Below, piece after piece: positions 1-64,000 of a stretch of 64,000 nt of DNA. Made by a program: the position numbers and the translations under genes. The notes beneath the pieces are model-generated. The model made no database searches. It was not told the DNA's origin and was given only the letters and a program-made list of their open reading frames with translations. The stretch comes from Fibrobacteria bacterium (GTDB lineage: Bacteria > Fibrobacterota > Fibrobacteria > UBA11236), in assembly GCA_025360005.1 (NCBI GenBank), contig JANYDA010000052.1, positions 62,001-126,000 of the forward strand. The letters run 5' to 3'. Each line of letters opens with the position of its first letter. The first letter of the stretch is position 1.

Positions 1-1233
1 TATATTGCCGCTTGGCACCACTCGATCGATGATAGACTGGTCACCCTTGGTTTTTATAGTGCGGATCCAGGCCTCCAAGCTATATACCCCCAGATTGAAA
101 TCCTTTTTGAAGGGAATGGTCACTCTCGAATTCGCGCCATTGAACCACAGCCCTTTGCCGGAAACACCGTTGGTCCATTCCCCGTTGCTGATAATTCCAT
201 CATGACCGTTTCCGGATCTGTCGGAAAGAATCGATCCCGTACCTTCTTCAAAGTCCCAATGGGCAACAAGCCCGCGCTCCACCTCTTCGGTTGAGTCCAC
301 TTTAATAACAACCCGTGCCTGGCATGTATCAGAACCATTTTCAGCGGTGATGGTATAGACCAATGCAGAACCTGGATTAGGAACTGATCCATTGATCAAT
401 CTCAAGGAGTCGGGGATAAAATAGGTCGAAATATCCCCTAAGGAATCCAGCGAAAAGCCTGGCGGCAGGGCAGGTGAGGATGAGAAGGAGGCTTTGCCGC
501 CGCGGTAAGTCTTGGGGGCAATTACCTTAGCTCGACCTAAAACAAAATGGACGCCGTCCGCAGGGTATTCCAAAAAGCGCGGTGGTTCGACTCTCGTGCT
601 GAATACCCGGATCGGCCCGAAAGCCACTGAAAGTCCGGAGACGCGATCCACTCTCCATTTGTAGATGCTTCCGTACTTCAACGAAGATACGGACAGTCGC
701 GGTGAGGTCAAACCTGATTTTAGAACCGGAAGGGGTTCGCCCCCCAATGAAACCCTCCATGTCTCGTTTTCCAAAAGGCTATCCGTATCTGACCAGCTAA
801 GCAGCAGGGTAGTATCCAGGTTTGAAGCGGAGTCCAATGGAGCCTGTAGCGAAAGCGAATGGATGCCATGGCCGCCTGCCGGGCTCGCTTCGGTTTGCCC
901 CGGACCGATTTGCACTTCCAGTTCCTCCCGCAAAGCTCCAGGCCCGAAACCTCGTAAGACCATCGAGGCGCGATCGCCTTTATAGTTGCTTACCCGCAAC
1001 TTTAGGATAGAGTCTCCAGGAGCCGGCCCATTCCAAAGGGTGTCCAGACGGAACCCAAGGTTATCCTCAATGAATATGAATAGGGAATCGGCGTTTCGTA
1101 GTGACTTGGGCAGAAAAACTTGCAATGAATGCCCTCGCGCTTCGGTTTCCTTTTCCATTACACAGGACAAAGCGATACCTGCCAAGCATGTAAGAATGAA
1201 TACCTTTAGTCGATATATACCGTTCCGTTTCAC
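1..1233 (-). CDS. LamG-domain lipoprotein, C-terminus cut by window edge
   Basis: Read from a GTG at 1233, the minus strand stays open for 411 codons and leaves the window at base 1, so the protein is incomplete. A GGAGG lies 11 nt upstream of the GTG; a second in-frame GTG 12 nt earlier is too close to it. The N-terminus is a lipoprotein signal: basic KRNGIYR, a hydrophobic stretch, then lipobox ALSC with Cys at residue 24. The middle is beta-rich and may be Ig-like. From about residue 318 the sequence (VAHWDFEEG, DRSGNGHDG, WFNGANSRV) is typical of LamG/concanavalin-like lectin domains, which bind glycans. It is the last visible gene of a four-gene minus-strand set. The ligand is unknown. 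Confidence 0.8.
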   Translation of the reverse strand, partial: MKRNGIYRLKVFILTCLAGIALSCVMEKETEARGHSLQVFLPKSLRNADSLFIFIEDNLGFRLDTLWNGPAPGDSILKLRVSNYKGDRASMVLRGFGPGALREELEVQIGPGQTEASPAGGHGIHSLSLQAPLDSASNLDTTLLLSWSDTDSLLENETWRVSLGGEPLPVLKSGLTSPRLSVSSLKYGSIYKWRVDRVSGLSVAFGPIRVFSTRVEPPRFLEYPADGVHFVLGRAKVIAPKTYRGGKASFSSSPALPPGFSLDSLGDISTYFIPDSLRLINGSVPNPGSALVYTITAENGSDTCQARVVIKVDSTEEVERGLVAHWDFEEGTGSILSDRSGNGHDGIISNGEWTNGVSGKGLWFNGANSRVTIPFKKDFNLGVYSLEAWIRTIKTKGDQSIIDRVVPSGNI

Positions 1234-1276
1234 GGTGACCACGCCCTCCTCGCATCCGGCCAATGCGCAACTCGGA

Positions 1277-1780
1277 TCATTGCCGGGTCGCTATCAATAA
1301 GGCCGCAGCCACGGAAAGGCTTGCGGTCGCCACTGCTATCCATCGCAGCCTATATCCCATGGGCCTGATTTTGGATCCCAAAAGCGGATCCGGAGTTATG
1401 CTCTGCGGCGCCGCCATGAATTCCCGGCGGATGCGTCCGAACAGAGCTTCCGTTTCCGGCTTGATCGGCAAATCCAGCGATGATCGCTCGGGTTGCAACC
1501 GGAGTAATTGGTACATACAGCTCGAGGCTTTCGATTCCCCACCTTTTTCTTCCGCATAGATGGCGCTCAAATACCTGAGGCATTGTCCACGAATAGCTGG
1601 CGGCATCGACGGGGACGAAAGCATTAACGTCTCCAGGGATTTCTTGGCATCCTCGCGTTTTCCGGCGGCGAATGATTGCCGGAGGCGATTTGTATCCAAG
1701 GATTGAGCGGAAGGCTTCTCGGATTGCGCATGGAGGGAAAGCGATGCGGCGAGGATGCAGCCTGACAAACGCGCGATCAT
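1277..1780 (-). CDS. small exported TPR-like protein with C-terminal membrane anchor
   Basis: A 167-residue protein with an N-terminal signal sequence (IARLSGCILAASLSLHA), a helical middle with TPR-like spacing (about residues 30-100), and a hydrophobic C-terminal helix (WIAVATASLSVAAALLIA, about 147-164) ending in a short basic tail. Its start codon overlaps the stop of the upstream lipoprotein gene (ATGA), so the two are probably translationally coupled. Layout resembles the 272-residue protein two genes upstream: repeat-like helices followed by membrane helices. I do not recognise a named family. It may be an envelope scaffold; that is inference. Confidence 0.7.
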   Translation of the reverse strand: MIARLSGCILAASLSLHAQSEKPSAQSLDTNRLRQSFAAGKREDAKKSLETLMLSSPSMPPAIRGQCLRYLSAIYAEEKGGESKASSCMYQLLRLQPERSSLDLPIKPETEALFGRIRREFMAAPQSITPDPLLGSKIRPMGYRLRWIAVATASLSVAAALLIATRQ

Positions 1781-2769
1781 GGGCGGAGCATCCCTTTATC
1801 AATAACTAGGCCATAGAAATCCCCATAAACATGGGTTCTTCCACCCAATACCGCAAACCGGAAGTGCGGATGCAGAGTTTGCCGGATTGCCTGGGCGTTG
1901 GAATTATCTATCGCCAACAGGGTGTCCCATTCGCCCTTTTCCGCTGCGGCTGAGTCCGCGCCCAGGACACGATACCATGTCCCGATCCGTTCAATTTCGG
2001 CGGCATAAGTCGTAAGCGGCGCCACGCCGGTGGTAGCCCCGTTCTTTCCGAAACCATACCCGGATCCGTTTGCCCCCCCGCTCGTATCGTTTGAAATACT
2101 AAAGCCTAGGCTTTCCGAGGCATGGAAATCCGTATCGGCCAAAGGGGACATGAAAAAATCCATGCGGATATTTTGGATAGGAGCCGAGTCGATTTGTTCA
2201 TACACCCGCAAACGAAAATCGCCGCTCACCCCGAATGCCCCGGCCAGACCGTCAACATAGTCCTTGCCGCCGGTATCCGGATTGTAATGAAGCTCAAATC
2301 CATATTTTTTTTCCCCGCTTTCATCAAACCATGCAAATCGTTCCGTATTCAGGACTTGGTAATTTTGCCATGCAATCAATCCCGCCGAATCCGGAAAGAA
2401 GCCACGTAAGATCCTGGAAACCTTGAAGGGTACGCTGTCCACCGCGCCGCGGCGGTCCATCAAAGCCAGCTTTCCCGCGAAAGTCCCCAATTGGGGACCA
2501 TTCATGAAAAGCGTTACGGAGTCTCCCTTTTCGCTCCAGTATTGATGCCCGGGCCATGTGGCCGGAACGATACGAGCTTCATCCTCATTGGAATCGCGCA
2601 CGGAAAATACGCCTACCAGGGAATCGGGAAAGGAAAGGTCTTTTATGATTACCGCTTCGGAAATCGTCGGAGCCGTATTCTTCAGGCTGATGTCAGTATC
2701 ATGCAAGCAGGCTGCCAATCCCACCCCGGCCGCCATGGAAAGACCGCATAGCATACGCCGCCGGCTCAC
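1777..2769 (-). CDS. Tat-like lipoprotein of unknown function
   Basis: The preferred start is the GTG at 2769, 13 nt after the stop of the upstream gene. It gives a 330-residue protein beginning SRRRMLCGLSMAAGVGLAAC, which resembles a twin-arginine lipoprotein signal ending in a lipobox (LAAC). An ATG at 2814 would add 15 residues but would overlap the preceding gene and place charged residues before the signal. The mature part looks like beta-strand-rich secreted sequence with many Asp, Gly and Ser residues (for example GGANGSGYGFGKNG). No family is recognised. The gene sits between the TPR membrane protein and the small anchored protein, and its stop overlaps the next start. Confidence 0.7.
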   Translation of the reverse strand: MSRRRMLCGLSMAAGVGLAACLHDTDISLKNTAPTISEAVIIKDLSFPDSLVGVFSVRDSNEDEARIVPATWPGHQYWSEKGDSVTLFMNGPQLGTFAGKLALMDRRGAVDSVPFKVSRILRGFFPDSAGLIAWQNYQVLNTERFAWFDESGEKKYGFELHYNPDTGGKDYVDGLAGAFGVSGDFRLRVYEQIDSAPIQNIRMDFFMSPLADTDFHASESLGFSISNDTSGGANGSGYGFGKNGATTGVAPLTTYAAEIERIGTWYRVLGADSAAAEKGEWDTLLAIDNSNAQAIRQTLHPHFRFAVLGGRTHVYGDFYGLVIDKGMLRP

Positions 2770-2782
2770 AGGAGACCCCGTT

Positions 2783-3601
2783 TCAAAATTCCCATGCGAC
2801 CAATACACCGGCATGTTTGGCCGTTAAGGAAAATGAACCGTCTATAGGAAGATTTCCGAATCTCTTTTTCAGAACCAGGAACTCCGCTAGCATGCATCCT
2901 CCCGCGATAAAGCTCCCGGCACCCATGACGCTGAACGCCAGCGTCCTTCGGTCCGCGGCCCGTACCGCTTTTTTAGCGCTTAGGTAATCCGCCGGCTTTC
3001 CGCTCACCGTTGCTGCGTATTCCAAATCACGATAAGCCATCTCTCCCTCCGAGTATGAATTGGCAGCAAGAGTTGCGCCAATAACGCCGGCTGAAAACCC
3101 GATCAGGCTGAAAACCAAATCCACCTTTGCCCGCCCCCTGGCAGATCCCACAAACCTTTGGCCGTCCACTTGGCGAACAGAATCCAGATAGGCTTGGCTC
3201 TCCAATGTAAACCGGTAATGATCCATGATTTCCTTATCAGCATAGAGAGGATCCAAAACTATGCCAGAATCGAGTTGTTGCGATTTAATGAATTGGAGGA
3301 TGGATTCAGTCACCCGCCCCTTGGCGTAGTAGGCTACGCCCAAATCCAATCGGACCCGTGCAACTTCCTTGTCCTTCAAGTTCCGGTTCAGAGAGAGATG
3401 CTCCCCTAAGACGATGACACTGTCGTATTCGGCCCACTTGAAAAATTCTTGGAGCCGATCGAAATCAGCCCTCTCGGGAGGTTCGCCCCCAACCGACCCA
3501 GTTGCGGGCAACCGCAGCATGGCGATCAGGAAAAAGAAAAGCCAAACAATATGGGCCGTTCCCCAAAGATAAAAGCCGAATCCACGGGTTATAAGCGGCA
3601 T
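2783..3601 (-). CDS. membrane protein with TPR-like domain
   Basis: A 272-residue protein. A hydrophobic N-terminal segment (HIVWLFFFLIAMLRL, about 17-31) is a signal or anchor. Residues about 45-145 look like TPR helices (VRLDLGVAYYAKGRVTESI is a good TPR unit). Two further membrane helices follow (DLVFSLIGFSAGVIGATLAA, about 161-180, and TLAFSVMGAGSFIAGGCML, about 220-238). It is the first gene of the minus-strand set and diverges from the FHA-sigma54 activator across 127 bp, so the activator may control it. No named family is recognised. A role in envelope assembly or sensing is inference from topology and context. Confidence 0.7.
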   Translation of the reverse strand: MPLITRGFGFYLWGTAHIVWLFFFLIAMLRLPATGSVGGEPPERADFDRLQEFFKWAEYDSVIVLGEHLSLNRNLKDKEVARVRLDLGVAYYAKGRVTESILQFIKSQQLDSGIVLDPLYADKEIMDHYRFTLESQAYLDSVRQVDGQRFVGSARGRAKVDLVFSLIGFSAGVIGATLAANSYSEGEMAYRDLEYAATVSGKPADYLSAKKAVRAADRRTLAFSVMGAGSFIAGGCMLAEFLVLKKRFGNLPIDGSFSLTAKHAGVLVAWEF

Positions 3602-3728
3602 ATATACTTTATCAAGTCGTGAAATTTAGCAACCTGCCTGCACCACCCCGTCCTTTTTCTTTGTTCACCGGAAGCCCGGGCCAATAGGCTAAATTTTCCG
3701 AAACCCTTCCCCTGGAGCCTCTTTTCAC

Positions 3729-5516
3729 ATGTACTGCCTTAGGATATTTCAATCGGGTACCCATCAGGTCGTGACTCTAGATTATGACTTGCTGACCGCC
3801 GGTAGTGCGCTCGAAAACGAAATCGTCCTGAAGGATACGGGCCAACCTTCTCTGGCTTTTCGATTGTCTCGCGTCGATGGTGGCTATTCTTTTGCTTCCA
3901 CAAGCCCGCAATGCAAAGCCTATGTCAACGGCAAGCGATGCGATTCGGCAATCCTTAAGCCTGGCGACCGGTTTGAGGTGGGGACCGCCGTTTTTATTCT
4001 GGACTTTTTCGCCGATCCCGCGCCTTTGCAAAAGTATGAGGATTCCAACCCCGCTATCCAGAAACGGGATTTGCGGTCGGGACTCTCGCACCTTTGCGCC
4101 GCAGTGGCCGAAGAAAGGGACATCAAGATCCTTCTGGATAAAACCATGCACATGCTGCTGAATATCTTCCGTGGGGATGAAGCATTCCTGTTCACGCTCG
4201 ATGCACGCGGTGAGCCGCAGGTATTTGTGAGCTCGCGCCAGGAAGGGGTCCCGAAAACCCTGTTTAGCGACACCGTGGTCGCCAAAGTCTTACACCAGCG
4301 CCAAGGGGTGTTCATACGGAATGCCATGTCACATCCCGAATTCTCCCAGTCGGAAAGCGTGATGGCTTTGCAGTTGAACTCGGTCCTTTGCTGCCCCATC
4401 GCGGCCGGAGGACAACTTACCGGGCTGGTGTACGTTGGATCCAAGCGCCCCTCGGTTTCCTTCTCGGAAAGCGATCTGCGCGAATTGGAAATCTATGCCA
4501 TGGTGGCCGGTTGCCTAATCAACCATGTTGGTTTCATCGAACTCCAGAGGAAGCTGCTGGCTACGATTCGGGTCCCGGGAGAGATCCTCTTTATCGCGGC
4601 CAGCCCGGCCATGCAAAAGGTGCAGGAAGAGGCGCAGATGGTGTCGACCGGGGATATTTCCGTTCTCCTGCAAGGCGAAACCGGTACCGGCAAGGACGTG
4701 CTGGCAAAATTCATCCATCAACAGAGCAAGCGTCGTGAAAAACCATTTTTAGTGGTTAACTGCGGCACTCTAAGAGGGGAAATCCTGGCAAGTGAGCTTT
4801 TCGGGCATAGGAAGGGATCCTTTACCGGAGCCGTAAGAGATCAACCCGGACTCTTTCTCGCGGCAAACGGAGGCACGCTTTTCCTCGACGAAATCGGGGA
4901 AATGGATATGGCGCTGCAGGCAATGCTATTACGCGCCCTGGAGACGGGCAAGGTACGTCCCGTGGGACAAGCGGAGGAAATCAAGGTTGATGTGCGGATC
5001 TTATGCGCAACTAACCGCAATCTGGAGGATATGATCGCCTCCGGCGCCTTCCGCCCAGACCTTTATTATCGCATCAACCAGCATCTTATCCACCTACCTC
5101 CATTGCGCGAACGCGGAGAAGATGTCATCCTTCTGGCACACCATTTCCTGGAAAAGGCTAAGGGCCAATACCCCGATAAGGCTATTGACGGGTTCCATCC
5201 GGAATCCTTGTTCGCGATTTCACGTTATGCCTGGCCAGGAAATGTACGGGAACTGGCGAATGCGGTTTATAAAGCCGTGCTTTTTTCCCCGTCTTCGGTC
5301 ATCCGGATCTCTATCCCGGAAAAAAGTGGCCCATGGATCGGCTTCGATGAAGCCACTAGACGATTTCAGGAAGATTACCTTCGGAAAGCCCTTTCGATTT
5401 GCGGGGGAGACAAAAACAAAACCGCCGAGATGTTGGGAATGGGCCGAAGTACTTTTTTCCGCCATCTGGCATTGGCCAGAAACGATTCCTCTCCTGCCGA
5501 TGGGTTGCAACGGTAA
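3729..5516 (+). CDS. FHA-GAF-AAA sigma54-dependent transcriptional activator
   Basis: A 595-residue protein. Residues about 10-95 form an FHA domain (phosphothreonine binding; KPGDRFEVG near its end) in place of a receiver domain. About 110-280 is a GAF sensor domain. About 290-520 is the sigma54-interacting AAA+ domain: Walker A GETGTGKD near 315, the sigma54-contact loop GSFTGA near 364 (a common variant of GAFTGA), Walker B FLDEIGEMD near 386. The C-terminus carries a Fis-type helix-turn-helix (NKTAEMLGMGRSTFFRHL). It should drive open-complex formation by sigma54 polymerase at promoters I could not locate. It converges on a Ser/Thr kinase that is a likely source of the phosphosignal. A TGGAG lies upstream of the ATG. 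Confidence 0.95.
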   Translation: MYCLRIFQSGTHQVVTLDYDLLTAGSALENEIVLKDTGQPSLAFRLSRVDGGYSFASTSPQCKAYVNGKRCDSAILKPGDRFEVGTAVFILDFFADPAPLQKYEDSNPAIQKRDLRSGLSHLCAAVAEERDIKILLDKTMHMLLNIFRGDEAFLFTLDARGEPQVFVSSRQEGVPKTLFSDTVVAKVLHQRQGVFIRNAMSHPEFSQSESVMALQLNSVLCCPIAAGGQLTGLVYVGSKRPSVSFSESDLRELEIYAMVAGCLINHVGFIELQRKLLATIRVPGEILFIAASPAMQKVQEEAQMVSTGDISVLLQGETGTGKDVLAKFIHQQSKRREKPFLVVNCGTLRGEILASELFGHRKGSFTGAVRDQPGLFLAANGGTLFLDEIGEMDMALQAMLLRALETGKVRPVGQAEEIKVDVRILCATNRNLEDMIASGAFRPDLYYRINQHLIHLPPLRERGEDVILLAHHFLEKAKGQYPDKAIDGFHPESLFAISRYAWPGNVRELANAVYKAVLFSPSSVIRISIPEKSGPWIGFDEATRRFQEDYLRKALSICGGDKNKTAEMLGMGRSTFFRHLALARNDSSPADGLQR

Positions 5517-5561
5517 ATTCATCTTGACCTTGGATTGACAACCCGATTTGGTACTACTGAT

Positions 5562-7229
5562 TCAAGGGCGGTCCGGTTCCGATTCCGATTTTTCCAAAAT
5601 TAACCGAAGCGAAGTGGTTTCACTCGGAACGATTTTAAAGGTGGAATGCAAGGGGCGGCAACCTTCCCGCACCAGGATCAGTTCATGGACACCGTCTTCC
5701 ATCTGTATGGGCGATTTGGTGGGAGTGGTTCCCGCTTCTTTACCCTCCACGAACAACTTGGCGAAGGGAGGATTGGACTTGACGATCAGGTAGCCTTGCG
5801 AGGAGGGTTTCCCAACTTTAGTCCCCTCCGGTCCCCCAGGGTTGCCTACCTGGGGATTGTTCTCCACGGCAGCATGCTCCAAATCCGGTCCTGGTTGAAT
5901 CGGCCTCGGTTGAGAATCTGGCTTACGATACCCAGGTTTTCGTTCGGGATTAAAAGAGCGGCCGGGTTGGTTTGCCGCAAATTTAAACTGGGAAACTGTC
6001 CCGACGGTTGCAGGGCTTAAATCGGCTGTCGGCAGGGAACGCGACGGAGCGAAGGATTGGTTGGGTAACTCGGGCGTCACTGGGAAAATTGTAATGGGGG
6101 CTTGAGTTCTATGACCCCATTGTCCCGCCACGCCTGCTAGTACGGCCAGGCAAGCCAATCCCCCTACCAATATTTTTTTCCGGAAACGCAACCGCAATTT
6201 TTTCAATAGGTCTTCCGCTTCCAAACGAATTTTTTCCGGCTCCGCACAGAAGGTTTCCGCCAGAGCATAGCCTTTCAAGGCCTCGCGCGGCTTGGCATGG
6301 CCTCGCACAAGCCTTGCGTGGTCCAGGAAGTGATCGGATATCTCTCGCTCCTCTTTTTCGCGGTATATGGCGGCATCCGCAAGGAAAGCCGCCAGCCTCC
6401 GCGGTTCAAAAAGAAATCCGAGCCCGCGCGCCAGGGCCTCCAATTCCGCCAGGCATTCCCGAGCGTTAGGGCGCGCTTGCGGATCTTTGGCCAGCATGGA
6501 TTCTATGAGCTCCGGCAGCCCGGGCAAAATCTTCCGGTTCAGGCTTGTAGGCTTGGCGGGAGTCCTTTCCATGATGGCCCGCAGTACGGAATGGGGCGTA
6601 TCCCCCTCAAAGGGAAGCCTTCCGGCAAGGCATCGATAGAAAAGGATCCCCATGGAAAAAATATCAGTTCTATCGGTCGCCTCGCGCCCGTCGGCTTGTT
6701 CAGGCGCCGAATATCCCGGGGTTCCCAGGAAGGATCCGGTGCGGGTGATGGACGTTTCCCCTGAAAGGAATGCGATACCGAAATCGGCAATGCGGACGCA
6801 ACCTTTCTTGTCGAGGAGCACGTTGGAGGGTTTGATATCGCGGTGGTAGATGCCGCGGTCATGAGCGGAGGCCAGACCTTGCAGTAACTGTTGGAACAAG
6901 GACAACGATGCCAGGTTTGGAAGCGTGACGGCTTCGCCCTTCAACAAGGTGTCAAGGTTCACGCCGTCGATATATTCCATAGCCAGGAAAAGATTTCGTT
7001 CCTGATTTCCGTACTCGAACACCTTGATGATATTTTCGTGGGACAGCGCTGCGATAGCGACCGCCTCCTTGGCGAACCTTTTGACCATGTCCGCATGGTT
7101 ATGCAAGTGCGGATGCAGTTTCTTAAGGGCAACCTTGCGGCGCAGAACATTGTCCTGAGCCAGATAGACCGTGGCCGTAGAACCGGAGGCGATTTCCTCC
7201 AAAATCGTATATCGCTCCGGATTGAGCAT
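5562..7229 (-). CDS. transmembrane Ser/Thr protein kinase with PEGA domain
   Basis: Hanks-type kinase. With the ATG at 7229 it begins MLNPERYTILEEI, directly before the glycine loop (GSTATVYL). The VALKKL lysine, the catalytic loop HRDIKPSN, the DFG motif (ADFGIAF) and GTPGYSAPEQ are all present, so it should be active. A membrane helix (ILVGGLACLAVLAGVAG) follows a helical linker, then a Pro/Asn-rich stretch, then a C-terminal PEGA domain (LIVKSNPPFAKLFVEGKE), probably outside the membrane. A GTG at 7286 would add 19 residues without improving the domain. It converges on the FHA-sigma54 activator with a 45-bp gap, which suggests a phosphorylation-FHA signalling pair. Confidence 0.93.
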   Translation of the reverse strand: MLNPERYTILEEIASGSTATVYLAQDNVLRRKVALKKLHPHLHNHADMVKRFAKEAVAIAALSHENIIKVFEYGNQERNLFLAMEYIDGVNLDTLLKGEAVTLPNLASLSLFQQLLQGLASAHDRGIYHRDIKPSNVLLDKKGCVRIADFGIAFLSGETSITRTGSFLGTPGYSAPEQADGREATDRTDIFSMGILFYRCLAGRLPFEGDTPHSVLRAIMERTPAKPTSLNRKILPGLPELIESMLAKDPQARPNARECLAELEALARGLGFLFEPRRLAAFLADAAIYREKEEREISDHFLDHARLVRGHAKPREALKGYALAETFCAEPEKIRLEAEDLLKKLRLRFRKKILVGGLACLAVLAGVAGQWGHRTQAPITIFPVTPELPNQSFAPSRSLPTADLSPATVGTVSQFKFAANQPGRSFNPERKPGYRKPDSQPRPIQPGPDLEHAAVENNPQVGNPGGPEGTKVGKPSSQGYLIVKSNPPFAKLFVEGKEAGTTPTKSPIQMEDGVHELILVREGCRPLHSTFKIVPSETTSLRLILEKSESEPDRP

Positions 7230-7451
7230 TCCGCTTTCGGCTCGAGAGCGGCTGGGGCAGATGGAGTTCCGGCCCGCCGCGGTCACAGGCGATAGGAAAT
7301 ATAACAGGAAAGTTTACCGGAGTTTTCCTCTTTCTCAAAGATGGGTCGATTGAGTCCTGGTAAGAAATCTCGTCCAGATGTCAGGACGGTTGTCAATCCG
7401 CAGCGGTGACCGCCTTTTGGAGATGCCGCTGCTACTTGGGTATGCTATTTC

Positions 7452-8288
7452 TTAGGGCGTTCCCTTCCAGATATTCCCAGCGGAATTAATGGCGATGGTA
7501 AAACCATTGCCCCGATCTATTTCGGTGGCGAGGCCGTTGTCGCAAAGGTCCCATGTAGATCCGGTCCATTTGTAAATCTTGCTTGACCCCTCGGTAATCC
7601 AAACTTGGCCATCCGGTCCAGCGCCAATGCCATATGCTTTAATCGATCCCCGTTTGATCCAAGAACCCCCTGTCAACTGATAGATATCGTTTTGTCCGTT
7701 GATGATCCAAGGGTTTCCGCCGTTATCCACGGTGATCCGCATCCCAAAGGCGCCGGAAGAAACCTTCCACAGACCGTTTACGAGTTGTAAGACCTCATAT
7801 CCGTATGTTCTATCGAAGACACCGCCCACTGCCCAGACTTGTCCATTACCGGCGCCAATGTCCTGTATCGTTGCTGTGCCGAACGCGTTTGAAAAAGCGT
7901 TGTAAAGCACCCAATTCATTCCGACTGAATTTGCTTTGAATGCGTTGCCGGCGCTGTTTACGACCCAGACATTCCCATTGTTTTCTACTTCAACCCGAAC
8001 GCCACGCCCAATGGAGGCGGATGGTGTCCATGCTGGAGAAGGAGAACTCAAATCATAATATTGGACCGCTTGGTCTCCCGGACCCGCATCGATTCTCCAG
8101 ATTTTGCTCGCGGAACTCGCAGCGATTTCTTTGCCAGCTCCCGGAAGTTGGACCCAATTCAAGCCCGACATTGCCCCATAGGATAGCTCGTTTTTTTGAG
8201 GGCCCACAGTTTGTTCCGATTGGAGGCATCCTCCGAACAAAAGCGATCCAACCGTCACGATGGGAATAAGTAGCACTTGCTTCTTCAT
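7452..8288 (-). CDS. tectonin-repeat lipoprotein (paralogue 1)
   Basis: Lipoprotein of about 278 residues. The start at 8288 is preferred over the ATG at 8294, because AGGAG then has a 6-nt spacing and the N-terminus lines up with the paralogue at 8890-9720. The signal ends in lipobox FGGC. The rest consists of beta-propeller repeats of the tectonin type: alternating units such as DIGAGNGQVWAVGG, MRITVDNGGNPWIING and YGIGAGPDGQVWIT. Tectonin propellers bind sugars, phosphorylated or methylated glycans. It is probably anchored in the outer membrane or at the surface. It arose by tandem duplication together with its neighbour. Confidence 0.88.
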   Translation of the reverse strand: MKKQVLLIPIVTVGSLLFGGCLQSEQTVGPQKNELSYGAMSGLNWVQLPGAGKEIAASSASKIWRIDAGPGDQAVQYYDLSSPSPAWTPSASIGRGVRVEVENNGNVWVVNSAGNAFKANSVGMNWVLYNAFSNAFGTATIQDIGAGNGQVWAVGGVFDRTYGYEVLQLVNGLWKVSSGAFGMRITVDNGGNPWIINGQNDIYQLTGGSWIKRGSIKAYGIGAGPDGQVWITEGSSKIYKWTGSTWDLCDNGLATEIDRGNGFTIAINSAGNIWKGTP

Positions 8289-8539
8289 TTTCATCTCCTA
8301 AGTATTGGCTATAATTTTCTCTGGGAATTCCGGGATATAGACCGAATAGCAAGCAATGCAAGTTGCGAGCCAATTCCAAAGGGCGGTTAATCGCAGCGTG
8401 TTTTAGAATTTAAAGGACGAGAATCGGTTGAGAATCCCTTAGTAGGGATTCTGATCCCAATTTCAAAACAGGGTAAGAATAATGGTTTCAAAAAATGATA
8501 TCGCGATCATGTTGGTTTGGGCTAAGGTCAACAAAATTC

Positions 8540-8716
8540 TGGTTATATAAAATCATGACTTTCTTTGAAATAGTTTGGCCCACTTATTGTAAGAGAAGCT
8601 CCCAAGACACTTCCATTTCCTAAATCCAAGGAGTTTATGTGAAAATCTTTTCTTATTGCCTTGAATCCTGTTTGATTTTTCTGACCGCGTCCATTCTGGA
8701 CCTGAAAAGGCAGTGA
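8540..8716 (+). pseudogene. relic of the astacin-tectonin peptidase 5' end
   Basis: Homologous to the first ~170 bases of the peptidase gene beginning near 9981. It keeps a clean start: AAGGAG at 8628-8633, 5 nt, then GTG at 8639. This opens a 25-codon frame with a signal-like sequence (KIFSYCLESCLIFLTASIL) that stops at 8716, where homology ends. Nothing of the catalytic domain remains. It is best read as the truncated copy left by the tandem duplication. It could still produce a short membrane peptide, but there is no evidence for that. Confidence 0.65.
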
Positions 8717-8815
8717 AAAATATTGCGGGACCGATGTTAACGCCATGGCCGGCTATATCTGCGGTTTTCTAGTTTTCGACGCTCTTGGGACTACAGATCT
8801 GCTCATCCAAGCTAA

Positions 8816-8840
8816 GTCACCAGAGGATCCGTCTGGTGAC
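8816..8840. terminator. inverted repeat downstream of tectonin lipoprotein 2
   Basis: GTCACCAGA and TCTGGTGAC form a perfect 9-bp stem with a 7-base loop, about 50 bp past the stop of the minus-strand lipoprotein gene. There is no T-tract, so it may instead be an RNA-stability hairpin. Confidence 0.4.
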
Positions 8841-8883
8841 CTAGATTCAAACAGCGGTCGCATCCAATGGGTTCAAGGACCCG

Positions 8884-10151
8884 AAATCCTCAGGGCGTTC
8901 CTTTCCAAATCTGGTTCGCGGAGTTGATGGCAATAGTGAATCCATTCCCTCGATCGATCTCGGTCGCGAGGCCATTGTCGCAAAGATCCCAGGTGGATCC
9001 AGTCCACTTGTAGATTCTGCTGGAAGGAATCGGCCCAGAAATCCAAACTTGCCCATCGGGCCCGGCGCCTATACCGTATGCCTTGATGGTTCCCCTCTTA
9101 ACCCAGTTGCCACCGGTAAGCTGGAAGACATCGCTCTGGAGGTTGATGACCCATGGAGCTCCGTTCTTGTCCACCGTGACGCGCATCGCTCGCGCTGCGG
9201 AAGACCACCATTTGCCATTTACCAGGTTGAAAACCTCGTAGCCGTAGGTGGCGTCGTAACTGCCACCGACTGCCCATACCTGGTTATTGCCGCCTGCGCC
9301 TATATCGCGTATGGTGATCGTTCCGCTGGGATCCTGCGTATTGTATTTGACCCAGTTGTTTCCGTTGACGTCCGCTTTCCAGGCATCGCCGAGGCTGTTC
9401 ACGGCCCAGACGCTTCCTCCATTCTCAACCTCTATCCGCACTCCCGATCCGATGCTGGGCTGGATCCAGGCGGAGGTAGAGGGATCCCAGTACTGGACTT
9501 TTTGATCCCCGCTACCCGCATTGATTTTCCAGATCCTGCCAGACGAACTGACGGCGATTTCCTTCCCGGTCCCGGGAAGCTGCGTCCAATTCAATCCCGA
9601 AAGGGCTCCGTAACTAAGGTCATTTTTTTGGGGCCCGGTCGTCTGCTCGGGTTGCAGACAGCCTCCCAGAAAAAGCGATCCAACTGCCACTAGAGGAATT
9701 AACCAAACTTGTTTCTGCATTTCGTCTCCTAAATTTTGGCCTTTATTTTCTCAGGTGATTCCGAGATCTAGACCGACTATGCAAGCAATGCAATACGCGA
9801 GCCAAATACAAATGTGGCCGTTTGATGCGCGTTTTTAGAATTCAAAGGGCGAAAGTCGGTTGAAAATAGCCCGGGATTGAGATTCCAATCCCAATTTTAG
9901 GACTGAGCAGAAACAAGGATTTTCAAAAATGGTATTGCGACCCTGTGGACTTGGGAAAATTTCAACAAAAACCTGGCCGTATGAAATCCATTCTTTCTTC
10001 AAAAAAGAATGGCCCACTTATCGCAAGAGAAATCCACCAAGGCATTTCAATCCCTTTTCCCTACGGAGTTTACACGGAAATTTTTTTCTTTTCCCTTCAG
10101 TCCGGTTCGGTTTTTTTGATCTTGGCTATTTTGGGTTGCCAAGGCACTGAA
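8884..10151. repeat. right copy of the ~1.43-kb tandem duplication
   Basis: Counterpart of 7446-8716. In this copy the peptidase gene continues intact to the right, so this is probably the complete locus and the left copy the partial one. Confidence 0.85.
8890..9720 (-). CDS. tectonin-repeat lipoprotein (paralogue 2)
   Basis: A 276-residue lipoprotein, starting MQKQVWLIPLVAVGS with lipobox LGGC and an AGGAG 5 nt upstream. The mature part is built of tectonin-type propeller units (DIGAGGNNQVWAVGG, MRVTVDKNGAPWVIN, YGIGAGPDGQVWIS) and ends with the same EIDRGNGFTIAINSA/IWKGTP tail as paralogue 1. It is divergent from the astacin-tectonin peptidase gene across about 260 bp. Both proteins carry the same fold, so they may share a ligand, or the lipoprotein may act as a surface receptor or partner of the peptidase. 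That link is inference. Confidence 0.88.
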   Translation of the reverse strand: MQKQVWLIPLVAVGSLFLGGCLQPEQTTGPQKNDLSYGALSGLNWTQLPGTGKEIAVSSSGRIWKINAGSGDQKVQYWDPSTSAWIQPSIGSGVRIEVENGGSVWAVNSLGDAWKADVNGNNWVKYNTQDPSGTITIRDIGAGGNNQVWAVGGSYDATYGYEVFNLVNGKWWSSAARAMRVTVDKNGAPWVINLQSDVFQLTGGNWVKRGTIKAYGIGAGPDGQVWISGPIPSSRIYKWTGSTWDLCDNGLATEIDRGNGFTIAINSANQIWKGTP

Positions 10152-11624
10152 CCTACTGCAATGGTGGATATACCTACCGGGAAGGAATCAACCACCAACG
10201 AAAATGCAGGTGGCAATTTAAAGAGCGGTATACTCAAAAGTGGCTGCTTGTTGGGTGAACCCATTGCATACAAGGAAATTGACGGTGACGCGGTTTTTAT
10301 GGGAGACATGATCCTAAGCCCGGAGCAATTACGTTGCCCGGACACAACGGCGAAGCCTACCGGCGCAGCCCGCAGCGCTGTTGGCGCAAGGTGGCCCTAC
10401 AACAAAGTTTATTACAACTTTGCTCCCGGTTTTTCAGGTCAAGATATCGTAATGAATGCTATTTCCCAATGGGAGTCCCACACAAAGATCCGCTTCCTAG
10501 TTCGGCAAAATGAGCAAAATTGGATCACCTTCTCGGACGATGGTTCGGATTGTAAGTCATTCGTCGGGATGCAAGGGGGAAATCAAACCGTGAAGCTTCC
10601 TGGATGCAGCACTGGAAATACAATCCATGAAATTGGGCACGCTTTAGGACTGTATCACGAGCAAATGAGAGCGGCACGGGACAATGACATCATTATGCAT
10701 CCTGAAAACGCTGACCCAGCCAGTGCCGTTAATTTCAAAACATATCTCCAACTTTCAAAGGATGGTTTCGACCAAGGACCTTTTGATTTCGGATCTATCA
10801 TGCTATATGGTTCCTATTTCTATTCAAAAAACGGATTACCCACTATGACAAAAAAGGATGGCAGTACGTTTGGGAGCCAAAGGACCGCCCCCTCAGCGGG
10901 TGATATCTCCCTGATAAACTTTCTCTATCCCCAACCTTGGAATCTGTTGCCGGGGCAGGCCCGAGATATCGGTGTAGGAGCGAATGGCACGGCATGGATC
11001 ATCGGCTCTACTAAGGTGGGTTCAGCGGGGGATTATAATATCGCACGATGGACGGGATCCGGATGGATTACCGTTGGAGGTGGTGGAGTAAGGATAGACG
11101 TGGACCCAGCAGGGAATCCATGGGTGGTGAATGCAAGCCATGGTATTTATTACTGGAATGGAACATCCTTTTTACATATGCCCGGCAATGCAAATGATAT
11201 CGGTATAGGTGCTGACGGATCCGTCTTTATTATTAGTAATACATTATATTCTAACAAAAAGGATTTCTACATTCAAAAATGGAATGGCTCTTCTTGGGTG
11301 ACTTTGCCCGGTGCCGGGGTTCGCATCTCAGCCGATCAATCGGGCCATCCTTGGGTGGTAAATTCGAGTGGTACCATTTATGCATGGAGCGGCTCTAGCT
11401 GGGTCCTGCAACCAGGAATGGCATCGGACATAGGAATTGGTACCGAAGGGTCCGTCTTCATCACGTCAACGACGGCTATTCCTGGTACACACGATTACTA
11501 TTTTGAAAAGCAAAGCACTTATGGATGGGTTTTAACTGGCGGGGCAGGCGTTAGCATTGACGCGGGTCCCGGAGGCGTACCCTGGGGAACCAATTCTAGC
11601 TTATCCGTTTATAACCAACTTTGA
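9981..11624 (+). CDS. astacin-like (M12A) metallopeptidase with tectonin propeller
   Basis: With the ATG at 9981 the protein has about 547 residues; a GTG at 9945 is possible and neither has a clear Shine-Dalgarno. A lipoprotein-like signal (VFLILAILGC) sits unusually far in, near residue 50. A propeptide with an astacin-type segment (FMGDMILSPEQL) precedes the catalytic domain. Zinc motif HEIGHALGLYHE begins at 10626 and the Met-turn SIMLY follows. The C-terminal half contains about six tectonin units (DIGVGANGTAWIIG, VRIDVDPAGNPWVVN and so on). It is probably a secreted or surface zinc protease directed to a glycan by the propeller. The duplicated relic suggests the ancestral start was at 10074, now ACG. 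Confidence 0.88.
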   Translation: MKSILSSKKNGPLIAREIHQGISIPFPYGVYTEIFFFSLQSGSVFLILAILGCQGTEPTAMVDIPTGKESTTNENAGGNLKSGILKSGCLLGEPIAYKEIDGDAVFMGDMILSPEQLRCPDTTAKPTGAARSAVGARWPYNKVYYNFAPGFSGQDIVMNAISQWESHTKIRFLVRQNEQNWITFSDDGSDCKSFVGMQGGNQTVKLPGCSTGNTIHEIGHALGLYHEQMRAARDNDIIMHPENADPASAVNFKTYLQLSKDGFDQGPFDFGSIMLYGSYFYSKNGLPTMTKKDGSTFGSQRTAPSAGDISLINFLYPQPWNLLPGQARDIGVGANGTAWIIGSTKVGSAGDYNIARWTGSGWITVGGGGVRIDVDPAGNPWVVNASHGIYYWNGTSFLHMPGNANDIGIGADGSVFIISNTLYSNKKDFYIQKWNGSSWVTLPGAGVRISADQSGHPWVVNSSGTIYAWSGSSWVLQPGMASDIGIGTEGSVFITSTTAIPGTHDYYFEKQSTYGWVLTGGAGVSIDAGPGGVPWGTNSSLSVYNQL

Positions 11625-11687
11625 GAAAAGGTGATTCGTTGTTGGGAGGTATCGAACACAAAGTTCAAGCGGATTTCCATGGGACTT

Positions 11688-12587
11688 TTAAGCCTGAATC
11701 TCCCACCTAAAGTCCCGCCCGATGATCTGGTTCCGGGTGTGGTGGGAAATCGACGTCGCCGACTCTTCATAAATGAGGACATCCCGCAACGCCTCCGGCA
11801 ACCCTTCCACGTCGGCCTCGTTGGAAACGTAGGGGCGGGATTCGCGCATCTCCGGCGCATAGCCGTAGCTGTAATTCCCGGTTTGTTCCATGTGGAACTT
11901 GGCCGCTTCCCATAAGCCTTGCGGAGTCCCGAAATCGAACCACGCCGCCTCGTGGCTGTAATTGGCCACGCCGATGGTATGCCCAGCGCGCAGCGCCGCG
12001 TTCCAATAAGGCTTGATGTCCTCGCATCCCGGCTTGACGAAATCCAGGAAGGCCTTTTCGTATACCGCGATGCCCGCGAAGGTGAGCCGCGCCAGTTCGC
12101 CGGGCGCGGTCGCATAGCCCCCGAAACCGTGCACGCCCAGCAGCTTGCCGTCCGCGTGCACGCTCAAGGTATTGTGAACCGGGCGGAAGATCCCCGCCAA
12201 GGTGGCGATATCGCCGGAGGCTTGGTGGCGCGCCTTCAGATCCTTGAGATCGATGGTGTGGATGAGATCGCCGTTATGCACCAGGAAGCGATCGGTGGTC
12301 TCCAGGATATGCCGGGCATTGTCCAGGCAACCGCCCGTGCCCAGGATCCGGGGTTCGTACAGGATGTTCATGCCCAGCCTTTGGGCGGGTTTTTCCATCT
12401 CCGCATAGAGATGATGGGTGTTGCAAAGGATGCGGTTGGGGAACAGGGGCTGGGCGCGGCGGAAATTTATTTCCAGCGCGCTGCGGCCCTGGAAGGTGAT
12501 GGCCGGCTTGGGAATGCGATCGGTGAGAGGACGCAGGCGCTTGCCGTAGCCGGCGCACAGGAAGAAGGCGGATAGGGTACCAGGCAT
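11688..12587 (-). CDS. sugar-1-phosphate nucleotidyltransferase, MurU-like
   Basis: A 299-residue NTP-transferase fold protein. The N-terminal signature LCAGYGKRLRPLTDRIPKP is the nucleotide-binding loop with the conserved Lys-Pro. LGTGGCLDNA and VHNGDLIHTID give the sugar site and metal-binding Asp. It has no left-handed helix repeats, so it is not a GlmU. The length is near or slightly above that of MurU (MurNAc-1-phosphate uridylyltransferase) and related sugar nucleotidyltransferases. Adjacency to namZ, 20 bp upstream on the same strand, supports a role in recycling of MurNAc to UDP-MurNAc; the kinase AmgK usually needed for that route is not in the window. The substrate is inferred. Confidence 0.75.
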   Translation of the reverse strand: MPGTLSAFFLCAGYGKRLRPLTDRIPKPAITFQGRSALEINFRRAQPLFPNRILCNTHHLYAEMEKPAQRLGMNILYEPRILGTGGCLDNARHILETTDRFLVHNGDLIHTIDLKDLKARHQASGDIATLAGIFRPVHNTLSVHADGKLLGVHGFGGYATAPGELARLTFAGIAVYEKAFLDFVKPGCEDIKPYWNAALRAGHTIGVANYSHEAAWFDFGTPQGLWEAAKFHMEQTGNYSYGYAPEMRESRPYVSNEADVEGLPEALRDVLIYEESATSISHHTRNQIIGRDFRWEIQA

Positions 12588-12607
12588 GTTACGTCAGTTC
12601 CGGGGAA

Positions 12608-13729
12608 TCAGGGGATGGTGGGAAAAGCGCCCGTTACCGGCCCGCCGATCAGGATCTCGATGGGAAGTTTTTTGTGTTCGTATTCATAGGGCGGTTGTTT
12701 CCATTGGAACTGCGTCGGATACTCGCGCCGCACCAGGTTGAGCATCTCCACCGCGCTGCGATAGGGGAGGAAAACCTTGCGGTCGGTGACGTGGAATTGG
12801 GCCCCACCGCATAGCTTGCCCTGGAACTTGTGGAAGGTGGGCTGGAAATAAGCTTCCCGGAAGAACACGCCCGGCAATCCCAGCCGGTTTAGCTTGGCGG
12901 TGAAATCGCGCGCGTCTTTAATGTATTCCGCGCCGAACAACTCGAAGGGCTTGGTGGTGCCGCGCCCTTCGGACATATTGGTGGCCTCCAGCAGGCACAT
13001 GCCGGGATAGACCACGGCCGTGTCCACGGTGGGCATATTGGGGGAGGGCAGCACCCAAGGCAGGCCGGTTTCCTCGAAATACATCTCCGGTTCCCAACCC
13101 TCCATCTCCAGAACGGTAAGGCCGCATTTGGGGAAGGCTTCCTTTTGGAATTGTCGCGCCAATTGGCCGATGGTCTTGCCATGGCGCACGGGAATGGGAT
13201 GCAGACCGACGAAGGATTTATATTCGGGATCGAGAACAGGACCTTCCACCGTCACGCCGTCGATGGGATTGGGTCGCTCCAACACCACCACATGCAGACC
13301 GGCCTTTTCCGCCGCCTTCATGCACAGGTACATCGTCCAGATGAAAGTGTAATAGCGGGCGCCCACGTCCTGCATGTCGATGAGGATGGCGTCCAGCCCG
13401 GCCAGCATTTCCGGCGTGGGTTCGCGATGCTCGCCATAAAGACTGGAGACCGGGATGCCCCATTGCGGATGCAGGAATCCTTGCCATTCGATCATGTTGT
13501 CCTGGGTTTGCCCCAGGTAACCATGCTGCGGTCCGAACAAGGCTTTCAACTGGAAGAGATCGCCGTCGTGCGACTTCAAGACATCGCTGGCATGGGCCAG
13601 GGAGGCGGAAACGGAGGCGGGATGCAGCACGGCGCCGATCCGGGCGTTTTTAAGCGCGCGCGGCCAAATTTTGGCCAGCCTATCAAGCGGGAGCGAGACC
13701 GGTTTTTTGCTATTTTTCATCTTACCCAA
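12608..13729 (-). CDS. namZ: exo-beta-N-acetylmuramidase NamZ family (DUF1343)
   Basis: A 373-residue DUF1343 protein. Family features are visible: FGPQHGYLG, SLYGEHREPTPEML, DMQDVGARYYTF, LERPNPIDG, SPNMPTVDTAVVYPG and the strongly conserved EGRGTTKPFE. NamZ-type enzymes release terminal MurNAc from peptidoglycan fragments. The C-terminus ends soon after LPIEILIGGPVTG, whereas family members usually continue for about 30 more residues, so it appears slightly shortened. No secretion signal is obvious; the basic N-terminus (KNSKKPVSLPLD) suggests a cytoplasmic enzyme here. It lies directly upstream of a MurU-like gene. Confidence 0.85.
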   Translation of the reverse strand: MGKMKNSKKPVSLPLDRLAKIWPRALKNARIGAVLHPASVSASLAHASDVLKSHDGDLFQLKALFGPQHGYLGQTQDNMIEWQGFLHPQWGIPVSSLYGEHREPTPEMLAGLDAILIDMQDVGARYYTFIWTMYLCMKAAEKAGLHVVVLERPNPIDGVTVEGPVLDPEYKSFVGLHPIPVRHGKTIGQLARQFQKEAFPKCGLTVLEMEGWEPEMYFEETGLPWVLPSPNMPTVDTAVVYPGMCLLEATNMSEGRGTTKPFELFGAEYIKDARDFTAKLNRLGLPGVFFREAYFQPTFHKFQGKLCGGAQFHVTDRKVFLPYRSAVEMLNLVRREYPTQFQWKQPPYEYEHKKLPIEILIGGPVTGAFPTIP

Positions 13730-13864
13730 TCCGATGCGACGGGTGCTTTCCCACGCATGGCGAATGCTAAATAAAGTAATTCACCGCACCGGACGGGACG
13801 GTTAAATTCAACTTCACGTATAGCGCCCCGGGGACTCACCCTCCCCGGGAGAAATGAGGACAAA

Positions 13865-14374
13865 ATGGGATCACTGAACAAAGCCACCTTGATCGGAAAC
13901 CTGGGCAAGGATCCGGAAGTGCGGGCCATCCCCTCCGGCGCCAAGGTCGCCAACTTTTCCATCGCCACCACCGAGAGCTACACCGGCAAGGACGGCAACA
14001 AGGTCGATAAGACCGAGTGGCACAATATCGTGATGTGGCGCGGCCTGGCCGAGGTCGCGGAGAAATACCTGCGCAAGGGTTCCCAGGTGTACATCGAAGG
14101 GCGCCTGCAGACGCGCTCATGGGACGATCAGAACGGGCAAAAGCGGTACACTACGGAAATCGTGGCGGATAACATGGTCATGCTGGGACGACCCGGCAAT
14201 GGTGGAGGCGGCGCTCCCCGCGAAGGCGGCGACAATTTTTCCCAGCAACGCGAACAGCCCGCCATGAACCCGGGCCGCGCTACCGGAGGCTCCTCCAGCT
14301 TCGGCGGCGGCGCCGGCAATTACGGAGCGCCCTCGTCCTTGCCGCCCCAGGCGGAGGATGATCTACCGTTCTAA
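13865..14374 (+). CDS. ssb: single-stranded DNA-binding protein
   Basis: A 169-residue protein. An OB-fold occupies about residues 1-110 ([52 protein letters not shown]). A Gly/Gln/Ser-rich disordered linker follows, and the acidic tip DDLPF recruits replication and repair partners. It coats single-stranded DNA during replication, repair and recombination. It stands alone, not between rpsF and rpsR as in many bacteria. AGAAATGAGGACAAA precedes the ATG and provides a GAGG ribosome binding site. Confidence 0.97.
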
Positions 14375-14380
14375 GGTTCA

Positions 14381-14398
14381 GGGGCGGTTTGCCGCCCC
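14381..14398 (+). terminator. GC-rich hairpin after ssb
   Basis: GGGGCGG-TTTG-CCGCCCC, a perfect 7-bp stem beginning 6 nt after the ssb stop. No T-run follows, so efficiency as an intrinsic terminator is uncertain. Confidence 0.5.
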
Positions 14399-14421
14399 AA
14401 GCTGAAATCGATGTCCGGCTT

Positions 14422-14677
14422 TTAAATACCCGATGGCGCCCCCAAGTCGGCGCTATCATTCCTACGATACCCAACCGCCCCATTTTCGTCGATATGGTTT
14501 TTGAACGGGGTATGACCGATCCGATCGTATCGTAGCGCACCACATCGACGAAAACCGCCGGGTCGCTTTCTTCAAAAGCGTTTTTCAAAGCGGAGACGGT
14601 TTTATGGATAGGCGCTCTCCTTGAATCGCGAGATCGATATCGGAGGCTTCCCGATGGGCTCCCAGAGCGCGCGAACC
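14422..14677 (-). pseudogene. frameshifted minimal nucleotidyltransferase (MNT-type) relic
   Basis: Three minus-strand fragments in different frames together rebuild a small nucleotidyltransferase. The first, from 14677, has the signature GSRALGAHREASDIDLAI. The second, about 14603-14520, reads VSALKNAFEESDPAVFVDVV. The third, about 14508, reads FKNHIDENGAVGYRR and stops at 14422. Such proteins (GSxxxG...SDIDL) are common as the MNT half of HEPN-MNT toxin-antitoxin pairs. At least two frameshifts and a stop directly before the signature show that it is dead. I see no HEPN partner nearby. Confidence 0.65.
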
Positions 14678-14850
14678 CTATTCCGCCCCTCCATTCGCGG
14701 GCTCCCCGTTGGCAGTATTTGGATTGTCTGGCCAATGGAGTTAGTAAAACCAGTTGGTAAAAACGCGATTTTCCATGGGAACGGACCGGCTTTGCCAAAG
14801 GGTTTGCGGCCGCTCTTCCCCCCGCCACAGGGCTATGGTAGAATGGACCC

Positions 14851-15948
14851 ATGGCGGACAGGGCTACCCCGGATTGGCAAATGGACGATTCCGACGGAAC
14901 CGCACCGCTCCCGTTGCTCTCCATCATCCTTCCCTGCTTCAACGAGGAAAAGAATATCGCGCCCGTACATGCGGCTTTGGCGCAAACCTGCGCCGGTATC
15001 GCCTGGGAAATGATCTTCGTCGACGACGGCAGCCGGGACGGCACCAGCGGGGAAGTCCGTCTATTGGCCGCGCGCGATCCCAAGGTGCGCCTGCTCCGCT
15101 TCGTCGGCAATGCCGGCCACCAGCATGCGTTACGCGCCGGTTACCGGGCCGCCCGCGGCCGGTGGATCCTGACCATGGACGCGGACATGCAGCATCCGCC
15201 TGCGGCCGTTCCCGCCATGCTCGCAAAGGCCCAAGAGGGCTTCGACGTGGTGCAGATGGTGCGTGCCGGATCGCAAGCCGGATTCCTGAAGGATTTTTTC
15301 TCCCGCGCGTTCTATAAAGCGTTCAACGCCATCTCCGAAGTGCCCATCCCCGAGCAGGCTTCGGATTTCCGCATCGTGAGCCGCTACGTCTGCGACGTGC
15401 TCAACGGTTTGCCGGAACGCAACCTCATCGTGCGCGCCATCCTGCCTTACCTGGGCTTCAAGGCGGCTTCCCTGCGTTTCCAATTGGCCGGGCGCTTGCA
15501 CGGCCAGGCGGCTTTCAGCTTCCGGAAATCGCTGGACATGGGTTCCCAGGCTTTGTTCAATTTCAGCGCCGTGCCTTTGAAGCTGGCCATGCGGGTGGGA
15601 TTGCTCATCTCGGCCCTGGCATTCCTATACGGCATCTACAATGTGGCTGCCAAATTCCTCTCCAATCGCAACGTACCCGGCTATACCGATCTCATCGCTT
15701 CCACGCTCTTCCTGGGCGGCCTGATCCTGGTCTACCTGGGGATACTTGGACGTTACATCCTGGTTATCCTGGATCATTTGAAAAGCCGGCCGGAGTATTT
15801 GCTGGCGGAAGAAACCGTTCCGCCTCCACAGGCGGCTTCCCCATCCGTCGCAAACCTTGGCAGTGCCGCGCAGGAGAACCACCCCCGATCGGAACCGCTT
15901 CGGCTTCCGCCGGACCGGCCTGCGCGCCCCCAGGGACGCCGGGCCTGA
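14851..15948 (+). CDS. GT2 polyprenyl-phosphate glycosyltransferase (DPM1/GtrB type)
   Basis: A 365-residue protein. The N-terminal GT-A domain (about 20-240) carries SIILPCFNEEKNI, the nucleotide-binding FVDDGSRDGT and the metal-binding region TMDADMQHPP. Two membrane helices follow (LAMRVGLLISALAFLYGIYN and TLFLGGLILVYLGILGRYIL), as in GtrB/ArnC-like enzymes that load a sugar onto undecaprenyl phosphate. A Pro/Ala-rich cytoplasmic tail ends the protein. The next gene, about 95 bp downstream, encodes a large multi-spanning protein that could use the lipid-linked sugar. The sugar is unknown. Confidence 0.9.
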   Translation: MADRATPDWQMDDSDGTAPLPLLSIILPCFNEEKNIAPVHAALAQTCAGIAWEMIFVDDGSRDGTSGEVRLLAARDPKVRLLRFVGNAGHQHALRAGYRAARGRWILTMDADMQHPPAAVPAMLAKAQEGFDVVQMVRAGSQAGFLKDFFSRAFYKAFNAISEVPIPEQASDFRIVSRYVCDVLNGLPERNLIVRAILPYLGFKAASLRFQLAGRLHGQAAFSFRKSLDMGSQALFNFSAVPLKLAMRVGLLISALAFLYGIYNVAAKFLSNRNVPGYTDLIASTLFLGGLILVYLGILGRYILVILDHLKSRPEYLLAEETVPPPQAASPSVANLGSAAQENHPRSEPLRLPPDRPARPQGRRA

Positions 15949-16043
15949 ACGTCTTCCGGACCGTCGCTCCGGAGGTCACCAAACCCTTTCGTTTCCCCGC
16001 ACTTGAATGGCACCGGCTGCCATCGATGACGTAGAATGAGGCC

Positions 16044-18473
16044 ATGATCTACCTGCTTGCGGCCTGCCTGGGTCTCCTCCCCATCCTGCCCAGCCTCATC
16101 AAGGGCAGCCCCGTTCTCAACAACGATATGCTGGTGGCCTATTTCTGCTACTTCTGGGATTTCCACCGCAATTGGTCGTGGAGCCATCCGCTGGTTTTCT
16201 GGAGCTCAAGCTACCAATGCGGCATGCCCATGCACGCCTATTGGCAATCGGGCTTTCTCTACCCCATCACCTGGATCCTCTTCGGCCCGCTGTCCCCGCA
16301 TTACGGGATCCATCTTTTCTACGCATTCCATTTTTTCCTGGGCATCGCCGGTTTCCTGCGCCTGGGACCACGCCTGCGCTTGGGGCGCGTTGCCTCGCTG
16401 TGGGCGGGCATCTGCTTTGCCCTCTCCGGCACCATGCTGGCCCGCTACGAACACGCCACCTTCCTGGCCGGATGGTCCTGGATCCCGCTGGTGCTTTCCG
16501 CCTTCCTCTCCCTGCGCGATGATCCCGGCCCCAAGGCTTTCTTCTGGTACGCCTCGGCCGTGGCCCTGCAGGCCCTGGGCGGACACCCCCAAGCCTCCGT
16601 CACCACTGCCATCCTCATGGCCGCGTTTACCATACCTTGCTTGTTACCAGTAACTTCCCCGTTACGTAACGGCCCTCGCATGGGCCGCCGCGCCGCTTGG
16701 ATCCTGGGCGGGCATTTCCTGGCCCTCATCTATTGCGCGCCCATGCTGGTTCCCTTCCTGCAGTTGGTGGATCAAACCAACCGATTCGACGGGGTTGCCT
16801 GGGAAGGCGGCCGGGCCGGCGAAGCCGCCACCGCGGACCAGGCGGTCACGGCCGCCCGGGCTTCCGCCGCGGAGAAACTGGAGGCAGGGGTATTCGGATT
16901 CGAGAAATTCGCCACCGGCGGCATGCGGCCGGTGCATCTGCTGTCGCTCATCGCCCCCAACGCATTGGGCAGTCCCTCCAACGCGTCCTGGTGGGGCGGA
17001 GAGGTATGGGGGGAGGTTTTCGTCTATCTGGGTGGACTGGGACTGTTCTTCTGCTTTTTCGCCTCCCCAAAACGCGCCAACTTCGACCTGCGCTTGATCT
17101 GGATGCTGGGATTGGCCGGGCTATGGCTTTCCTTCGGCGCGCATCTGGGCGCAAGCCAAATCCTATACCATGTTCCGGTGTTGAACAATTTCCGCCGTCC
17201 TGCGCGCTTCCTCATCCTCTTCGCGTTCGCGCTGGCGCCTTTATCCGGCCATGGCCTGCAACGCTGGCTGGCGCATCCCAAGGGCCATAAGGCCGCGCTT
17301 CCGTTCGCGGCCGCGGCCATTCTTGTGACGATAGGATTGGCCGCCTTGAATTATGCCCCCGCGGCCTCACGGCCTCTTTCGCAACTGATCCTGTTTTTCA
17401 AAAAGCCGGATCCTTCCAGGGATTATGGCGTGAAGATTTCCGCCCTGCTGGGTCGGTATGCCTTGGATGCCGCCGTCCTGGCCATTTCCGCGCTGGCCGT
17501 GGCGGCCTATGCCCGCCTACACCGGGCCGATGCAATCCTGAGATCGATTAAAGGTAACAGGAAGGATACCCTCTGCAGCCCTCATAGGGCTGGCCTGGGG
17601 CTGTTGTTCCTGGTCCTGACTGCGGATTTGCTGCGCGTGCACTGGGATCATTTCTATCTCTTCCCGTCCGATTACTACCGTCGCCCGCCCGCCTCCGTCC
17701 AAGCCCTGGATACCGCCACGGCCCCTTTCTGGCGCGTCTCCCATTATCTGGAATATCCCGGCCTGGAAATGTGGCAGTTGCATAATGATCCCGTCGCCCA
17801 TTTTGCATTGCTGGAGCGGGAGAAAACGGCCCTGAGTTGCGGTATCCACGCCGTCTTCGGATACCGGCATGTTTCCGCCCATCTGCCTTTACTTTGGAAA
17901 TGGGATGCCGGGATAAGCCCGGCGCAAAAATCCGCGCGCTACCTTTTTTCCAATCGCCTATTGTCCGTCTATAAAACGGATTACCTCAGCCCGCTTGGCC
18001 GTTTCGATTCCGTGTACGTCTATGAAGTGGCCGGATGGCGGCCCCGCATCGGCATCGTTTCCCGGAGCCGGGGGGGAATCGAAAATGGATTCGGTCAAGG
18101 GGACGGTCACCCAGCGAGGGAACCGCGCAAAGAGGGGAACACGATCGCCTGTCCGTCGGGATTTTCCGGATACCGGCAAGTGTGCGTCCTGGAAAAGCGC
18201 GACGGCGACCTGCGCATCCAATCCGACTTCCTGCCCGGCGATACCTTGCTTGTACGCGAACGATTCAATCCGGAGTGGAAATACCGATTGGATGGAGGCG
18301 CTTGGCAAAGACCCCGGGAAACGGTGGACCATTTCATGGCCATGCCCCTGCCCGCCGAAGTCAAAGCGGTGGATTTAGTTTATTCACCCAGGATTTTTTA
18401 TGCCTTGGCCGGACTGGCATTGGCGCTGACGGCAGTAATGTTGGGCTGTTTCCGAATATGGAAACAGCCCTGA
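16044..18473 (+). CDS. large multi-spanning membrane protein, YfhO-like
   Basis: An 809-residue protein with roughly a dozen membrane helices in its first 530 residues (for example LLAACLGLLPILPSLI, YAFHFFLGIAGFLRL, HFLALIYCAPMLVPFL) and a soluble C-terminal domain (about 550-770), followed by one last helix (ALAGLALALTAVMLGCF). Motifs in the first loop (GSPVLNNDML, WSSSYQCGMP) and the overall layout fit YfhO/GT-C-like proteins, proposed to transfer sugars from polyprenyl carriers to cell-surface polymers. The adjacent GT2 gene supports that. The assignment rests on layout rather than a diagnostic motif. Confidence 0.7.
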   Translation: MIYLLAACLGLLPILPSLIKGSPVLNNDMLVAYFCYFWDFHRNWSWSHPLVFWSSSYQCGMPMHAYWQSGFLYPITWILFGPLSPHYGIHLFYAFHFFLGIAGFLRLGPRLRLGRVASLWAGICFALSGTMLARYEHATFLAGWSWIPLVLSAFLSLRDDPGPKAFFWYASAVALQALGGHPQASVTTAILMAAFTIPCLLPVTSPLRNGPRMGRRAAWILGGHFLALIYCAPMLVPFLQLVDQTNRFDGVAWEGGRAGEAATADQAVTAARASAAEKLEAGVFGFEKFATGGMRPVHLLSLIAPNALGSPSNASWWGGEVWGEVFVYLGGLGLFFCFFASPKRANFDLRLIWMLGLAGLWLSFGAHLGASQILYHVPVLNNFRRPARFLILFAFALAPLSGHGLQRWLAHPKGHKAALPFAAAAILVTIGLAALNYAPAASRPLSQLILFFKKPDPSRDYGVKISALLGRYALDAAVLAISALAVAAYARLHRADAILRSIKGNRKDTLCSPHRAGLGLLFLVLTADLLRVHWDHFYLFPSDYYRRPPASVQALDTATAPFWRVSHYLEYPGLEMWQLHNDPVAHFALLEREKTALSCGIHAVFGYRHVSAHLPLLWKWDAGISPAQKSARYLFSNRLLSVYKTDYLSPLGRFDSVYVYEVAGWRPRIGIVSRSRGGIENGFGQGDGHPAREPRKEGNTIACPSGFSGYRQVCVLEKRDGDLRIQSDFLPGDTLLVRERFNPEWKYRLDGGAWQRPRETVDHFMAMPLPAEVKAVDLVYSPRIFYALAGLALALTAVMLGCFRIWKQP

Positions 18474-18499
18474 GAAGGTATAGGGCACTTACCCTGTGA

Positions 18500-19141
18500 T
18501 TATTTCTCCTTTTTGTGTCCTTCGTGCTTATTCTTTTCTGCCTTAGTAAGGGGTTTTCCTTTCAGGGCCGATTTCGCTTTATCGGAACTTACAGCAGCGG
18601 AAGTATCCCCCGCCTTAGCCGTTGAGGAATCCTTGGCGGCAGGTTTAGCGCTGTCAGCGGGTACTTTGGTCATGGTAGAGTCCGTTTTTTTTCCGGTCGT
18701 ATCGGCTACGACATTCTGCTTGGTCACATTCACTTGGATTTGCTGGTAAACGGGAGGATCGTAAGGGACATGGTCGCCCTTGGCGAATTGCAGGATCAAG
18801 GTGTGTTGGCCCACAGGTAAATCCAACACGGCTTCCATTTGGCCTCCACCGTAATGAATATGCTTTGCATCCTTTGCCATGGGTTCGGCCGGAGAAGCCA
18901 GGGAAGCGTCCACGATGATATGGAAATGGCCATGGCCATCATTAACTCCCATCGTAGCCGGTTCCACAATGAGGTTTTCCGCCTTCATGACCACTTTGAA
19001 GGGGCTTTCCAGGTTGGATCCATCCGTAAGGTTACCGAAATACACCTTTTTAGTCCCGCCCCCGCCACAGGCGGCCAATAACAAGGCTGCTACTCCCAAG
19101 GGAAGAAAGCTTTTCCAACGACTGTTTCCATATTTAGGCAT
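18500..19141 (-). CDS. DUF4399 lipoprotein with Lys/Ala-rich tail
   Basis: A 213-residue lipoprotein: signal with lipobox LLAAC, then a Gly run. Residues about 30-140 match the DUF4399 pattern: VYFGNLTDGSNLESPFKV, DGHGHFHIIVDA, HIHYGGGQMEAVLDLPVGQH, HVPYDPPVYQQIQV, with several His residues that may bind a metal. The last 70 residues are low-complexity, rich in Lys, Ala, Ser, Thr and Asp, and end HEGHKKEK; such tails can bind the cell wall or nucleic acid. It converges on the YfhO-like gene. Function unknown. Confidence 0.78.
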   Translation of the reverse strand: MPKYGNSRWKSFLPLGVAALLLAACGGGGTKKVYFGNLTDGSNLESPFKVVMKAENLIVEPATMGVNDGHGHFHIIVDASLASPAEPMAKDAKHIHYGGGQMEAVLDLPVGQHTLILQFAKGDHVPYDPPVYQQIQVNVTKQNVVADTTGKKTDSTMTKVPADSAKPAAKDSSTAKAGDTSAAVSSDKAKSALKGKPLTKAEKNKHEGHKKEK

Positions 19142-19912
19142 GACTGCCTCCTTTTAACGATGTTAGATCAGGGTTAATTTTATGGAAAAGTAAATTTTTG
19201 AAAGCGACTTCCAATAAGTACCGGTAGTTCTCGGATAATATTTGGATGTATTTTTTCAACATTTTCAAGAATCACTGTTGATATCCATCCAACTCAGTCC
19301 TTTTTTCAACAAGTACCCACAGGAAACTGTTTAAAACTCAGGTTGTTGGGATAAGAGTTAGGACACACTGTGGATACCTGTGTAAAAAATTTCTTCCCCA
19401 TCAATCAACAAGTGATATTAAGGAAAAAAAACAACTTTCCTCATTTTTTCCACTTTTCACCACTCATTATAAATCATTGCTTTTCAAATACTTAGAAAAG
19501 AAAATGAGGTTTATCCTTGCTTATCAACCAGTCTATTCCTAATCCTGTATATATCTAAAACAAGAATGAATAGGAAAGGAAGAGCGTTGAAATAAAACGC
19601 CTCTTAAAATCCCCCACCCGATGGTGTCCTGATTGATACTGTCGGTAGTTGGCTGGCTGCCAGCTTTAGCCGCGAGAAATCCCTTGGGAGGCATCGGTGG
19701 ACTCCCATGCGGTTCAAATTGCTTCTGATGGCTTCCTGGAGGTTGAAATCAAGTAAAGGTTTGTATCGCTGGAAGGCGCTGAAAAAAAAATATTTATCCA
19801 CATTCTCACGCCTTTATTTCCTTATCGCAGGGTTTCTGCACTATCTTCCCACCGGCTATTCTCTAGCTTGCAGGAGTTGTTCCACCTTTTCCCAGATAGA
19901 TCGGGCGGAAGG
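19142..19912. other. 771-bp AT-rich gene-free region, origin-like
   Basis: No credible gene on either strand. Bases 19142 to about 19570 are far richer in A/T than the surroundings, with many A- and T-runs. The region holds one perfect DnaA box (19794-19802), a single-mismatch one on the minus strand (TGTGGATAC, 19369-19377), and two-mismatch versions such as TTATCAACC (19521) and GTACCCACA (19313). The right part (19580-19790) is less AT-rich and has small hairpins (GAGCGTT...AACGCCTC; GCTGGCTGCCAGC), compatible with an untranslated leader or small RNA. It resembles a replication-origin or DnaA-regulated region. dnaA is not adjacent. Confidence 0.5.
19794..19802 (+). promoter_or_regulatory. 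perfect DnaA box TTATCCACA
   Basis: Exact match to the consensus TTATNCACA next to a run of nine A residues, 111 bp from the end of the sigma-factor gene. Confidence 0.55.
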
Positions 19913-20794
19913 TTATTGCAGATAGATGTGGGAGAATAGGGGTTTACTTCGCGAAGTATGTTTCATTTTGCTTAACGCCTTTTCCTTGATCTGCCTCACC
20001 CGTTCCCTAGTGATGTTGAGCCGATTGCCGATATCTTCCAAAGAATGCGGCACTTCCGGTTCGATGCCGAAATACATCTTGAGCACGGCTTCCTCTTTGG
20101 GGCGCAGGGAATGCAGGGCATGGGAAACATCTTCGGCCAATTGCGTCCGCTCCATGAATCGCTCGGGACCGTTTTCATGATCGGTGGGCAGGATATCCAA
20201 CAATCCGCTTTCTTCATCGCGGGACATAGGCGCATCCAGGGAGATGGGAGTATGTCCCATCTCTACGCTGGTCTCGATGGAGCTGATTTCCATTTCCAGA
20301 TCGTTGGATATTTCCTGCGAAGTGGCGGGCCGTCCCAGCTTCTGTTCCAGCTTTACGGAAGATTTATGGATGCGGCTCAGCTTGCCGATGCGGCTGGTGG
20401 GCAGCTTTATCAGGCGCCCCTGTTCCGACAACGCCTGCAGGATCGATTGTCTGACCCACCATACGGCATACGATATGAATTTGAATTGGCGGGTTTCATC
20501 GAAGCGTTTGGCCGCGCGGATCAATCCCAGGTTGCCTTCATTGATGAGATCACTTAAAGGCAATCCCTGGTTCTGGTAATTACGGCATACCGATACGACG
20601 AACTTGAGATTGGCCTTGATCAGCTGGTGCAAAGCCTGGCGATCGTCATTGCGGATGCGTTTGGCGAGGGACGCTTCCTGCATGGATGTAAGCGGCTTGG
20701 ACTTTCCAATTTCCTTATAGTAAAGGGAAAGGTATTCTTCGCTGGTAGGGGATTTATCGTTTGCGGCCGTTGCCGGGGATGACACTGTTCTCAT
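19913..20794 (-). CDS. RNA polymerase sigma factor, RpoD/SigA-like (group 1/2)
   Basis: A 293-residue sigma70 protein. Region 1.2 is EEYLSLYYKEIGKSKPLT. Region 2 has LINEGNLGLIRAAKRFDETR and FKFISYAVWWVRQSI (core binding, -10 recognition and melting). Region 3 and region 4 (LNITRERVRQIKEKALSKM, -35 recognition) are complete. Region 1.1 is missing and the length is short for a housekeeping factor, as in group 2 factors or the primary factors of several phyla. A second, similar factor lies at 40670-41527, so which one is primary cannot be decided here. Confidence 0.95.
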   Translation of the reverse strand: MRTVSSPATAANDKSPTSEEYLSLYYKEIGKSKPLTSMQEASLAKRIRNDDRQALHQLIKANLKFVVSVCRNYQNQGLPLSDLINEGNLGLIRAAKRFDETRQFKFISYAVWWVRQSILQALSEQGRLIKLPTSRIGKLSRIHKSSVKLEQKLGRPATSQEISNDLEMEISSIETSVEMGHTPISLDAPMSRDEESGLLDILPTDHENGPERFMERTQLAEDVSHALHSLRPKEEAVLKMYFGIEPEVPHSLEDIGNRLNITRERVRQIKEKALSKMKHTSRSKPLFSHIYLQ

Positions 20795-20876
20795 ACCCGA
20801 TTAGTTAATCAAAAATCGGGCCATGTAACATGATAACGATCACGCTATCGATTTTGAAACGGAACTGCGATAAGAA

Positions 20877-21848
20877 CTAGGTTTTTTTGAGAAGCTGATC
20901 CAACAGGGAATCCGGCGTCAAACCTTCCGCTTCGGCCTGGAAATTCAGCAGCATGCGATGATTCAGCGCGGATTTGAAGATGGAACGGATATCCTCTTCT
21001 ACGGGAGTGGGGCGACCTTTGAGTAATGCTCTAGCCTTGGCAGCCAAAACCAGGAACTGGATGGCTCGCGGTCCGGCGCCCCATTTAACATATTTCAACA
21101 CTTCTTTGTGCGAATTGTCAGGAGTAGGCCTAGTGGCACGTACCAGTTTCACTGCCAATTCAAAAACGTGATCGGAAACGGACATGGAGACTACCATATC
21201 TTGCAACTCCAGAATTTGATTTCGATCCAATACGGGTTGGATTTTATCCGTCATCTTGCCCGTATGTTTTTTGATAATGGCGAGTTCTTGTTCGTAGGTA
21301 GGGTAGTCCAATTGCAAGGCGAACAGGAACCGATCCAATTGCGCTTCCGGGAGCGGGTAGGTGCCTTCCTGTTCGATGGGGTTCTGGGTGGCCAGAACCA
21401 TGAAAGGTTCTTCCAATTTTTCCGTGCGGCCGAACACGGTGACCATTTTTTCCTGCATGGCTTGCAGCAAAGCGGCCTGGGTTTTGGGCGGCGTGCGGTT
21501 GATCTCGTCTGCGAGCAGAATCTGGGTGAAGATGGGACCGTGGATGAAAACCAGTTCGCGCGACCCGGTGGATTTATTCTCCTGAAGAATTTCCGTGCCC
21601 AGGATATCGGAAGGCATCAGATCCGGCGTGAATTGGATGCGGTTGAATTTGAGATTGAGGGCTTGGGAAAAGCTGTTGACCATGGTGGTCTTGGCCATAC
21701 CGGGAACGCCGATCAAAAGGACATGGCCGCGGGATAACAACGCGATGAGGATTTTTTCCAGGACCTCATCCTGTCCCACTATGACCTTGGAAATTTCCCT
21801 CTGGAACCGTTGCAGGATGCCGGGGATGTCTTGCAGCGCTATCGGCAT
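20877..21848 (-). CDS. MoxR-family AAA+ ATPase
   Basis: A 323-residue AAA+ protein: Walker A GVPGMAKTT, Walker B ILLADEINRTPPKTQAALL, sensor 1 VLATQNPIEQEGTYPLPEAQ and the C-terminal lid. This is the MoxR pattern (GxxGxxKT; QNPxEQEGTYPLPEAQLDRF). MoxR proteins act as chaperones, usually with VWA-domain and DUF58 proteins encoded next to them. None is seen here, so the partner is elsewhere or absent. It lies between atpC and the sigma factor, on the same strand as both. Confidence 0.95.
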   Translation of the reverse strand: MPIALQDIPGILQRFQREISKVIVGQDEVLEKILIALLSRGHVLLIGVPGMAKTTMVNSFSQALNLKFNRIQFTPDLMPSDILGTEILQENKSTGSRELVFIHGPIFTQILLADEINRTPPKTQAALLQAMQEKMVTVFGRTEKLEEPFMVLATQNPIEQEGTYPLPEAQLDRFLFALQLDYPTYEQELAIIKKHTGKMTDKIQPVLDRNQILELQDMVVSMSVSDHVFELAVKLVRATRPTPDNSHKEVLKYVKWGAGPRAIQFLVLAAKARALLKGRPTPVEEDIRSIFKSALNHRMLLNFQAEAEGLTPDSLLDQLLKKT

Positions 21849-21877
21849 TGATCTATCCCTTTTAAGCCGCCCGAGGA

Positions 21878-21895
21878 ACGGTACCGGGGTACCGT
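21878..21895 (-). terminator. palindrome between atpC and moxR
   Basis: ACGGTACC-GG-GGTACCGT, a perfect 8-bp palindrome 36 bp beyond the atpC stop. It has no T-run. It may end or protect the ATP synthase mRNA, or be a protein-binding site. Confidence 0.35.
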
Positions 21896-21930
21896 GACGT
21901 GGGCAATAACGCGGCCGGGCCGTGATTTAA

Positions 21931-22194
21931 TCAATGCGCGCCGGAAATTATATCTTCCGCCGATTCGGCCAGGACCACGGCTTTGTTCTGATGGAACTCC
22001 ACGAAGCCGCCGGAAATAGTATAGAAGTTTTCCTTGCCATTGGCCCGGATCCGCACTTCGCCTTTGGAAAGCGTGGAAAGGATGGGCGCATGGTCCTTGA
22101 GGATCATGAAGGGACCCGCGGCGCCGGGAACCAGGAGGGATTCTACTTCGCCATCGTATACGGACTTGTCGGGAGTGAGGATTTGCAGCTTCAT
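21931..22194 (-). CDS. atpC: F1 ATP synthase epsilon subunit
   Basis: An 87-residue protein consisting of the N-terminal beta-sandwich only (LQILTPDKSVYDGEVESL, GPFMILKDHAPILS, FYTISGGFVEFHQNKAVVLAE). The C-terminal helical hairpin that inhibits ATP hydrolysis in longer homologues is missing, as in several anaerobes and FCB bacteria. It is the last gene of the atp operon and lies 124 bp after atpD, a larger gap than elsewhere in the operon. It links gamma to the c-ring in the central stalk. Confidence 0.93.
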   Translation of the reverse strand: MKLQILTPDKSVYDGEVESLLVPGAAGPFMILKDHAPILSTLSKGEVRIRANGKENFYTISGGFVEFHQNKAVVLAESAEDIISGAH

Positions 22195-22318
22195 GCATTG
22201 CCCTTCCGGAAGGAAAGCTTGGGCCCATCTGCTGCCCAGAGTGGGTCACAACCGGTCGCAAGTGTGCTCGCTCCCGGCTCACGTGCCTTTGGGGCATGTT
22301 CGCTGCAGACCAAAGTGA

Positions 22319-23776
<1,458 letters not shown>

Positions 23777-24685
23777 TTACCCGTTCAACGCCTCCGCTCC
23801 GGATACGATTTCGATGAGTTCCTTGGTGATGGCGGCCTGGCGGGCGCGGTTCATCTTCAAGGTCAATGATCCGATCAGTTCCTTGGTGTTCTTGGTGGCC
23901 GCGTCCATGGCGGTCATGCGCGCGGTATGCTCCCCCACGGCGTTCTCCAGCAGGGCCCGCAGCACCTGGATGGTGACCAGCTTGGGCAAAAGCTCAGCGA
24001 ACACTTCCGTGGGATTGGGCTCCACGATATAGTCGAGCCGAAAAGGGCTATGCGCGGGCCCATGGCTGTCCGCCAACTCCTTGGCATGCGGGGCGGGCTT
24101 GGCCGCGGCTTTTTTAGGGGCCGCAAAGGGGAGCATCTGCACCTGCACGGGAGTCTGGCTCAACACCGAATTGTAACGGTTGTACACCAGGTAAACCGCG
24201 TCCACCTCCCCGGAAATGAAATCCCCGATCGCGTTCTGCGCTATCTCCTGCGCGTTGGCGTAAGTGGGCACGTTGCTATGCAGGAGTTCCGCGGACTTGG
24301 CGGCCAGTTGGTTCTTGGTCACGTAGTCCTTGGCGCGCCGACCCAGGCCCAAAGCCTCGTTCGCCTTGGCGGCATCCAGGGTGCGCGCGAAGAACTTGAG
24401 CAGGTTGTTGTTGAAGCTGCCGGCCAGGCCGCGATCGGAGGCGACCACGATATAGCGGACGCGCTTCTGCTCGCGCACCTTCATCAGGGGATGATCCAGG
24501 TCCTGGAAGGAGGCGGTCACCTGCTCCAGCAGCTCCTGCATCTTCTCGGCGTACGGCTTGTTCCTGTTGAACGCATCCTGCGCCCGGCGCAACCGCGCGG
24601 CCGAGACCATTTTCATGGCCGACGTGATCTTGCTCGTATTCTGTAACGATTTGATCCGGAGGCGGAGTTCTTTGATTGTCGGCAT
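23777..24685 (-). CDS. atpG: F1 ATP synthase gamma subunit
   Basis: A 302-residue rotor shaft subunit. The N-terminal helix (IKELRLRIKSLQNTSKITSAMKMVSA shortened here to its start) and the C-terminal helix (MDAATKNTKELIGSLTLKMN, RQAAITKELIEIVSGAEAL) are both conserved. An Ala/Pro/Lys-rich insertion (about residues 189-212, APKKAAAKPAPHAK) interrupts the globular middle domain and makes the protein slightly longer than the E. coli one (about 287). It lies 42 bp before atpD and 9 bp after atpA. Confidence 0.97.
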   Translation of the reverse strand: MPTIKELRLRIKSLQNTSKITSAMKMVSAARLRRAQDAFNRNKPYAEKMQELLEQVTASFQDLDHPLMKVREQKRVRYIVVASDRGLAGSFNNNLLKFFARTLDAAKANEALGLGRRAKDYVTKNQLAAKSAELLHSNVPTYANAQEIAQNAIGDFISGEVDAVYLVYNRYNSVLSQTPVQVQMLPFAAPKKAAAKPAPHAKELADSHGPAHSPFRLDYIVEPNPTEVFAELLPKLVTIQVLRALLENAVGEHTARMTAMDAATKNTKELIGSLTLKMNRARQAAITKELIEIVSGAEALNG

Positions 24686-24694
24686 GGTACGGTA

Positions 24695-26221
<1,527 letters not shown>

Positions 26222-26239
26222 GATATATCCTATGCCTTC

Positions 26240-26776
26240 CTATGCGGCTAATTTCTGCTTGAGCAGATCGAGTTTATGCTTGATGCTGGCGTCCGTGATG
26301 GTGTCGCCTTGGACGATGCGGAATCCCGCTATCAGGGACGCGTCGATTTGGTTGGTGAGGATGTACCGCTTGCCGGGCCGCTTGGCTTCCAGCCCGCGCG
26401 CCAGCTTGTCTATCTGATCCTGGGCCAGGGGCCGGGCGCTTACCACGGTGGCGCGCAGAATGTTCTTGCGCTCCTCTTCCAGCGCGATGTATTCGTCCGC
26501 CACGGCGCGCAAGAGGGCGAAGCGGTTCTTGCTCTGCAGCAGCTTCAGGAATTGCTGGGAGAGCGGGGCCAGCTTGGCCGCGGCGGATTGCATCAGCTTG
26601 GCCTTCTCATCGGACTTGCGCACGGGATTGGCCAGGAACTTGTACAGGTCAGGCAGCTTGCGGAAGGTCTCCGCCAATGCATGCATGTCCGCGGAAACCG
26701 CGTCCCCCGCCTTATGATCTTCCGCGGCCTGCAACAGCATGCGGGCGTATATGATCGCGGCTTTTTCCTTTTTCAT
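26240..26776 (-). CDS. atpH: F1 ATP synthase delta subunit
   Basis: A 178-residue peripheral-stalk subunit. It has the N-terminal helical domain (AAIIYARMLLQAAEDHK, LPDLYKFLANPVRKSDEK) and the C-terminal domain with the family signature (DASLIAGFRIVQGDTITDASIKHKLDLLKQKL). It connects the b-subunit stalk to the top of alpha3beta3. The gene lies 18 bp before atpA and 15 bp after atpF. Confidence 0.96.
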   Translation of the reverse strand: MKKEKAAIIYARMLLQAAEDHKAGDAVSADMHALAETFRKLPDLYKFLANPVRKSDEKAKLMQSAAAKLAPLSQQFLKLLQSKNRFALLRAVADEYIALEEERKNILRATVVSARPLAQDQIDKLARGLEAKRPGKRYILTNQIDASLIAGFRIVQGDTITDASIKHKLDLLKQKLAA

Positions 26777-26791
26777 GCCTTGCGCTCTTCC

Positions 26792-27430
26792 TTACGCTTT
26801 CGACGGCGAAACGCCGGGCGCGGAGACTTCGTTGATGAGCTGATCGACCAATGCGCGTTGCTTGGAATCGTCCAGGCTGGTGCGGATCAGCTTTTCGGCG
26901 ATCTGGATGGACAGGTCCGCCGTGGTCCGTTTCAGTTCCGCCATGGCGGCGCGCTTGGACGCGTCGATTTCCTGCGTGGCAGAAGCGATGATGCGCGTCT
27001 TCTCTTCCTGCGCGGCCTGCTCCAGCTTGCGGCGCAGATCTTCCGCGGCCTGCTTGGAGGACTGCAACAGGGCGTTGGCCTCATGCCTCGCCGCGGTCAG
27101 GATCCTGTTCTGCTCTTCGGCGATGCGCTTGCCCTCTTCCTGGATGCGCGCGGCCTCGGTCAGGCTGTCCTTGATGGTCTTGTCGCGTTCCTCGATGGCG
27201 GCGATGATGGGTTTCCAGGCCATCTTCTTGAGGATGAACAGGAGGACGACGAATACGATCGCGGTCCAGCACCAGACGCCGGGATCGAAACGCAGAAAGG
27301 CCGGCAGGCCTCCCGCTTCACCGTGCGCGGCGGCGCTATGGCCTACCTCGGTTTGGGTTTCCCCGGCCGGCGTTTCCGCTTGTGCGATTTGGAGCCCGCC
27401 CGGTTGCAGCCCGTTCATTTCGGCGCTCAT
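26792..27430 (-). CDS. atpF: Fo ATP synthase b subunit with N-terminal extension
   Basis: A 212-residue stator subunit. One membrane helix (VWCWTAIVFVVLLFILKKMAW, about 52-72) is followed by a long charged coiled coil (IEERDKTIKDSLTEAARIQE onward). About 45 polar residues, rich in Gly, Ala, Glu and His, precede the helix, whereas most b subunits begin directly with it; an alternative start could be near the helix, but none is obviously better. The atpE stop lies 55 bp upstream. Confidence 0.95.
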   Translation of the reverse strand: MSAEMNGLQPGGLQIAQAETPAGETQTEVGHSAAAHGEAGGLPAFLRFDPGVWCWTAIVFVVLLFILKKMAWKPIIAAIEERDKTIKDSLTEAARIQEEGKRIAEEQNRILTAARHEANALLQSSKQAAEDLRRKLEQAAQEEKTRIIASATQEIDASKRAAMAELKRTTADLSIQIAEKLIRTSLDDSKQRALVDQLINEVSAPGVSPSKA

Positions 27431-27485
27431 TGTTCTTTCCTCTCCCCGCGGGCGGCCCTATGCCGTCCCGTTCCAATCAAGACGG

Positions 27486-27722
<237 letters not shown>

Positions 27723-27759
27723 TTACTCCTTATGGATTCTTAGTGGGTGTCAGTTGAAA

Positions 27760-28635
27760 TCAATGTTCCTGGTGGATGGCCATTCCCACGAATAGGGCCG
27801 AAAGCAAGGTGAAGATATACGCCTGCAGGAAAGCCACCAATACCTCGATGAGGTAGATGAACAAGGTCATCGGCAAAAAGCCGATGGCGACATAATAGGA
27901 TTTGAAGACGATGATGAGTCCGGTGAGGGACAGGATCAGGATATGGCCCGCCGTCATGTTGGCGAAAAGGCGGATGCAAAGCGCCACGGCCTTGGTGAAC
28001 AGGCCCATGAATTCGATCAAGGCGATGATGGGCAATACGAAAAGGGGAACACCTTTGGGCACCACGTTGACGATGTAATGCACGGGCCCGTTATGCGCCA
28101 TGCCGGCCAGGTTATAAACCAGAAACACGATCAAGGCCATGGTGGCGGTGAAGTTGACGTTGCCGGTGGCGGCGGTGAAGCCGGGGATCAGGCTGATGAG
28201 GTTGAGCGTGAGGAAGAAGAAGAAGATGGTGAGAAAGAAAGGCAGCCATTTGGGCGATTCCTTTTTCCCCAGGTTGGGTTCCACCACTTCGTCGCGGATG
28301 TAGATGACCAGCGCTTCCAGCGCATGGCCCAGTTTGGAGGTGGGCGCATTGCCCTTGCGGCGTCCACCCAAGGCGAAGAGGAGGATCAATAGCCCGCCGG
28401 CGATCAACATCATCAGGACATGCTGGGAGATCCCCATATCGATGCCGAAGATATGCCAATGGGGCAGGGGGATGACCACTCCCGGGAGCGGATGCCATTC
28501 ATAGGAGTTGGAGATATGGTGGGTCAGGAAGTCGCCCAGGTTCTCTTCGGCGCGGGCCGGACCCGGGCCGCAGGCCAAACCGAGAATGGCGGTCAGGGCG
28601 AAGCAGGGCGATAGGAATTTCTTTGGCTGCATCAA
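27760..28635 (-). CDS. atpB: Fo ATP synthase a subunit
   Basis: A 291-residue membrane subunit. After a cleavable-looking N-terminal hydrophobic segment (CFALTAILGLACG...ARAEE) come five to six helices. The essential Arg is in AVALCIRLFANMTAGH, and the last helices (IEVLVAFLQAYIFTLLSALFVG) carry the conserved Gln. It forms the two half-channels for protons. Its ATG overlaps the stop of the upstream gene (ATGA). Confidence 0.97.
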   Translation of the reverse strand: MMQPKKFLSPCFALTAILGLACGPGPARAEENLGDFLTHHISNSYEWHPLPGVVIPLPHWHIFGIDMGISQHVLMMLIAGGLLILLFALGGRRKGNAPTSKLGHALEALVIYIRDEVVEPNLGKKESPKWLPFFLTIFFFFLTLNLISLIPGFTAATGNVNFTATMALIVFLVYNLAGMAHNGPVHYIVNVVPKGVPLFVLPIIALIEFMGLFTKAVALCIRLFANMTAGHILILSLTGLIIVFKSYYVAIGFLPMTLFIYLIEVLVAFLQAYIFTLLSALFVGMAIHQEH

Positions 28636-29108
28636 GTGCTCATCAGGCTGGCGTTATGGCGCAGAAAATGGTGGATTTCCACGGCCAGATAGGCAATGAA
28701 GGAAATCATCGCGGTCAAAGTCAGGGCGAGCAAGGCAGACTGCTTTAGACCGCCCAACAGGATGACCCCGATCAGGACCATGCCGATGACAGCCATGCGT
28801 ACCACCATCCCCATCAGGTAAACATTGAAGGGATTCATTTTTCCCCGGAAGCGGTACAATGGATAGATGGCGGCCAAGGCATTGAGGCCCATGAATACCA
28901 CGGCTCCGGCGGCGAATGCGAGCGGATACCCTTCCAAGCGGGAGGAAACCAGACCTGCGGTCACGGCCAGGAAGACCATGACAATCGCGATTTTTTTGGA
29001 GTAGATGGACAAAACTGGGTAACCTGTTTTCCCGGAAAAAGATTTTTGCCGGGGTTTTTTTACGCGTGGGAAGCATAGCAAAGCAGCCGTAATCTTTAAA
29101 GGCCGCAC
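28632..29108 (-). CDS. AtpI-like small membrane protein of the atp operon
   Basis: Up to 158 residues from a GTG at 29108; a TTG at 29012 (giving SIYSKKIAIVMVF) is an equally plausible start, because the first 32 residues are basic and not membrane-like. Four helices follow: IAIVMVFLAVTAGLVSS, PLAFAAGAVVFMGLNALAAI, VYLMGMVVRMAVIGMVLIGV and ALLALTLTAMISFIAYLAV. The position between atpZ and atpB and the four-helix layout match the ATP synthase I-subunit group, which helps assemble the c-ring. Sequence similarity to AtpI is weak by eye. Confidence 0.75.
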   Translation of the reverse strand: MRPLKITAALLCFPRVKKPRQKSFSGKTGYPVLSIYSKKIAIVMVFLAVTAGLVSSRLEGYPLAFAAGAVVFMGLNALAAIYPLYRFRGKMNPFNVYLMGMVVRMAVIGMVLIGVILLGGLKQSALLALTLTAMISFIAYLAVEIHHFLRHNASLMST

Positions 29109-29140
29109 GGGATAGCAAAACCCGGTTTGGGCTGTTCGCG

Positions 29141-29389
29141 CTAGGGCCCGGCGCCTTCTTGGCGTTCCAATTTTTTCACGGCACGATATATGGTATAACC
29201 GCTGGAGAAGAATCCCGCAAAGACGCCGATCAGCAATAGGATCGGCGGCGTCTGGAAATGCTTATCCAGCCACAATCCCCCGCCCACGAAAAGCAGCATA
29301 TTGCCGACGATGATCCATCCCAGATTCAGGAAAGCAAGCCACTGGTTACTGCTATCCGCCTGCGGGTTTGGGGGGTTATTTTTTTTCAT
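29141..29389 (-). CDS. atpZ: AtpZ/AtpI-type protein
   Basis: An 82-residue two-helix protein: a polar N-terminus, helix WLAFLNLGWIIVGNMLLFVGGGLWLD, helix PPILLLIGVFAGFFSSGYTIYRAV, then a charged tail. The GGGLWLD and GYTIYRAV motifs are typical of the AtpZ/AtpQ family that opens many atp operons and aids assembly or Mg2+/Ca2+ supply of Fo. It overlaps the 3' end of the bactofilin gene by 14 bp, tying the atp operon to the upstream cell-shape genes. Confidence 0.85.
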   Translation of the reverse strand: MKKNNPPNPQADSSNQWLAFLNLGWIIVGNMLLFVGGGLWLDKHFQTPPILLLIGVFAGFFSSGYTIYRAVKKLERQEGAGP

Positions 29390-29720
29390 CCATCTGCATG
29401 GAGCAATTGCCTTGGAAAATTGCGCCCTCGTTGATGACCAACTCCCTGGTATTTAGGTCTCCCATCAGGATGGATTTGGATTCCAGGACGATTTTATCGA
29501 AGCCTCGGAGATTCCCGATGATTTGCCCGGCTACGGTTGCCGATCGCGCCTGCACCTGGCCTTCGATTTTACCTGTGGGCCCCAGCACCAACATGCCGCC
29601 CACATCAACCGTTCCTTTGAGGTAACCCTCTATCCTTAGATCATGTTCAACTTTGATGTCGCCCAGGATCTGGGTTCCATCACTGATGAAAGTCATTGCT
29701 GCGGCTACGGATTTGGACAT
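29376..29720 (-). CDS. bactofilin
   Basis: A 114-residue cytoskeletal protein. It is almost entirely the bactofilin beta-helix: short repeats such as TQILGDIKVEHDLRIEGYLKG, KIEGQVQARSATVAGQIIGN and SILMGDLNTRELVINEGAIF with regular Gly and hydrophobic spacing, flanked by short tails. Bactofilins polymerise without nucleotide and position cell-wall enzymes. The gene follows an M23 peptidase by 12 bp, a frequent functional pairing, and overlaps atpZ. Confidence 0.95.
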   Translation of the reverse strand: MSKSVAAAMTFISDGTQILGDIKVEHDLRIEGYLKGTVDVGGMLVLGPTGKIEGQVQARSATVAGQIIGNLRGFDKIVLESKSILMGDLNTRELVINEGAIFQGNCSMQMDEKK

Positions 29721-29732
29721 AAGGCTCCTCTG

Positions 29733-30551
29733 CTACTTTAGGTATTGTTCCGGGTCCACGGATTTGCCCCTGACCAGGATTTCGTAATGAAGATGCGGGC
29801 CGAAACTGTTTCCGGTATTTCCTACCGCGCCGATGCTGGTCCCTTTCTCAACATGATCCCCGACTTGGACAAAGCTCCGGCTTAAGTGCGCATAGAGGCT
29901 TTGCAGCCCATGGTTATGATCGATTTTCACGAACCGGCCCAAGTCCCTGTCCTGGGCCGCCTGGATCACGATGCCGCTGGCGGCGCTCGAGACGAGCGCA
30001 TTGCTTTCCGCGATGATGTCGATGCCCTCGTGCCGGGCTTCCGGAGTCCCGGCGCCGTTATAAGGCTGGCTGATGATGCCGGCCACCGGCCAGATGTCCG
30101 GGATCTCTTCCCGCGAGGGGAAGAGGGAGGGTCCATGCTTGCGCTTCTCGATGGCCTGCACATCCGCCACGAACTTGTCCAGATCGCCTTGGGAAAGCCG
30201 GCTGCCGCGATCGCCATCCTTGGAGGAGTCCCCTGCCTGCTCGGCGATGAAGGTTTGTACAATGCCGCGGATCTTCCGTTCCTGTTCGGCTATCCTTCCC
30301 AACTCCATTTCCAATTGGGTCATCTTCTGTTGCTTGTCCATCAGCTGGCGATTGATGGCGGCCAGATGCGACGCGGTCAGGACTTTGCCGTTGATCTCCG
30401 TGATCTTGACGGCGGCCAATGCGGTGGCGAACAACGCGATGACGATGGCGTAGAACAGGAATTCAAAAAAGCGGTAACGCAGCTTGATGGTCCAGGCATC
30501 GCTGGAGTCATCGGGGAGGACCTGAATGGTGATATAGCGTTTCTTCGACAT
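29733..30551 (-). CDS. M23 family peptidoglycan endopeptidase with membrane anchor
   Basis: With the ATG at 30551 the protein has 272 residues, starting SKKRYITIQVLPDD. Upstream codons, if used, would come from the TGCAAAG repeat array, so the longer reading from 30605 is unlikely. One membrane helix (FLFYAIVIALFATALAAVKI) is followed by a coiled coil (LMDKQQKMTQLEMELGRIAEQER) and a C-terminal LytM domain. The metal-site motifs are HEGIDIIAE and FGPHLHYEIL (HxH), and VKIDHNHGLQSLYAHLS lies between them; all are intact, so it should cut peptide cross-links. It probably works with the adjacent bactofilin in cell shape. Confidence 0.92.
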   Translation of the reverse strand: MSKKRYITIQVLPDDSSDAWTIKLRYRFFEFLFYAIVIALFATALAAVKITEINGKVLTASHLAAINRQLMDKQQKMTQLEMELGRIAEQERKIRGIVQTFIAEQAGDSSKDGDRGSRLSQGDLDKFVADVQAIEKRKHGPSLFPSREEIPDIWPVAGIISQPYNGAGTPEARHEGIDIIAESNALVSSAASGIVIQAAQDRDLGRFVKIDHNHGLQSLYAHLSRSFVQVGDHVEKGTSIGAVGNTGNSFGPHLHYEILVRGKSVDPEQYLK

Positions 30552-30571
30552 CAGGGCCGCTGGAGGAGAGA

Positions 30572-30709
30572 GTGCAAAGTGCAAAGTGCAAAATTCAAAG
30601 TGCAAAATGGAGGAAAAGAGCGAGCGGCCGTTCGTGGCTGAAAGCGCATTGCAGCGGCTATCCCTGATTTATCTTAAACTTTGGATTTTGCACTTTGCAC
30701 TTTGAATTT
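30572..30709. repeat. TGCAAAG repeat array and its inverted copy
   Basis: At 30572-30608 the unit TGCAAAG or TGCAAAA is repeated in tandem (four units, one interrupted by TTCAAAG). At 30685-30709 the reverse complement occurs (TTTTGCACTTTGCACTTTG). The arms could pair over about 20 bp across the 75-bp interval between parB and the M23 gene. It may act as a terminator or attenuator on the minus strand, or be a mobile low-complexity repeat. Confidence 0.7.
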
Positions 30710-30720
30710 GACTTCTCTCT

Positions 30721-31572
30721 TTACTTAGTCAGTTGTCCACGCTCAAGCAAATCCGCGAAAGTTTCCAAATCCTGCCGGTTCATGTAATGGATTTCCAGTA
30801 CGCCGCGGTTTTCGTTCCCTTTGAGGGTAACCTTGGTGCCCAGGAGAAAGCGCAACTTTTCCAGAAAGGCCTGGGCATTGGGATTGAGCGCCTTGGTGCT
30901 ATCCGATTTGCGTCCGCCGGATTTTTCCGCGCGCCGCACGTTAAGGTGATCATCCACGATTTTCTGAGCCAGCTTGGCGCGCTTTTTCGGATCGGTTTGC
31001 AATAGGGCGCGGCCGTGGCCCGCGGTCAGCTTACCCTCTTTGATCATCGCCTTCAGATCATCTTCTAGTTTGAGCAGACGCAATGTGTTGGTGATGGCGG
31101 AGCGGCTCTTGCCCAACTTCTGCGCCAACTCGTCATGGGTGATGCCGCAATTGTTGATCAACTGCTCAAAGGCGATGGCTTCTTCGATGGCATTCAGCTG
31201 CACGCGCTGGATGTTCTCGATGAGGGCCATCTCCATCATGTCGCGATCGGAGAGCTGCTCGCGCACCAGAGCCGGGATCAGGGTACGGCCCAAAAGCCGC
31301 ATGGCACGGAATCGGCGTTCTCCGGCTACTATCTGATAGCCGTCATGATGCTTGCGGAGGAGGATGGGCTGCAAGAGCCCTTTTTCCTTAATCGAGTTGG
31401 CCAGCTCTTGGATTTCTTCGGGACCGAAGTCAGTGCGCGGCTGGAAGGGATTTGGAGCTATTTTAGAAATTTCAATTTCCAGCGTGGCCGATCCCGTCTT
31501 GGGATGCACCACTTCCTGACCCAGGTTTCCGAAGATGGCTTCCAGGCCTTTGCCCAGGGCTTTCCTAGTCAT
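30721..31572 (-). CDS. parB: chromosome partitioning protein ParB
   Basis: A 283-residue ParB/Spo0J. The CTP-binding N-terminal domain has the boxes NPFQPRTDF and VAGERRFRAMRLLG with ENIQRVQLNAIEEA. A helix-turn-helix (THDELAQKLGKSRSAITNTLRLL) reads parS, and a C-terminal dimer domain follows. It loads at parS and spreads as a sliding clamp. Two perfect-core parS sites lie 1.7 kb away inside the acyltransferase gene. It overlaps parA by 8 bp. Confidence 0.98.
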   Translation of the reverse strand: MTRKALGKGLEAIFGNLGQEVVHPKTGSATLEIEISKIAPNPFQPRTDFGPEEIQELANSIKEKGLLQPILLRKHHDGYQIVAGERRFRAMRLLGRTLIPALVREQLSDRDMMEMALIENIQRVQLNAIEEAIAFEQLINNCGITHDELAQKLGKSRSAITNTLRLLKLEDDLKAMIKEGKLTAGHGRALLQTDPKKRAKLAQKIVDDHLNVRRAEKSGGRKSDSTKALNPNAQAFLEKLRFLLGTKVTLKGNENRGVLEIHYMNRQDLETFADLLERGQLTK

Positions 31573-32344
31573 TCAGGATGATCTCCTTGGCCAACTCCAT
31601 GTAACGCATGGCTCCTGAACTCAAGGCATCATAGAGAATGATCGGTTGTCCGAACGAGGGGGCCTCGCTCAGCTTGACGCTGCGGGGGATGATGGTTTTG
31701 AACACCTTTTCGGAAAAGGTGTTTTGCACATCCTCGGCCACCTGTTTCGAGAGGTTCAAGCGACTATCGTACATGGTCAGCAAGGCGCCTTCGATGGAAA
31801 GCTTGGGATTCAGGTTCTGTTGCACCAGGCGGATGGTATTCAAAAGTTCGGCCAATCCCTGCAGCGCATAGTATTCGCATTGGATGGGAATCATCACCGT
31901 GTCCGCTGCGGTAAGTACGTTCAGAGTGAGCATGCTTAATGAGGGCGGCGAATCGATGAAAATGAAATCATAGTCGTCCCGGACCGCTTCCAGTACGCGC
32001 ATCAGGCGTTTTTCCCGGAGGGGTTGGGTGATGAGTTGGACTTCCAGGCCCGCCAGGGAGCGTGAGCAGGGAAGGACCTCCAGGAAAGGCATACTGGTGG
32101 GCTTGACGAAATGGCGTACTTGGGCCTTGGTCACATCGCCTTCGGCCTGGGTCAGGATATCGTAGAGATCTTCTTCAAAATCCTGGGGACTGAAGCCCAA
32201 ACCTTGCGTGGCATTGGCCTGGGGATCCATATCCACCAGCAATACCTTTTTCTCCATCGCAGCCAGTGCCGCCGAGGTGTTCACACAAGTCGTGGTTTTG
32301 CCCACTCCACCCTTCTGGTTGCAAGCGGCGATAATCCGGCTCAC
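31565..32344 (-). CDS. parA: chromosome partitioning ATPase ParA/Soj
   Basis: A 259-residue ParA: deviant Walker A KGGVGKTTTCVNTSA with both signature lysines, LLVDMDPQANATQGLG (Walker A' region) and Walker B DFIFIDSPPSLSMLT. It forms ATP-dependent nucleoid-bound dimers that move ParB-parS complexes. There is no N-terminal DNA-binding domain, as is typical for chromosomal Soj. Its start overlaps the rsmG stop (ATGA). Confidence 0.98.
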   Translation of the reverse strand: MSRIIAACNQKGGVGKTTTCVNTSAALAAMEKKVLLVDMDPQANATQGLGFSPQDFEEDLYDILTQAEGDVTKAQVRHFVKPTSMPFLEVLPCSRSLAGLEVQLITQPLREKRLMRVLEAVRDDYDFIFIDSPPSLSMLTLNVLTAADTVMIPIQCEYYALQGLAELLNTIRLVQQNLNPKLSIEGALLTMYDSRLNLSKQVAEDVQNTFSEKVFKTIIPRSVKLSEAPSFGQPIILYDALSSGAMRYMELAKEIILND

Positions 32345-32940
32345 ATCTCTCCTGTTTTGGTCGCAATGACTATAAAGTACCTGCGTGGATTTCCGGGGAG
32401 GTGATAGGGATAGTTGTCGACTTTGTCATAGCCCTGCGGGATATTGGTTTCTTCCGCGGTCTTGAAAGTCATGAATAGTCCGCCCGGCTTCAGCATTTTA
32501 TAGGCAAGCCTTGCGTCCCGGGTGAACTCACCGAAGGCGCGACAACATACCACATCCATGTGGGACAGAAAAACCTTCTCGACGCGTTCCGAAAGGACGT
32601 GAAGATTGGGGATCCGGATTTCCCGGATCAACTCGGCCATCAATGCCGCTTTTTTCTGGCGAGGTTCAATGGCAAAGACATCGATGTCCGGACAGGCGAT
32701 AGCGAGAGGAACGGCAGGCAGCCCCACACCGCTTCCCATATCCGCCAGCTTATTGACTTCCTTGAAAAATGGCATCAGTTGGACCGAATCCACGATGTGG
32801 CGCTCCCAAACGGTCGGCTCATCCTGTTCGCTTACCAGGTTGATGTTTTTATTCCATTTCCTCAGGAAATGTTCCACTTCCCTCAGTTTTTGGAGGGTTT
32901 TATCGTCAAATTTTGACGGATCCTGTAAAAGGTTTTCCAT
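32341..32940 (-). CDS. rsmG: 16S rRNA (guanine-N7) methyltransferase RsmG/GidB
   Basis: With the ATG at 32940 it has 199 residues, close to the usual 205-240; a longer reading to 33084 adds a hydrophobic, proline-rich leader unlike the family. The SAM-binding site is LADMGSGVGLPAVPLAI, with FAIEPRQKKAALM and CCRAFGEF further on. The N-terminal part has KWNKNINLVSEQDEPTVWERHIVDSV, the conserved RsmG entry motif. It methylates G527 of 16S rRNA. The rsmG-parA-parB order is the classic origin-proximal arrangement. No clear Shine-Dalgarno is seen for this start. Confidence 0.93.
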   Translation of the reverse strand: MENLLQDPSKFDDKTLQKLREVEHFLRKWNKNINLVSEQDEPTVWERHIVDSVQLMPFFKEVNKLADMGSGVGLPAVPLAIACPDIDVFAIEPRQKKAALMAELIREIRIPNLHVLSERVEKVFLSHMDVVCCRAFGEFTRDARLAYKMLKPGGLFMTFKTAEETNIPQGYDKVDNYPYHLPGNPRRYFIVIATKTGEM

Positions 32941-33244
32941 AGGGTAGGTAAATGTATCATAAAGTTTTTGGATTTCAATGATTATCGGCCGCTGAGGGAG
33001 AAGCAAGGGTGGGATGGGCGTTAAAAGGACGAGGAAAGGCAAGAATTTTGCCCCTCGACGTCCTATATCGAGCGCTAAGATCAACGCTAAGATGAATTGG
33101 GCGACTATTTCAGCCGGCGAGCTTTACTAGTTCCTTGGCACCTAGGAGCGCAATCCCATTTCAAGGCTTTTGATTTTGCTCCGACGCTGAATGTCGATCG
33201 CCGACGAATGCTGCTAAATCCTACCAAGTTTAATCCTTCCGCTC
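32941..33244. other. intergenic region upstream of rsmG
   Basis: 304 bp between the acyltransferase stop and the rsmG start. I see no gene, clear promoter or strong hairpin. The 3' part could encode an N-terminal extension of RsmG, judged unlikely. Confidence 0.5.
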
Positions 33245-34120
33245 TCATTCAATTCTCTGTTCCTTGCCTTTTGACGTTTCACGTGAAACCATAACTCCTG
33301 GTGCCACCGATGTTTCACGTGAAACATGAACTTTGCCCTGTAGATCCAACAGGTTTTGAAAACGACCGTGGGCTAAGCCGTACCAGTAGGCGGGGTGGGT
33401 CCGAACTAAAATTTCCAAGATGCGATGGTAGCGGCGGGCTAGGTTTTTGTTTGGATGCTCGGATCGGCTTGGGTCTGCTATTTGGATAAGGCGAAGCTCT
33501 CCACTCGGAAGCAATGCGCCGAAAAATACCGGAGTGGGCGCTTTCTCGACAAGGAATAGGGGGAGAGGATCTAGAAGCAATCTCTGGCCAAAGAAGGGGG
33601 CCGTGACGGCGGAGTGATCCACCCGCTGATCCCACAGCAGAGCAAAGCAATTTCCAGCCTGCAAATGCCGCCAGGCGCGACGGGGAATATCTTTGAATAT
33701 GATCTTCATTCCCAACCGGTTTCTCAGACGCACAAGCAAAGATTGGCTCCAGCCACGGGCCATGGGCCGCGCGCCGCTCAAGAGCGGGACCCCTTGGCTG
33801 GTCATCCATGCTCCCATCAACTCCCAGTTGTGAAAGTGGGCCGTCAAGAAAAGTGACGAGCTGTTTTTCAAACGCTCGAGAGACTGGAGGTCTCGATGGC
33901 GAAGATGAATGGTCTTTGCGTATCGGCCATGAAAAAATTGCAGCAGATCGAAAGCGAGGGCTTGATAGAATAGGAGTCGGAAACCCAACGAGTATGGAAG
34001 ATGACATAAATTTGCGTTTAGGTGAATTTTTTCCCGTTTCCAACCCATCACAGTGAGAAAGACGACCAAGGGAAGAGAAAGTACCCCTATATATAGTTTA
34101 TATAGTTTTTTCTTAAACAA
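33245..34120 (-). CDS. LpxL/HtrB-type lipid A acyltransferase
   Basis: A 291-residue lysophospholipid-acyltransferase-like protein. An N-terminal hydrophobic segment (YIGVLSLPLVVFLTVMGW) anchors it in the inner membrane. The catalytic HX4E motif is HFHNWE. Later motifs include ARPMARGWSQSLLVRLRNRLG (glycerol/lipid site) and FALLWDQRVDHSAVTAPFFGQ (DQ...FFG), all typical of LpxL/LpxM. It would add a secondary acyl chain to lipid A. The C-terminal 30 residues contain VSRETS twice; each VSRET is the translation of a parS site. AT-rich DNA and a Lys-rich start (FKKKLYKLY) mark its 5' end. Confidence 0.9.
   Translation of the reverse strand: MFKKKLYKLYIGVLSLPLVVFLTVMGWKREKIHLNANLCHLPYSLGFRLLFYQALAFDLLQFFHGRYAKTIHLRHRDLQSLERLKNSSSLFLTAHFHNWELMGAWMTSQGVPLLSGARPMARGWSQSLLVRLRNRLGMKIIFKDIPRRAWRHLQAGNCFALLWDQRVDHSAVTAPFFGQRLLLDPLPLFLVEKAPTPVFFGALLPSGELRLIQIADPSRSEHPNKNLARRYHRILEILVRTHPAYWYGLAHGRFQNLLDLQGKVHVSRETSVAPGVMVSRETSKGKEQRIE
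33276..33289. promoter_or_regulatory. parS site 1 (within acyltransferase gene)
   Basis: GTTTCACGTGAAAC, the 14-bp core of the parS palindrome. The flanking bases deviate (C and C) from the full 16-mer. ParB-binding centromere site. Confidence 0.92.
33311..33326. promoter_or_regulatory. parS site 2 (within acyltransferase gene)
   Basis: TGTTTCACGTGAAACA, an exact 16-bp parS palindrome, 35 bp from site 1 centre to centre. Both sites are read in the same frame as VSRET in the acyltransferase. Confidence 0.96.
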
Positions 34121-34190
34121 TGTATTTTTGATATTTTTTAGTTTTTCGACCCGATCACCATGGAAAACAGGAACTGAATTGGCCTAACCC

Positions 34191-34229
34191 TTGAATTTTC
34201 AAGGGGATGAAAACTAAATTGATCCCCTT
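34191..34229 (+). promoter_or_regulatory. possible rpmH promoter and leader hairpin
   Basis: TTGAAT (34191) and TAAATT (34215) are 18 bp apart and could form a sigma70 promoter. The same stretch contains the inverted repeat AAGGGGAT (34201-34208) / ATCCCCTT (34222-34229), whose 8-bp stem may act in the 5' region or be a binding site. It lies in the 132-bp AT-rich gap where gene direction switches. Confidence 0.35.
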
Positions 34230-34252
34230 CCTCTTAAAATGGATCTTTCATC

Positions 34253-34414
34253 ATGAAAAGAACGTTTCAGCCTCGCAATCGTAAAAGAGTCAACAAGCAC
34301 GGGTTCCGTACCCGCATGGCCACCAAAGATGGCCGCGCTGTTCTGGCTCGTCGTCGCTCCAAGGGCCGTCATAAGCTTACGGTCAGCGATCAGATGACTT
34401 ACAAGGACATCTGA
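34253..34414 (+). CDS. rpmH: 50S ribosomal protein L34
   Basis: A 53-residue protein that begins [17 protein letters not shown], the almost invariant L34 start, with the conserved [20 protein letters not shown]. It ends in a slightly longer tail ([12 protein letters not shown]) than the usual 44-46 residues. It is part of the large ribosomal subunit and first in the rpmH-rnpA-yidD-yidC-mnmE cluster found beside many bacterial origins. Confidence 0.98.
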
Positions 34415-34451
34415 ACTTTAAACTCCGCTTTTGATCGGGGGAGGTTCGCCT

Positions 34452-34838
34452 GTGAACGCAAGCTCGACCCCGGAGCCGGGTCAGACCCGGCCCATGCAGC
34501 TCCCGCTCAATAGACGTCGGCTCAACAAGCCTTATATGTATAAAAAGGTCTTTGAGAGCGGGAGGGCGCTAAGAAGCGCGCCACTTGTGCTCCGATTCTT
34601 CCACGTCGAGCAAGAATGCTCCCGTTTGGGTTTCATCATCCGGAAAAAAGTCGGCAACGCTCCTATGCGAAACTCCATCCGCCGAACCTTGCGCCAATGT
34701 TTCGCGGCCGCCTTGCCGAAAATCCCGGAAGGCACCTGGATCATTTTCGACGTGCCCAACAGCGCCTCGCAAGCGACGCGCGGGGAATTGCGGGCGCAAG
34801 CGGATTCCTTTCTCACCACCATCGGCGGCGCAGCTTGA
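34452..34838 (+). CDS. rnpA: ribonuclease P protein component
   Basis: The GTG at 34452 is chosen because GGGGGAGG lies 7 nt upstream; an ATG at 34494 sits directly behind a hairpin (34475-34491) and has no ribosome binding site. This gives 128 residues. The core has NRRRLNKPYMYKKVFESGR at the start of the fold and the RNA-binding signature GFIIRKKVGNAPMRNSIRR. It assists the catalytic RNA in removing tRNA 5' leaders. The first 20 residues (polar, Pro-rich) are an extension not seen in most RnpA. Confidence 0.95.
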   Translation: MNASSTPEPGQTRPMQLPLNRRRLNKPYMYKKVFESGRALRSAPLVLRFFHVEQECSRLGFIIRKKVGNAPMRNSIRRTLRQCFAAALPKIPEGTWIIFDVPNSASQATRGELRAQADSFLTTIGGAA

Positions 34839-34839
34839 T

Positions 34840-35091
34840 ATGTTCCCGGTGAAACCGATTCCGAAAACCCTCGCGATTTTCCTTATCCGCATATACCAAG
34901 CTTTGCATGGCTCTTTCTTCACCGGCTGCTGCCGCTTTGAGCCTTCCTGCTCCCACTACGCGATGGAAGCCATCGAGACGCGCGGCATGGCAAAAGGCAT
35001 TCTGCTTTCCGCCTTCCGCATCGCGCGTTGCCATCCTTTTTGCAAGGGGGGGTGGGATCCAGTCCCTTCCGTCCCTTCGCATAAACCCTGA
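34840..35091 (+). CDS. yidD: membrane protein insertion efficiency factor YidD
   Basis: An 83-residue protein starting one base after the rnpA stop. Family motifs are all present: IRIYQALHGSFF (in place of the usual LIRFYQ.. helix), CCRFEPSCSHYAMEAIETRG and AFRIARCHPFCKGGWDPVP. The amphipathic N-terminus binds the membrane, and YidD helps YidC-dependent insertion. Confidence 0.97.
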   Translation: MFPVKPIPKTLAIFLIRIYQALHGSFFTGCCRFEPSCSHYAMEAIETRGMAKGILLSAFRIARCHPFCKGGWDPVPSVPSHKP

Positions 35092-35126
35092 TCCACTTTG
35101 CGCCTTTCCACCTTTAGGAGAATCAC

Positions 35127-36923
35127 TTGAATAGAAATAGCCTGATGGCTTGGGTCCTGCTGCTGGGACTGATGTTCGTATGGACCGGTTATAAGCAGAG
35201 GCAGGCCACCGCCGAGAATGCCAAGAAGATCGAACAGCAGAAGAAGGACTCGGTGGAGAACGCCGCCAAGCTGCCGGCGCCGGTATCCGCCGCCGATTCC
35301 GCCGCCATCGTTGCCGCGGGCGGGCATGCTCCGGCCACCCTGGGCGTCGTGGCGCCGGGAGCCAAGATCGATTCCGCCGTCATCGCCCATCGCGTCATTA
35401 CGGTGGAGACCAACAAGTTCGTGGTGCAGCTGGACAACCAGGGCGCTAAGATCAAATCGGTATACCTCAAGGATCTGGCCGGGCACAAGCCTTTCAATCC
35501 GGTCATCATCCCGGAAGAAGGCGGCGCTTTGGCGCTCACCGTGGATAACCAGGATCTGTCCAAGCTGCTTTGGCAGGTGGACGGCAAAGACAGCCTTTCC
35601 GTGAGGGGATCCGAAGCGGCCGTGGTGACTTTCAAGGGCGCAACGCCGGACGGAAAGAAAACCCTGGTCCGCACTTTCACCTTCACCGCCGATGGTACCA
35701 AGATCGCGCAGCACCTGGAAGCCTCCGCGCCCATGTCCTCCTATGCCATCAGCTGGATGTCCGGGCTTTCGGAAACGGAACGCATTGCGCATGGCAAAGG
35801 CGTGGGGCTGATGAGCACCTATTTCAGCGAAGCCATCCTGGACAACGGCGTGAACGTGGAGCGCGTGGCCTTCATGGGATCCAAGACTTTCAACGAGGAA
35901 AGCGGGGTGCTCAAATGGGCCGGCCTGCGCCGCAAGTATGTGGCCGCGGTGGTGAACTTCAACAAGGAGACCACGAACAAGGTGGTGGCCGTGGGCCGGG
36001 TCCCGGACGGGGAAGAGAAAACCTATCCGCACGATTATACCCTGCAGATCTTCGGCAACAATGTGGATGAGAAGACGCTGGATTTCGATTTCCTGGTGCT
36101 GCCGCTCTCCTACGATCAACTGCTGACCTACAACCAGAACTACGAGAAGATCATCTTCTCCGGCTGGGAATCCTTCTTCCGCGCGGATGTCTGGTACGTG
36201 GGGCTGTGCGGGGCCGTGCTGCACCTGCTGAAGTTCTTCTACGGGTTCGTCCACAATTACGGCGTAGCCATCATCCTGCTGACCTTGCTGGTCCGCACGC
36301 TCACCTTCCCGCTGACCATCGCCCAGACCAAGCAGGGCGTGAAGATGCAGCAGCATATGCCCGCCATCGCAAAGATCCGCGAGAAGCATAAAGGCCAGCC
36401 CCAGAAGGCCAATATGGAAATCATGGAATACTACAAGAAGGAGGGAGTGAACCCGCTTTCCGGCGTGATGGGCTGTTTCCCGGTGCTCCTGCAGATGCCG
36501 ATTTTCATCTCCCTGTTCAACGTGCTGGGCCGATCGGTGGAATTGAAAGGCGCGCCCTTCGTGCTTTGGGTCCACGATCTGGCGCGTCCAGACGTGGTGT
36601 ACGAGGCCTTCAAGGTCCCCTACCTGTTCCCGTTGGGCGTGACCATCATGCCCTTCTTCATGGCCGCCACCATGTTCTTCCAGATGAAGGCGTCCATCAA
36701 GGATCCCAACCAGAAGTTCATGGTCTGGATGATGCCGGTGATGATGTTCGTCTTCTCCTGCTCCTTCCCCTCCGGGCTGGTGCTGTACTGGACGGTTTCA
36801 AACCTCTTCACCATCGGCCAGACTTATTTCTTCACCAACCGGCTGAAGCCGGCGGCAGGCGCGGGCGCATCCGGGAAAAACGTCCCGGTGGTTTCGACGC
36901 GCAAACCGTCCAAGACCAAATAA
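35127..36923 (+). CDS. yidC: membrane protein insertase YidC
   Basis: A 598-residue YidC of the Gram-negative type, starting at a TTG preceded by AGGAG at 6 nt. An N-terminal helix (MAWVLLLGLMFVWTGY) is followed by a large periplasmic beta domain (about 90-340) and five-helix insertase core: YVGLCGAVLHLLKFFYGFVHNYGVAIILLT, the conserved Arg in LLVRTLTFPLT, then MGCFPVLLQMPIFISLF and FIMVWMMPVMMF-like segments. It inserts membrane proteins alone or with SecYEG. The Lys-rich C-terminal tail can contact the ribosome. Confidence 0.98.
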   Translation: MNRNSLMAWVLLLGLMFVWTGYKQRQATAENAKKIEQQKKDSVENAAKLPAPVSAADSAAIVAAGGHAPATLGVVAPGAKIDSAVIAHRVITVETNKFVVQLDNQGAKIKSVYLKDLAGHKPFNPVIIPEEGGALALTVDNQDLSKLLWQVDGKDSLSVRGSEAAVVTFKGATPDGKKTLVRTFTFTADGTKIAQHLEASAPMSSYAISWMSGLSETERIAHGKGVGLMSTYFSEAILDNGVNVERVAFMGSKTFNEESGVLKWAGLRRKYVAAVVNFNKETTNKVVAVGRVPDGEEKTYPHDYTLQIFGNNVDEKTLDFDFLVLPLSYDQLLTYNQNYEKIIFSGWESFFRADVWYVGLCGAVLHLLKFFYGFVHNYGVAIILLTLLVRTLTFPLTIAQTKQGVKMQQHMPAIAKIREKHKGQPQKANMEIMEYYKKEGVNPLSGVMGCFPVLLQMPIFISLFNVLGRSVELKGAPFVLWVHDLARPDVVYEAFKVPYLFPLGVTIMPFFMAATMFFQMKASIKDPNQKFMVWMMPVMMFVFSCSFPSGLVLYWTVSNLFTIGQTYFFTNRLKPAAGAGASGKNVPVVSTRKPSKTK

Positions 36924-36951
36924 ACCGGAAAGCGACCGGCTCAGCGGCATA

Positions 36952-37076
36952 ATGAATGCGATGAGCCGGTTGCCACAATGAACGCGACGAGCGCGGAGTT
37001 TGCATAGGCAGGCATCCGGGTGATGGGCCGGTGGGCCTATGAACGCGACGAGCATGGAGTTTGCCCGGCAAACTCC
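36952..37076. repeat. short direct repeats and palindrome upstream of mnmE
   Basis: ATGAATGCGATGAGC (36952), ATGAACGCGACGAGC (36978) and ATGAACGCGACGAGC (37039) are three near-identical units; the last two extend to GGAGTTTGC. The third runs into a strong palindrome, GGAGTTTGCC-C-GGCAAACTCC (37056-37076), directly before the mnmE ribosome binding site. It could regulate mnmE or end yidC transcription. Confidence 0.65.
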
Positions 37077-37093
37077 AAAGCGAGGAGCCTAAC

Positions 37094-38515
37094 TTGGAGA
37101 CCATAGTCGCCCTGTCCACGCCGCCCGGTACATCGGGACTGGCGGTGCTCCGTCTCTCCGGTCCGGCTTGCCGCGGCGTCGCTAAAACCCATCTGGGCCG
37201 CGGCGCATTGCAGGCCCGGCATGTATACTATGGTGCCTTCCGCGTCGCCCCTTCGGGCACCGGAGCTTGGAAACCGGGATCCCCGTTCGCTCCGGCTCAG
37301 GATAACGCTTCCGGGGAAATCCTCGATCGGCTGAACTTCGTTTTCTTTCCCGGGCCCGCCAGTTCCACGGGTGAAGACGTGTTGGAGCTTTATCCCCACG
37401 GCAACATGCTGCTGGTGGATCGCATCCTGAAAACCCTTTTGGATTTCCCCCGCGTGCGGCTGGCCGGTCCCGGCGAATTCACGCGCCGCGGTTTTGAAAG
37501 CGGCAAGATCGATTTGCTCCAGGCCGAAGCGGTGGGGCAATTGATCCATGCCCAGACCGTGGAAGCCGTTCGTAACGCCCAGCGCATCGTGGCCGGAGCC
37601 CTGAGCGCGCCGCTAAAGGCCTTGCGGGACGCCTTGGTGGATTTGTCGGTACGGCTGGAACTGGACGTGGACTTCTCGGAAGAAGAGGCCGATCCGGACT
37701 ACGCCTCCTGGGTCCCTCGCCTGGAAAGCGTGCAGGCCGAGTTGGCCAAGCTGGCGACCGGTTTTGCAAAGGGCCGCGATTTGGCCCGGTCCCCGCGCGT
37801 GGTGATAATGGGGGCGCCCAACGCGGGCAAATCCAGCCTCATCAACGCGCTGGTGGATGAGGATCGCCTTTTGGTCTCGGAAATTCCGGGGACCACGCGG
37901 GATTACGTTGAGGTAACTTTGAGGTTACCCAGCGGCTTGGTGCAACTGGTGGATACCGCCGGTCTGGGCAGGCCCGTGGACGGGCTGGATGAATTGGCGA
38001 TGGAGCGGACGCGGCGGCAATCGGAAACCGCCGATGTGCGGGTGTGGGTGCAGGATGGGACCTCGGCGGGAACAGAGGATGGCGGAGCCCCGCATCCTTT
38101 CAGCGCTTTGGCCTCCGGAGTTCCGGCGGTGCCGGGCACGGAGCAAGCTTTCGTCTTGCGGTTGGCTAGCAAATCGGATTTGCCCGGATTCCATGCGCCG
38201 GAGGGATTTTTGCCGGTCTCCAACCGCACGCGCGCTGGACTGAGGGAATTCCGGGAACGGTTGGATGCATCGGTATTCCGGGACCGCGGGGTGGGCGAAG
38301 ACATTGTGCTGACTACGGAGCGGCAATTCCGGGCCGTAATGGCTGCACGGGAACGCGTGGAGACTGCGCTCCACGGTATGCGCGGCAAACCCGCCATCGA
38401 GATCCTGGCTTTTGAAATCCGGGAAGCGGCCGGATACCTGCAGGAATTGCTGGGCGAGATTTCCACCGACGAGATCCTGGGGAAGATCTTCAGCGGATTC
38501 TGCATTGGGAAATAA
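37094..38515 (+). CDS. mnmE: tRNA uridine-5-carboxymethylaminomethyl GTPase MnmE
   Basis: The TTG at 37094 is preferred: AGGAG lies 6 nt upstream and the protein then begins ETIVALSTPPGTSGLAVLRL, the normal family start. About 473 residues. It has the N-terminal folate-binding domain, helical domain, and G domain (MGAPNAGKSSLINAL, IPGTTRDYVE, DTAG). G4 reads SKSD rather than NKxD. It ends FCIGK, the C-terminal motif with the essential Cys. With MnmG it modifies wobble uridine 34 of certain tRNAs. Confidence 0.97.
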   Translation: METIVALSTPPGTSGLAVLRLSGPACRGVAKTHLGRGALQARHVYYGAFRVAPSGTGAWKPGSPFAPAQDNASGEILDRLNFVFFPGPASSTGEDVLELYPHGNMLLVDRILKTLLDFPRVRLAGPGEFTRRGFESGKIDLLQAEAVGQLIHAQTVEAVRNAQRIVAGALSAPLKALRDALVDLSVRLELDVDFSEEEADPDYASWVPRLESVQAELAKLATGFAKGRDLARSPRVVIMGAPNAGKSSLINALVDEDRLLVSEIPGTTRDYVEVTLRLPSGLVQLVDTAGLGRPVDGLDELAMERTRRQSETADVRVWVQDGTSAGTEDGGAPHPFSALASGVPAVPGTEQAFVLRLASKSDLPGFHAPEGFLPVSNRTRAGLREFRERLDASVFRDRGVGEDIVLTTERQFRAVMAARERVETALHGMRGKPAIEILAFEIREAAGYLQELLGEISTDEILGKIFSGFCIGK

Positions 38516-38520
38516 GAGCC

Positions 38521-38955
38521 TTACTTGAATTCCAGGGTATAAGCAGCCAACCCCAGTTTTTCCGCTATCTCTTCCGAGAAGCGTCCCAACAGCCTCTGAT
38601 CGTATTTGCCGAAAGCGGTGGACTTGCCGTGCAGGATGAGATTGTGGAGGAAATGCTGCGCGGAAAAATAGCCGCCGCCATGCACCTTCCAGCCTTTGGA
38701 AATAATGCGGCAGCCGCTGCTGCTTACGGCCTCCACGTCGCCGCGGCCTTCCACTTGCAGGTATTGATACACGATGTTGGCATGATAAGGCGTGAGCGAA
38801 AGCGGGGAAAGGACCAGGTGGATGCCCCGCCCCCTGGAAAGGAGCACGAACTTTCCATTCTCTTCGCCCGCTTGCTCACCTTGGCTGGAGGCTTCGCGGT
38901 AGAAGGTGGCGAACAGGGAATTCGCTCGGCCGGCGCCGGTTTTTCCGGAGCTCAT
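38521..38955 (-). CDS. Janus/Ocnus-like (PHPT-type) protein
   Basis: A 144-residue protein. Its ATG overlaps the hldE stop (ATGA). The C-terminal 100 residues resemble the eukaryotic 14-kDa phosphohistidine phosphatase (Janus family): TPYHANIVYQ aligns with the region of the catalytic His, VHGGGYF with the GGGRI strand, and LHGKSTAFGKYD with the YGYSMAYG phosphate-binding loop. It may remove phosphate from histidine or lysine side chains, or bind a phosphorylated ligand. The alignment is by eye, and the N-terminal 35 residues (Gly/Ser/Glu-rich) are not matched. The shared frame continues upstream inside hldE but that part is a shadow. Confidence 0.6.
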   Translation of the reverse strand: MSSGKTGAGRANSLFATFYREASSQGEQAGEENGKFVLLSRGRGIHLVLSPLSLTPYHANIVYQYLQVEGRGDVEAVSSSGCRIISKGWKVHGGGYFSAQHFLHNLILHGKSTAFGKYDQRLLGRFSEEIAEKLGLAAYTLEFK

Positions 38956-40394
38956 TGCAAGGAACGGACCCGATCCAGGATTTCCGAGGTGGAGAGGCCT
39001 GGGATCTTTCCGGTGATGTGCATGCGGCCTCCGTGGGCTTTGATCAGGGGCGCCTCGATGCAATCGGCGCCGTATTCGGATCCGTTCACGTGTACGTGCG
39101 GTTTGATTTCGGCTAGGAAGGGCATCGGTTCCGTCTCGTCGAAGATGTGCACATAATCGACGGCACGCAAGGCCAGGAGCATGCGAGCGCGTTGGGATTC
39201 GGGAATGATGGGGCGGTGGGTTCCCTTGTAGGCGCGGATAGAAGCGTCGCTGTTGAGGCCGACGATTAGAACGTCTCCTTGGGCGCGGGCTTCCTCCAGA
39301 ATGTGGAGATGTCCCGCGTGCAAAAGATCGAAAGAACCGTTCAAGGTGACGATACGTTTGCCCTGCGCCTTCAAGGATTCCGCCAAAGCGGAAAGCCGCG
39401 CGCGCGCCAGCAGCCGGCTTTCCCCACTTTCGGAATCCAGCAATTCCTCGCGGGTGACCGTAGCCGTTCCGAACTTCCCAACCACTACACCGGCCGCTTT
39501 GTTGGCCAAGCGCACGGAATCTTCCAAGCCTGCGCCCGCCGCTCGCGCCAGCGCGAAGGCTGCGACTACCGTATCTCCCGCGCCGCTCACGTCGAAGACT
39601 TCGCGCGCCTGGGTGGGCAGGTTGAAATGGTTCCCGTTTCCGCGATCGAAAAAGGAGATCCCGCGCGCGCCCAAGGTCAAAAGGACATGCGACTTGAAGG
39701 TGGCGCGCAACGCGGCCCCGTTTTCCAGGATCAGGGATTCGCCGGGATCGCTTTCGATCTGGCCCAGCAGTCCTTGCGCCTCTTTCCAATTGGGAGTCAG
39801 GTAGTCGCAACCCATGTAATAGGAAGCATGCTGCGGACGCGGATCCACCAATACCTCCTTGCCGGCCGCATGGGATTCCGCGATCAAGGTTTGCGTCAAT
39901 GCTTCCGTAAAAAAGCCCTTGGCATAATCCGAGAGGAGAACCATGTTGGATGCGTGGATGTGTTTCCGGAACGCGAAAAGGATGGCGGCTGCCGCGGCGG
40001 CATCTACGGCGGTCGTTTCCTCATAGTCCAATCGGAGCAACTGTTGGCCTTGGCCAACCAATCTGGTTTTCCGCATGGTGGGGCGGCCATCCCGAACGGA
40101 CTCGAATCGGACACCGGATTTTTCCATCAACTCCCGGAATCGGATACCATGCCAGTCGTCCCCATCGATGCCGATCAAGATCGCTTTCGCGCCCAGGGAG
40201 GCCACATTGGCGGCGGTATTGGCTGCGCCTCCCAAAACGCGACGGGTTTTTTGATCGTCCATCTTAAGCACGGGAACCGGAGCTTCCGGGGATAGGCGCG
40301 AGCAATCCCCGCTCAGGAATTCATCCAGGAATACGTCGCCGAGCACCAGCACGGTCTGAGCGGCGAAGCGGGACAGGAGTTCGGTAGCATCCAT
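38952..40394 (-). CDS. hldE: bifunctional heptose-7-P kinase / heptose-1-P adenylyltransferase
   Basis: A 480-residue two-domain enzyme. The N-terminal ribokinase-like domain (about 1-325) has GDVFLDEFLSGD, GGAANTAANVASLG and DVSGAGDTVVAAFALA with the catalytic Asp. The C-terminal domain (about 340-480) is a cytidylyltransferase-like fold with GSFDLLHAGHLHIL (HxGH). It makes ADP-heptose precursor for LPS inner core, which together with the LpxL-like gene argues for LPS. A Janus-like gene is coupled to its 3' end. Confidence 0.97.
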   Translation of the reverse strand: MDATELLSRFAAQTVLVLGDVFLDEFLSGDCSRLSPEAPVPVLKMDDQKTRRVLGGAANTAANVASLGAKAILIGIDGDDWHGIRFRELMEKSGVRFESVRDGRPTMRKTRLVGQGQQLLRLDYEETTAVDAAAAAAILFAFRKHIHASNMVLLSDYAKGFFTEALTQTLIAESHAAGKEVLVDPRPQHASYYMGCDYLTPNWKEAQGLLGQIESDPGESLILENGAALRATFKSHVLLTLGARGISFFDRGNGNHFNLPTQAREVFDVSGAGDTVVAAFALARAAGAGLEDSVRLANKAAGVVVGKFGTATVTREELLDSESGESRLLARARLSALAESLKAQGKRIVTLNGSFDLLHAGHLHILEEARAQGDVLIVGLNSDASIRAYKGTHRPIIPESQRARMLLALRAVDYVHIFDETEPMPFLAEIKPHVHVNGSEYGADCIEAPLIKAHGGRMHITGKIPGLSTSEILDRVRSLQ

Positions 40395-40446
40395 TTTTCG
40401 GCAGCCCGATTGGGGGAATCCTAGATATTGTATTATCCATGATGGC

Positions 40447-40476
40447 GAAATGCCAGTCAGGCCAAGTCGGCATTTC
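40447..40476. other. inverted repeat upstream of hldE
   Basis: GAAATGCC (40447-40454) and GGCATTTC (40469-40476) form a perfect 8-bp stem with a 14-base loop. It could be an operator or hairpin in the hldE leader. TACAAT on the minus strand at about 40434 may be a -10 element. Confidence 0.4.
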
Positions 40477-40572
40477 CTTGGAGCGCCCGTTGGGTGCGGA
40501 CATGCTAGGATCGCTCAGCCACCGGCCCATCCTCCGGGAATCTCGCCGCGTGGAAATCCCATCAGAATCATT

Positions 40573-40609
40573 ACCAAAAGAAACCCCGGAGTCGGGGCTT
40601 CTTTTGTGG
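40573..40609 (-). terminator. intrinsic terminator after sigma factor gene
   Basis: AAAAGAAACCCCG and CGGGGCTTCTTTT pair into a long stem around a 4-base loop with A/T-rich base, about 60 bp beyond the sigma-factor stop. The symmetric A and T tracts would allow bidirectional use, but only the sigma gene ends here. Confidence 0.8.
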
Positions 40610-40669
40610 ATCCGGAAAGCGGCTCATCGCTTTCCTGAAATTGCCGGCTTATCGCGCCCCTTCTTCGGC

Positions 40670-41527
40670 CTAGCTGGCTATGGCCAATTCCTGGATGTCT
40701 TCCATGGTCCGCAGATTGGCCAGGCCCTTTTCCTTGATTTGGCGTACCCGTTCCTTGGAGAGGCCTATGATTTCGCCGATCTCTTCCAGGTTCAGGGGTT
40801 CGTGATGGCTGATGCCGAAATACATGCTGAGGACGGTGCGTTCCTGGTCGTTCAGCTTATGCAGCAGTCTGGCCACGAATTTCTTCTGGGACGTTTGCGT
40901 GGTCATCAGATCCGGGGCTTCAGTATGTCCGTCTTCGATGACGTCCATGACCGAGTTCCCATCCTCTCCGTTGAGCGGCTCGTCCAAGGAGGAATGGCGC
41001 AGGCCCATTTCCATGATCTTTTCGATTTGGCGGCCGGAATAGCCCATTTTGCCGCCCAGGACGTCCGTGTCGATTTGCGCCCCGCCGCCGATGGTCTGGC
41101 GCATGGGGACGTTGTACTTGGAGAACCGGCGCAAGATCAATTCCTTTTCGGCCGAGATGCGGACCATGCGGGCCCGTTCCGCGATGGCGCGGGTAATGGC
41201 TTGGCGGATCCACCAGACGGCATAAGAAATGAACTTGAGTTTGCGGTTCACATCAAAGCGCTTGGCGGCTTCAATGAGACCGATATTGCCCTCGTTGATG
41301 AGCTCGGGGAGGGAAAAGCCCTGATTCTTGTACATGAAAGCCACATTGATGACGAATTTGAGATTCGCGCAGACCAACTTGTGGATGGCCTTCTGATCCC
41401 CGGTCTGGACCTTCATTAAGACTGCGATCTCCTCATCCTTCTTCAGAAGTGGATATTTAGAGATGTCCTTGATATATTGATAGTAGAGCGAGGCTCCATC
41501 CCACGATTCAACTGACTGATGCGTCAT
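40670..41527 (-). CDS. RNA polymerase sigma factor, group 2 sigma70/RpoH-like
   Basis: A 285-residue sigma factor. It has a short region 1.2 (ASLYYQYIKDISKYPLL), region 2 with LINEGNIGLIEAAKRFDVNR and FISYAVWWIRQAI, region 3, and region 4 LEEIGEIIGLSKERVRQIKEKGLANLR. It shares most of region 2 with the factor at 19913-20794 but differs in region 3 and in residues next to the -35 helix, so promoter specificity may differ. No region 1.1. It stands alone between hldE and tex, with its own terminator. Confidence 0.94.
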   Translation of the reverse strand: MTHQSVESWDGASLYYQYIKDISKYPLLKKDEEIAVLMKVQTGDQKAIHKLVCANLKFVINVAFMYKNQGFSLPELINEGNIGLIEAAKRFDVNRKLKFISYAVWWIRQAITRAIAERARMVRISAEKELILRRFSKYNVPMRQTIGGGAQIDTDVLGGKMGYSGRQIEKIMEMGLRHSSLDEPLNGEDGNSVMDVIEDGHTEAPDLMTTQTSQKKFVARLLHKLNDQERTVLSMYFGISHHEPLNLEEIGEIIGLSKERVRQIKEKGLANLRTMEDIQELAIAS

Positions 41528-41644
41528 GGTTCACTTCCCTGTTGAGTTCCTGTATCAATAATACCCCCAACCTTAAGCGGTTTTGTCACGGTTGTGTCAT
41601 ACCCCTGTACTTGTTTGGCTAGGTATTTTCATTGTTTTTGCACG

Positions 41645-41672
41645 AATTTGGCCGGTTTCCGACCGGAAATTG
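41645..41672. other. hairpin in sigma factor-tex divergent region
   Basis: AATTT..CCGGT / ACCGG.AAATT pair around the loop TTCCG in the 253-bp region between the divergent sigma and tex genes. Both flanks carry TGCAC, so the dyad may be longer. It could be an operator; no promoter was located with confidence. Confidence 0.35.
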
Positions 41673-41780
41673 CACAAAAGCGTTCCGTTCCATGGTTACT
41701 CACTAGTGCTGCATTAATTCCTACTTTTCCCATCCTCCCAATCATTTCAGGGATCTTACCGGTATTTCCAGGAGTCTAAT

Positions 41781-44153
41781 GTGTCCTTCGTCGAACTGAT
41801 CGCAAACGAAACCAAACTCAGGGCCGAGCAGGTCCGTAATACGCTGGCGCTCTTCGACCAGGGTTCCACGGTCCCCTTCATCACCCGTTACCGCAAAGAA
41901 GTCACCGGCTCCCTGGACGAAAACCAGCTTCGCTTAATCGAAGAACGGTATCTGTATCATAAAGAGCTCGCCGATCGCAGGGAAACGATCCTGAAGAGCA
42001 TCGAGACCCAGGGCAAGCTCACGCCGGAGCTGAAGGCCAAGATCGAAGCGACCGATTCCAAGACCGTGCTGGAAGATCTTTACCTGCCATACAAGCCCAA
42101 GCGCCGCACGCGCGCTATGGCCGCCAAGGAAGCCGGCCTGGAACCTTTGGCCCGCATCCTGCAAGCGCAGGATGCGCCCGCTGCCGGGCAGACGCCGGAA
42201 CAATTGGCGCAAGCCTACGTGAACGCGGAACTCAACGTGGCCGATGCCGCCGCGGCCCTGCAAGGCGCGCTGGACATCCTGGCGGAAGAGCTTTCCGAAG
42301 ACGCCGCCATCCGCGGCCAGATCCGCGAAATGGCCCTCAGGACCGGGCTCTACACGGCCAAGGTCCGCAAGGAGCATGAAGGCAAGCGCACCAAGTTCGA
42401 GATGTATTATAACTTCAGCGAGAAGGTGAGCGCTTTGCCCTCGCACCGCATCCTGGCCATGCGCCGCGGCGAGAAGGAAGAAGTGCTGCGGACGGAATTG
42501 GTGCTGGAAGACGAAAAGTGCCTGGGAATCCTGGCTGCCAAGTCCATCAAGAGCGGTTCGCCCTATAAGGTGGAACTGGAGAAAATGGTCAAGGACGCAT
42601 TCGATCGCCTGCTCAAGCCCGCCATCGAAACGGAAGTGCGCATGGCCCTGAAGGAACGCGCGGATGGAGAAGCTTACGCGGTGTTCCAGAAGAACCTGCG
42701 CGACGTGCTGTTGGCTCCGCCCGGCGGCCCCAAGGTGGTTATGGGCGTGGATCCCGGTTTCCGAACGGGCGTGAAACTGGCCGTCATCGACGGCACCGGC
42801 AAGCTCCTGGAGCATCGCACCATCTATCCCATGCCGCCGCAGAACCAGACGGATGCGTCCACCACCATCCTCTTGGCCATGATCGAAAGCTTCAAGGTGG
42901 AGATCATCGCCATCGGCAACGGCACGGCTTCGCGCGAAACGGACGAGTTCATCGGCAATGCGTTCAAGCAATTGGAAAAGGCGCCCATCAAGGTGGTGGT
43001 CAGCGAAGCGGGCGCTTCCGTGTATTCCACTTCGCCCCTGGCCGGCAAGGAATTCCCGGACTTGGACGCCACCATCCGCAGCGCCGCTTCCATAGCGCGC
43101 CGCATCCAGGATCCGCTGGCGGAATTGGTGAAGATCGATCCCAAGTCCATCGGCGTGGGGCAATACCAGCACGACGTGAACCAGAACGAGCTCAAGCGCA
43201 AGCTGGAGCAGGTGGTGGAATCCTGCGTGAACAGCGTGGGCGTGGACGTGAACAGCGCTTCGGAAGCGTTGCTGGGCTACGTGGCCGGCATCAACAAATC
43301 GCTGGCCAAGAACATCGTCGATCATCGCAACGCCAATGGCGCCTTCAACGGCCGCTCCGGTCTGGTGAAGGTTTCCTTGTTCGGTCCAAAAGCCTTTGAA
43401 CAGGCGGCGGGCTTCTTGCGCGTGCAAGGATCCGACAACGTGCTGGACGCTTCCGCGGTGCATCCGGAACGCTATGATCTGATCAAGCGCATGTGCGAGG
43501 ATTCCGGATTGCCGCTCAAGGATCTGATCGGCAACAAAGAGGTTATCGGCAAGATCGATCTCAACAAGTACGTTAGCGAAGAAGTGGGTTTGCCCACCTT
43601 GTTGGATATCGCCGCGGAATTGGAAAAGCCCAGCCGCGACCCGCGCGCCGAGTTCGTGTACGCGCGTTTCGACTCCAAGATACAGGGCCTGAAGGATTTG
43701 ACCCAAGGCATGTGGTTGGAAGGCATTGTCACCAACGTGACCAACTTCGGCGCCTTCATCGACATCGGCGTGCATCAGGATGGCTTGGTGCATATCTCCG
43801 AATTGGCCGATAAGTTCATCGACGACGCCAAGAAGCTGGTGGCCGCGGGCCAAATCGTGCAGGTGCGCGTGCTGGACGTGGACGTGGAGCAGAAGCGCAT
43901 TTCCCTTTCGATGAAGAAGGAATCCGCCGAGAAGCCGCAGGGACAAGGCCAACGCGGCGGGCAGCGCGGCCAGCGCGACCAAGGGGGGCAGGGCGGTCAG
44001 GGCGGCAATCAGAACCGCGGCCCGGCCAAACCCAAAAAGCCCACCGCCACTGTGGATCAGCTCAAGGACAAATTCGCCAACGATGACAAGAAGAAGCAGA
44101 ACAACGTCAAGTTGGCCTTCTCCTTGAAAGCGTTGATGAGAAGCGGCCGCTGA
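41781..44153 (+). CDS. tex: Tex-family S1 RNA-binding protein
   Basis: A 790-residue protein starting at a GTG with GGAG 6 nt upstream. It shows the Tex order: helical N-terminal domain (GSTVPFITRYRKEVTGSLDE), YqgF-like RNase H fold (GVDPGFRTGVKLAVID), helix-hairpin-helix segments (VGVDVNSASEALLGYVAGI) and a C-terminal S1 domain (TNFGAFIDIGVHQDGLVHIS). A Gln/Gly/Arg-rich tail extends to the end. Tex proteins bind nucleic acids and affect transcription and stress response. Monocistronic, with a strong terminator after it. Confidence 0.97.
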   Translation: MSFVELIANETKLRAEQVRNTLALFDQGSTVPFITRYRKEVTGSLDENQLRLIEERYLYHKELADRRETILKSIETQGKLTPELKAKIEATDSKTVLEDLYLPYKPKRRTRAMAAKEAGLEPLARILQAQDAPAAGQTPEQLAQAYVNAELNVADAAAALQGALDILAEELSEDAAIRGQIREMALRTGLYTAKVRKEHEGKRTKFEMYYNFSEKVSALPSHRILAMRRGEKEEVLRTELVLEDEKCLGILAAKSIKSGSPYKVELEKMVKDAFDRLLKPAIETEVRMALKERADGEAYAVFQKNLRDVLLAPPGGPKVVMGVDPGFRTGVKLAVIDGTGKLLEHRTIYPMPPQNQTDASTTILLAMIESFKVEIIAIGNGTASRETDEFIGNAFKQLEKAPIKVVVSEAGASVYSTSPLAGKEFPDLDATIRSAASIARRIQDPLAELVKIDPKSIGVGQYQHDVNQNELKRKLEQVVESCVNSVGVDVNSASEALLGYVAGINKSLAKNIVDHRNANGAFNGRSGLVKVSLFGPKAFEQAAGFLRVQGSDNVLDASAVHPERYDLIKRMCEDSGLPLKDLIGNKEVIGKIDLNKYVSEEVGLPTLLDIAAELEKPSRDPRAEFVYARFDSKIQGLKDLTQGMWLEGIVTNVTNFGAFIDIGVHQDGLVHISELADKFIDDAKKLVAAGQIVQVRVLDVDVEQKRISLSMKKESAEKPQGQGQRGGQRGQRDQGGQGGQGGNQNRGPAKPKKPTATVDQLKDKFANDDKKKQNNVKLAFSLKALMRSGR

Positions 44154-44216
44154 AGGCGGACGCCAGGGGCGATAGTCCCGGCGCTTTTCCCGACTTCCGC
44201 TTCCGATGGCAGTAAG

Positions 44217-44244
44217 GCGCGTTCCCCAGGGACGCGCTTTTTTT
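44217..44244 (+). terminator. intrinsic terminator after tex
   Basis: GCGCGT and ACGCGC form a 6-bp GC-rich stem (extended by TCCCC/GGG pairs) followed by seven T residues, about 65 bp past the tex stop. Confidence 0.9.
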
Positions 44245-44354
44245 GCGCCTTATGAATAAATGAACTTTCATTGGTCGGATCTCCAGGCCCTGTGCGTCTT
44301 TGGTCCCAGGCACAACACCATGGGAAAAGGGCACCAAAACCCGGGAAGGGAAAA

Positions 44355-44660
44355 ATGAATTTCAAAACCACAGCGAGGATGGGTTGCGGCCTATTCGCGT
44401 TAATGTATCTGAGCGCCTGCGCCAGCGCCACCATCCGGCCCGGGGGCGGGGAGAAGGTGGGAGGCGCCCCTACCTACCAGAAGAGCAAGCCCTATTTCTG
44501 GTGGGGCCTTTCCGGAGAACATGAAATCGATGTGGTGGAAGTCTGCCAGGGCAAGGAGGTGGAGCAGATGCAATCGCAATTCACCTTTTTGGACGGCGTG
44601 AAATCGTTCTTTACCTTGGGCATTTATGCTCCTAAAACCGCTAAAGTCTGGTGCAAATAA
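44355..44660 (+). CDS. Bor-family lipoprotein
   Basis: A 101-residue lipoprotein; the ATG at 44355 follows a GGGAAGGG site. The signal ends in lipobox LSAC. The mature part matches the lambda Bor pattern: KPYFWWGLSGEHEIDVVEVC, then a run ending FTLGIYAPKTAKVWC, with two conserved Cys. Bor is an outer-membrane lipoprotein of phage lambda linked to serum resistance; related chromosomal genes are widespread. Whether this has the same role is unknown. A Bor-like gene follows 13 bp downstream. Confidence 0.85.
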   Translation: MNFKTTARMGCGLFALMYLSACASATIRPGGGEKVGGAPTYQKSKPYFWWGLSGEHEIDVVEVCQGKEVEQMQSQFTFLDGVKSFFTLGIYAPKTAKVWCK

Positions 44661-44673
44661 GGGGAATGGGAAA

Positions 44674-45051
44674 ATGGAAAACAAGCTTCTCTCCGCGCTC
44701 CTCGCCGGGTTTTGCCTCACCGGTTGCTCGGTCATGCATTTCAAGAACGGCCAAGTCAAAAGCGCCGGTCCCGTCCAGGAAAAATGGCATCATAACGGTA
44801 TCTATAGCCTGGTGGAATTCAGTCCCGTGATCAACATGAATACGCTGTGCCAGGAAAAAACCTGGAGCATGATCACCACCAAACAAACCTTCGTCACCGG
44901 CCTGGTGGGGTCCGTAGACGATGTGGCCACGAGCGTATTGCTCCCCTACGGTGGTATCGATCTTTGGGATCCCCAAGTCATCGAATGGTCCTGCGGGGCC
45001 GGGAAATCCGCTTCGCCCGCTCCCCCCGCGCCCGCGGATTCCACGCGGTAG
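44674..45051 (+). CDS. Bor-like lipoprotein, second copy
   Basis: A 125-residue lipoprotein from the ATG at 44674: signal with lipobox LTGC, then KWHHNGIYSLVEFSPVINMN, two Cys, and IDLWDPQVIEWSC at the point where Bor has its terminal GIYxP...C motif. The tail is Ala/Pro-rich. It is more divergent than its upstream neighbour but has the same length range, lipobox, Cys spacing and context, so the pair probably arose by duplication. Confidence 0.65.
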   Translation: MENKLLSALLAGFCLTGCSVMHFKNGQVKSAGPVQEKWHHNGIYSLVEFSPVINMNTLCQEKTWSMITTKQTFVTGLVGSVDDVATSVLLPYGGIDLWDPQVIEWSCGAGKSASPAPPAPADSTR

Positions 45052-45245
45052 GTCCGAGTCATCAGAACCCTAGCCGTAAGGATTTCTCGATTCACCGGTG
45101 GCCCGGGCGGCTAGGGGCGGGTTTTAGCGGGGCTTTAGACCGTCGGCATTGCCATCCGACCCTTAGCTGACTAATTTTCCCTCTCCGGTGTTAAAAACCG
45201 GGCCATCAAACCGCTTTTCCCGGAAACGGGGAAAGCCGGATTCGG

Positions 45246-45322
45246 GGCGGGTTAGCTCAGTTGGTTAGAGCAGAGGAATCATAATCCTTTTGTCCGGGGT
45301 TCAAATCCCTGACCCGCTACCA
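45246..45322 (+). tRNA. tRNA-Met (anticodon CAT)
   Basis: A full cloverleaf: acceptor GGCGGGT/ACCCGCT, D-arm GCTCAGTTGGTTAGAGC, anticodon loop ATCATAA with stem GAGGA/TCCTT, T-arm CGGGG-TTCAAAT-CCCTG, and encoded CCA. CAT could also be isoleucine-2 if the C is lysidinylated, but the overall pattern and G1-U72 pairing look like an elongator Met tRNA. Confidence 0.93.
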
Positions 45323-45353
45323 TTTCCCTCTTCAACCATCCACAATCCGGATT

Positions 45354-45800
45354 TCAGCCCCCGAACTGGCTCAAGTGATGATCCAGGTGGCGCCGTTGCA
45401 GTCCCTCCCATTCGGCCAGATTCATGGGTCCCAACGCCGGACTCACGGTCTTGGTAAACGGCTTAGAAGCATGCGCCTCCATCACTTCCAACAGGCCCCG
45501 TATCTCCTCGGTTACCCCTCGCACCGGCAAGCCCAGTTCCACCGTTTGGAAATCCTTCGCGGTGGGCGTTTTGCCTTTGGGCCATGGGATGATGAGGATC
45601 AAGGGGCGGAGAACGTTGCGCGATAGGAAGTTATGATCCTGGTTGACATGGAGCCGGCCCAGCGCCGCCTCAAAAGGGAGCCGGCAATGCACCAGCATCT
45701 GGCCCAGGTTCATCTTGCCCCATAAACCCCTCTCGGCGGGGTCGCGGGGGGAGAGCTTCTCGATCCGCGGGATCAATTCAAGGAAGGTTGGAAATTTCAT
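45354..45800 (-). CDS. DUF1569 (DinB-like) protein
   Basis: A 148-residue four-helix protein. The motifs WGKMNLGQMLVHC and the C-terminal LGPMNLAEWEGLQRRHLDHHL-QFGG are the DUF1569 hallmarks (metal-binding His residues of the DinB-like fold). Function is unknown; DinB-like proteins include thiol-dependent transferases. It lies 63 bp downstream of fabV on the same strand. Confidence 0.88.
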   Translation of the reverse strand: MKFPTFLELIPRIEKLSPRDPAERGLWGKMNLGQMLVHCRLPFEAALGRLHVNQDHNFLSRNVLRPLILIIPWPKGKTPTAKDFQTVELGLPVRGVTEEIRGLLEVMEAHASKPFTKTVSPALGPMNLAEWEGLQRRHLDHHLSQFGG

Positions 45801-45863
45801 GCGGTCCTCCTGAGGCCAAAAGATAAAAGTTGGAACGGAGGGAGCGCCCCTGGGGAATCGGCT

Positions 45864-47045
45864 TTATCCGCCGATCACGCTTTCCGGCACGTCCGCCGCA
45901 TAGTCCACGCCCTTGATGCCGAAGCCGTACAGGCGGTGGAAGTCCCCGCGGTAGCCGGCTATGTCGGCATGCCCCGGACCATTGTCCGTATTGACCAATT
46001 GCCACAGGTAATCGACTTCGCGCTGCACGTCTTCGCGCAATTCCCAATCGTCCATACGGATGCGGAAATCCGCGTCCACGGGCACGGGCTTGCCGGAATA
46101 GAGCTTGGTGCGGAAAAGGCGATCCATCTGCTCCAGACAGCCCTCGTGGATGCCTTTGGCCTTCATCACCTTGTAGAGCAGGCTGATGTAGAGGGGCATG
46201 AAAGGGATGGCGGAGCTGGCCTGGGTGACAAGGGCCTTGTTGACGGAGATGAAGGCGCGGCCGCCGCTTTGCTTGAGGCGCTCATCCAGTTTGCGCGCGG
46301 TCTTTTCCAAGTGGTCCTTGGCGGTGCCGATGGTGCCGTGGCGGTACACCGCTTGGGTCACCTGCGGGCCGATGTAGGAATAGGCCATGCTGATGGCGCC
46401 GGGCGCGAGCAGGCCCTCTTTCTGGAGCAGGTCCATCCACATTTCCCAATCGTCCCCGCCCATCACGCCCACGGTGTCGCTGACTTCTTCCGGGGTGGCC
46501 GCATCCAGGGTGATGGTGGTGACCGCGCCGGTGTTGAAGTCCAGCGTCTTGTTGGTATAGGACTTGCCGATGGGCTTGAGTACGGATTTGTACGTCACGC
46601 CGGTTTTGGGATCCGTGCGGCGCGGGGCCGCCACGCTATAGACCACCAGGTCCACCGGGCCCAGCTCCTTGAGCAAGGCCACCGCTTCCGCTTTCATCGC
46701 GTCCGAGAAGGCATCCCCGTTCAGGCTCTTGGCCCACAGCCCGGCCTTATGGGCGGCTTTCTCGAAAGCCTGCGTCTGGTACCAACCGGGCGATGCCGTG
46801 CGGCCCTTTTCCGGCGGGCGCTCGAAGGCGAGTCCCAAGGTGCCCGCTCCGCTGCCGAAGGCGGCGGCAACGCGGGAGGAGAAGCCGAATCCCGTGGAGG
46901 AGCCGATGATGAAGGCTTTTTTCGGGCCCTTGGCGATGGGGGCCTGGGATTTGAAATGCTCGATTTGCTCCTGCACGCCCGCTGCGCATCCGATGGGATG
47001 CGAGGTGGTGCAGAGAAAGCCGCGGATTTTCGGTTCGATTATCAT
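45864..47045 (-). CDS. fabV: enoyl-ACP reductase FabV
   Basis: With the ATG at 47045 the protein has 393 residues (MIIEPKIRGFLCTTSHP, the usual start). It has the nucleotide-binding AFIIGSSTGFGFSSRVAAAFG and the catalytic Tyr-x8-Lys (YRHGTIGTAK), with the longer spacing typical of FabV compared with FabI. It reduces trans-2-enoyl-ACP with NADH in fatty-acid synthesis and is usually triclosan-tolerant. It is divergent from dnaN across about 128 bp. Confidence 0.96.
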   Translation of the reverse strand: MIIEPKIRGFLCTTSHPIGCAAGVQEQIEHFKSQAPIAKGPKKAFIIGSSTGFGFSSRVAAAFGSGAGTLGLAFERPPEKGRTASPGWYQTQAFEKAAHKAGLWAKSLNGDAFSDAMKAEAVALLKELGPVDLVVYSVAAPRRTDPKTGVTYKSVLKPIGKSYTNKTLDFNTGAVTTITLDAATPEEVSDTVGVMGGDDWEMWMDLLQKEGLLAPGAISMAYSYIGPQVTQAVYRHGTIGTAKDHLEKTARKLDERLKQSGGRAFISVNKALVTQASSAIPFMPLYISLLYKVMKAKGIHEGCLEQMDRLFRTKLYSGKPVPVDADFRIRMDDWELREDVQREVDYLWQLVNTDNGPGHADIAGYRGDFHRLYGFGIKGVDYAADVPESVIGG

Positions 47046-47173
47046 ATGGGTGAAGCAAAAAGTAGCTACCCCGGGATCGAATTCCAAACGTCCCTTTCTA
47101 AAGACTATCTTTTTGTGCCCGATCGGGTTTTTCCGCCGCCACGTTTGGCGCGCGCCCGGCAGGAAGGGACGGC

Positions 47174-48292
47174 ATGAAGTTCGAAGCCAACAAACCGGTA
47201 TTCCTGGACGCCTTGCAGATGGCCGGCAATGCGTCGCCCACCAAGACCACGCTGCAGATCCTCTATAACCTGTTGCTGAAGTTGGAAGGCAACACCCTGG
47301 AAATCCGCGCCACCGATTTGGACATGACCATAGTGCTGCGCCTGCAGGTGGAAGGCCATGAGGACGGGGAAATCGTCATCAACTCCAAGAAACTTCTGGA
47401 AGTGGTGAAAGAGCTTCCGGACTTTCCCGTGCTGCTTTCCGTGGATGAATACATCGTCACCATCAAATCCGAATCCGGATTCCAATGCAACCTCACCGGC
47501 TTCGACGCCAGCGAATATCCCGCCTTGCCGGATTTGGGCGCGGCCAAGTCCTTCCATATCCCCCTGAAGGATTTCCGCTTCCTGAGCGAGAAGACGACCT
47601 TCGCCGTTTCCGGCGACTACAGCCGTATGAGTCTAACGGGCGCCTATTGCGAATTCAAGGAAGGCGCCTTGCAGATGGTGGCCACCGACGGGCATCGCCT
47701 GGGCAAGGCCTGGACGGCCGCCTCCGGCCTGCCCGCCCAGCCCGGCGTGATCCTGCCGCCCAAGGCCCTGTCGCAGATCCTGCGCATGTCCGAGGATCCG
47801 GAGCAAGTGATCCAAGTGGAAATCGGCCCCGCCAACGCGCGCTTTTCCACCGACACCATCGTCATCTTCACCAAACTCATCGAAGGCCCGTATCCCAATT
47901 ACGAAAACGTGATCCCCAAGGATTTCTCCAAGCAGATGAAGGGGAACCGGGAGCATCTGGGCTCCGTGATCCGGCGCGTGGCCACCATGGCCAACGCGAA
48001 AACCAAGCTGGTGGTTTTCGGATTCCAGGAGCGGCAATTGGCGCTGTCGGCCAAGAACCAGGATCTGGGCGGAGACTCCGAGGAATCCCTGCCCGTGGAG
48101 TATAGCGGCGAGCCCGTGGAAGTGGGCATCAACGCCAACTACGTGCTGGAGGTGTTCCGCCTCATCCATACGGAAGAAGTGCAGTTCAAGTTCAACAATC
48201 CGCTCGGCGCCATCATCGTGGAACCGGTAATGGATAAGCCGAACTATTTCTTCATCGTGATGCCGTTGCGGATTCTTAAAGACGGCCAATAA
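47174..48292 (+). CDS. dnaN: DNA polymerase III beta sliding clamp
   Basis: A 372-residue clamp of three repeated domains. It starts KFEANKPVFLDALQMAG and ends with the conserved FFIVMPLRI (the MPMRL-like C-terminus). DGHRLGKA in the middle domain and the peptide-binding pocket region (LIEGPYPNYENVIPKDF) are present. It tethers polymerases to DNA. In many bacteria dnaA lies directly upstream and recF downstream; here fabV is upstream and recF is separated by about 9 kb. Confidence 0.97.
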   Translation: MKFEANKPVFLDALQMAGNASPTKTTLQILYNLLLKLEGNTLEIRATDLDMTIVLRLQVEGHEDGEIVINSKKLLEVVKELPDFPVLLSVDEYIVTIKSESGFQCNLTGFDASEYPALPDLGAAKSFHIPLKDFRFLSEKTTFAVSGDYSRMSLTGAYCEFKEGALQMVATDGHRLGKAWTAASGLPAQPGVILPPKALSQILRMSEDPEQVIQVEIGPANARFSTDTIVIFTKLIEGPYPNYENVIPKDFSKQMKGNREHLGSVIRRVATMANAKTKLVVFGFQERQLALSAKNQDLGGDSEESLPVEYSGEPVEVGINANYVLEVFRLIHTEEVQFKFNNPLGAIIVEPVMDKPNYFFIVMPLRILKDGQ

Positions 48293-48396
48293 GACCAGAG
48301 GCGATAGGCCTTCCCGCCGTCTACGGCCAGGATGGGAAAACACTGGCCCGCAGTCCCACGTTGCACCTTCCGGTCGCGGGGCCCTATAATCCTGAT

Positions 48397-49821
48397 GTGA
48401 AACTTCCCTTTCGAGTTTTGGCCTGGGGACTGGCGTTGCTGCCGTTGCGCGGCCATTCCCGGCCATCGCTTCCGGAACCGCCTTTAGGCACCGCCTCGGC
48501 CTCCTTTGCGGGCGGGGGAGCGGCGCATGCTTCCGGGATCAACTCCGTGTTCGACAATCCGGCCGCACTTTCCATCCAAGACGATTTCCAGGCGGAAGCC
48601 GGTATGATGGGTTTGGCCGGCGGCATCTCCCCTTATTTCCTGTTCGGATCCAAAGGCGGCGGAAACTCATCCTTCGCCTGCGGCTATTTCTACGACGCCC
48701 GCGCAGGCGATCCGGAATATCCCGTGCGGCCCCGCCAAGGCATGGTGGCCGGGGGCTCCTGGCAGGCGCGTCCTTGGGCGTCCTTGGGCGCATCCGTGCG
48801 CAGCGTGGGCACGGGCGCGGGAGTGGGCCTGGAAGGTTTCGGCATCGACGAGGACGCGGGAGCCCTGCTCACGCCCTGGCGCGCATTGCGCTTGGGGCTG
48901 GCCATCCGCAACCTGCAGGAATCCGGGGCGGGCCAGGTACCCGAAGGGTTTCGGACACGCCGGAGTTACCTGCTGTCCGGGGGCGCGGGCCTGGAGCGCG
49001 TGGACCTGCTGGGCCTCACCTTCCATGATCCGGATGCCTACTACGAATTCCGATCGGTGGGTCCGCCGCCGGATGGGCGCATGGTCCATGCCTTCTCCGC
49101 GGCCGCCGGCTTTATGCCGGAAGGCCGGTTGGCATTCCGGGGAACCTTTCTGCTGCCGCAATCCGGAACGCCCGGCTATGCGCTAGGCACTTTCCTCAAT
49201 CTGCCGTTGGGACGCCGCGGCGCGCTCCTGTTCGGTTATACCTTTCAGACCGGCGGGCCCCAAGCCACCGGGGAAGCGGACGCCTCGCATTCCATTTCCC
49301 TCCGCTTCCGCCTGGGCGCCAAGCCGGTTGCGCTGCCGCTCACGGTGGAGTTGCGCGCGGACAAGGCCTACGCCGCGCCGCGGGACAGCGCAACCCCGGC
49401 CCAGTTGGATTTCCGCCTTTCGGTCATCGATAAGACCCACAGCCATGCGTCGGGCGAAAACGATCTCCAGGCCGCGGAGCCTTTCCCCGCGGGGGCGGAA
49501 GGGTATCGGCCGGCGGGTCCTGAGGCAAAACCGCTGCGGGAGTCGGCGCGCGCGTTGTCGGAAGGCAGGATCCGGGAATGGCTTCTTACCATCCACGCCG
49601 TGGGCAAGGATGGCGTGGCCGGAGCCGAGGTGAAAACTTACCGGGGCCGGGATTTGCCTCCCAAGGTGATCCGATGGCTGGCCCTGGACGAGACGGGCAA
49701 ACGTATACCGCCGGGATTTTATTGCTTCCGCCTGGAAGCGACGGATGCGGATGGAAACCACGGCAATACCGCATGGCAGATGGTGGAAATCGGAACCGAT
49801 CCGGACGCGCCCGCCAAGTGA
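48397..49821 (+). CDS. outer-membrane beta-barrel protein with FlgD-like C-terminus
   Basis: With the GTG at 48397 the protein has 474 residues and begins with a signal peptide (KLPFRVLAWGLALLPLRG). Residues about 25-320 look like a barrel of the UPF0164/PorV type (GINSVFDNPAALS near the start, many alternating strands such as RGALLFGYTFQTGG). The last 90 residues (REWLLTIHAVGKDG, RWLALDETGKRIPPGFYCFRL) resemble a FlgD Ig-like domain. The role is unknown; surface assembly or secretion is likely from type. Confidence 0.68.
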   Translation: MKLPFRVLAWGLALLPLRGHSRPSLPEPPLGTASASFAGGGAAHASGINSVFDNPAALSIQDDFQAEAGMMGLAGGISPYFLFGSKGGGNSSFACGYFYDARAGDPEYPVRPRQGMVAGGSWQARPWASLGASVRSVGTGAGVGLEGFGIDEDAGALLTPWRALRLGLAIRNLQESGAGQVPEGFRTRRSYLLSGGAGLERVDLLGLTFHDPDAYYEFRSVGPPPDGRMVHAFSAAAGFMPEGRLAFRGTFLLPQSGTPGYALGTFLNLPLGRRGALLFGYTFQTGGPQATGEADASHSISLRFRLGAKPVALPLTVELRADKAYAAPRDSATPAQLDFRLSVIDKTHSHASGENDLQAAEPFPAGAEGYRPAGPEAKPLRESARALSEGRIREWLLTIHAVGKDGVAGAEVKTYRGRDLPPKVIRWLALDETGKRIPPGFYCFRLEATDADGNHGNTAWQMVEIGTDPDAPAK

Positions 49822-49938
49822 AGGGCCCGGATTGTGAATTCCTCTAAATGTCCTGGTAAATCAGGGGTTTAGCGATATATTCCCTGGAGGTGGGAACGGG
49901 TTCCGGATGCGGGGCCATCCGCCTAAGGGGGGTCTTCC

Positions 49939-50346
49939 ATGTCGGCTCGCAAATCCTGGATCCTGATCGTGTTGGGCGCTGTCGGGCTGGCGATGGCGGT
50001 TGGTTCCGATGCTCCGGTGCAAGGCAGAGGGGCCGATCTTGGCGCAGGTGCGGGAGCCGCGGCCTCCGCCGATCACGGCGCTTATTTCGCGCCCGCCATG
50101 CGTTTCGACGCGGACGCAGGTAGCTTGGAAGTTACCTTCGGAATCGAAGAGGCCGCCCGCCTGTCCTTGAGCGCTTTCGACAGCCAGGGCAAATTGCTCG
50201 CCATCCTCTTGGACGAAAACCAGGGTTCCGGCTTCCATCATCTCTCGCTTTTCTCGAACCGTCTGCAAGGCTATCAGGGCCACGTGGTTTTCCAATTGCG
50301 GGACGGGCAATCCATCCTGGCCGAGACGCGCACCCGCGCCCGCTGA
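49939..50346 (+). CDS. small secreted protein with FlgD/T9SS-like domain
   Basis: A 135-residue exported protein: signal peptide (WILIVLGAVGLAMAVG), a Gly/Ala-rich linker, then a C-terminal beta domain of about 75 residues (LSLSAFDSQGKLLAILLDEN, LFSNRLQGYQGHVVFQL). The same domain ends the protein at 51146-51844 (VLLQAFDAQGHLIATVL, VFSNKLNSVSGVLVFKL). Spacing and sequence recall C-terminal sorting domains of type-IX-like systems. Here it is nearly the whole mature protein. Confidence 0.68.
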   Translation: MSARKSWILIVLGAVGLAMAVGSDAPVQGRGADLGAGAGAAASADHGAYFAPAMRFDADAGSLEVTFGIEEAARLSLSAFDSQGKLLAILLDENQGSGFHHLSLFSNRLQGYQGHVVFQLRDGQSILAETRTRAR

Positions 50347-50394
50347 ATCCCCGCTTCCGCCAACGTAAAGCGGGAGGCGTAGAACAGGCCGGGG

Positions 50395-50889
50395 CTATTT
50401 CCCGAACTGGCCCTCCACCAAGGCTTCCATGTCTTTTTCCTGCGCAGCCGTGTATTGGGGCATGGTCTTGAGGAGCGAGCCATCGCGGCCGAACACGTAT
50501 ACGGAAGGCAGGCCTTCGAAGCCGAACAGCTTGGACATGGCGTCCTCGCCGTCCCACAGAATCTGATAGTCCATTTTCATTTTGCGTACGAACTTGGCGA
50601 CCTTCTCCTTTGGCCCCTTGTCCGTGCTTACGCCCACCACAGCCAGGTCGCCGCCGTATTTGCCCTTGAGGCCTTCCAATACCGGAATGGTTTGCCTGCA
50701 GCTTATGCACCAGGTGGCCCAGAAGTCGAGGATCACCACCTTGCCTTTCCATTCCTTGGAGGCATGGGGGTTGCCTTCCAAATCCAGGAGCGAGAAGGCG
50801 GGCAGGGTTTTTACCTCGGCGGCCATGGCAGAGGCCGAGAGGAGAGAGGCGGTGAGGCAGAGGGCGGATAGGAGGGTACGCATGGCCAT
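50395..50889 (-). CDS. TlpA-family thioredoxin, exported
   Basis: With the ATG at 50889 it has 164 residues. A signal peptide (LLSALCLTASLLSASAMA) is followed by a thioredoxin fold with the active site WATWCISC and the cis-proline loop GLPSVYVF. Such periplasmic proteins reduce disulfides, often for cytochrome c maturation. A multihaem-type cytochrome gene lies 2.5 kb away on the same strand, which may be relevant, but they are not in one operon: plus-strand gene 51146-51844 lies between. Confidence 0.9.
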   Translation of the reverse strand: MAMRTLLSALCLTASLLSASAMAAEVKTLPAFSLLDLEGNPHASKEWKGKVVILDFWATWCISCRQTIPVLEGLKGKYGGDLAVVGVSTDKGPKEKVAKFVRKMKMDYQILWDGEDAMSKLFGFEGLPSVYVFGRDGSLLKTMPQYTAAQEKDMEALVEGQFGK

Positions 50890-51145
50890 ATAATACTCAT
50901 TCCCCGGCCGGAAAAAAGAAACCGCCGCGCCTAATGGCCGCTTCGTCCCCTTCCCGGCGACCCGAAAAAAAACCACGATCCCCGGCAACGCTTTTCCGGT
51001 CCGGGAGACAAAGGCGGCTGTAGCGATGCCGAAGGGCCTATCAATAAGGTAAAGCCCGCGGGAAAAGGGTGAGAGATTCGGGCATTAAAGGCCAATTTTT
51101 GAGACTCGAAAACCGATAATTCACAAAATCACAGGAGACGGAAAC

Positions 51146-51844
51146 ATGTCGAACAGAAAATGGTTGGCCACGGGGATTTTAATTTTGTCGGCGGTGGGGA
51201 TAGCGGGGGCGCATTTGGACGGCAGTGGCATGAAGCCGGCCGGGGGCGAGACCTTTACCGTGGGCACTGCCACCAAAATCACCTGGAAGGTCGTCAATTT
51301 GCATGATGGCAAGATGAACATCGATTTCTCCGCGGACAATGGCTCGACCTGGAAAATCGTTAAGGCCTACACTGCGAGCGGCACTGGAACGCAAGAGTTC
51401 AATTGGACCCCAGACGCTGTAACGGAACATGGTAAAATCCGGATTTGCCAAACCGCGGGAGCTGCCGCTTGCACGGATGCACAAAACACTTCAAATCCGA
51501 CAAGCGCGGCCCCATACATACTTGTCACGCCAAGCTTTTCCGTGTCGGGCACTTCCGGAATCGCGAAGAATGTGGAACAGGCCGGCAAGGACTTTTTTGA
51601 ATTCCATCCGGATACCCGTGACCTGGATGTTTCCTTCAACCTTGCCGAAGCCAAAGACGTCCTCCTGCAAGCATTCGATGCCCAGGGACATTTGATCGCC
51701 ACCGTGCTGGAAGGCAAGCAGGGCGCGGGGATGCACAAGCTCTCCGTATTCTCGAACAAGTTGAACTCCGTTTCCGGGGTGCTGGTGTTTAAGCTGAAAG
51801 CCGGCAATGAGGTTCGCACTCAAAGCTGGAACACGGCGCGCTGA
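51146..51844 (+). CDS. secreted Ig-like protein with FlgD/T9SS-like C-terminal domain
   Basis: A 232-residue exported protein with a signal peptide (WLATGILILSAVGIAGA) and an AGGAGAC-type ribosome binding site. Residues about 30-120 form an Ig-like domain of the Ser-Thr-rich anchor type (GETFTVGTATKITWKV, IDFSADNGSTWK, FNWTPDA), seen in many surface proteins. The C-terminal 75 residues match the domain of the 135-residue protein at 49939. It is probably anchored or sorted at the surface through that domain. Confidence 0.75.
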   Translation: MSNRKWLATGILILSAVGIAGAHLDGSGMKPAGGETFTVGTATKITWKVVNLHDGKMNIDFSADNGSTWKIVKAYTASGTGTQEFNWTPDAVTEHGKIRICQTAGAAACTDAQNTSNPTSAAPYILVTPSFSVSGTSGIAKNVEQAGKDFFEFHPDTRDLDVSFNLAEAKDVLLQAFDAQGHLIATVLEGKQGAGMHKLSVFSNKLNSVSGVLVFKLKAGNEVRTQSWNTAR

Positions 51845-51919
51845 GCCGAATCTAACGCAAACAGTCAATGCGGAACATGAATATGTAGGTCAGCGATATG
51901 ATTGATATGGAGCCCGGTC

Positions 51920-53104
51920 TTAAAGATCGAAAGACAACCCCACCATCAAAGTCCCCTGCACATAGGTTTCATCGGCCGGGAACAACTGGTAATGGTAGGT
52001 GGGATTGATCCCGTCCTCTTCGCCGTGGGTATTGCGCAGGCCATGATCATAGCCGATGTCCCAGCGATCCGGCAGGTATGGGGATGCGGCCCAGCTTTCC
52101 GGGAATTCCGATCCCGCCTTGAACCCCAGCGTAAGCGAAGAGAAGGCGTAGAAGCGGATATCCGCGGTGCGGAAGGCTTCGTCGCCGGCATAGGCGTCCT
52201 TGGCAAAGGCGGCGGCGCTCTGGCGGTAGCCGCGCGCCCGCAGGCGCACATAGGTCCCCTCGCGCAGGTATTGGTACCATTGCAGATCCGCGGTGTTGGA
52301 GACCAGCTTCCAATCGTCCCGGTAATGGCGGGCCTCCAGCCGCAGCGATCCCAGTTGCTCCCCGATATGGAAGCCTTGGATGATTTGGGCGGAGAGGGAG
52401 ACGCCGGTTTTTTCGCCGGGCAGGTTCTCCAGCTCCAAGCTCCCCGCCGAGGTGATGACGGGATTGTAGGGATGCCCCAGGAATCCGGAGCTATGTAACA
52501 CGTTCACGGTAAGTCCGCTCAGGGTCAAAGGCGTGATGACCTGGGCCAGGGTGGCGGAGAGGGAGAGGATGTTGCGCTTGCCGCCCAGGCCTCGGAAGGG
52601 GCCGGTGGGATGCATGTCGTCGAAGAAAGTGGCGGCGGAGCCCCCTAAGGTGGTATTGCGATCGTTGCAATCCAGGGAACCGGACAGGGAAGGCGAATAG
52701 GAGCGATAGTCGTTCTCATCGCTGAAATAGAAGGCGGCGGCGGCGTTGCGGCCTTGCTTGGCATAGGCGAAAGTGGCCTGCTCGGAATGGCGGATTTCCC
52801 GTTGCGATGCGCCGGTAACCGCGTCCAATTTCAGATCATTGTCGGCCAGGCGGCCGATGTTGCGGAGGCCCAGCCGGCGCGAGGCGCCGGAGACCACGTC
52901 CAATTCCTGGTCCCATTGGAATTTCCAGAGCGGGGCCAGCTTGCGGAAATAGGCGAAGGCGGGCGTATGATTCCAGACGCCGTTGCGATCCCAGTAATAC
53001 ATATACTTGAAGTCCAGGCCTTGATTGGATTCGCCCGCTTGCGGGCTCGCGGTCGCGGCCGCCAGGAGGCATAGCGCCGCGGCCAGGGGTTTCAGCATCC
53101 GCAT
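51920..53104 (-). CDS. DUF3570 outer-membrane beta-barrel protein
   Basis: A 394-residue protein with a signal peptide (PLAAALCLLAAATASPQA) and long alternating strands ending in an aromatic/Leu C-terminus (GLSFDL), the pattern of an outer-membrane barrel. The strand motifs DFKYMYYWDRNGVWNHTPAF, DVVSGASRR, DAVTGASQREIR and YFSDENDYRSYSP are characteristic of DUF3570. DUF3570 genes usually sit next to a DUF4266 gene, as here (12-bp overlap). The function of the pair is not established. Confidence 0.87.
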   Translation of the reverse strand: MRMLKPLAAALCLLAAATASPQAGESNQGLDFKYMYYWDRNGVWNHTPAFAYFRKLAPLWKFQWDQELDVVSGASRRLGLRNIGRLADNDLKLDAVTGASQREIRHSEQATFAYAKQGRNAAAAFYFSDENDYRSYSPSLSGSLDCNDRNTTLGGSAATFFDDMHPTGPFRGLGGKRNILSLSATLAQVITPLTLSGLTVNVLHSSGFLGHPYNPVITSAGSLELENLPGEKTGVSLSAQIIQGFHIGEQLGSLRLEARHYRDDWKLVSNTADLQWYQYLREGTYVRLRARGYRQSAAAFAKDAYAGDEAFRTADIRFYAFSSLTLGFKAGSEFPESWAASPYLPDRWDIGYDHGLRNTHGEEDGINPTYHYQLFPADETYVQGTLMVGLSFDL

Positions 53105-53355
53105 CCGCCGCCGGATCCGGAGCTGCCGCCCGAGGAGCCTTCGCGCCGCGGCAGATTATGGCTTTCCAGGCCGCCGCCCAAAGGGTCCGGAGCGCGTTGC
53201 ATGATGGGGTCGCTCAGGAATTCGCGATCCTTCTGCTGCACGCGCGCGCAGCCGCAACCGAAAGCGGCCGTGAGCGCGAACAGGCCGGCCAGGAAAAAGG
53301 CCGGCGGAGAGGGGAATCGCGGGGGGGCAAGGGAAGCGCATGGGCGGGGCTTCAT
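53092..53355 (-). CDS. DUF4266 Cys-tailed lipoprotein
   Basis: An 87-residue protein. It has a signal with lipobox-like GCGC, then CARVQQKDREFLSDPIMQ and the conserved REGSSGGSSGSGGGCGC tail that defines DUF4266. The last residues (GGGCGC) expose two Cys at the very end, a likely metal- or cofactor-binding or modification site. Its ATG overlaps the cytochrome gene's stop (ATGA) and its end overlaps the DUF3570 start, so the three form one operon. Confidence 0.85.
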   Translation of the reverse strand: MKPRPCASLAPPRFPSPPAFFLAGLFALTAAFGCGCARVQQKDREFLSDPIMQRAPDPLGGGLESHNLPRREGSSGGSSGSGGGCGC

Positions 53356-54032
53356 GGGGCGGGACTCCCTCCGTTCTTATCCTTCAATTCCGGCAAACCC
53401 TTGGCCACGGAACCCCAGCTATACACCTTGGGGCCGGGATGGCAGGCCACGGCGGAACAGGATTCCTGGGTGGGGTTGTAGCTGGCTGAATCGCCGCCGA
53501 AGCGGGCGGGATCGGAATTGCGGGAATCGAATTTGACGTCCACGGTGTTGTTCAGATGCGCCAGCGTGGTCATGTATTCCTGGAATTTGGGCGCGGGTCC
53601 GGGCCGCGCGGGCATGGGACGGGGATGATGCTGATGCAATGTATCTACACCCAGGAAAGCCAGGCTGCGGATGATCTTTCCGTCGGTGGTTTTGCCGTCC
53701 GCATTGGGATGGGAAAGCGTCCCCCATTTTTCTCCGCTGGTATCCTGGTAGATGGAATCGAAAAGGGTCAGCGCCTGGAATTGGATGGATAAGCTATGGC
53801 AATCCAGGCAGGTGATCTCGCCGTTCAGATCCCTGTTGGCGCCCGCATCCTTAAGATGATAATCATGGTTGCGATCGGTTAGGGGGTAGGCGTGGCAACC
53901 GGCGCAATCCATGCCCACAGCGGGCGTCGCCGTACGGGCGGTCAAAGCGGAGGAGTCCGCCTTCCAATCTCCGCATCCCATCAGCAGGGCGGTCCCAATG
54001 GCCGGCCACAGCTTTCGCCAGGGAATCTTCAT
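53352..54032 (-). CDS. multihaem c-type cytochrome lipoprotein
   Basis: A 226-residue lipoprotein (lipobox LLMGC near residue 20). It has two CxxCH haem sites, CAGCH (43-47) and CLDCH (75-79), and a third site with wider spacing, CSAVACH (CX4CH, near 195). Mixed C2/C4 spacing is known from electron-transfer cytochromes of metal-reducing bacteria. The mature protein would be attached to the periplasmic or outer face of a membrane. It is the first gene of the cytochrome-DUF4266-DUF3570 operon. The partner redox system is not in the window. Confidence 0.85.
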   Translation of the reverse strand: MKIPWRKLWPAIGTALLMGCGDWKADSSALTARTATPAVGMDCAGCHAYPLTDRNHDYHLKDAGANRDLNGEITCLDCHSLSIQFQALTLFDSIYQDTSGEKWGTLSHPNADGKTTDGKIIRSLAFLGVDTLHQHHPRPMPARPGPAPKFQEYMTTLAHLNNTVDVKFDSRNSDPARFGGDSASYNPTQESCSAVACHPGPKVYSWGSVAKGLPELKDKNGGSPAP

Positions 54033-54244
54033 CTCCGCAAAACTAAAAACCTTGGCGCGGATTGCCGATTATTCCCCAATTCTTGCCGGATTTTTCCCTG
54101 CTCCTTGGCCGCGCCGTGTTTTTCTCCGGGAGCGCAACGCGGCAGCGGCATTTTTCCATTACTCTTTGGCATGGCCCGGTTGCGGGCCGGCGTCGCGGGG
54201 CTTCCCAGGCGCGGGATCCAAACAACCATCACCGGGGAGAACGC

Positions 54245-55918
54245 ATGCGGAACAACGATCGCGGGAAAAGCGGTTCGGCGGCAGCGCGGGCTTTTGCGGT
54301 CGCTTCCCTTTGCGCGTCCGCCTTGGGCTTCTCCCCGGCGCGCGCGCAATTCACCTACCCCGGCTGCCCGGATCTTCAAGCCGGGGATTTCCGCAAGGTA
54401 AGCCTGGTGGACAAAACCTCCTATCCGGACCTCGATGAGCCCATCAAGATGGATGTGGCCCATGACGGGCGCGTGTTCTGGATAGAGCGCGCGGGCGCGG
54501 TGCGGCGTTGGGATCCCGCCACCGGCAAGGTGGCCCTATTGGCTTCCCTCAATGTCTACGTACAAAGCACGCGGGGCGGCACCGGGATCGTCCTGGATCC
54601 GGACTTTGACCATAATAATTGGTTATACCTGGGATATACGCCCATGGGCGCCCCGGCTGATCACCACCAGATTTCCCGGTTCACCTTGGCCGGCGACAAG
54701 CTGCTGGACGAGAAGCCGCTCCTGCGCGTTCCTTTGCTGGCCAATACGGGCAATCACGCCACCGCCGCCATGGCCTTCGATCCCAAGGGCAACCTCTTCA
54801 TCACCATGGGGGACGCCATCTCGCCCATCAATATCGGCGCGTTCGCCGTGGACGGGTATGCGCCCATCCATCCCGGCAATCCCAACCTGGACGCGCGCCG
54901 CACCGCCGCCAACAGCAACGATTTGAACGGCAAGATCCTGCGCATCCATCCGGAAGCCGCCGGAGGCTATACCGTCCCCGTCGGCAATCTTTTTCCGGAA
55001 GGGACGGCTGGGACCCGCCCGGAAATCTATTCCATGGGGCATCGCAATCCCTTCACCCTCTGGTACGACAGGCCCACGGGCTGGCTGTTCGTGGGGGAGG
55101 TGGGGCCGGATGCATTGCAAGCCGACCCCGAACGCGGCCCGGCGGCCCAGGACGAATTCAACGTGGTCAAGGGCCCGGGCAATTACGGCTGGCCCTTTAT
55201 GGGCGGACAGAACATCCCGTACAACGAGTATGACTACGTGAACAAGAAAACCGGCCCCAAATTCGACCCCAACAATTTGCAGAACAATTCGCCATATAAT
55301 ACCGGCCTGAAAAACCTCCCCCCCGCGCGGCCGGCGCTTATCGCTTTCGGCCATGACGGCAAGTCGCCCGATCAATCCAGGTTCCCCCTGCTGGGAGGCC
55401 CCAGAGGCGGCGCGCCCATCGGCGGGCCACTCTATCGTTACCAGGCCGCGCTCGATTCCAAAGCGAAATTGCCGCCCCATTTCGACGGCGCCTGGTTCCT
55501 GGCCGATCATGAACGGCAATGGTTCCTGGCGGCCATGCTGGACTCGGCGGCGGAAAAGGTCGAGAGCATCCGCAACCCGTTCCCCGGCATCGCCGTGCAC
55601 GGCGTCATCGGCATGACCGTCGGCCCGGAAGGGGCGCTCTACCTCATCGAATACGGCGAGATAGGTTATTCCTCCAACAACAATCAACGGATTTCCCGCA
55701 TCGAATATCAGGGGAGCTGTTTGCCTAAAGCGGCTACCGGTTTATCGCGGCCCTTTGGCCATACAGGTCCGCGTCCGCCGGCCATGCGCCCAAGGTTGAC
55801 GGCCGATTTATCCCGGGGCCGGGTGCTGGTCTATGGGGCCGGTCAAGCGACAGGTCCCGCTCATGATCTTTTCGGGCGCGCGATTCCCGCGGTTCGCAGG
55901 TTTCCCACGATTCCTTAA
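54245..55918 (+). CDS. soluble aldose sugar dehydrogenase-like protein (GSDH family)
   Basis: With the ATG at 54245 (GGGGAG upstream) it has 557 residues and a signal peptide (FAVASLCASALGFSPARAQ). The six-bladed propeller of PQQ-type glucose/sorbosone dehydrogenases is visible: DVAHDGRVFWIERAGAV, GIVLDPDFDHNNWLYLGYTP, YSMGHRNPFTLWYD, FVGEVGPDALQ and GPGNYGWPFMGGQN. The last 60 residues (RGRVLVYGAG, DLFGRAIP) look like a remnant of a C-terminal sorting domain. A ThuA-like gene follows, a pairing seen as a fusion in other bacteria. Substrate unknown. Confidence 0.88.
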   Translation: MRNNDRGKSGSAAARAFAVASLCASALGFSPARAQFTYPGCPDLQAGDFRKVSLVDKTSYPDLDEPIKMDVAHDGRVFWIERAGAVRRWDPATGKVALLASLNVYVQSTRGGTGIVLDPDFDHNNWLYLGYTPMGAPADHHQISRFTLAGDKLLDEKPLLRVPLLANTGNHATAAMAFDPKGNLFITMGDAISPINIGAFAVDGYAPIHPGNPNLDARRTAANSNDLNGKILRIHPEAAGGYTVPVGNLFPEGTAGTRPEIYSMGHRNPFTLWYDRPTGWLFVGEVGPDALQADPERGPAAQDEFNVVKGPGNYGWPFMGGQNIPYNEYDYVNKKTGPKFDPNNLQNNSPYNTGLKNLPPARPALIAFGHDGKSPDQSRFPLLGGPRGGAPIGGPLYRYQAALDSKAKLPPHFDGAWFLADHERQWFLAAMLDSAAEKVESIRNPFPGIAVHGVIGMTVGPEGALYLIEYGEIGYSSNNNQRISRIEYQGSCLPKAATGLSRPFGHTGPRPPAMRPRLTADLSRGRVLVYGAGQATGPAHDLFGRAIPAVRRFPTIP

Positions 55919-55998
55919 TGGAAAAATTTATCCGGGGGGCGCTGTCTCGGGACGCGGACCAGGTTCCCCGCCGCCATCCCGCTTGCTACCTTTAAAGG

Positions 55999-56700
55999 AT
56001 GGCCATCATCGGCGGCACGCCCGCCTGCCTCGTCTATACCCAGACCGCCGGCTACCGGCATGGATGCATCCCCAAGGGCATCGCCGCCGTACGCCGATTG
56101 GGACGCCTGCACGGCTTCGCGGTGGTGGCCACGGAGGATCCGGAGCGCATCCGCCCGGACCTTCTGGAGAACTTCACCGCCGTGGCCTTCCTCAACACAT
56201 CCGGCAATGTGTTGGACGCCCAGGGACGCGCGGCCCTGCAGGCCTTCGTGGAAGCCGGGGGCGGCTTCGCCGGCATCCACGCGGCCTGCGACACGGGTTA
56301 TGATTGGCCGTGGTACGGAACCCTGGTAGGCGCCTATTTCCTGAGCCATCCCCTGCAACAGAACGGCGTGGTCCGGGTGGAAGACAACGCGCATGCCTCC
56401 ATGCGATCGATCCCGGCCCGTTGGAAGCGCTGGGACGAGTGGTACGATTACCGCGTCAATCCGCGCGGCAGTGTACGCGTTCTGGCCACCCTGGACGAGA
56501 AGACCTATCGCGGCGGCAAAATGGGGGAGGATCATCCCATCGTCTGGTGCCACGAGAACGCGGGCGGGCGCTCCTGGTATACCGGCTGCGGGCATACCGG
56601 GCGCAGCTTTTCCGATCCCGTCTATCTGGGGCATTTGCTGGGAGGCCTGCGCTATGCGCTGCGGCTGGACGATGCGGATAAGGGGGATAGGCTTGCTTAG
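55999..56700 (+). CDS. ThuA-like protein (class I glutamine amidotransferase-like fold)
   Basis: A 233-residue protein. ThuA hallmarks: VYTQTAGYRHGCIPKGI, AVAFLNTSGNVLDAQG, GGFAGIHAACDTGYDWPWYG, the DEWYDY-NPRG segment and SWYTGCGHTGRSFSDP. No signal peptide is visible, in contrast to the secreted dehydrogenase upstream. ThuA domains act in trehalose/glycan metabolism, probably as carbohydrate-processing enzymes. The genes dehydrogenase, thuA-like and lipoprotein look like one transcription unit. Confidence 0.87.
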   Translation: MAIIGGTPACLVYTQTAGYRHGCIPKGIAAVRRLGRLHGFAVVATEDPERIRPDLLENFTAVAFLNTSGNVLDAQGRAALQAFVEAGGGFAGIHAACDTGYDWPWYGTLVGAYFLSHPLQQNGVVRVEDNAHASMRSIPARWKRWDEWYDYRVNPRGSVRVLATLDEKTYRGGKMGEDHPIVWCHENAGGRSWYTGCGHTGRSFSDPVYLGHLLGGLRYALRLDDADKGDRLA

Positions 56701-57442
56701 GATACGCATATCGCTCCCCTCCGCCCTTGCCGTTGCTCTTCTCATCGGCTGCGCTTCCCACAAGGAGATCACCGCTCCTGCCATCGAGAACGCCATGCCC
56801 CGGAAAATCGGGCCGCGCCTCTACCGCGGGGATCTGGACGGTCGCCGGGGACTGCTGTTCTACGCGGCCTCGCCTTCGGCCCTCACCGTGGTCTACGACA
56901 CCGTGCGTTGCGGCCTCTATGAAGTCTGGCGGGGGCCGGTGCCGGTGCCGGATACGGGCGCGGCCGCCGTCGCCGCCGCTGAAAAACCCGCTGCGGATGC
57001 GCCCTACGGGCCCCAAGGCCCCCTTTGCCACCGCCAACAAGCGGACACCTTATGGCGTGTCAGTAACGCAGGCGTTACCCTGGCCGCCCGGCCCCGGTTC
57101 CTGGGACTGGACCAGGACAGCAGCGGATATCTGTCTCTGCATTACGCCTTGGACCTGGCGGACGGAAAAAGCATCCGCGTCGATGAAAGCCCCGCTTACG
57201 ACGATCATTACGGGGATGTCGCCCTGCGCCAGGAGTTCCGCTTCCAGGGCATCGAACCCGGCATGCTGGTCAGCGTGCGCCTGGGCGGCGAGGCCTACGC
57301 ATGGCATGAACTCTGGTCGCTGAGCGCCAACGGCGCCTTGACCGGGGGCCCCGGCGCGGAAACCCTGGTGACGGGCGATGACGGCGTGTCGGCGGTGAAG
57401 CTGACTTTCGAGGGCTCCGTTCCGCAAGGCGCCGCGCCCTGA
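56693..57442 (+). CDS. lipoprotein downstream of ThuA-like gene
   Basis: The TTG at 56693 is chosen: AGGGGG lies about 6 nt upstream and it places a lipoprotein signal at the N-terminus (LRIRISLPSALAVALLIGC). 249 residues. The mature part contains RGLLFYAASPSALTVVYDTV, CGLYEVWRG, LCHRQQADTLWRVS, and a beta-rich C-terminal half (LSLHYALDLADGKSIRVDE). Similar blocks occur as a domain linked to ThuA and sugar dehydrogenase proteins, but I do not recognise a named family. It overlaps the ThuA stop and its own stop overlaps the recF start (TGATG). Confidence 0.72.
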   Translation: MLRIRISLPSALAVALLIGCASHKEITAPAIENAMPRKIGPRLYRGDLDGRRGLLFYAASPSALTVVYDTVRCGLYEVWRGPVPVPDTGAAAVAAAEKPAADAPYGPQGPLCHRQQADTLWRVSNAGVTLAARPRFLGLDQDSSGYLSLHYALDLADGKSIRVDESPAYDDHYGDVALRQEFRFQGIEPGMLVSVRLGGEAYAWHELWSLSANGALTGGPGAETLVTGDDGVSAVKLTFEGSVPQGAAP

Positions 57443-58530
57443 TGCATTTGGAAACCCTGTCCCTGACCGGCTTCCGCAATTACCGGAGCCAGGAGGTTTC
57501 CTTTGCGCCCGGCCTCAACCTGCTTTCCGGTCCCAACGGCCATGGCAAGACCAATCTCCTGGAAGCGATCCACTACGTTTGTTTGGCGCATTCCCAGCGC
57601 ACCCGCAAGGACAAGGAATTGATCGAGTGGAACGGCAACGCGTTCGTGCTGCGCCTGCTGGGCCGCATCGGCGGGCTGGCGCATGCGCAATCGGTGGAAT
57701 ACGCGGAGACGGGCGCCAAGCGCGTCAAGGTGAACGGCCGCGAGAGCAAACGCCTGTCGGATTTGATCGGCCATTTCGAGGTGGTCTCCTTCAGCCCGGA
57801 GGATTTGGATCTCATCCGCTCCGGCCCGCAACTGCGGCGACGTTTCCTGGACATCCTGCTCTGCCAATTCTCCCTGGACTACCTGGACACGCTGCGGCAT
57901 TACAACCAGGCCCTCAAGCAGCGCAACAGCCTGCTCAAGCAAGCGGGCGCGGGCAATGACGTGCTGGCCGCCTACGATGCGCCCCTGGTGGAAGCGGGCG
58001 CGCGCATCACCCTTATGCGCCGCCGCGCCCTGGCGGATCTGGCTCCCCTGGCCCGGGACTGCTACCGATCCATATCGGACGGAGGCGAGGATCTGGAATT
58101 GGCCCTTTCCGGCTGCGTTTCGGAAGCGGAAGAAGAGCCCGCCCTGCGGGAGGATTTCCACCGCAAGCTTTTGGCATTGCGCGGGACCGAGCGCGAGGCC
58201 GGTCTTACCTTGGCGGGACCGCATCGCGAGGACCTGGCCATTTCTTTTTCCGGCAAAGCGGTGCGGGACTTCGGATCCCAGGGTCAGAAGCGATCGGTGG
58301 CGCTTTCCTTGAAGCTGGCTTCGGCGCGGCTCTTGGACGCCAGGAACCGGCGGCCGCCCATCTTGCTTTTGGACGATGTGTTCGCGGAGTTGGACGAGAC
58401 CCGTAGGCTGCGCATCGGGGAATTGATCCGCGGCCAAGGCCAGGTTTTCATCGCCAATCCCCGCGCGGCGGATCTGCCTTTCCAGGCCGAAAAAATCATC
58501 ACGCTCAGATGCGGTCGCGTGGTGGTTTGA
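57442..58530 (+). CDS. recF: DNA replication and repair protein RecF
   Basis: A 362-residue SMC-like ATPase: Walker A GPNGHGKTNLLEAIHYV, then the RecF boxes SFSPEDLDLIRSGPQLRRRFLD, signature FGSQGQKRSVALSLKLA and Walker B ILLLDDVFAELDETR. It loads RecA at gaps with RecO and RecR. Its ATG overlaps the stop of the preceding lipoprotein by one base, so an accessory gene is translationally coupled to it. Confidence 0.97.
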   Translation: MHLETLSLTGFRNYRSQEVSFAPGLNLLSGPNGHGKTNLLEAIHYVCLAHSQRTRKDKELIEWNGNAFVLRLLGRIGGLAHAQSVEYAETGAKRVKVNGRESKRLSDLIGHFEVVSFSPEDLDLIRSGPQLRRRFLDILLCQFSLDYLDTLRHYNQALKQRNSLLKQAGAGNDVLAAYDAPLVEAGARITLMRRRALADLAPLARDCYRSISDGGEDLELALSGCVSEAEEEPALREDFHRKLLALRGTEREAGLTLAGPHREDLAISFSGKAVRDFGSQGQKRSVALSLKLASARLLDARNRRPPILLLDDVFAELDETRRLRIGELIRGQGQVFIANPRAADLPFQAEKIITLRCGRVVV

Positions 58531-58728
58531 ATCCCTTTAGGCGCCTCCTCCCGACACCCTTTCCCAAGCCTTTGGCCGACCCCTTGGAATAGCCCGCAAA
58601 GGGCAATTTTTCTACCTTTGTGAGCCTGGAAAAAGCGACCGGAAAATGCCGCTCAAGGCGAGCGGAATGCCGCGCCAAGTGGTATCCTAAAGGGGTTCCG
58701 TACGGCGCTTTGCGGGCCGAAACAAAAG

Positions 58729-61000
<2,272 letters not shown>

Positions 61001-61407
61001 GGCTCGTCGCTACCGAGTTCGCGTTGCGAACTCGGCGCTTCTCGCTTTTTAGGGGTCTGCCGGCTCGTCGCTTCGCTCCTTCACGTGGCCGGGGGCGGGG
61101 CGGTCGAACGCGTGGCTCGGTTCCTTTGCACGGCGACGAGCGCAAGGTCTCGTCCCGCAATCGCAAGCCATTACGGAACTCTGGCGGTATTGTTCGTTTC
61201 CCATCCACCCCTTTCCTAGGTTGACTAGGTTGAGAATATGGGCTCCGGTCCTTATGGAAAAACCAATCCGGCCCATCCCGATCCGATTTCCCCGAAAGCC
61301 CCGTAGCGGATCCGCAAGTCTTCGGCGTCTTGGGTCTAGGAAAAGCGCTACGATACCAAGGTGATTGCGATCGAACAGATAAGCTTAGCGCGTGGCGAGG
61401 GGGCTCC
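61001..61407. other. intergenic region after gyrB
   Basis: Contains the gyrB terminator, several GCTCGTCGC/GCGACGAGC copies (61003, 61064, 61133), and the direct repeat TAGGTTGAC/TAGGTTGAG near 61220. No gene or convincing promoter is seen. Confidence 0.55.
61013..61050 (+). terminator. intrinsic terminator after gyrB
   Basis: CCGAGTTCGC-GTT-GCGAACTCGG gives a perfect 10-bp stem 12 bp past the gyrB stop; a T-run (TTTTT) follows 10 bases later. Confidence 0.75.
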
Positions 61408-62748
61408 ATGCTAATTTCAACCTATCCCCTTCTCTTCGCCGTTGCCTTGCAGGCGGTGCTGCCCGCCGCCGCGGAATCGCCGCGATGTGCCGGTCCGGGG
61501 GCTTGCGAATCCCGCTCCGCGCCTATCGCTTACGCTTCCCCGGGCGGCGCTCTCGATCTGGGCGGCCCCACGCTTTCCGAATTCCGCTCCGCCTACTCCG
61601 GCAGTACCATGCTTCGCAGCGATGCCCAAGGCTTCCTGGCCTTCGTGGCCACGCATCGCGGCCAAGGTCGTCTCCTCACTGGATCGGATTTGCGGGTGGA
61701 GGTGGCCGCGGCGGCGGCGGGTAAACCTCATGACGCTTATTCTTCGCCGTTGCCCGTTTCCCAGGCAACCGCTTCCCGGCCTATCGCATCCGCACCGGAC
61801 ACGGCCGGGCAACATGCGCCGCGAGCGTTACGGGAGTCACAAGCCAAGGTCACCGCGCATCGTGATTCCCTGCGGCGGGATTCCCTCGCGGCCTACGGCT
61901 TGGCGCATCCGGGTTCACGCGTCGACTCCGCTCCGGATGGATCGGACCGAACGGATCGATCAAATGATGAGGATGGAAAGGACAGTTTGATCCTGGGCGG
62001 AAAACCCGCGCGTCATGAGGAGGCCGATCATACCCGCGTGGACGATGATGAGGCCAAGGGCTGGTTCGCCAACCTGGTCCTGGATTGGACCGATCGGGGC
62101 CATGGAGGCCGCGGAGGCGGCATGTCCGGCAGCGATTGGGCCGCCATCATCTACGTGGTGGTGGGCGTGGTGGTGGTGGGCGCCTTCATCATCTATGGCG
62201 TGCAGACCATCGTGGAGCTGGCCGCCAATGAGGGGGATTATCCCCTGTTCCAGGAGTTGGGTTTCCGGCTCTCCTATTCCGGCAAGGAGTTCCGGGATGC
62301 GCAAACCGGCCCGGACATGTATCGCGACGCTTATCTCACCGGCATCCGTTACGCCATCGGTTTCGATCGGCCGGGAATGGGCATGGGCTTGAGCGTAGAG
62401 GGCGGCTACCTGGACGTGAAGCTGCGCGGCATTTCCGATCCCGGCCATTCCTTCGACTTCAACGGCGGGTACCTGGTAGCGGGGCCGTTACTGCGCTTCG
62501 GCAGCAATGATCCGTTCTCCTTCAGCCTGGAATTCCTCAACGGTACTTCCACGCATGCCTCGATAGGATGGATCAGCAAATCGCGCATGACCTTGCAAGC
62601 CAAGGTAGGCAGCCATACCCTGTTGGGCGCGCATCTGGGAGCCGTGTTCTACGATTTGCATTTCCTGGACGGCCTGGGCTGGCGGCAAGGGAATTTCAAC
62701 CGCGACCTGAGTCTGATTTACGGCTTGGATGCGGGCTGGGAATTTTAG
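61408..62748 (+). CDS. exported membrane-linked protein with Ser/Asp-rich linker
   Basis: With the ATG at 61408 it has 446 residues. It has a signal peptide (TYPLLFAVALQAVLPAAA), a domain with AGPGACESRSAPIAY and AYSGSTMLRSDAQGFLAFVA, a long Arg/Ser/Asp-rich disordered linker (about 105-215), a membrane helix (WAAIIYVVVGVVVVGAFIIYGV, about 250-271), and a C-terminal barrel-like domain of about 160 residues (GIRYAIGFDRPGMGMGLSVEGG, FSFSLEFLNGTSTHASIGW) ending in aromatic GWEF. This mix of an internal helix and a barrel-like end is unusual. No family recognised. Confidence 0.68.
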   Translation: MLISTYPLLFAVALQAVLPAAAESPRCAGPGACESRSAPIAYASPGGALDLGGPTLSEFRSAYSGSTMLRSDAQGFLAFVATHRGQGRLLTGSDLRVEVAAAAAGKPHDAYSSPLPVSQATASRPIASAPDTAGQHAPRALRESQAKVTAHRDSLRRDSLAAYGLAHPGSRVDSAPDGSDRTDRSNDEDGKDSLILGGKPARHEEADHTRVDDDEAKGWFANLVLDWTDRGHGGRGGGMSGSDWAAIIYVVVGVVVVGAFIIYGVQTIVELAANEGDYPLFQELGFRLSYSGKEFRDAQTGPDMYRDAYLTGIRYAIGFDRPGMGMGLSVEGGYLDVKLRGISDPGHSFDFNGGYLVAGPLLRFGSNDPFSFSLEFLNGTSTHASIGWISKSRMTLQAKVGSHTLLGAHLGAVFYDLHFLDGLGWRQGNFNRDLSLIYGLDAGWEF

Positions 62749-62771
62749 GCTCACGGCCAAAGCGGCTTGTC

Positions 62772-63494
62772 CTATTTACCCTTCTTACCGCCGCGGAACG
62801 GGGTCGTCTCCAGCACCAGCTTCACGTCCTGGTCGAAAGCCAGTTGCCAATCCTTGGTTTTGGGATCGTAGCCGTATACCTGGTTGGGCCGGAAACGCCC
62901 GTTGGAAACGGGCCGGTTGCCGGCATAATCCCACACGATGAACCATCCTTCCACCCTCAGGTATTTCTCCCTCACCGCGCCGCCTACTTCCGGGGCCGTG
63001 ACATCGATCTTGCCCAGCGAGGATTGCAACCGGCTCACAACCAGCGCCAAATCGGCTTCCACCCCATGGGCGCGTAAGTAGGCGCGAGAGGGGATGGCGT
63101 AGGTGAAGGCGGGTACGCCCAGGGCCGCTTTGCGGGTGTAGGAAACGGTCTCGGAGTCCGCGGGCGGGGGTAACGTGTCTGCTACCCTGATCGGCGTGAC
63201 GTAGTCCATGCCGCGGACCATCTCCCGGTAGAAGTAGTCGTTGAACTCCCGCGCCAGCACGGCTTTCGGGGAAAAGGGCGGACGGCCCGCGCCATCCGGG
63301 GGCGGGGGGAAAGCCGCGGACAACTCCCGGGGGTTCTCCACGTCCACTTGCGCGGTATCCACCAGGATCATCGCCAGGGTTTTGCCTTGCAGCGATGGGC
63401 CGGCATATTCCTTGGACAGTTGGCGATCGTTAAGGGAGCAGGCGGTAAAGAACAACATCGCGAGCGCGACGGAAGCGGAAACGAAACTTGGCAT
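62772..63494 (-). CDS. lipoprotein of unknown function
   Basis: With the ATG at 63494 it has 240 residues and a lipoprotein signal (FVSASVALAMLFFTAC). The mature part reads as one alpha/beta domain: TLAMILVDTAQVDVENPREL, REFNDYFYREMVRGMDYVTPI, VEADLALVVSRLQSSLGKID, EGWFIVWDYAGNRPVSNGRF. The pattern of a conserved outer-membrane assembly or uncharacterised periplasmic lipoprotein is possible, but I cannot name a family. It converges on 61408-62748. Confidence 0.72.
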   Translation of the reverse strand: MPSFVSASVALAMLFFTACSLNDRQLSKEYAGPSLQGKTLAMILVDTAQVDVENPRELSAAFPPPPDGAGRPPFSPKAVLAREFNDYFYREMVRGMDYVTPIRVADTLPPPADSETVSYTRKAALGVPAFTYAIPSRAYLRAHGVEADLALVVSRLQSSLGKIDVTAPEVGGAVREKYLRVEGWFIVWDYAGNRPVSNGRFRPNQVYGYDPKTKDWQLAFDQDVKLVLETTPFRGGKKGK

Positions 63495-63678
63495 TTTGCG
63501 AAAGTAGCATTTGCGGCTTGGGTGCGCGTCCAAGGCAAGGCCGCGCTTGGACTTGGGATCGGCATTACCAAGGAAAGACCGCGAGTCAAGGAACCCTCAA
63601 GCCGCGTTTCGCTTTTGAGGGTTCTCCAGCCTCTTTGAGCAGCTTGGGTTTTTATAAGATAACCTGTTGATTTTAAAC

Positions 63679-63708
63679 TGGATCACGCAAAATCGCGCCT
63701 GCTACAAT
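63679..63708 (+). promoter_or_regulatory. possible sigma70 promoter
   Basis: TGGATC and TACAAT are 18 bp apart, 24 bp before the start of the gene at 63732. The -35 match is poor. Confidence 0.3.
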
Positions 63709-63731
63709 AGCTCTTGCCAACGTTCACGAAC

Positions 63732-64000
63732 ATGGGGATTATGCTAAAGCGCCACTCGGACGAAGACCTTACTCGGAATCATTTCGACTGGACCTGCGGA
63801 CCGGATCGCGAGCGCCTGGCGCCCGTGTTCACTTCCCTGCGGCGCATGCTGCGAAGCCGGGACTGGCCGCAAGCAGCCGACCTGGGGGAGACCGCCCTCA
63901 TCGGCTTGCTCAATGAAGTCGAGTTCGAATTGCTGCAGCACCAGGTGCAGGTGGATTTCCTGGATACGCTTCCCGCCCGTGTCGCTTATCGCGGCATCCT
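63732..64000 (+). CDS. unknown protein, C-terminus cut by window edge
   Basis: The ATG at 63732 (or 63741, preceded by GGGG) opens a frame to the window end, 89 residues visible. The sequence starts LKRHSDEDLTRNHFDWTCGP and continues as a helical, charged region (SLRRMLRSRDWPQAADLGE, IGLLNEVEFELLQHQVQVDF). There is no signal peptide, membrane helix or known motif. Function unknown. Confidence 0.6.
   Translation, partial: MGIMLKRHSDEDLTRNHFDWTCGPDRERLAPVFTSLRRMLRSRDWPQAADLGETALIGLLNEVEFELLQHQVQVDFLDTLPARVAYRGI

What the first reader, a model, noticed from the sequence alone, without database searches (positions are those of the whole stretch)
33276..33326. Two parS centromere sites embedded in the coding sequence of a lipid A acyltransferase
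Seen: two palindromes, GTTTCACGTGAAAC and TGTTTCACGTGAAACA, 35 bp apart in the last 100 bp of the LpxL-like gene, each read in frame as VSRET, so the protein ends with VSRETS twice. Known: this palindrome is the ParB-binding parS site, and parAB lie 0.9-2.6 kb away. Inference: the C-terminal extension of the acyltransferase is maintained partly because the DNA is a centromere, a dual coding/centromere constraint.
Basis: partly seen in the sequence, partly recalled or inferred. Interest (0 to 1): 0.65.

Follow-up and report, generated by a model that had tools for sequence, protein, structure and literature searches.

The report
Centromere sites inside an acyltransferase gene
The two DNA sites on which this bacterium probably assembles its chromosome-segregation machinery lie inside the end of a fat-attaching enzyme's gene, so the enzyme carries a tail spelled out by the centromere; the overlap is real and conserved in close relatives, but centromere sites inside genes are a known and fairly common arrangement.

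Summary
Two exact parS palindromes (33276-33289, 33312-33325; 36 bp start to start) lie in frame as VSRET in the last 81 bp of a Lip_A_acyltrans gene, 0.9 kb from parA. They are the only exact copies in the 4.98 Mb genome. Within the genus (Fibrobacterota), five of six species keep both sites in frame in the acyltransferase tail. The sixth, which branches first, and the sister genus have the sites outside the gene. The codons are frozen: 8/8 V, S, R, E codons are identical across five species, against 5/80 conserved codons in the core (Fisher 2e-8). The linker before the sites has pN/pS about 1, so the selection I can detect is on the DNA and not on the tail's amino acids. The frame is nevertheless kept open with constant length. 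Most likely the acyltransferase ORF overran an older intergenic centromere, and the tail is mostly a by-product. Intragenic parS is documented (Pseudomonas 9 of 10 sites; Thermus gidB). Here I found the same VSRET or FHVK readings in ParA, ParB and RsmG termini of unrelated bacteria. I file it as a new member of a known kind with an unusual carrier gene. ParB binding was not tested.

The parts
33311..33326 (.). parS site 1 (first in the gene's direction), TGTTTCACGTGAAACA, read as VSRET (V266-T270)
   Evidence: exact 16-mer; in frame in 5 of 6 genus members; codons invariant
33275..33290 (.). parS site 2, CGTTTCACGTGAAACC (exact 14-bp core 33276-33289), read as VSRET (V278-T282)
   Evidence: exact 14-mer; in frame in 5 of 6 genus members
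33245..34120 (-). lipid A acyltransferase-like gene (LpxL/HtrB superfamily) carrying both sites in its 3' tail; HX4E motif in TAHFHNWE
   Evidence: Pfam PF03279 E=8e-10 over residues 68-249; homologues in 93 of 101 relatives
33245..33358 (-). C-terminal tail after the conserved ...AHGRF end of the enzyme (11-aa linker, VSRET, 7-aa spacer, VSRET, 9 aa, stop)
   Evidence: absent from 25 other homologues examined; pN/pS of linker 1.02, spacer 0.62, core 0.44
31565..32344 (-). parA
   Evidence: Pfam AAA_31 E=3.6e-62
30721..31572 (-). parB; GERRFR motif of the CTP pocket and parS-type specificity residues R/T/K/G
   Evidence: Pfam ParB_N and HTH_ParB; aligned to ParB structures and published specificity residues
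32341..32940 (-). rsmG (gidB), between the parS gene and parA; begins 335 nt after parS site 2
   Evidence: Pfam GidB E=1.1e-39; start by conservation

Best explanation
The two palindromes are the chromosome's parS centromere: ParB-CTP dimers would load there, slide onto flanking DNA and be moved by ParA (inferred from the ParABS family, not shown here). In this genus the pair lies between the acyltransferase and rsmG-parA-parB. In the ancestor of five of the six known species the acyltransferase ORF came to read through it. Of the three reading frames of parS one always contains TGA; the other two read VSRET and FHVK, and this gene uses VSRET. The ParB site freezes these codons. The rest of the tail drifts close to neutrally, and the 30-odd-residue tail is mainly a tolerated by-product of gene-centromere overlap.
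For: The only two exact sites in the genome are this pair. Synteny parS-rsmG-parA-parB recurs through the class. ParB carries the parS-type residues R173, T179, G201, with K at 184. Zero synonymous change in parS1 and 8/8 identical V/S/R/E codons against 5/80 in the core, Fisher p=2e-8. Linker pN/pS 1.02 against 0.44 (core) and 0.28 (last 40 aa of the core). Polarity: G001 branches first in the genus (support 1.0 for the other five) and has the pair starting 223 nt after the stop; sister genus g2 has it in non-coding DNA before rsmG. Homologues without parS have no tail. The same type of overlap recurs in ParA, ParB and RsmG of other phyla.
Against: No binding data. The linker has the same length (33 nt) in five species although its nucleotide identity is only 0.36, and no stop has entered (naive P 0.006), which suggests some pressure to keep the frame. 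Loss of the tail in G001 alone is about equally parsimonious if g2 is left out. The oriC position was not established: the two DnaA-domain genes are on other contigs.
Confidence: 0.8

Rival explanations
1. True dual constraint: the C-terminal tail (or at least an open frame through the centromere) is itself useful, for example for enzyme stability, for membrane tethering of the origin, or for keeping ribosomes on the message that continues into rsmG-parAB.
For: Linker exactly 11 codons in all five species at 36% nucleotide identity; the one spacing change (57 bp in G003) is +21 bp and so in frame; no stops; the parS2-rsmG gap by contrast varies from 103 to 358 nt. Spacer pN/pS 0.62 is mildly below 1.
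Against: Linker pN/pS about 1; the sequence after parS2 differs in every species (2 to 40 residues); the earliest-branching species and 24 other homologues do without it. A spacing of 36 bp is also kept in G001 where it is not in the acyltransferase ORF.
Confidence: 0.15
2. The VSRET repeats are selected as a peptide motif, and parS-like DNA is incidental.
For: The peptide is repeated and conserved in five species.
Against: Synonymous codons are frozen only there; the exact palindrome occurs nowhere else in the genome; parS stays next to parAB in relatives where no VSRET is encoded.
Confidence: 0.01
3. The palindromes bind another regulator (CACGTG core) or are chance.
For: CACGTG is a common palindromic core (general knowledge).
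Against: A 14-bp exact match, twice, next to parAB; expected genome count 0.012; phylum-wide co-location with parAB.
Confidence: 0.02
4. The ORF's 3' end is not really translated (enzyme ends earlier or the frame is misassigned), so the overlap is only on paper.
For: Homologues end about 8-20 residues after HRRF; no expression data.
Against: The frame from the Pfam domain to the stop is uninterrupted in five species, with no frameshift or stop.
Confidence: 0.02

Closest known systems
Intragenic chromosomal parS sites of Pseudomonas aeruginosa PAO1
   Same: Nine of ten parS sites are predicted to lie within coding sequences; the authors mutated the intragenic sites without changing the protein (PMC4368675).
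   Different: There ten sites are spread over the genome, four of them near oriC; here the genome's only exact pair sits in one gene tail.
Thermus thermophilus chromosomal parSc within gidB (rsmG)
   Same: A centromere inside the gene upstream of parA, with ParB binding shown by gel shift (PMC4409726).
   Different: One site in rsmG, not two in a lipid A acyltransferase.
VSRET/FHVK parS readings in ParA, ParB and RsmG N-termini (Nocardiopsis, Nocardioides, Glycomyces, coriobacteria; loci)
   Same: Pairs of exact parS, 36 bp apart, read in frame in a non-conserved terminus of a gene of the par/gid region.
   Different: Carrier genes are par/gid genes and the N-terminus is used; here the C-terminus of an unrelated enzyme.
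Corynebacterium glutamicum parS cluster
   Same: Same 16-bp consensus and parABS family.
   Different: Only one of ten sites (parS1, in trpCF) is coding (PMC7083940).

Membership tests
Chromosomal ParABS centromere (parS) | Match to TGTTTCACGTGAAACA | tested here: met
   16/16 and 14/16 (14/14 core)
Chromosomal ParABS centromere (parS) | parA and parB nearby | tested here: met
   0.9-2.6 kb away, Pfam-confirmed
Chromosomal ParABS centromere (parS) | ParB with parS-type (not Noc-type) recognition residues | tested here: met
   R173, T179, G201 equivalents; K at 184, a position described as variable
Chromosomal ParABS centromere (parS) | Conservation of sites and location in relatives | tested here: met
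   Exact sites in 83 of 101 genomes (own genome counted); next to rsmG-parAB in nearly all regions read
Chromosomal ParABS centromere (parS) | Close to the replication origin | tested here: inconclusive
   rpmH-rnpA-yidD-yidC-mnmE synteny, weak skew and modest DnaA-box excess; DnaA-domain genes on other contigs
Chromosomal ParABS centromere (parS) | ParB binds the site | not testable with these tools
   Needs ChIP-seq or EMSA
Lipid A biosynthesis acyltransferase (LpxL/HtrB superfamily) | Pfam Lip_A_acyltrans domain and HX4D/E motif | tested here: met
   PF03279 E=8e-10, 38.8 bits against cut-off 22.3; TAHFHNWE in the sequence
Lipid A biosynthesis acyltransferase (LpxL/HtrB superfamily) | Acylates a lipid A precursor | not testable with these tools
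   Solved relatives match only weakly: lipid A acyltransferase 5kn7 at E=0.1

The most novel reading that the evidence does not exclude
The open frame through the centromere is itself selected: translating ribosomes, or the tail peptide, matter for how ParB occupies its only two loading sites, coupling acyltransferase expression to segregation.
Probability: 0.08. Interest if true: 0.6.

Novelty: new member of a known kind. Interest (0 to 1): 0.3.

Why it matters
It is a clean case of a protein tail dictated by a DNA-binding site: the centromere leaves only VSRET or FHVK as readings, so these peptides act as fingerprints of parS inside proteins of the origin region. This helps annotators (such tails and start codons should not be read as functional motifs) and gives a natural test of how much coding sequence can be ceded to a chromosome-structure element. 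I found no paper holding the string VSRET in the open library.

Tried and rejected
AlphaFold2 on three sequences gave mean pLDDT 38 and is not used. A peptide motif as the selected unit was rejected on codon invariance. The ORF census in the other bacteria uses greedy longest ORFs and is rough; only Pfam-confirmed cases are relied on. The Livny 2007 survey of parS distribution is not held. Two papers checked for intragenic parS said nothing useful.

Full report
What is there. Two copies of GTTTCACGTGAAAC lie at 33276-33289 and 33312-33325, starts 36 bp apart; the second is the full consensus TGTTTCACGTGAAACA. Both are inside ORF 33245-34120(-), which matches Pfam Lip_A_acyltrans over residues 68-249, and both read VSRET (V266-T270 and V278-T282). 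The genome (4.98 Mb, 65 contigs) has no other exact copy and a single one-mismatch copy on another contig, against about 0.012 exact copies expected. parA and parB follow rsmG on the same strand. The ParB has R, T and G at the positions equivalent to Caulobacter R173, T179 and G201 and K at 184. Jalal et al. describe R173 and G201 as the parS-type residues and positions 179 and 184 as variable among ParBs (PMC7383237).

Relatives. Of the six genus members, five (G000, G002, G003, G004, G005) carry both sites in frame as VSRET in the acyltransferase tail, spaced 36 bp or, in G003, 57 bp. In G001 the enzyme ends six residues after the conserved HRRF and the pair, again 36 bp apart, begins 223 nt beyond the stop. 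In the sister genus g2 the sites stand in non-coding DNA before rsmG in G007 and G008 (37 bp apart in G008; 34 bp apart with one mismatch in G007), and the acyltransferase gene is elsewhere. A tree of ParA, ParB and RsmG puts G001 as sister to the other five with full support. The simplest reading is centromere first, overlap later; a loss in G001 cannot be excluded. Twenty-five homologues outside the five (G001, four from g2 and 20 from the wider class) have neither the tail nor VSRET.

What is selected. In an alignment of the five enzymes, 80 core columns have the same amino acid in all five (M and W left out), but only 5 of these use the same codon in all five. The V, S, R and E codons of the two parS sites are identical in 8 of 8 (Fisher p=2e-8). 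Nei-Gojobori counts give pN/pS 0.44 for the core, 0.28 for its last 40 residues, 1.02 for the 11-residue linker before parS1 and 0.62 for the spacer, with no synonymous change in parS1. These counts are near saturation and the regions are short, so the ratios are rough. They show constraint on the DNA of the sites and none detectable on the linker's amino acids. One fact pulls the other way. The linker is 33 nt in all five although its nucleotide identity is 0.36, no stop has entered, and the only spacing change is a multiple of three, while the gap from parS2 to rsmG ranges from 103 to 358 nt in the six genus members. A weak pressure to keep the frame is therefore possible. The naive probability of an open frame in all five (0.006) overstates the case because the species are related.

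How general it is. parS has three readings per strand: VSRET, FHVK, and one that contains TGA. In a rough ORF census of 87 such pairs, 38 fell inside an ORF, 29 of them as VSRET and 9 as FHVK (it includes the two relatives of this genus and some double-counted triplets, and spurious ORFs are likely). Pfam confirms real carriers: ParB N-terminus in Glycomyces; ParA N-terminus in Nocardiopsis, Nocardioides and a Propionibacteriales MAG; RsmG N-terminus in a proteobacterial MAG, Nocardiopsis and coriobacteria (the ORFs there are stop to stop, so start codons are not fixed). Within Fibrobacterota, rsmG in about a dozen genomes begins on or beside a parS, with the only shared in-frame start codon being the GTG at the centre of the palindrome. 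Published cases include nine of ten sites in P. aeruginosa (PMC4368675) and a gel-shift-verified site in gidB of T. thermophilus (PMC4409726).

Verdict. The feature is real and the parS identification is strong. The mechanism (ParB loading, ParA-driven movement) is inferred from the family. The special claim, that the enzyme tail exists because of the centromere, is supported in the sense that the centromere dictates the codons; that the tail serves the enzyme is not supported. The arrangement is a new member of a known kind with an unusual carrier.

Noticed in passing
L093, L094, L097-L099, L101, L103, L104, L112, L116, L087 (rsmG 5' ends): In about a dozen Fibrobacterota genomes rsmG begins on a parS; no ATG lies upstream of the conserved core in most, and the only in-frame start shared by all is the GTG in the middle of the palindrome (TTG two bases before it in most). 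The centromere may supply the start codon of the gene upstream of parA.
   Followed up: partly
L092 (G033) 3952 and 4866; L104 (G092) 8621, 9707, 9876: In two genera the parS-like sites near parAB are TGTTTCCCGTGAAACA (or its complement), an asymmetric variant with one Noc-site-like half; the exact parS is absent from both genomes. Their ParB has S or T at the G201 position.
   Followed up: partly
ParB of G023, G024, G025, G033, G044, G047, G055, G063, G075, G087, G092, G097: Ser or Thr stands at the position of Caulobacter ParB G201, which PMC7383237 calls absolutely conserved in ParB orthologues; most of these genomes still carry canonical parS.
   Followed up: partly
window 32948-32981 (-): A block TTGAAATCC(A/G)AAAA...TATGATACATTTAC just before rsmG is conserved in nearly all six genus members (partly diverged in G003) amid otherwise divergent spacer; probably the rsmG-parAB promoter.
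   Followed up: no
L082 and L081, acyltransferase ORF before the RRYHR motif: The G005 enzyme has an in-frame RSPERGG tandem repeat and G004 a 39-residue insertion at the same place, as if a repeat element had entered the gene.
   Followed up: no
genome contigs C11:134229 and C45:32637: Two proteins with a Bac_DnaA domain, neither on the parABS contig; which is the initiator and where oriC lies is open.
   Followed up: no
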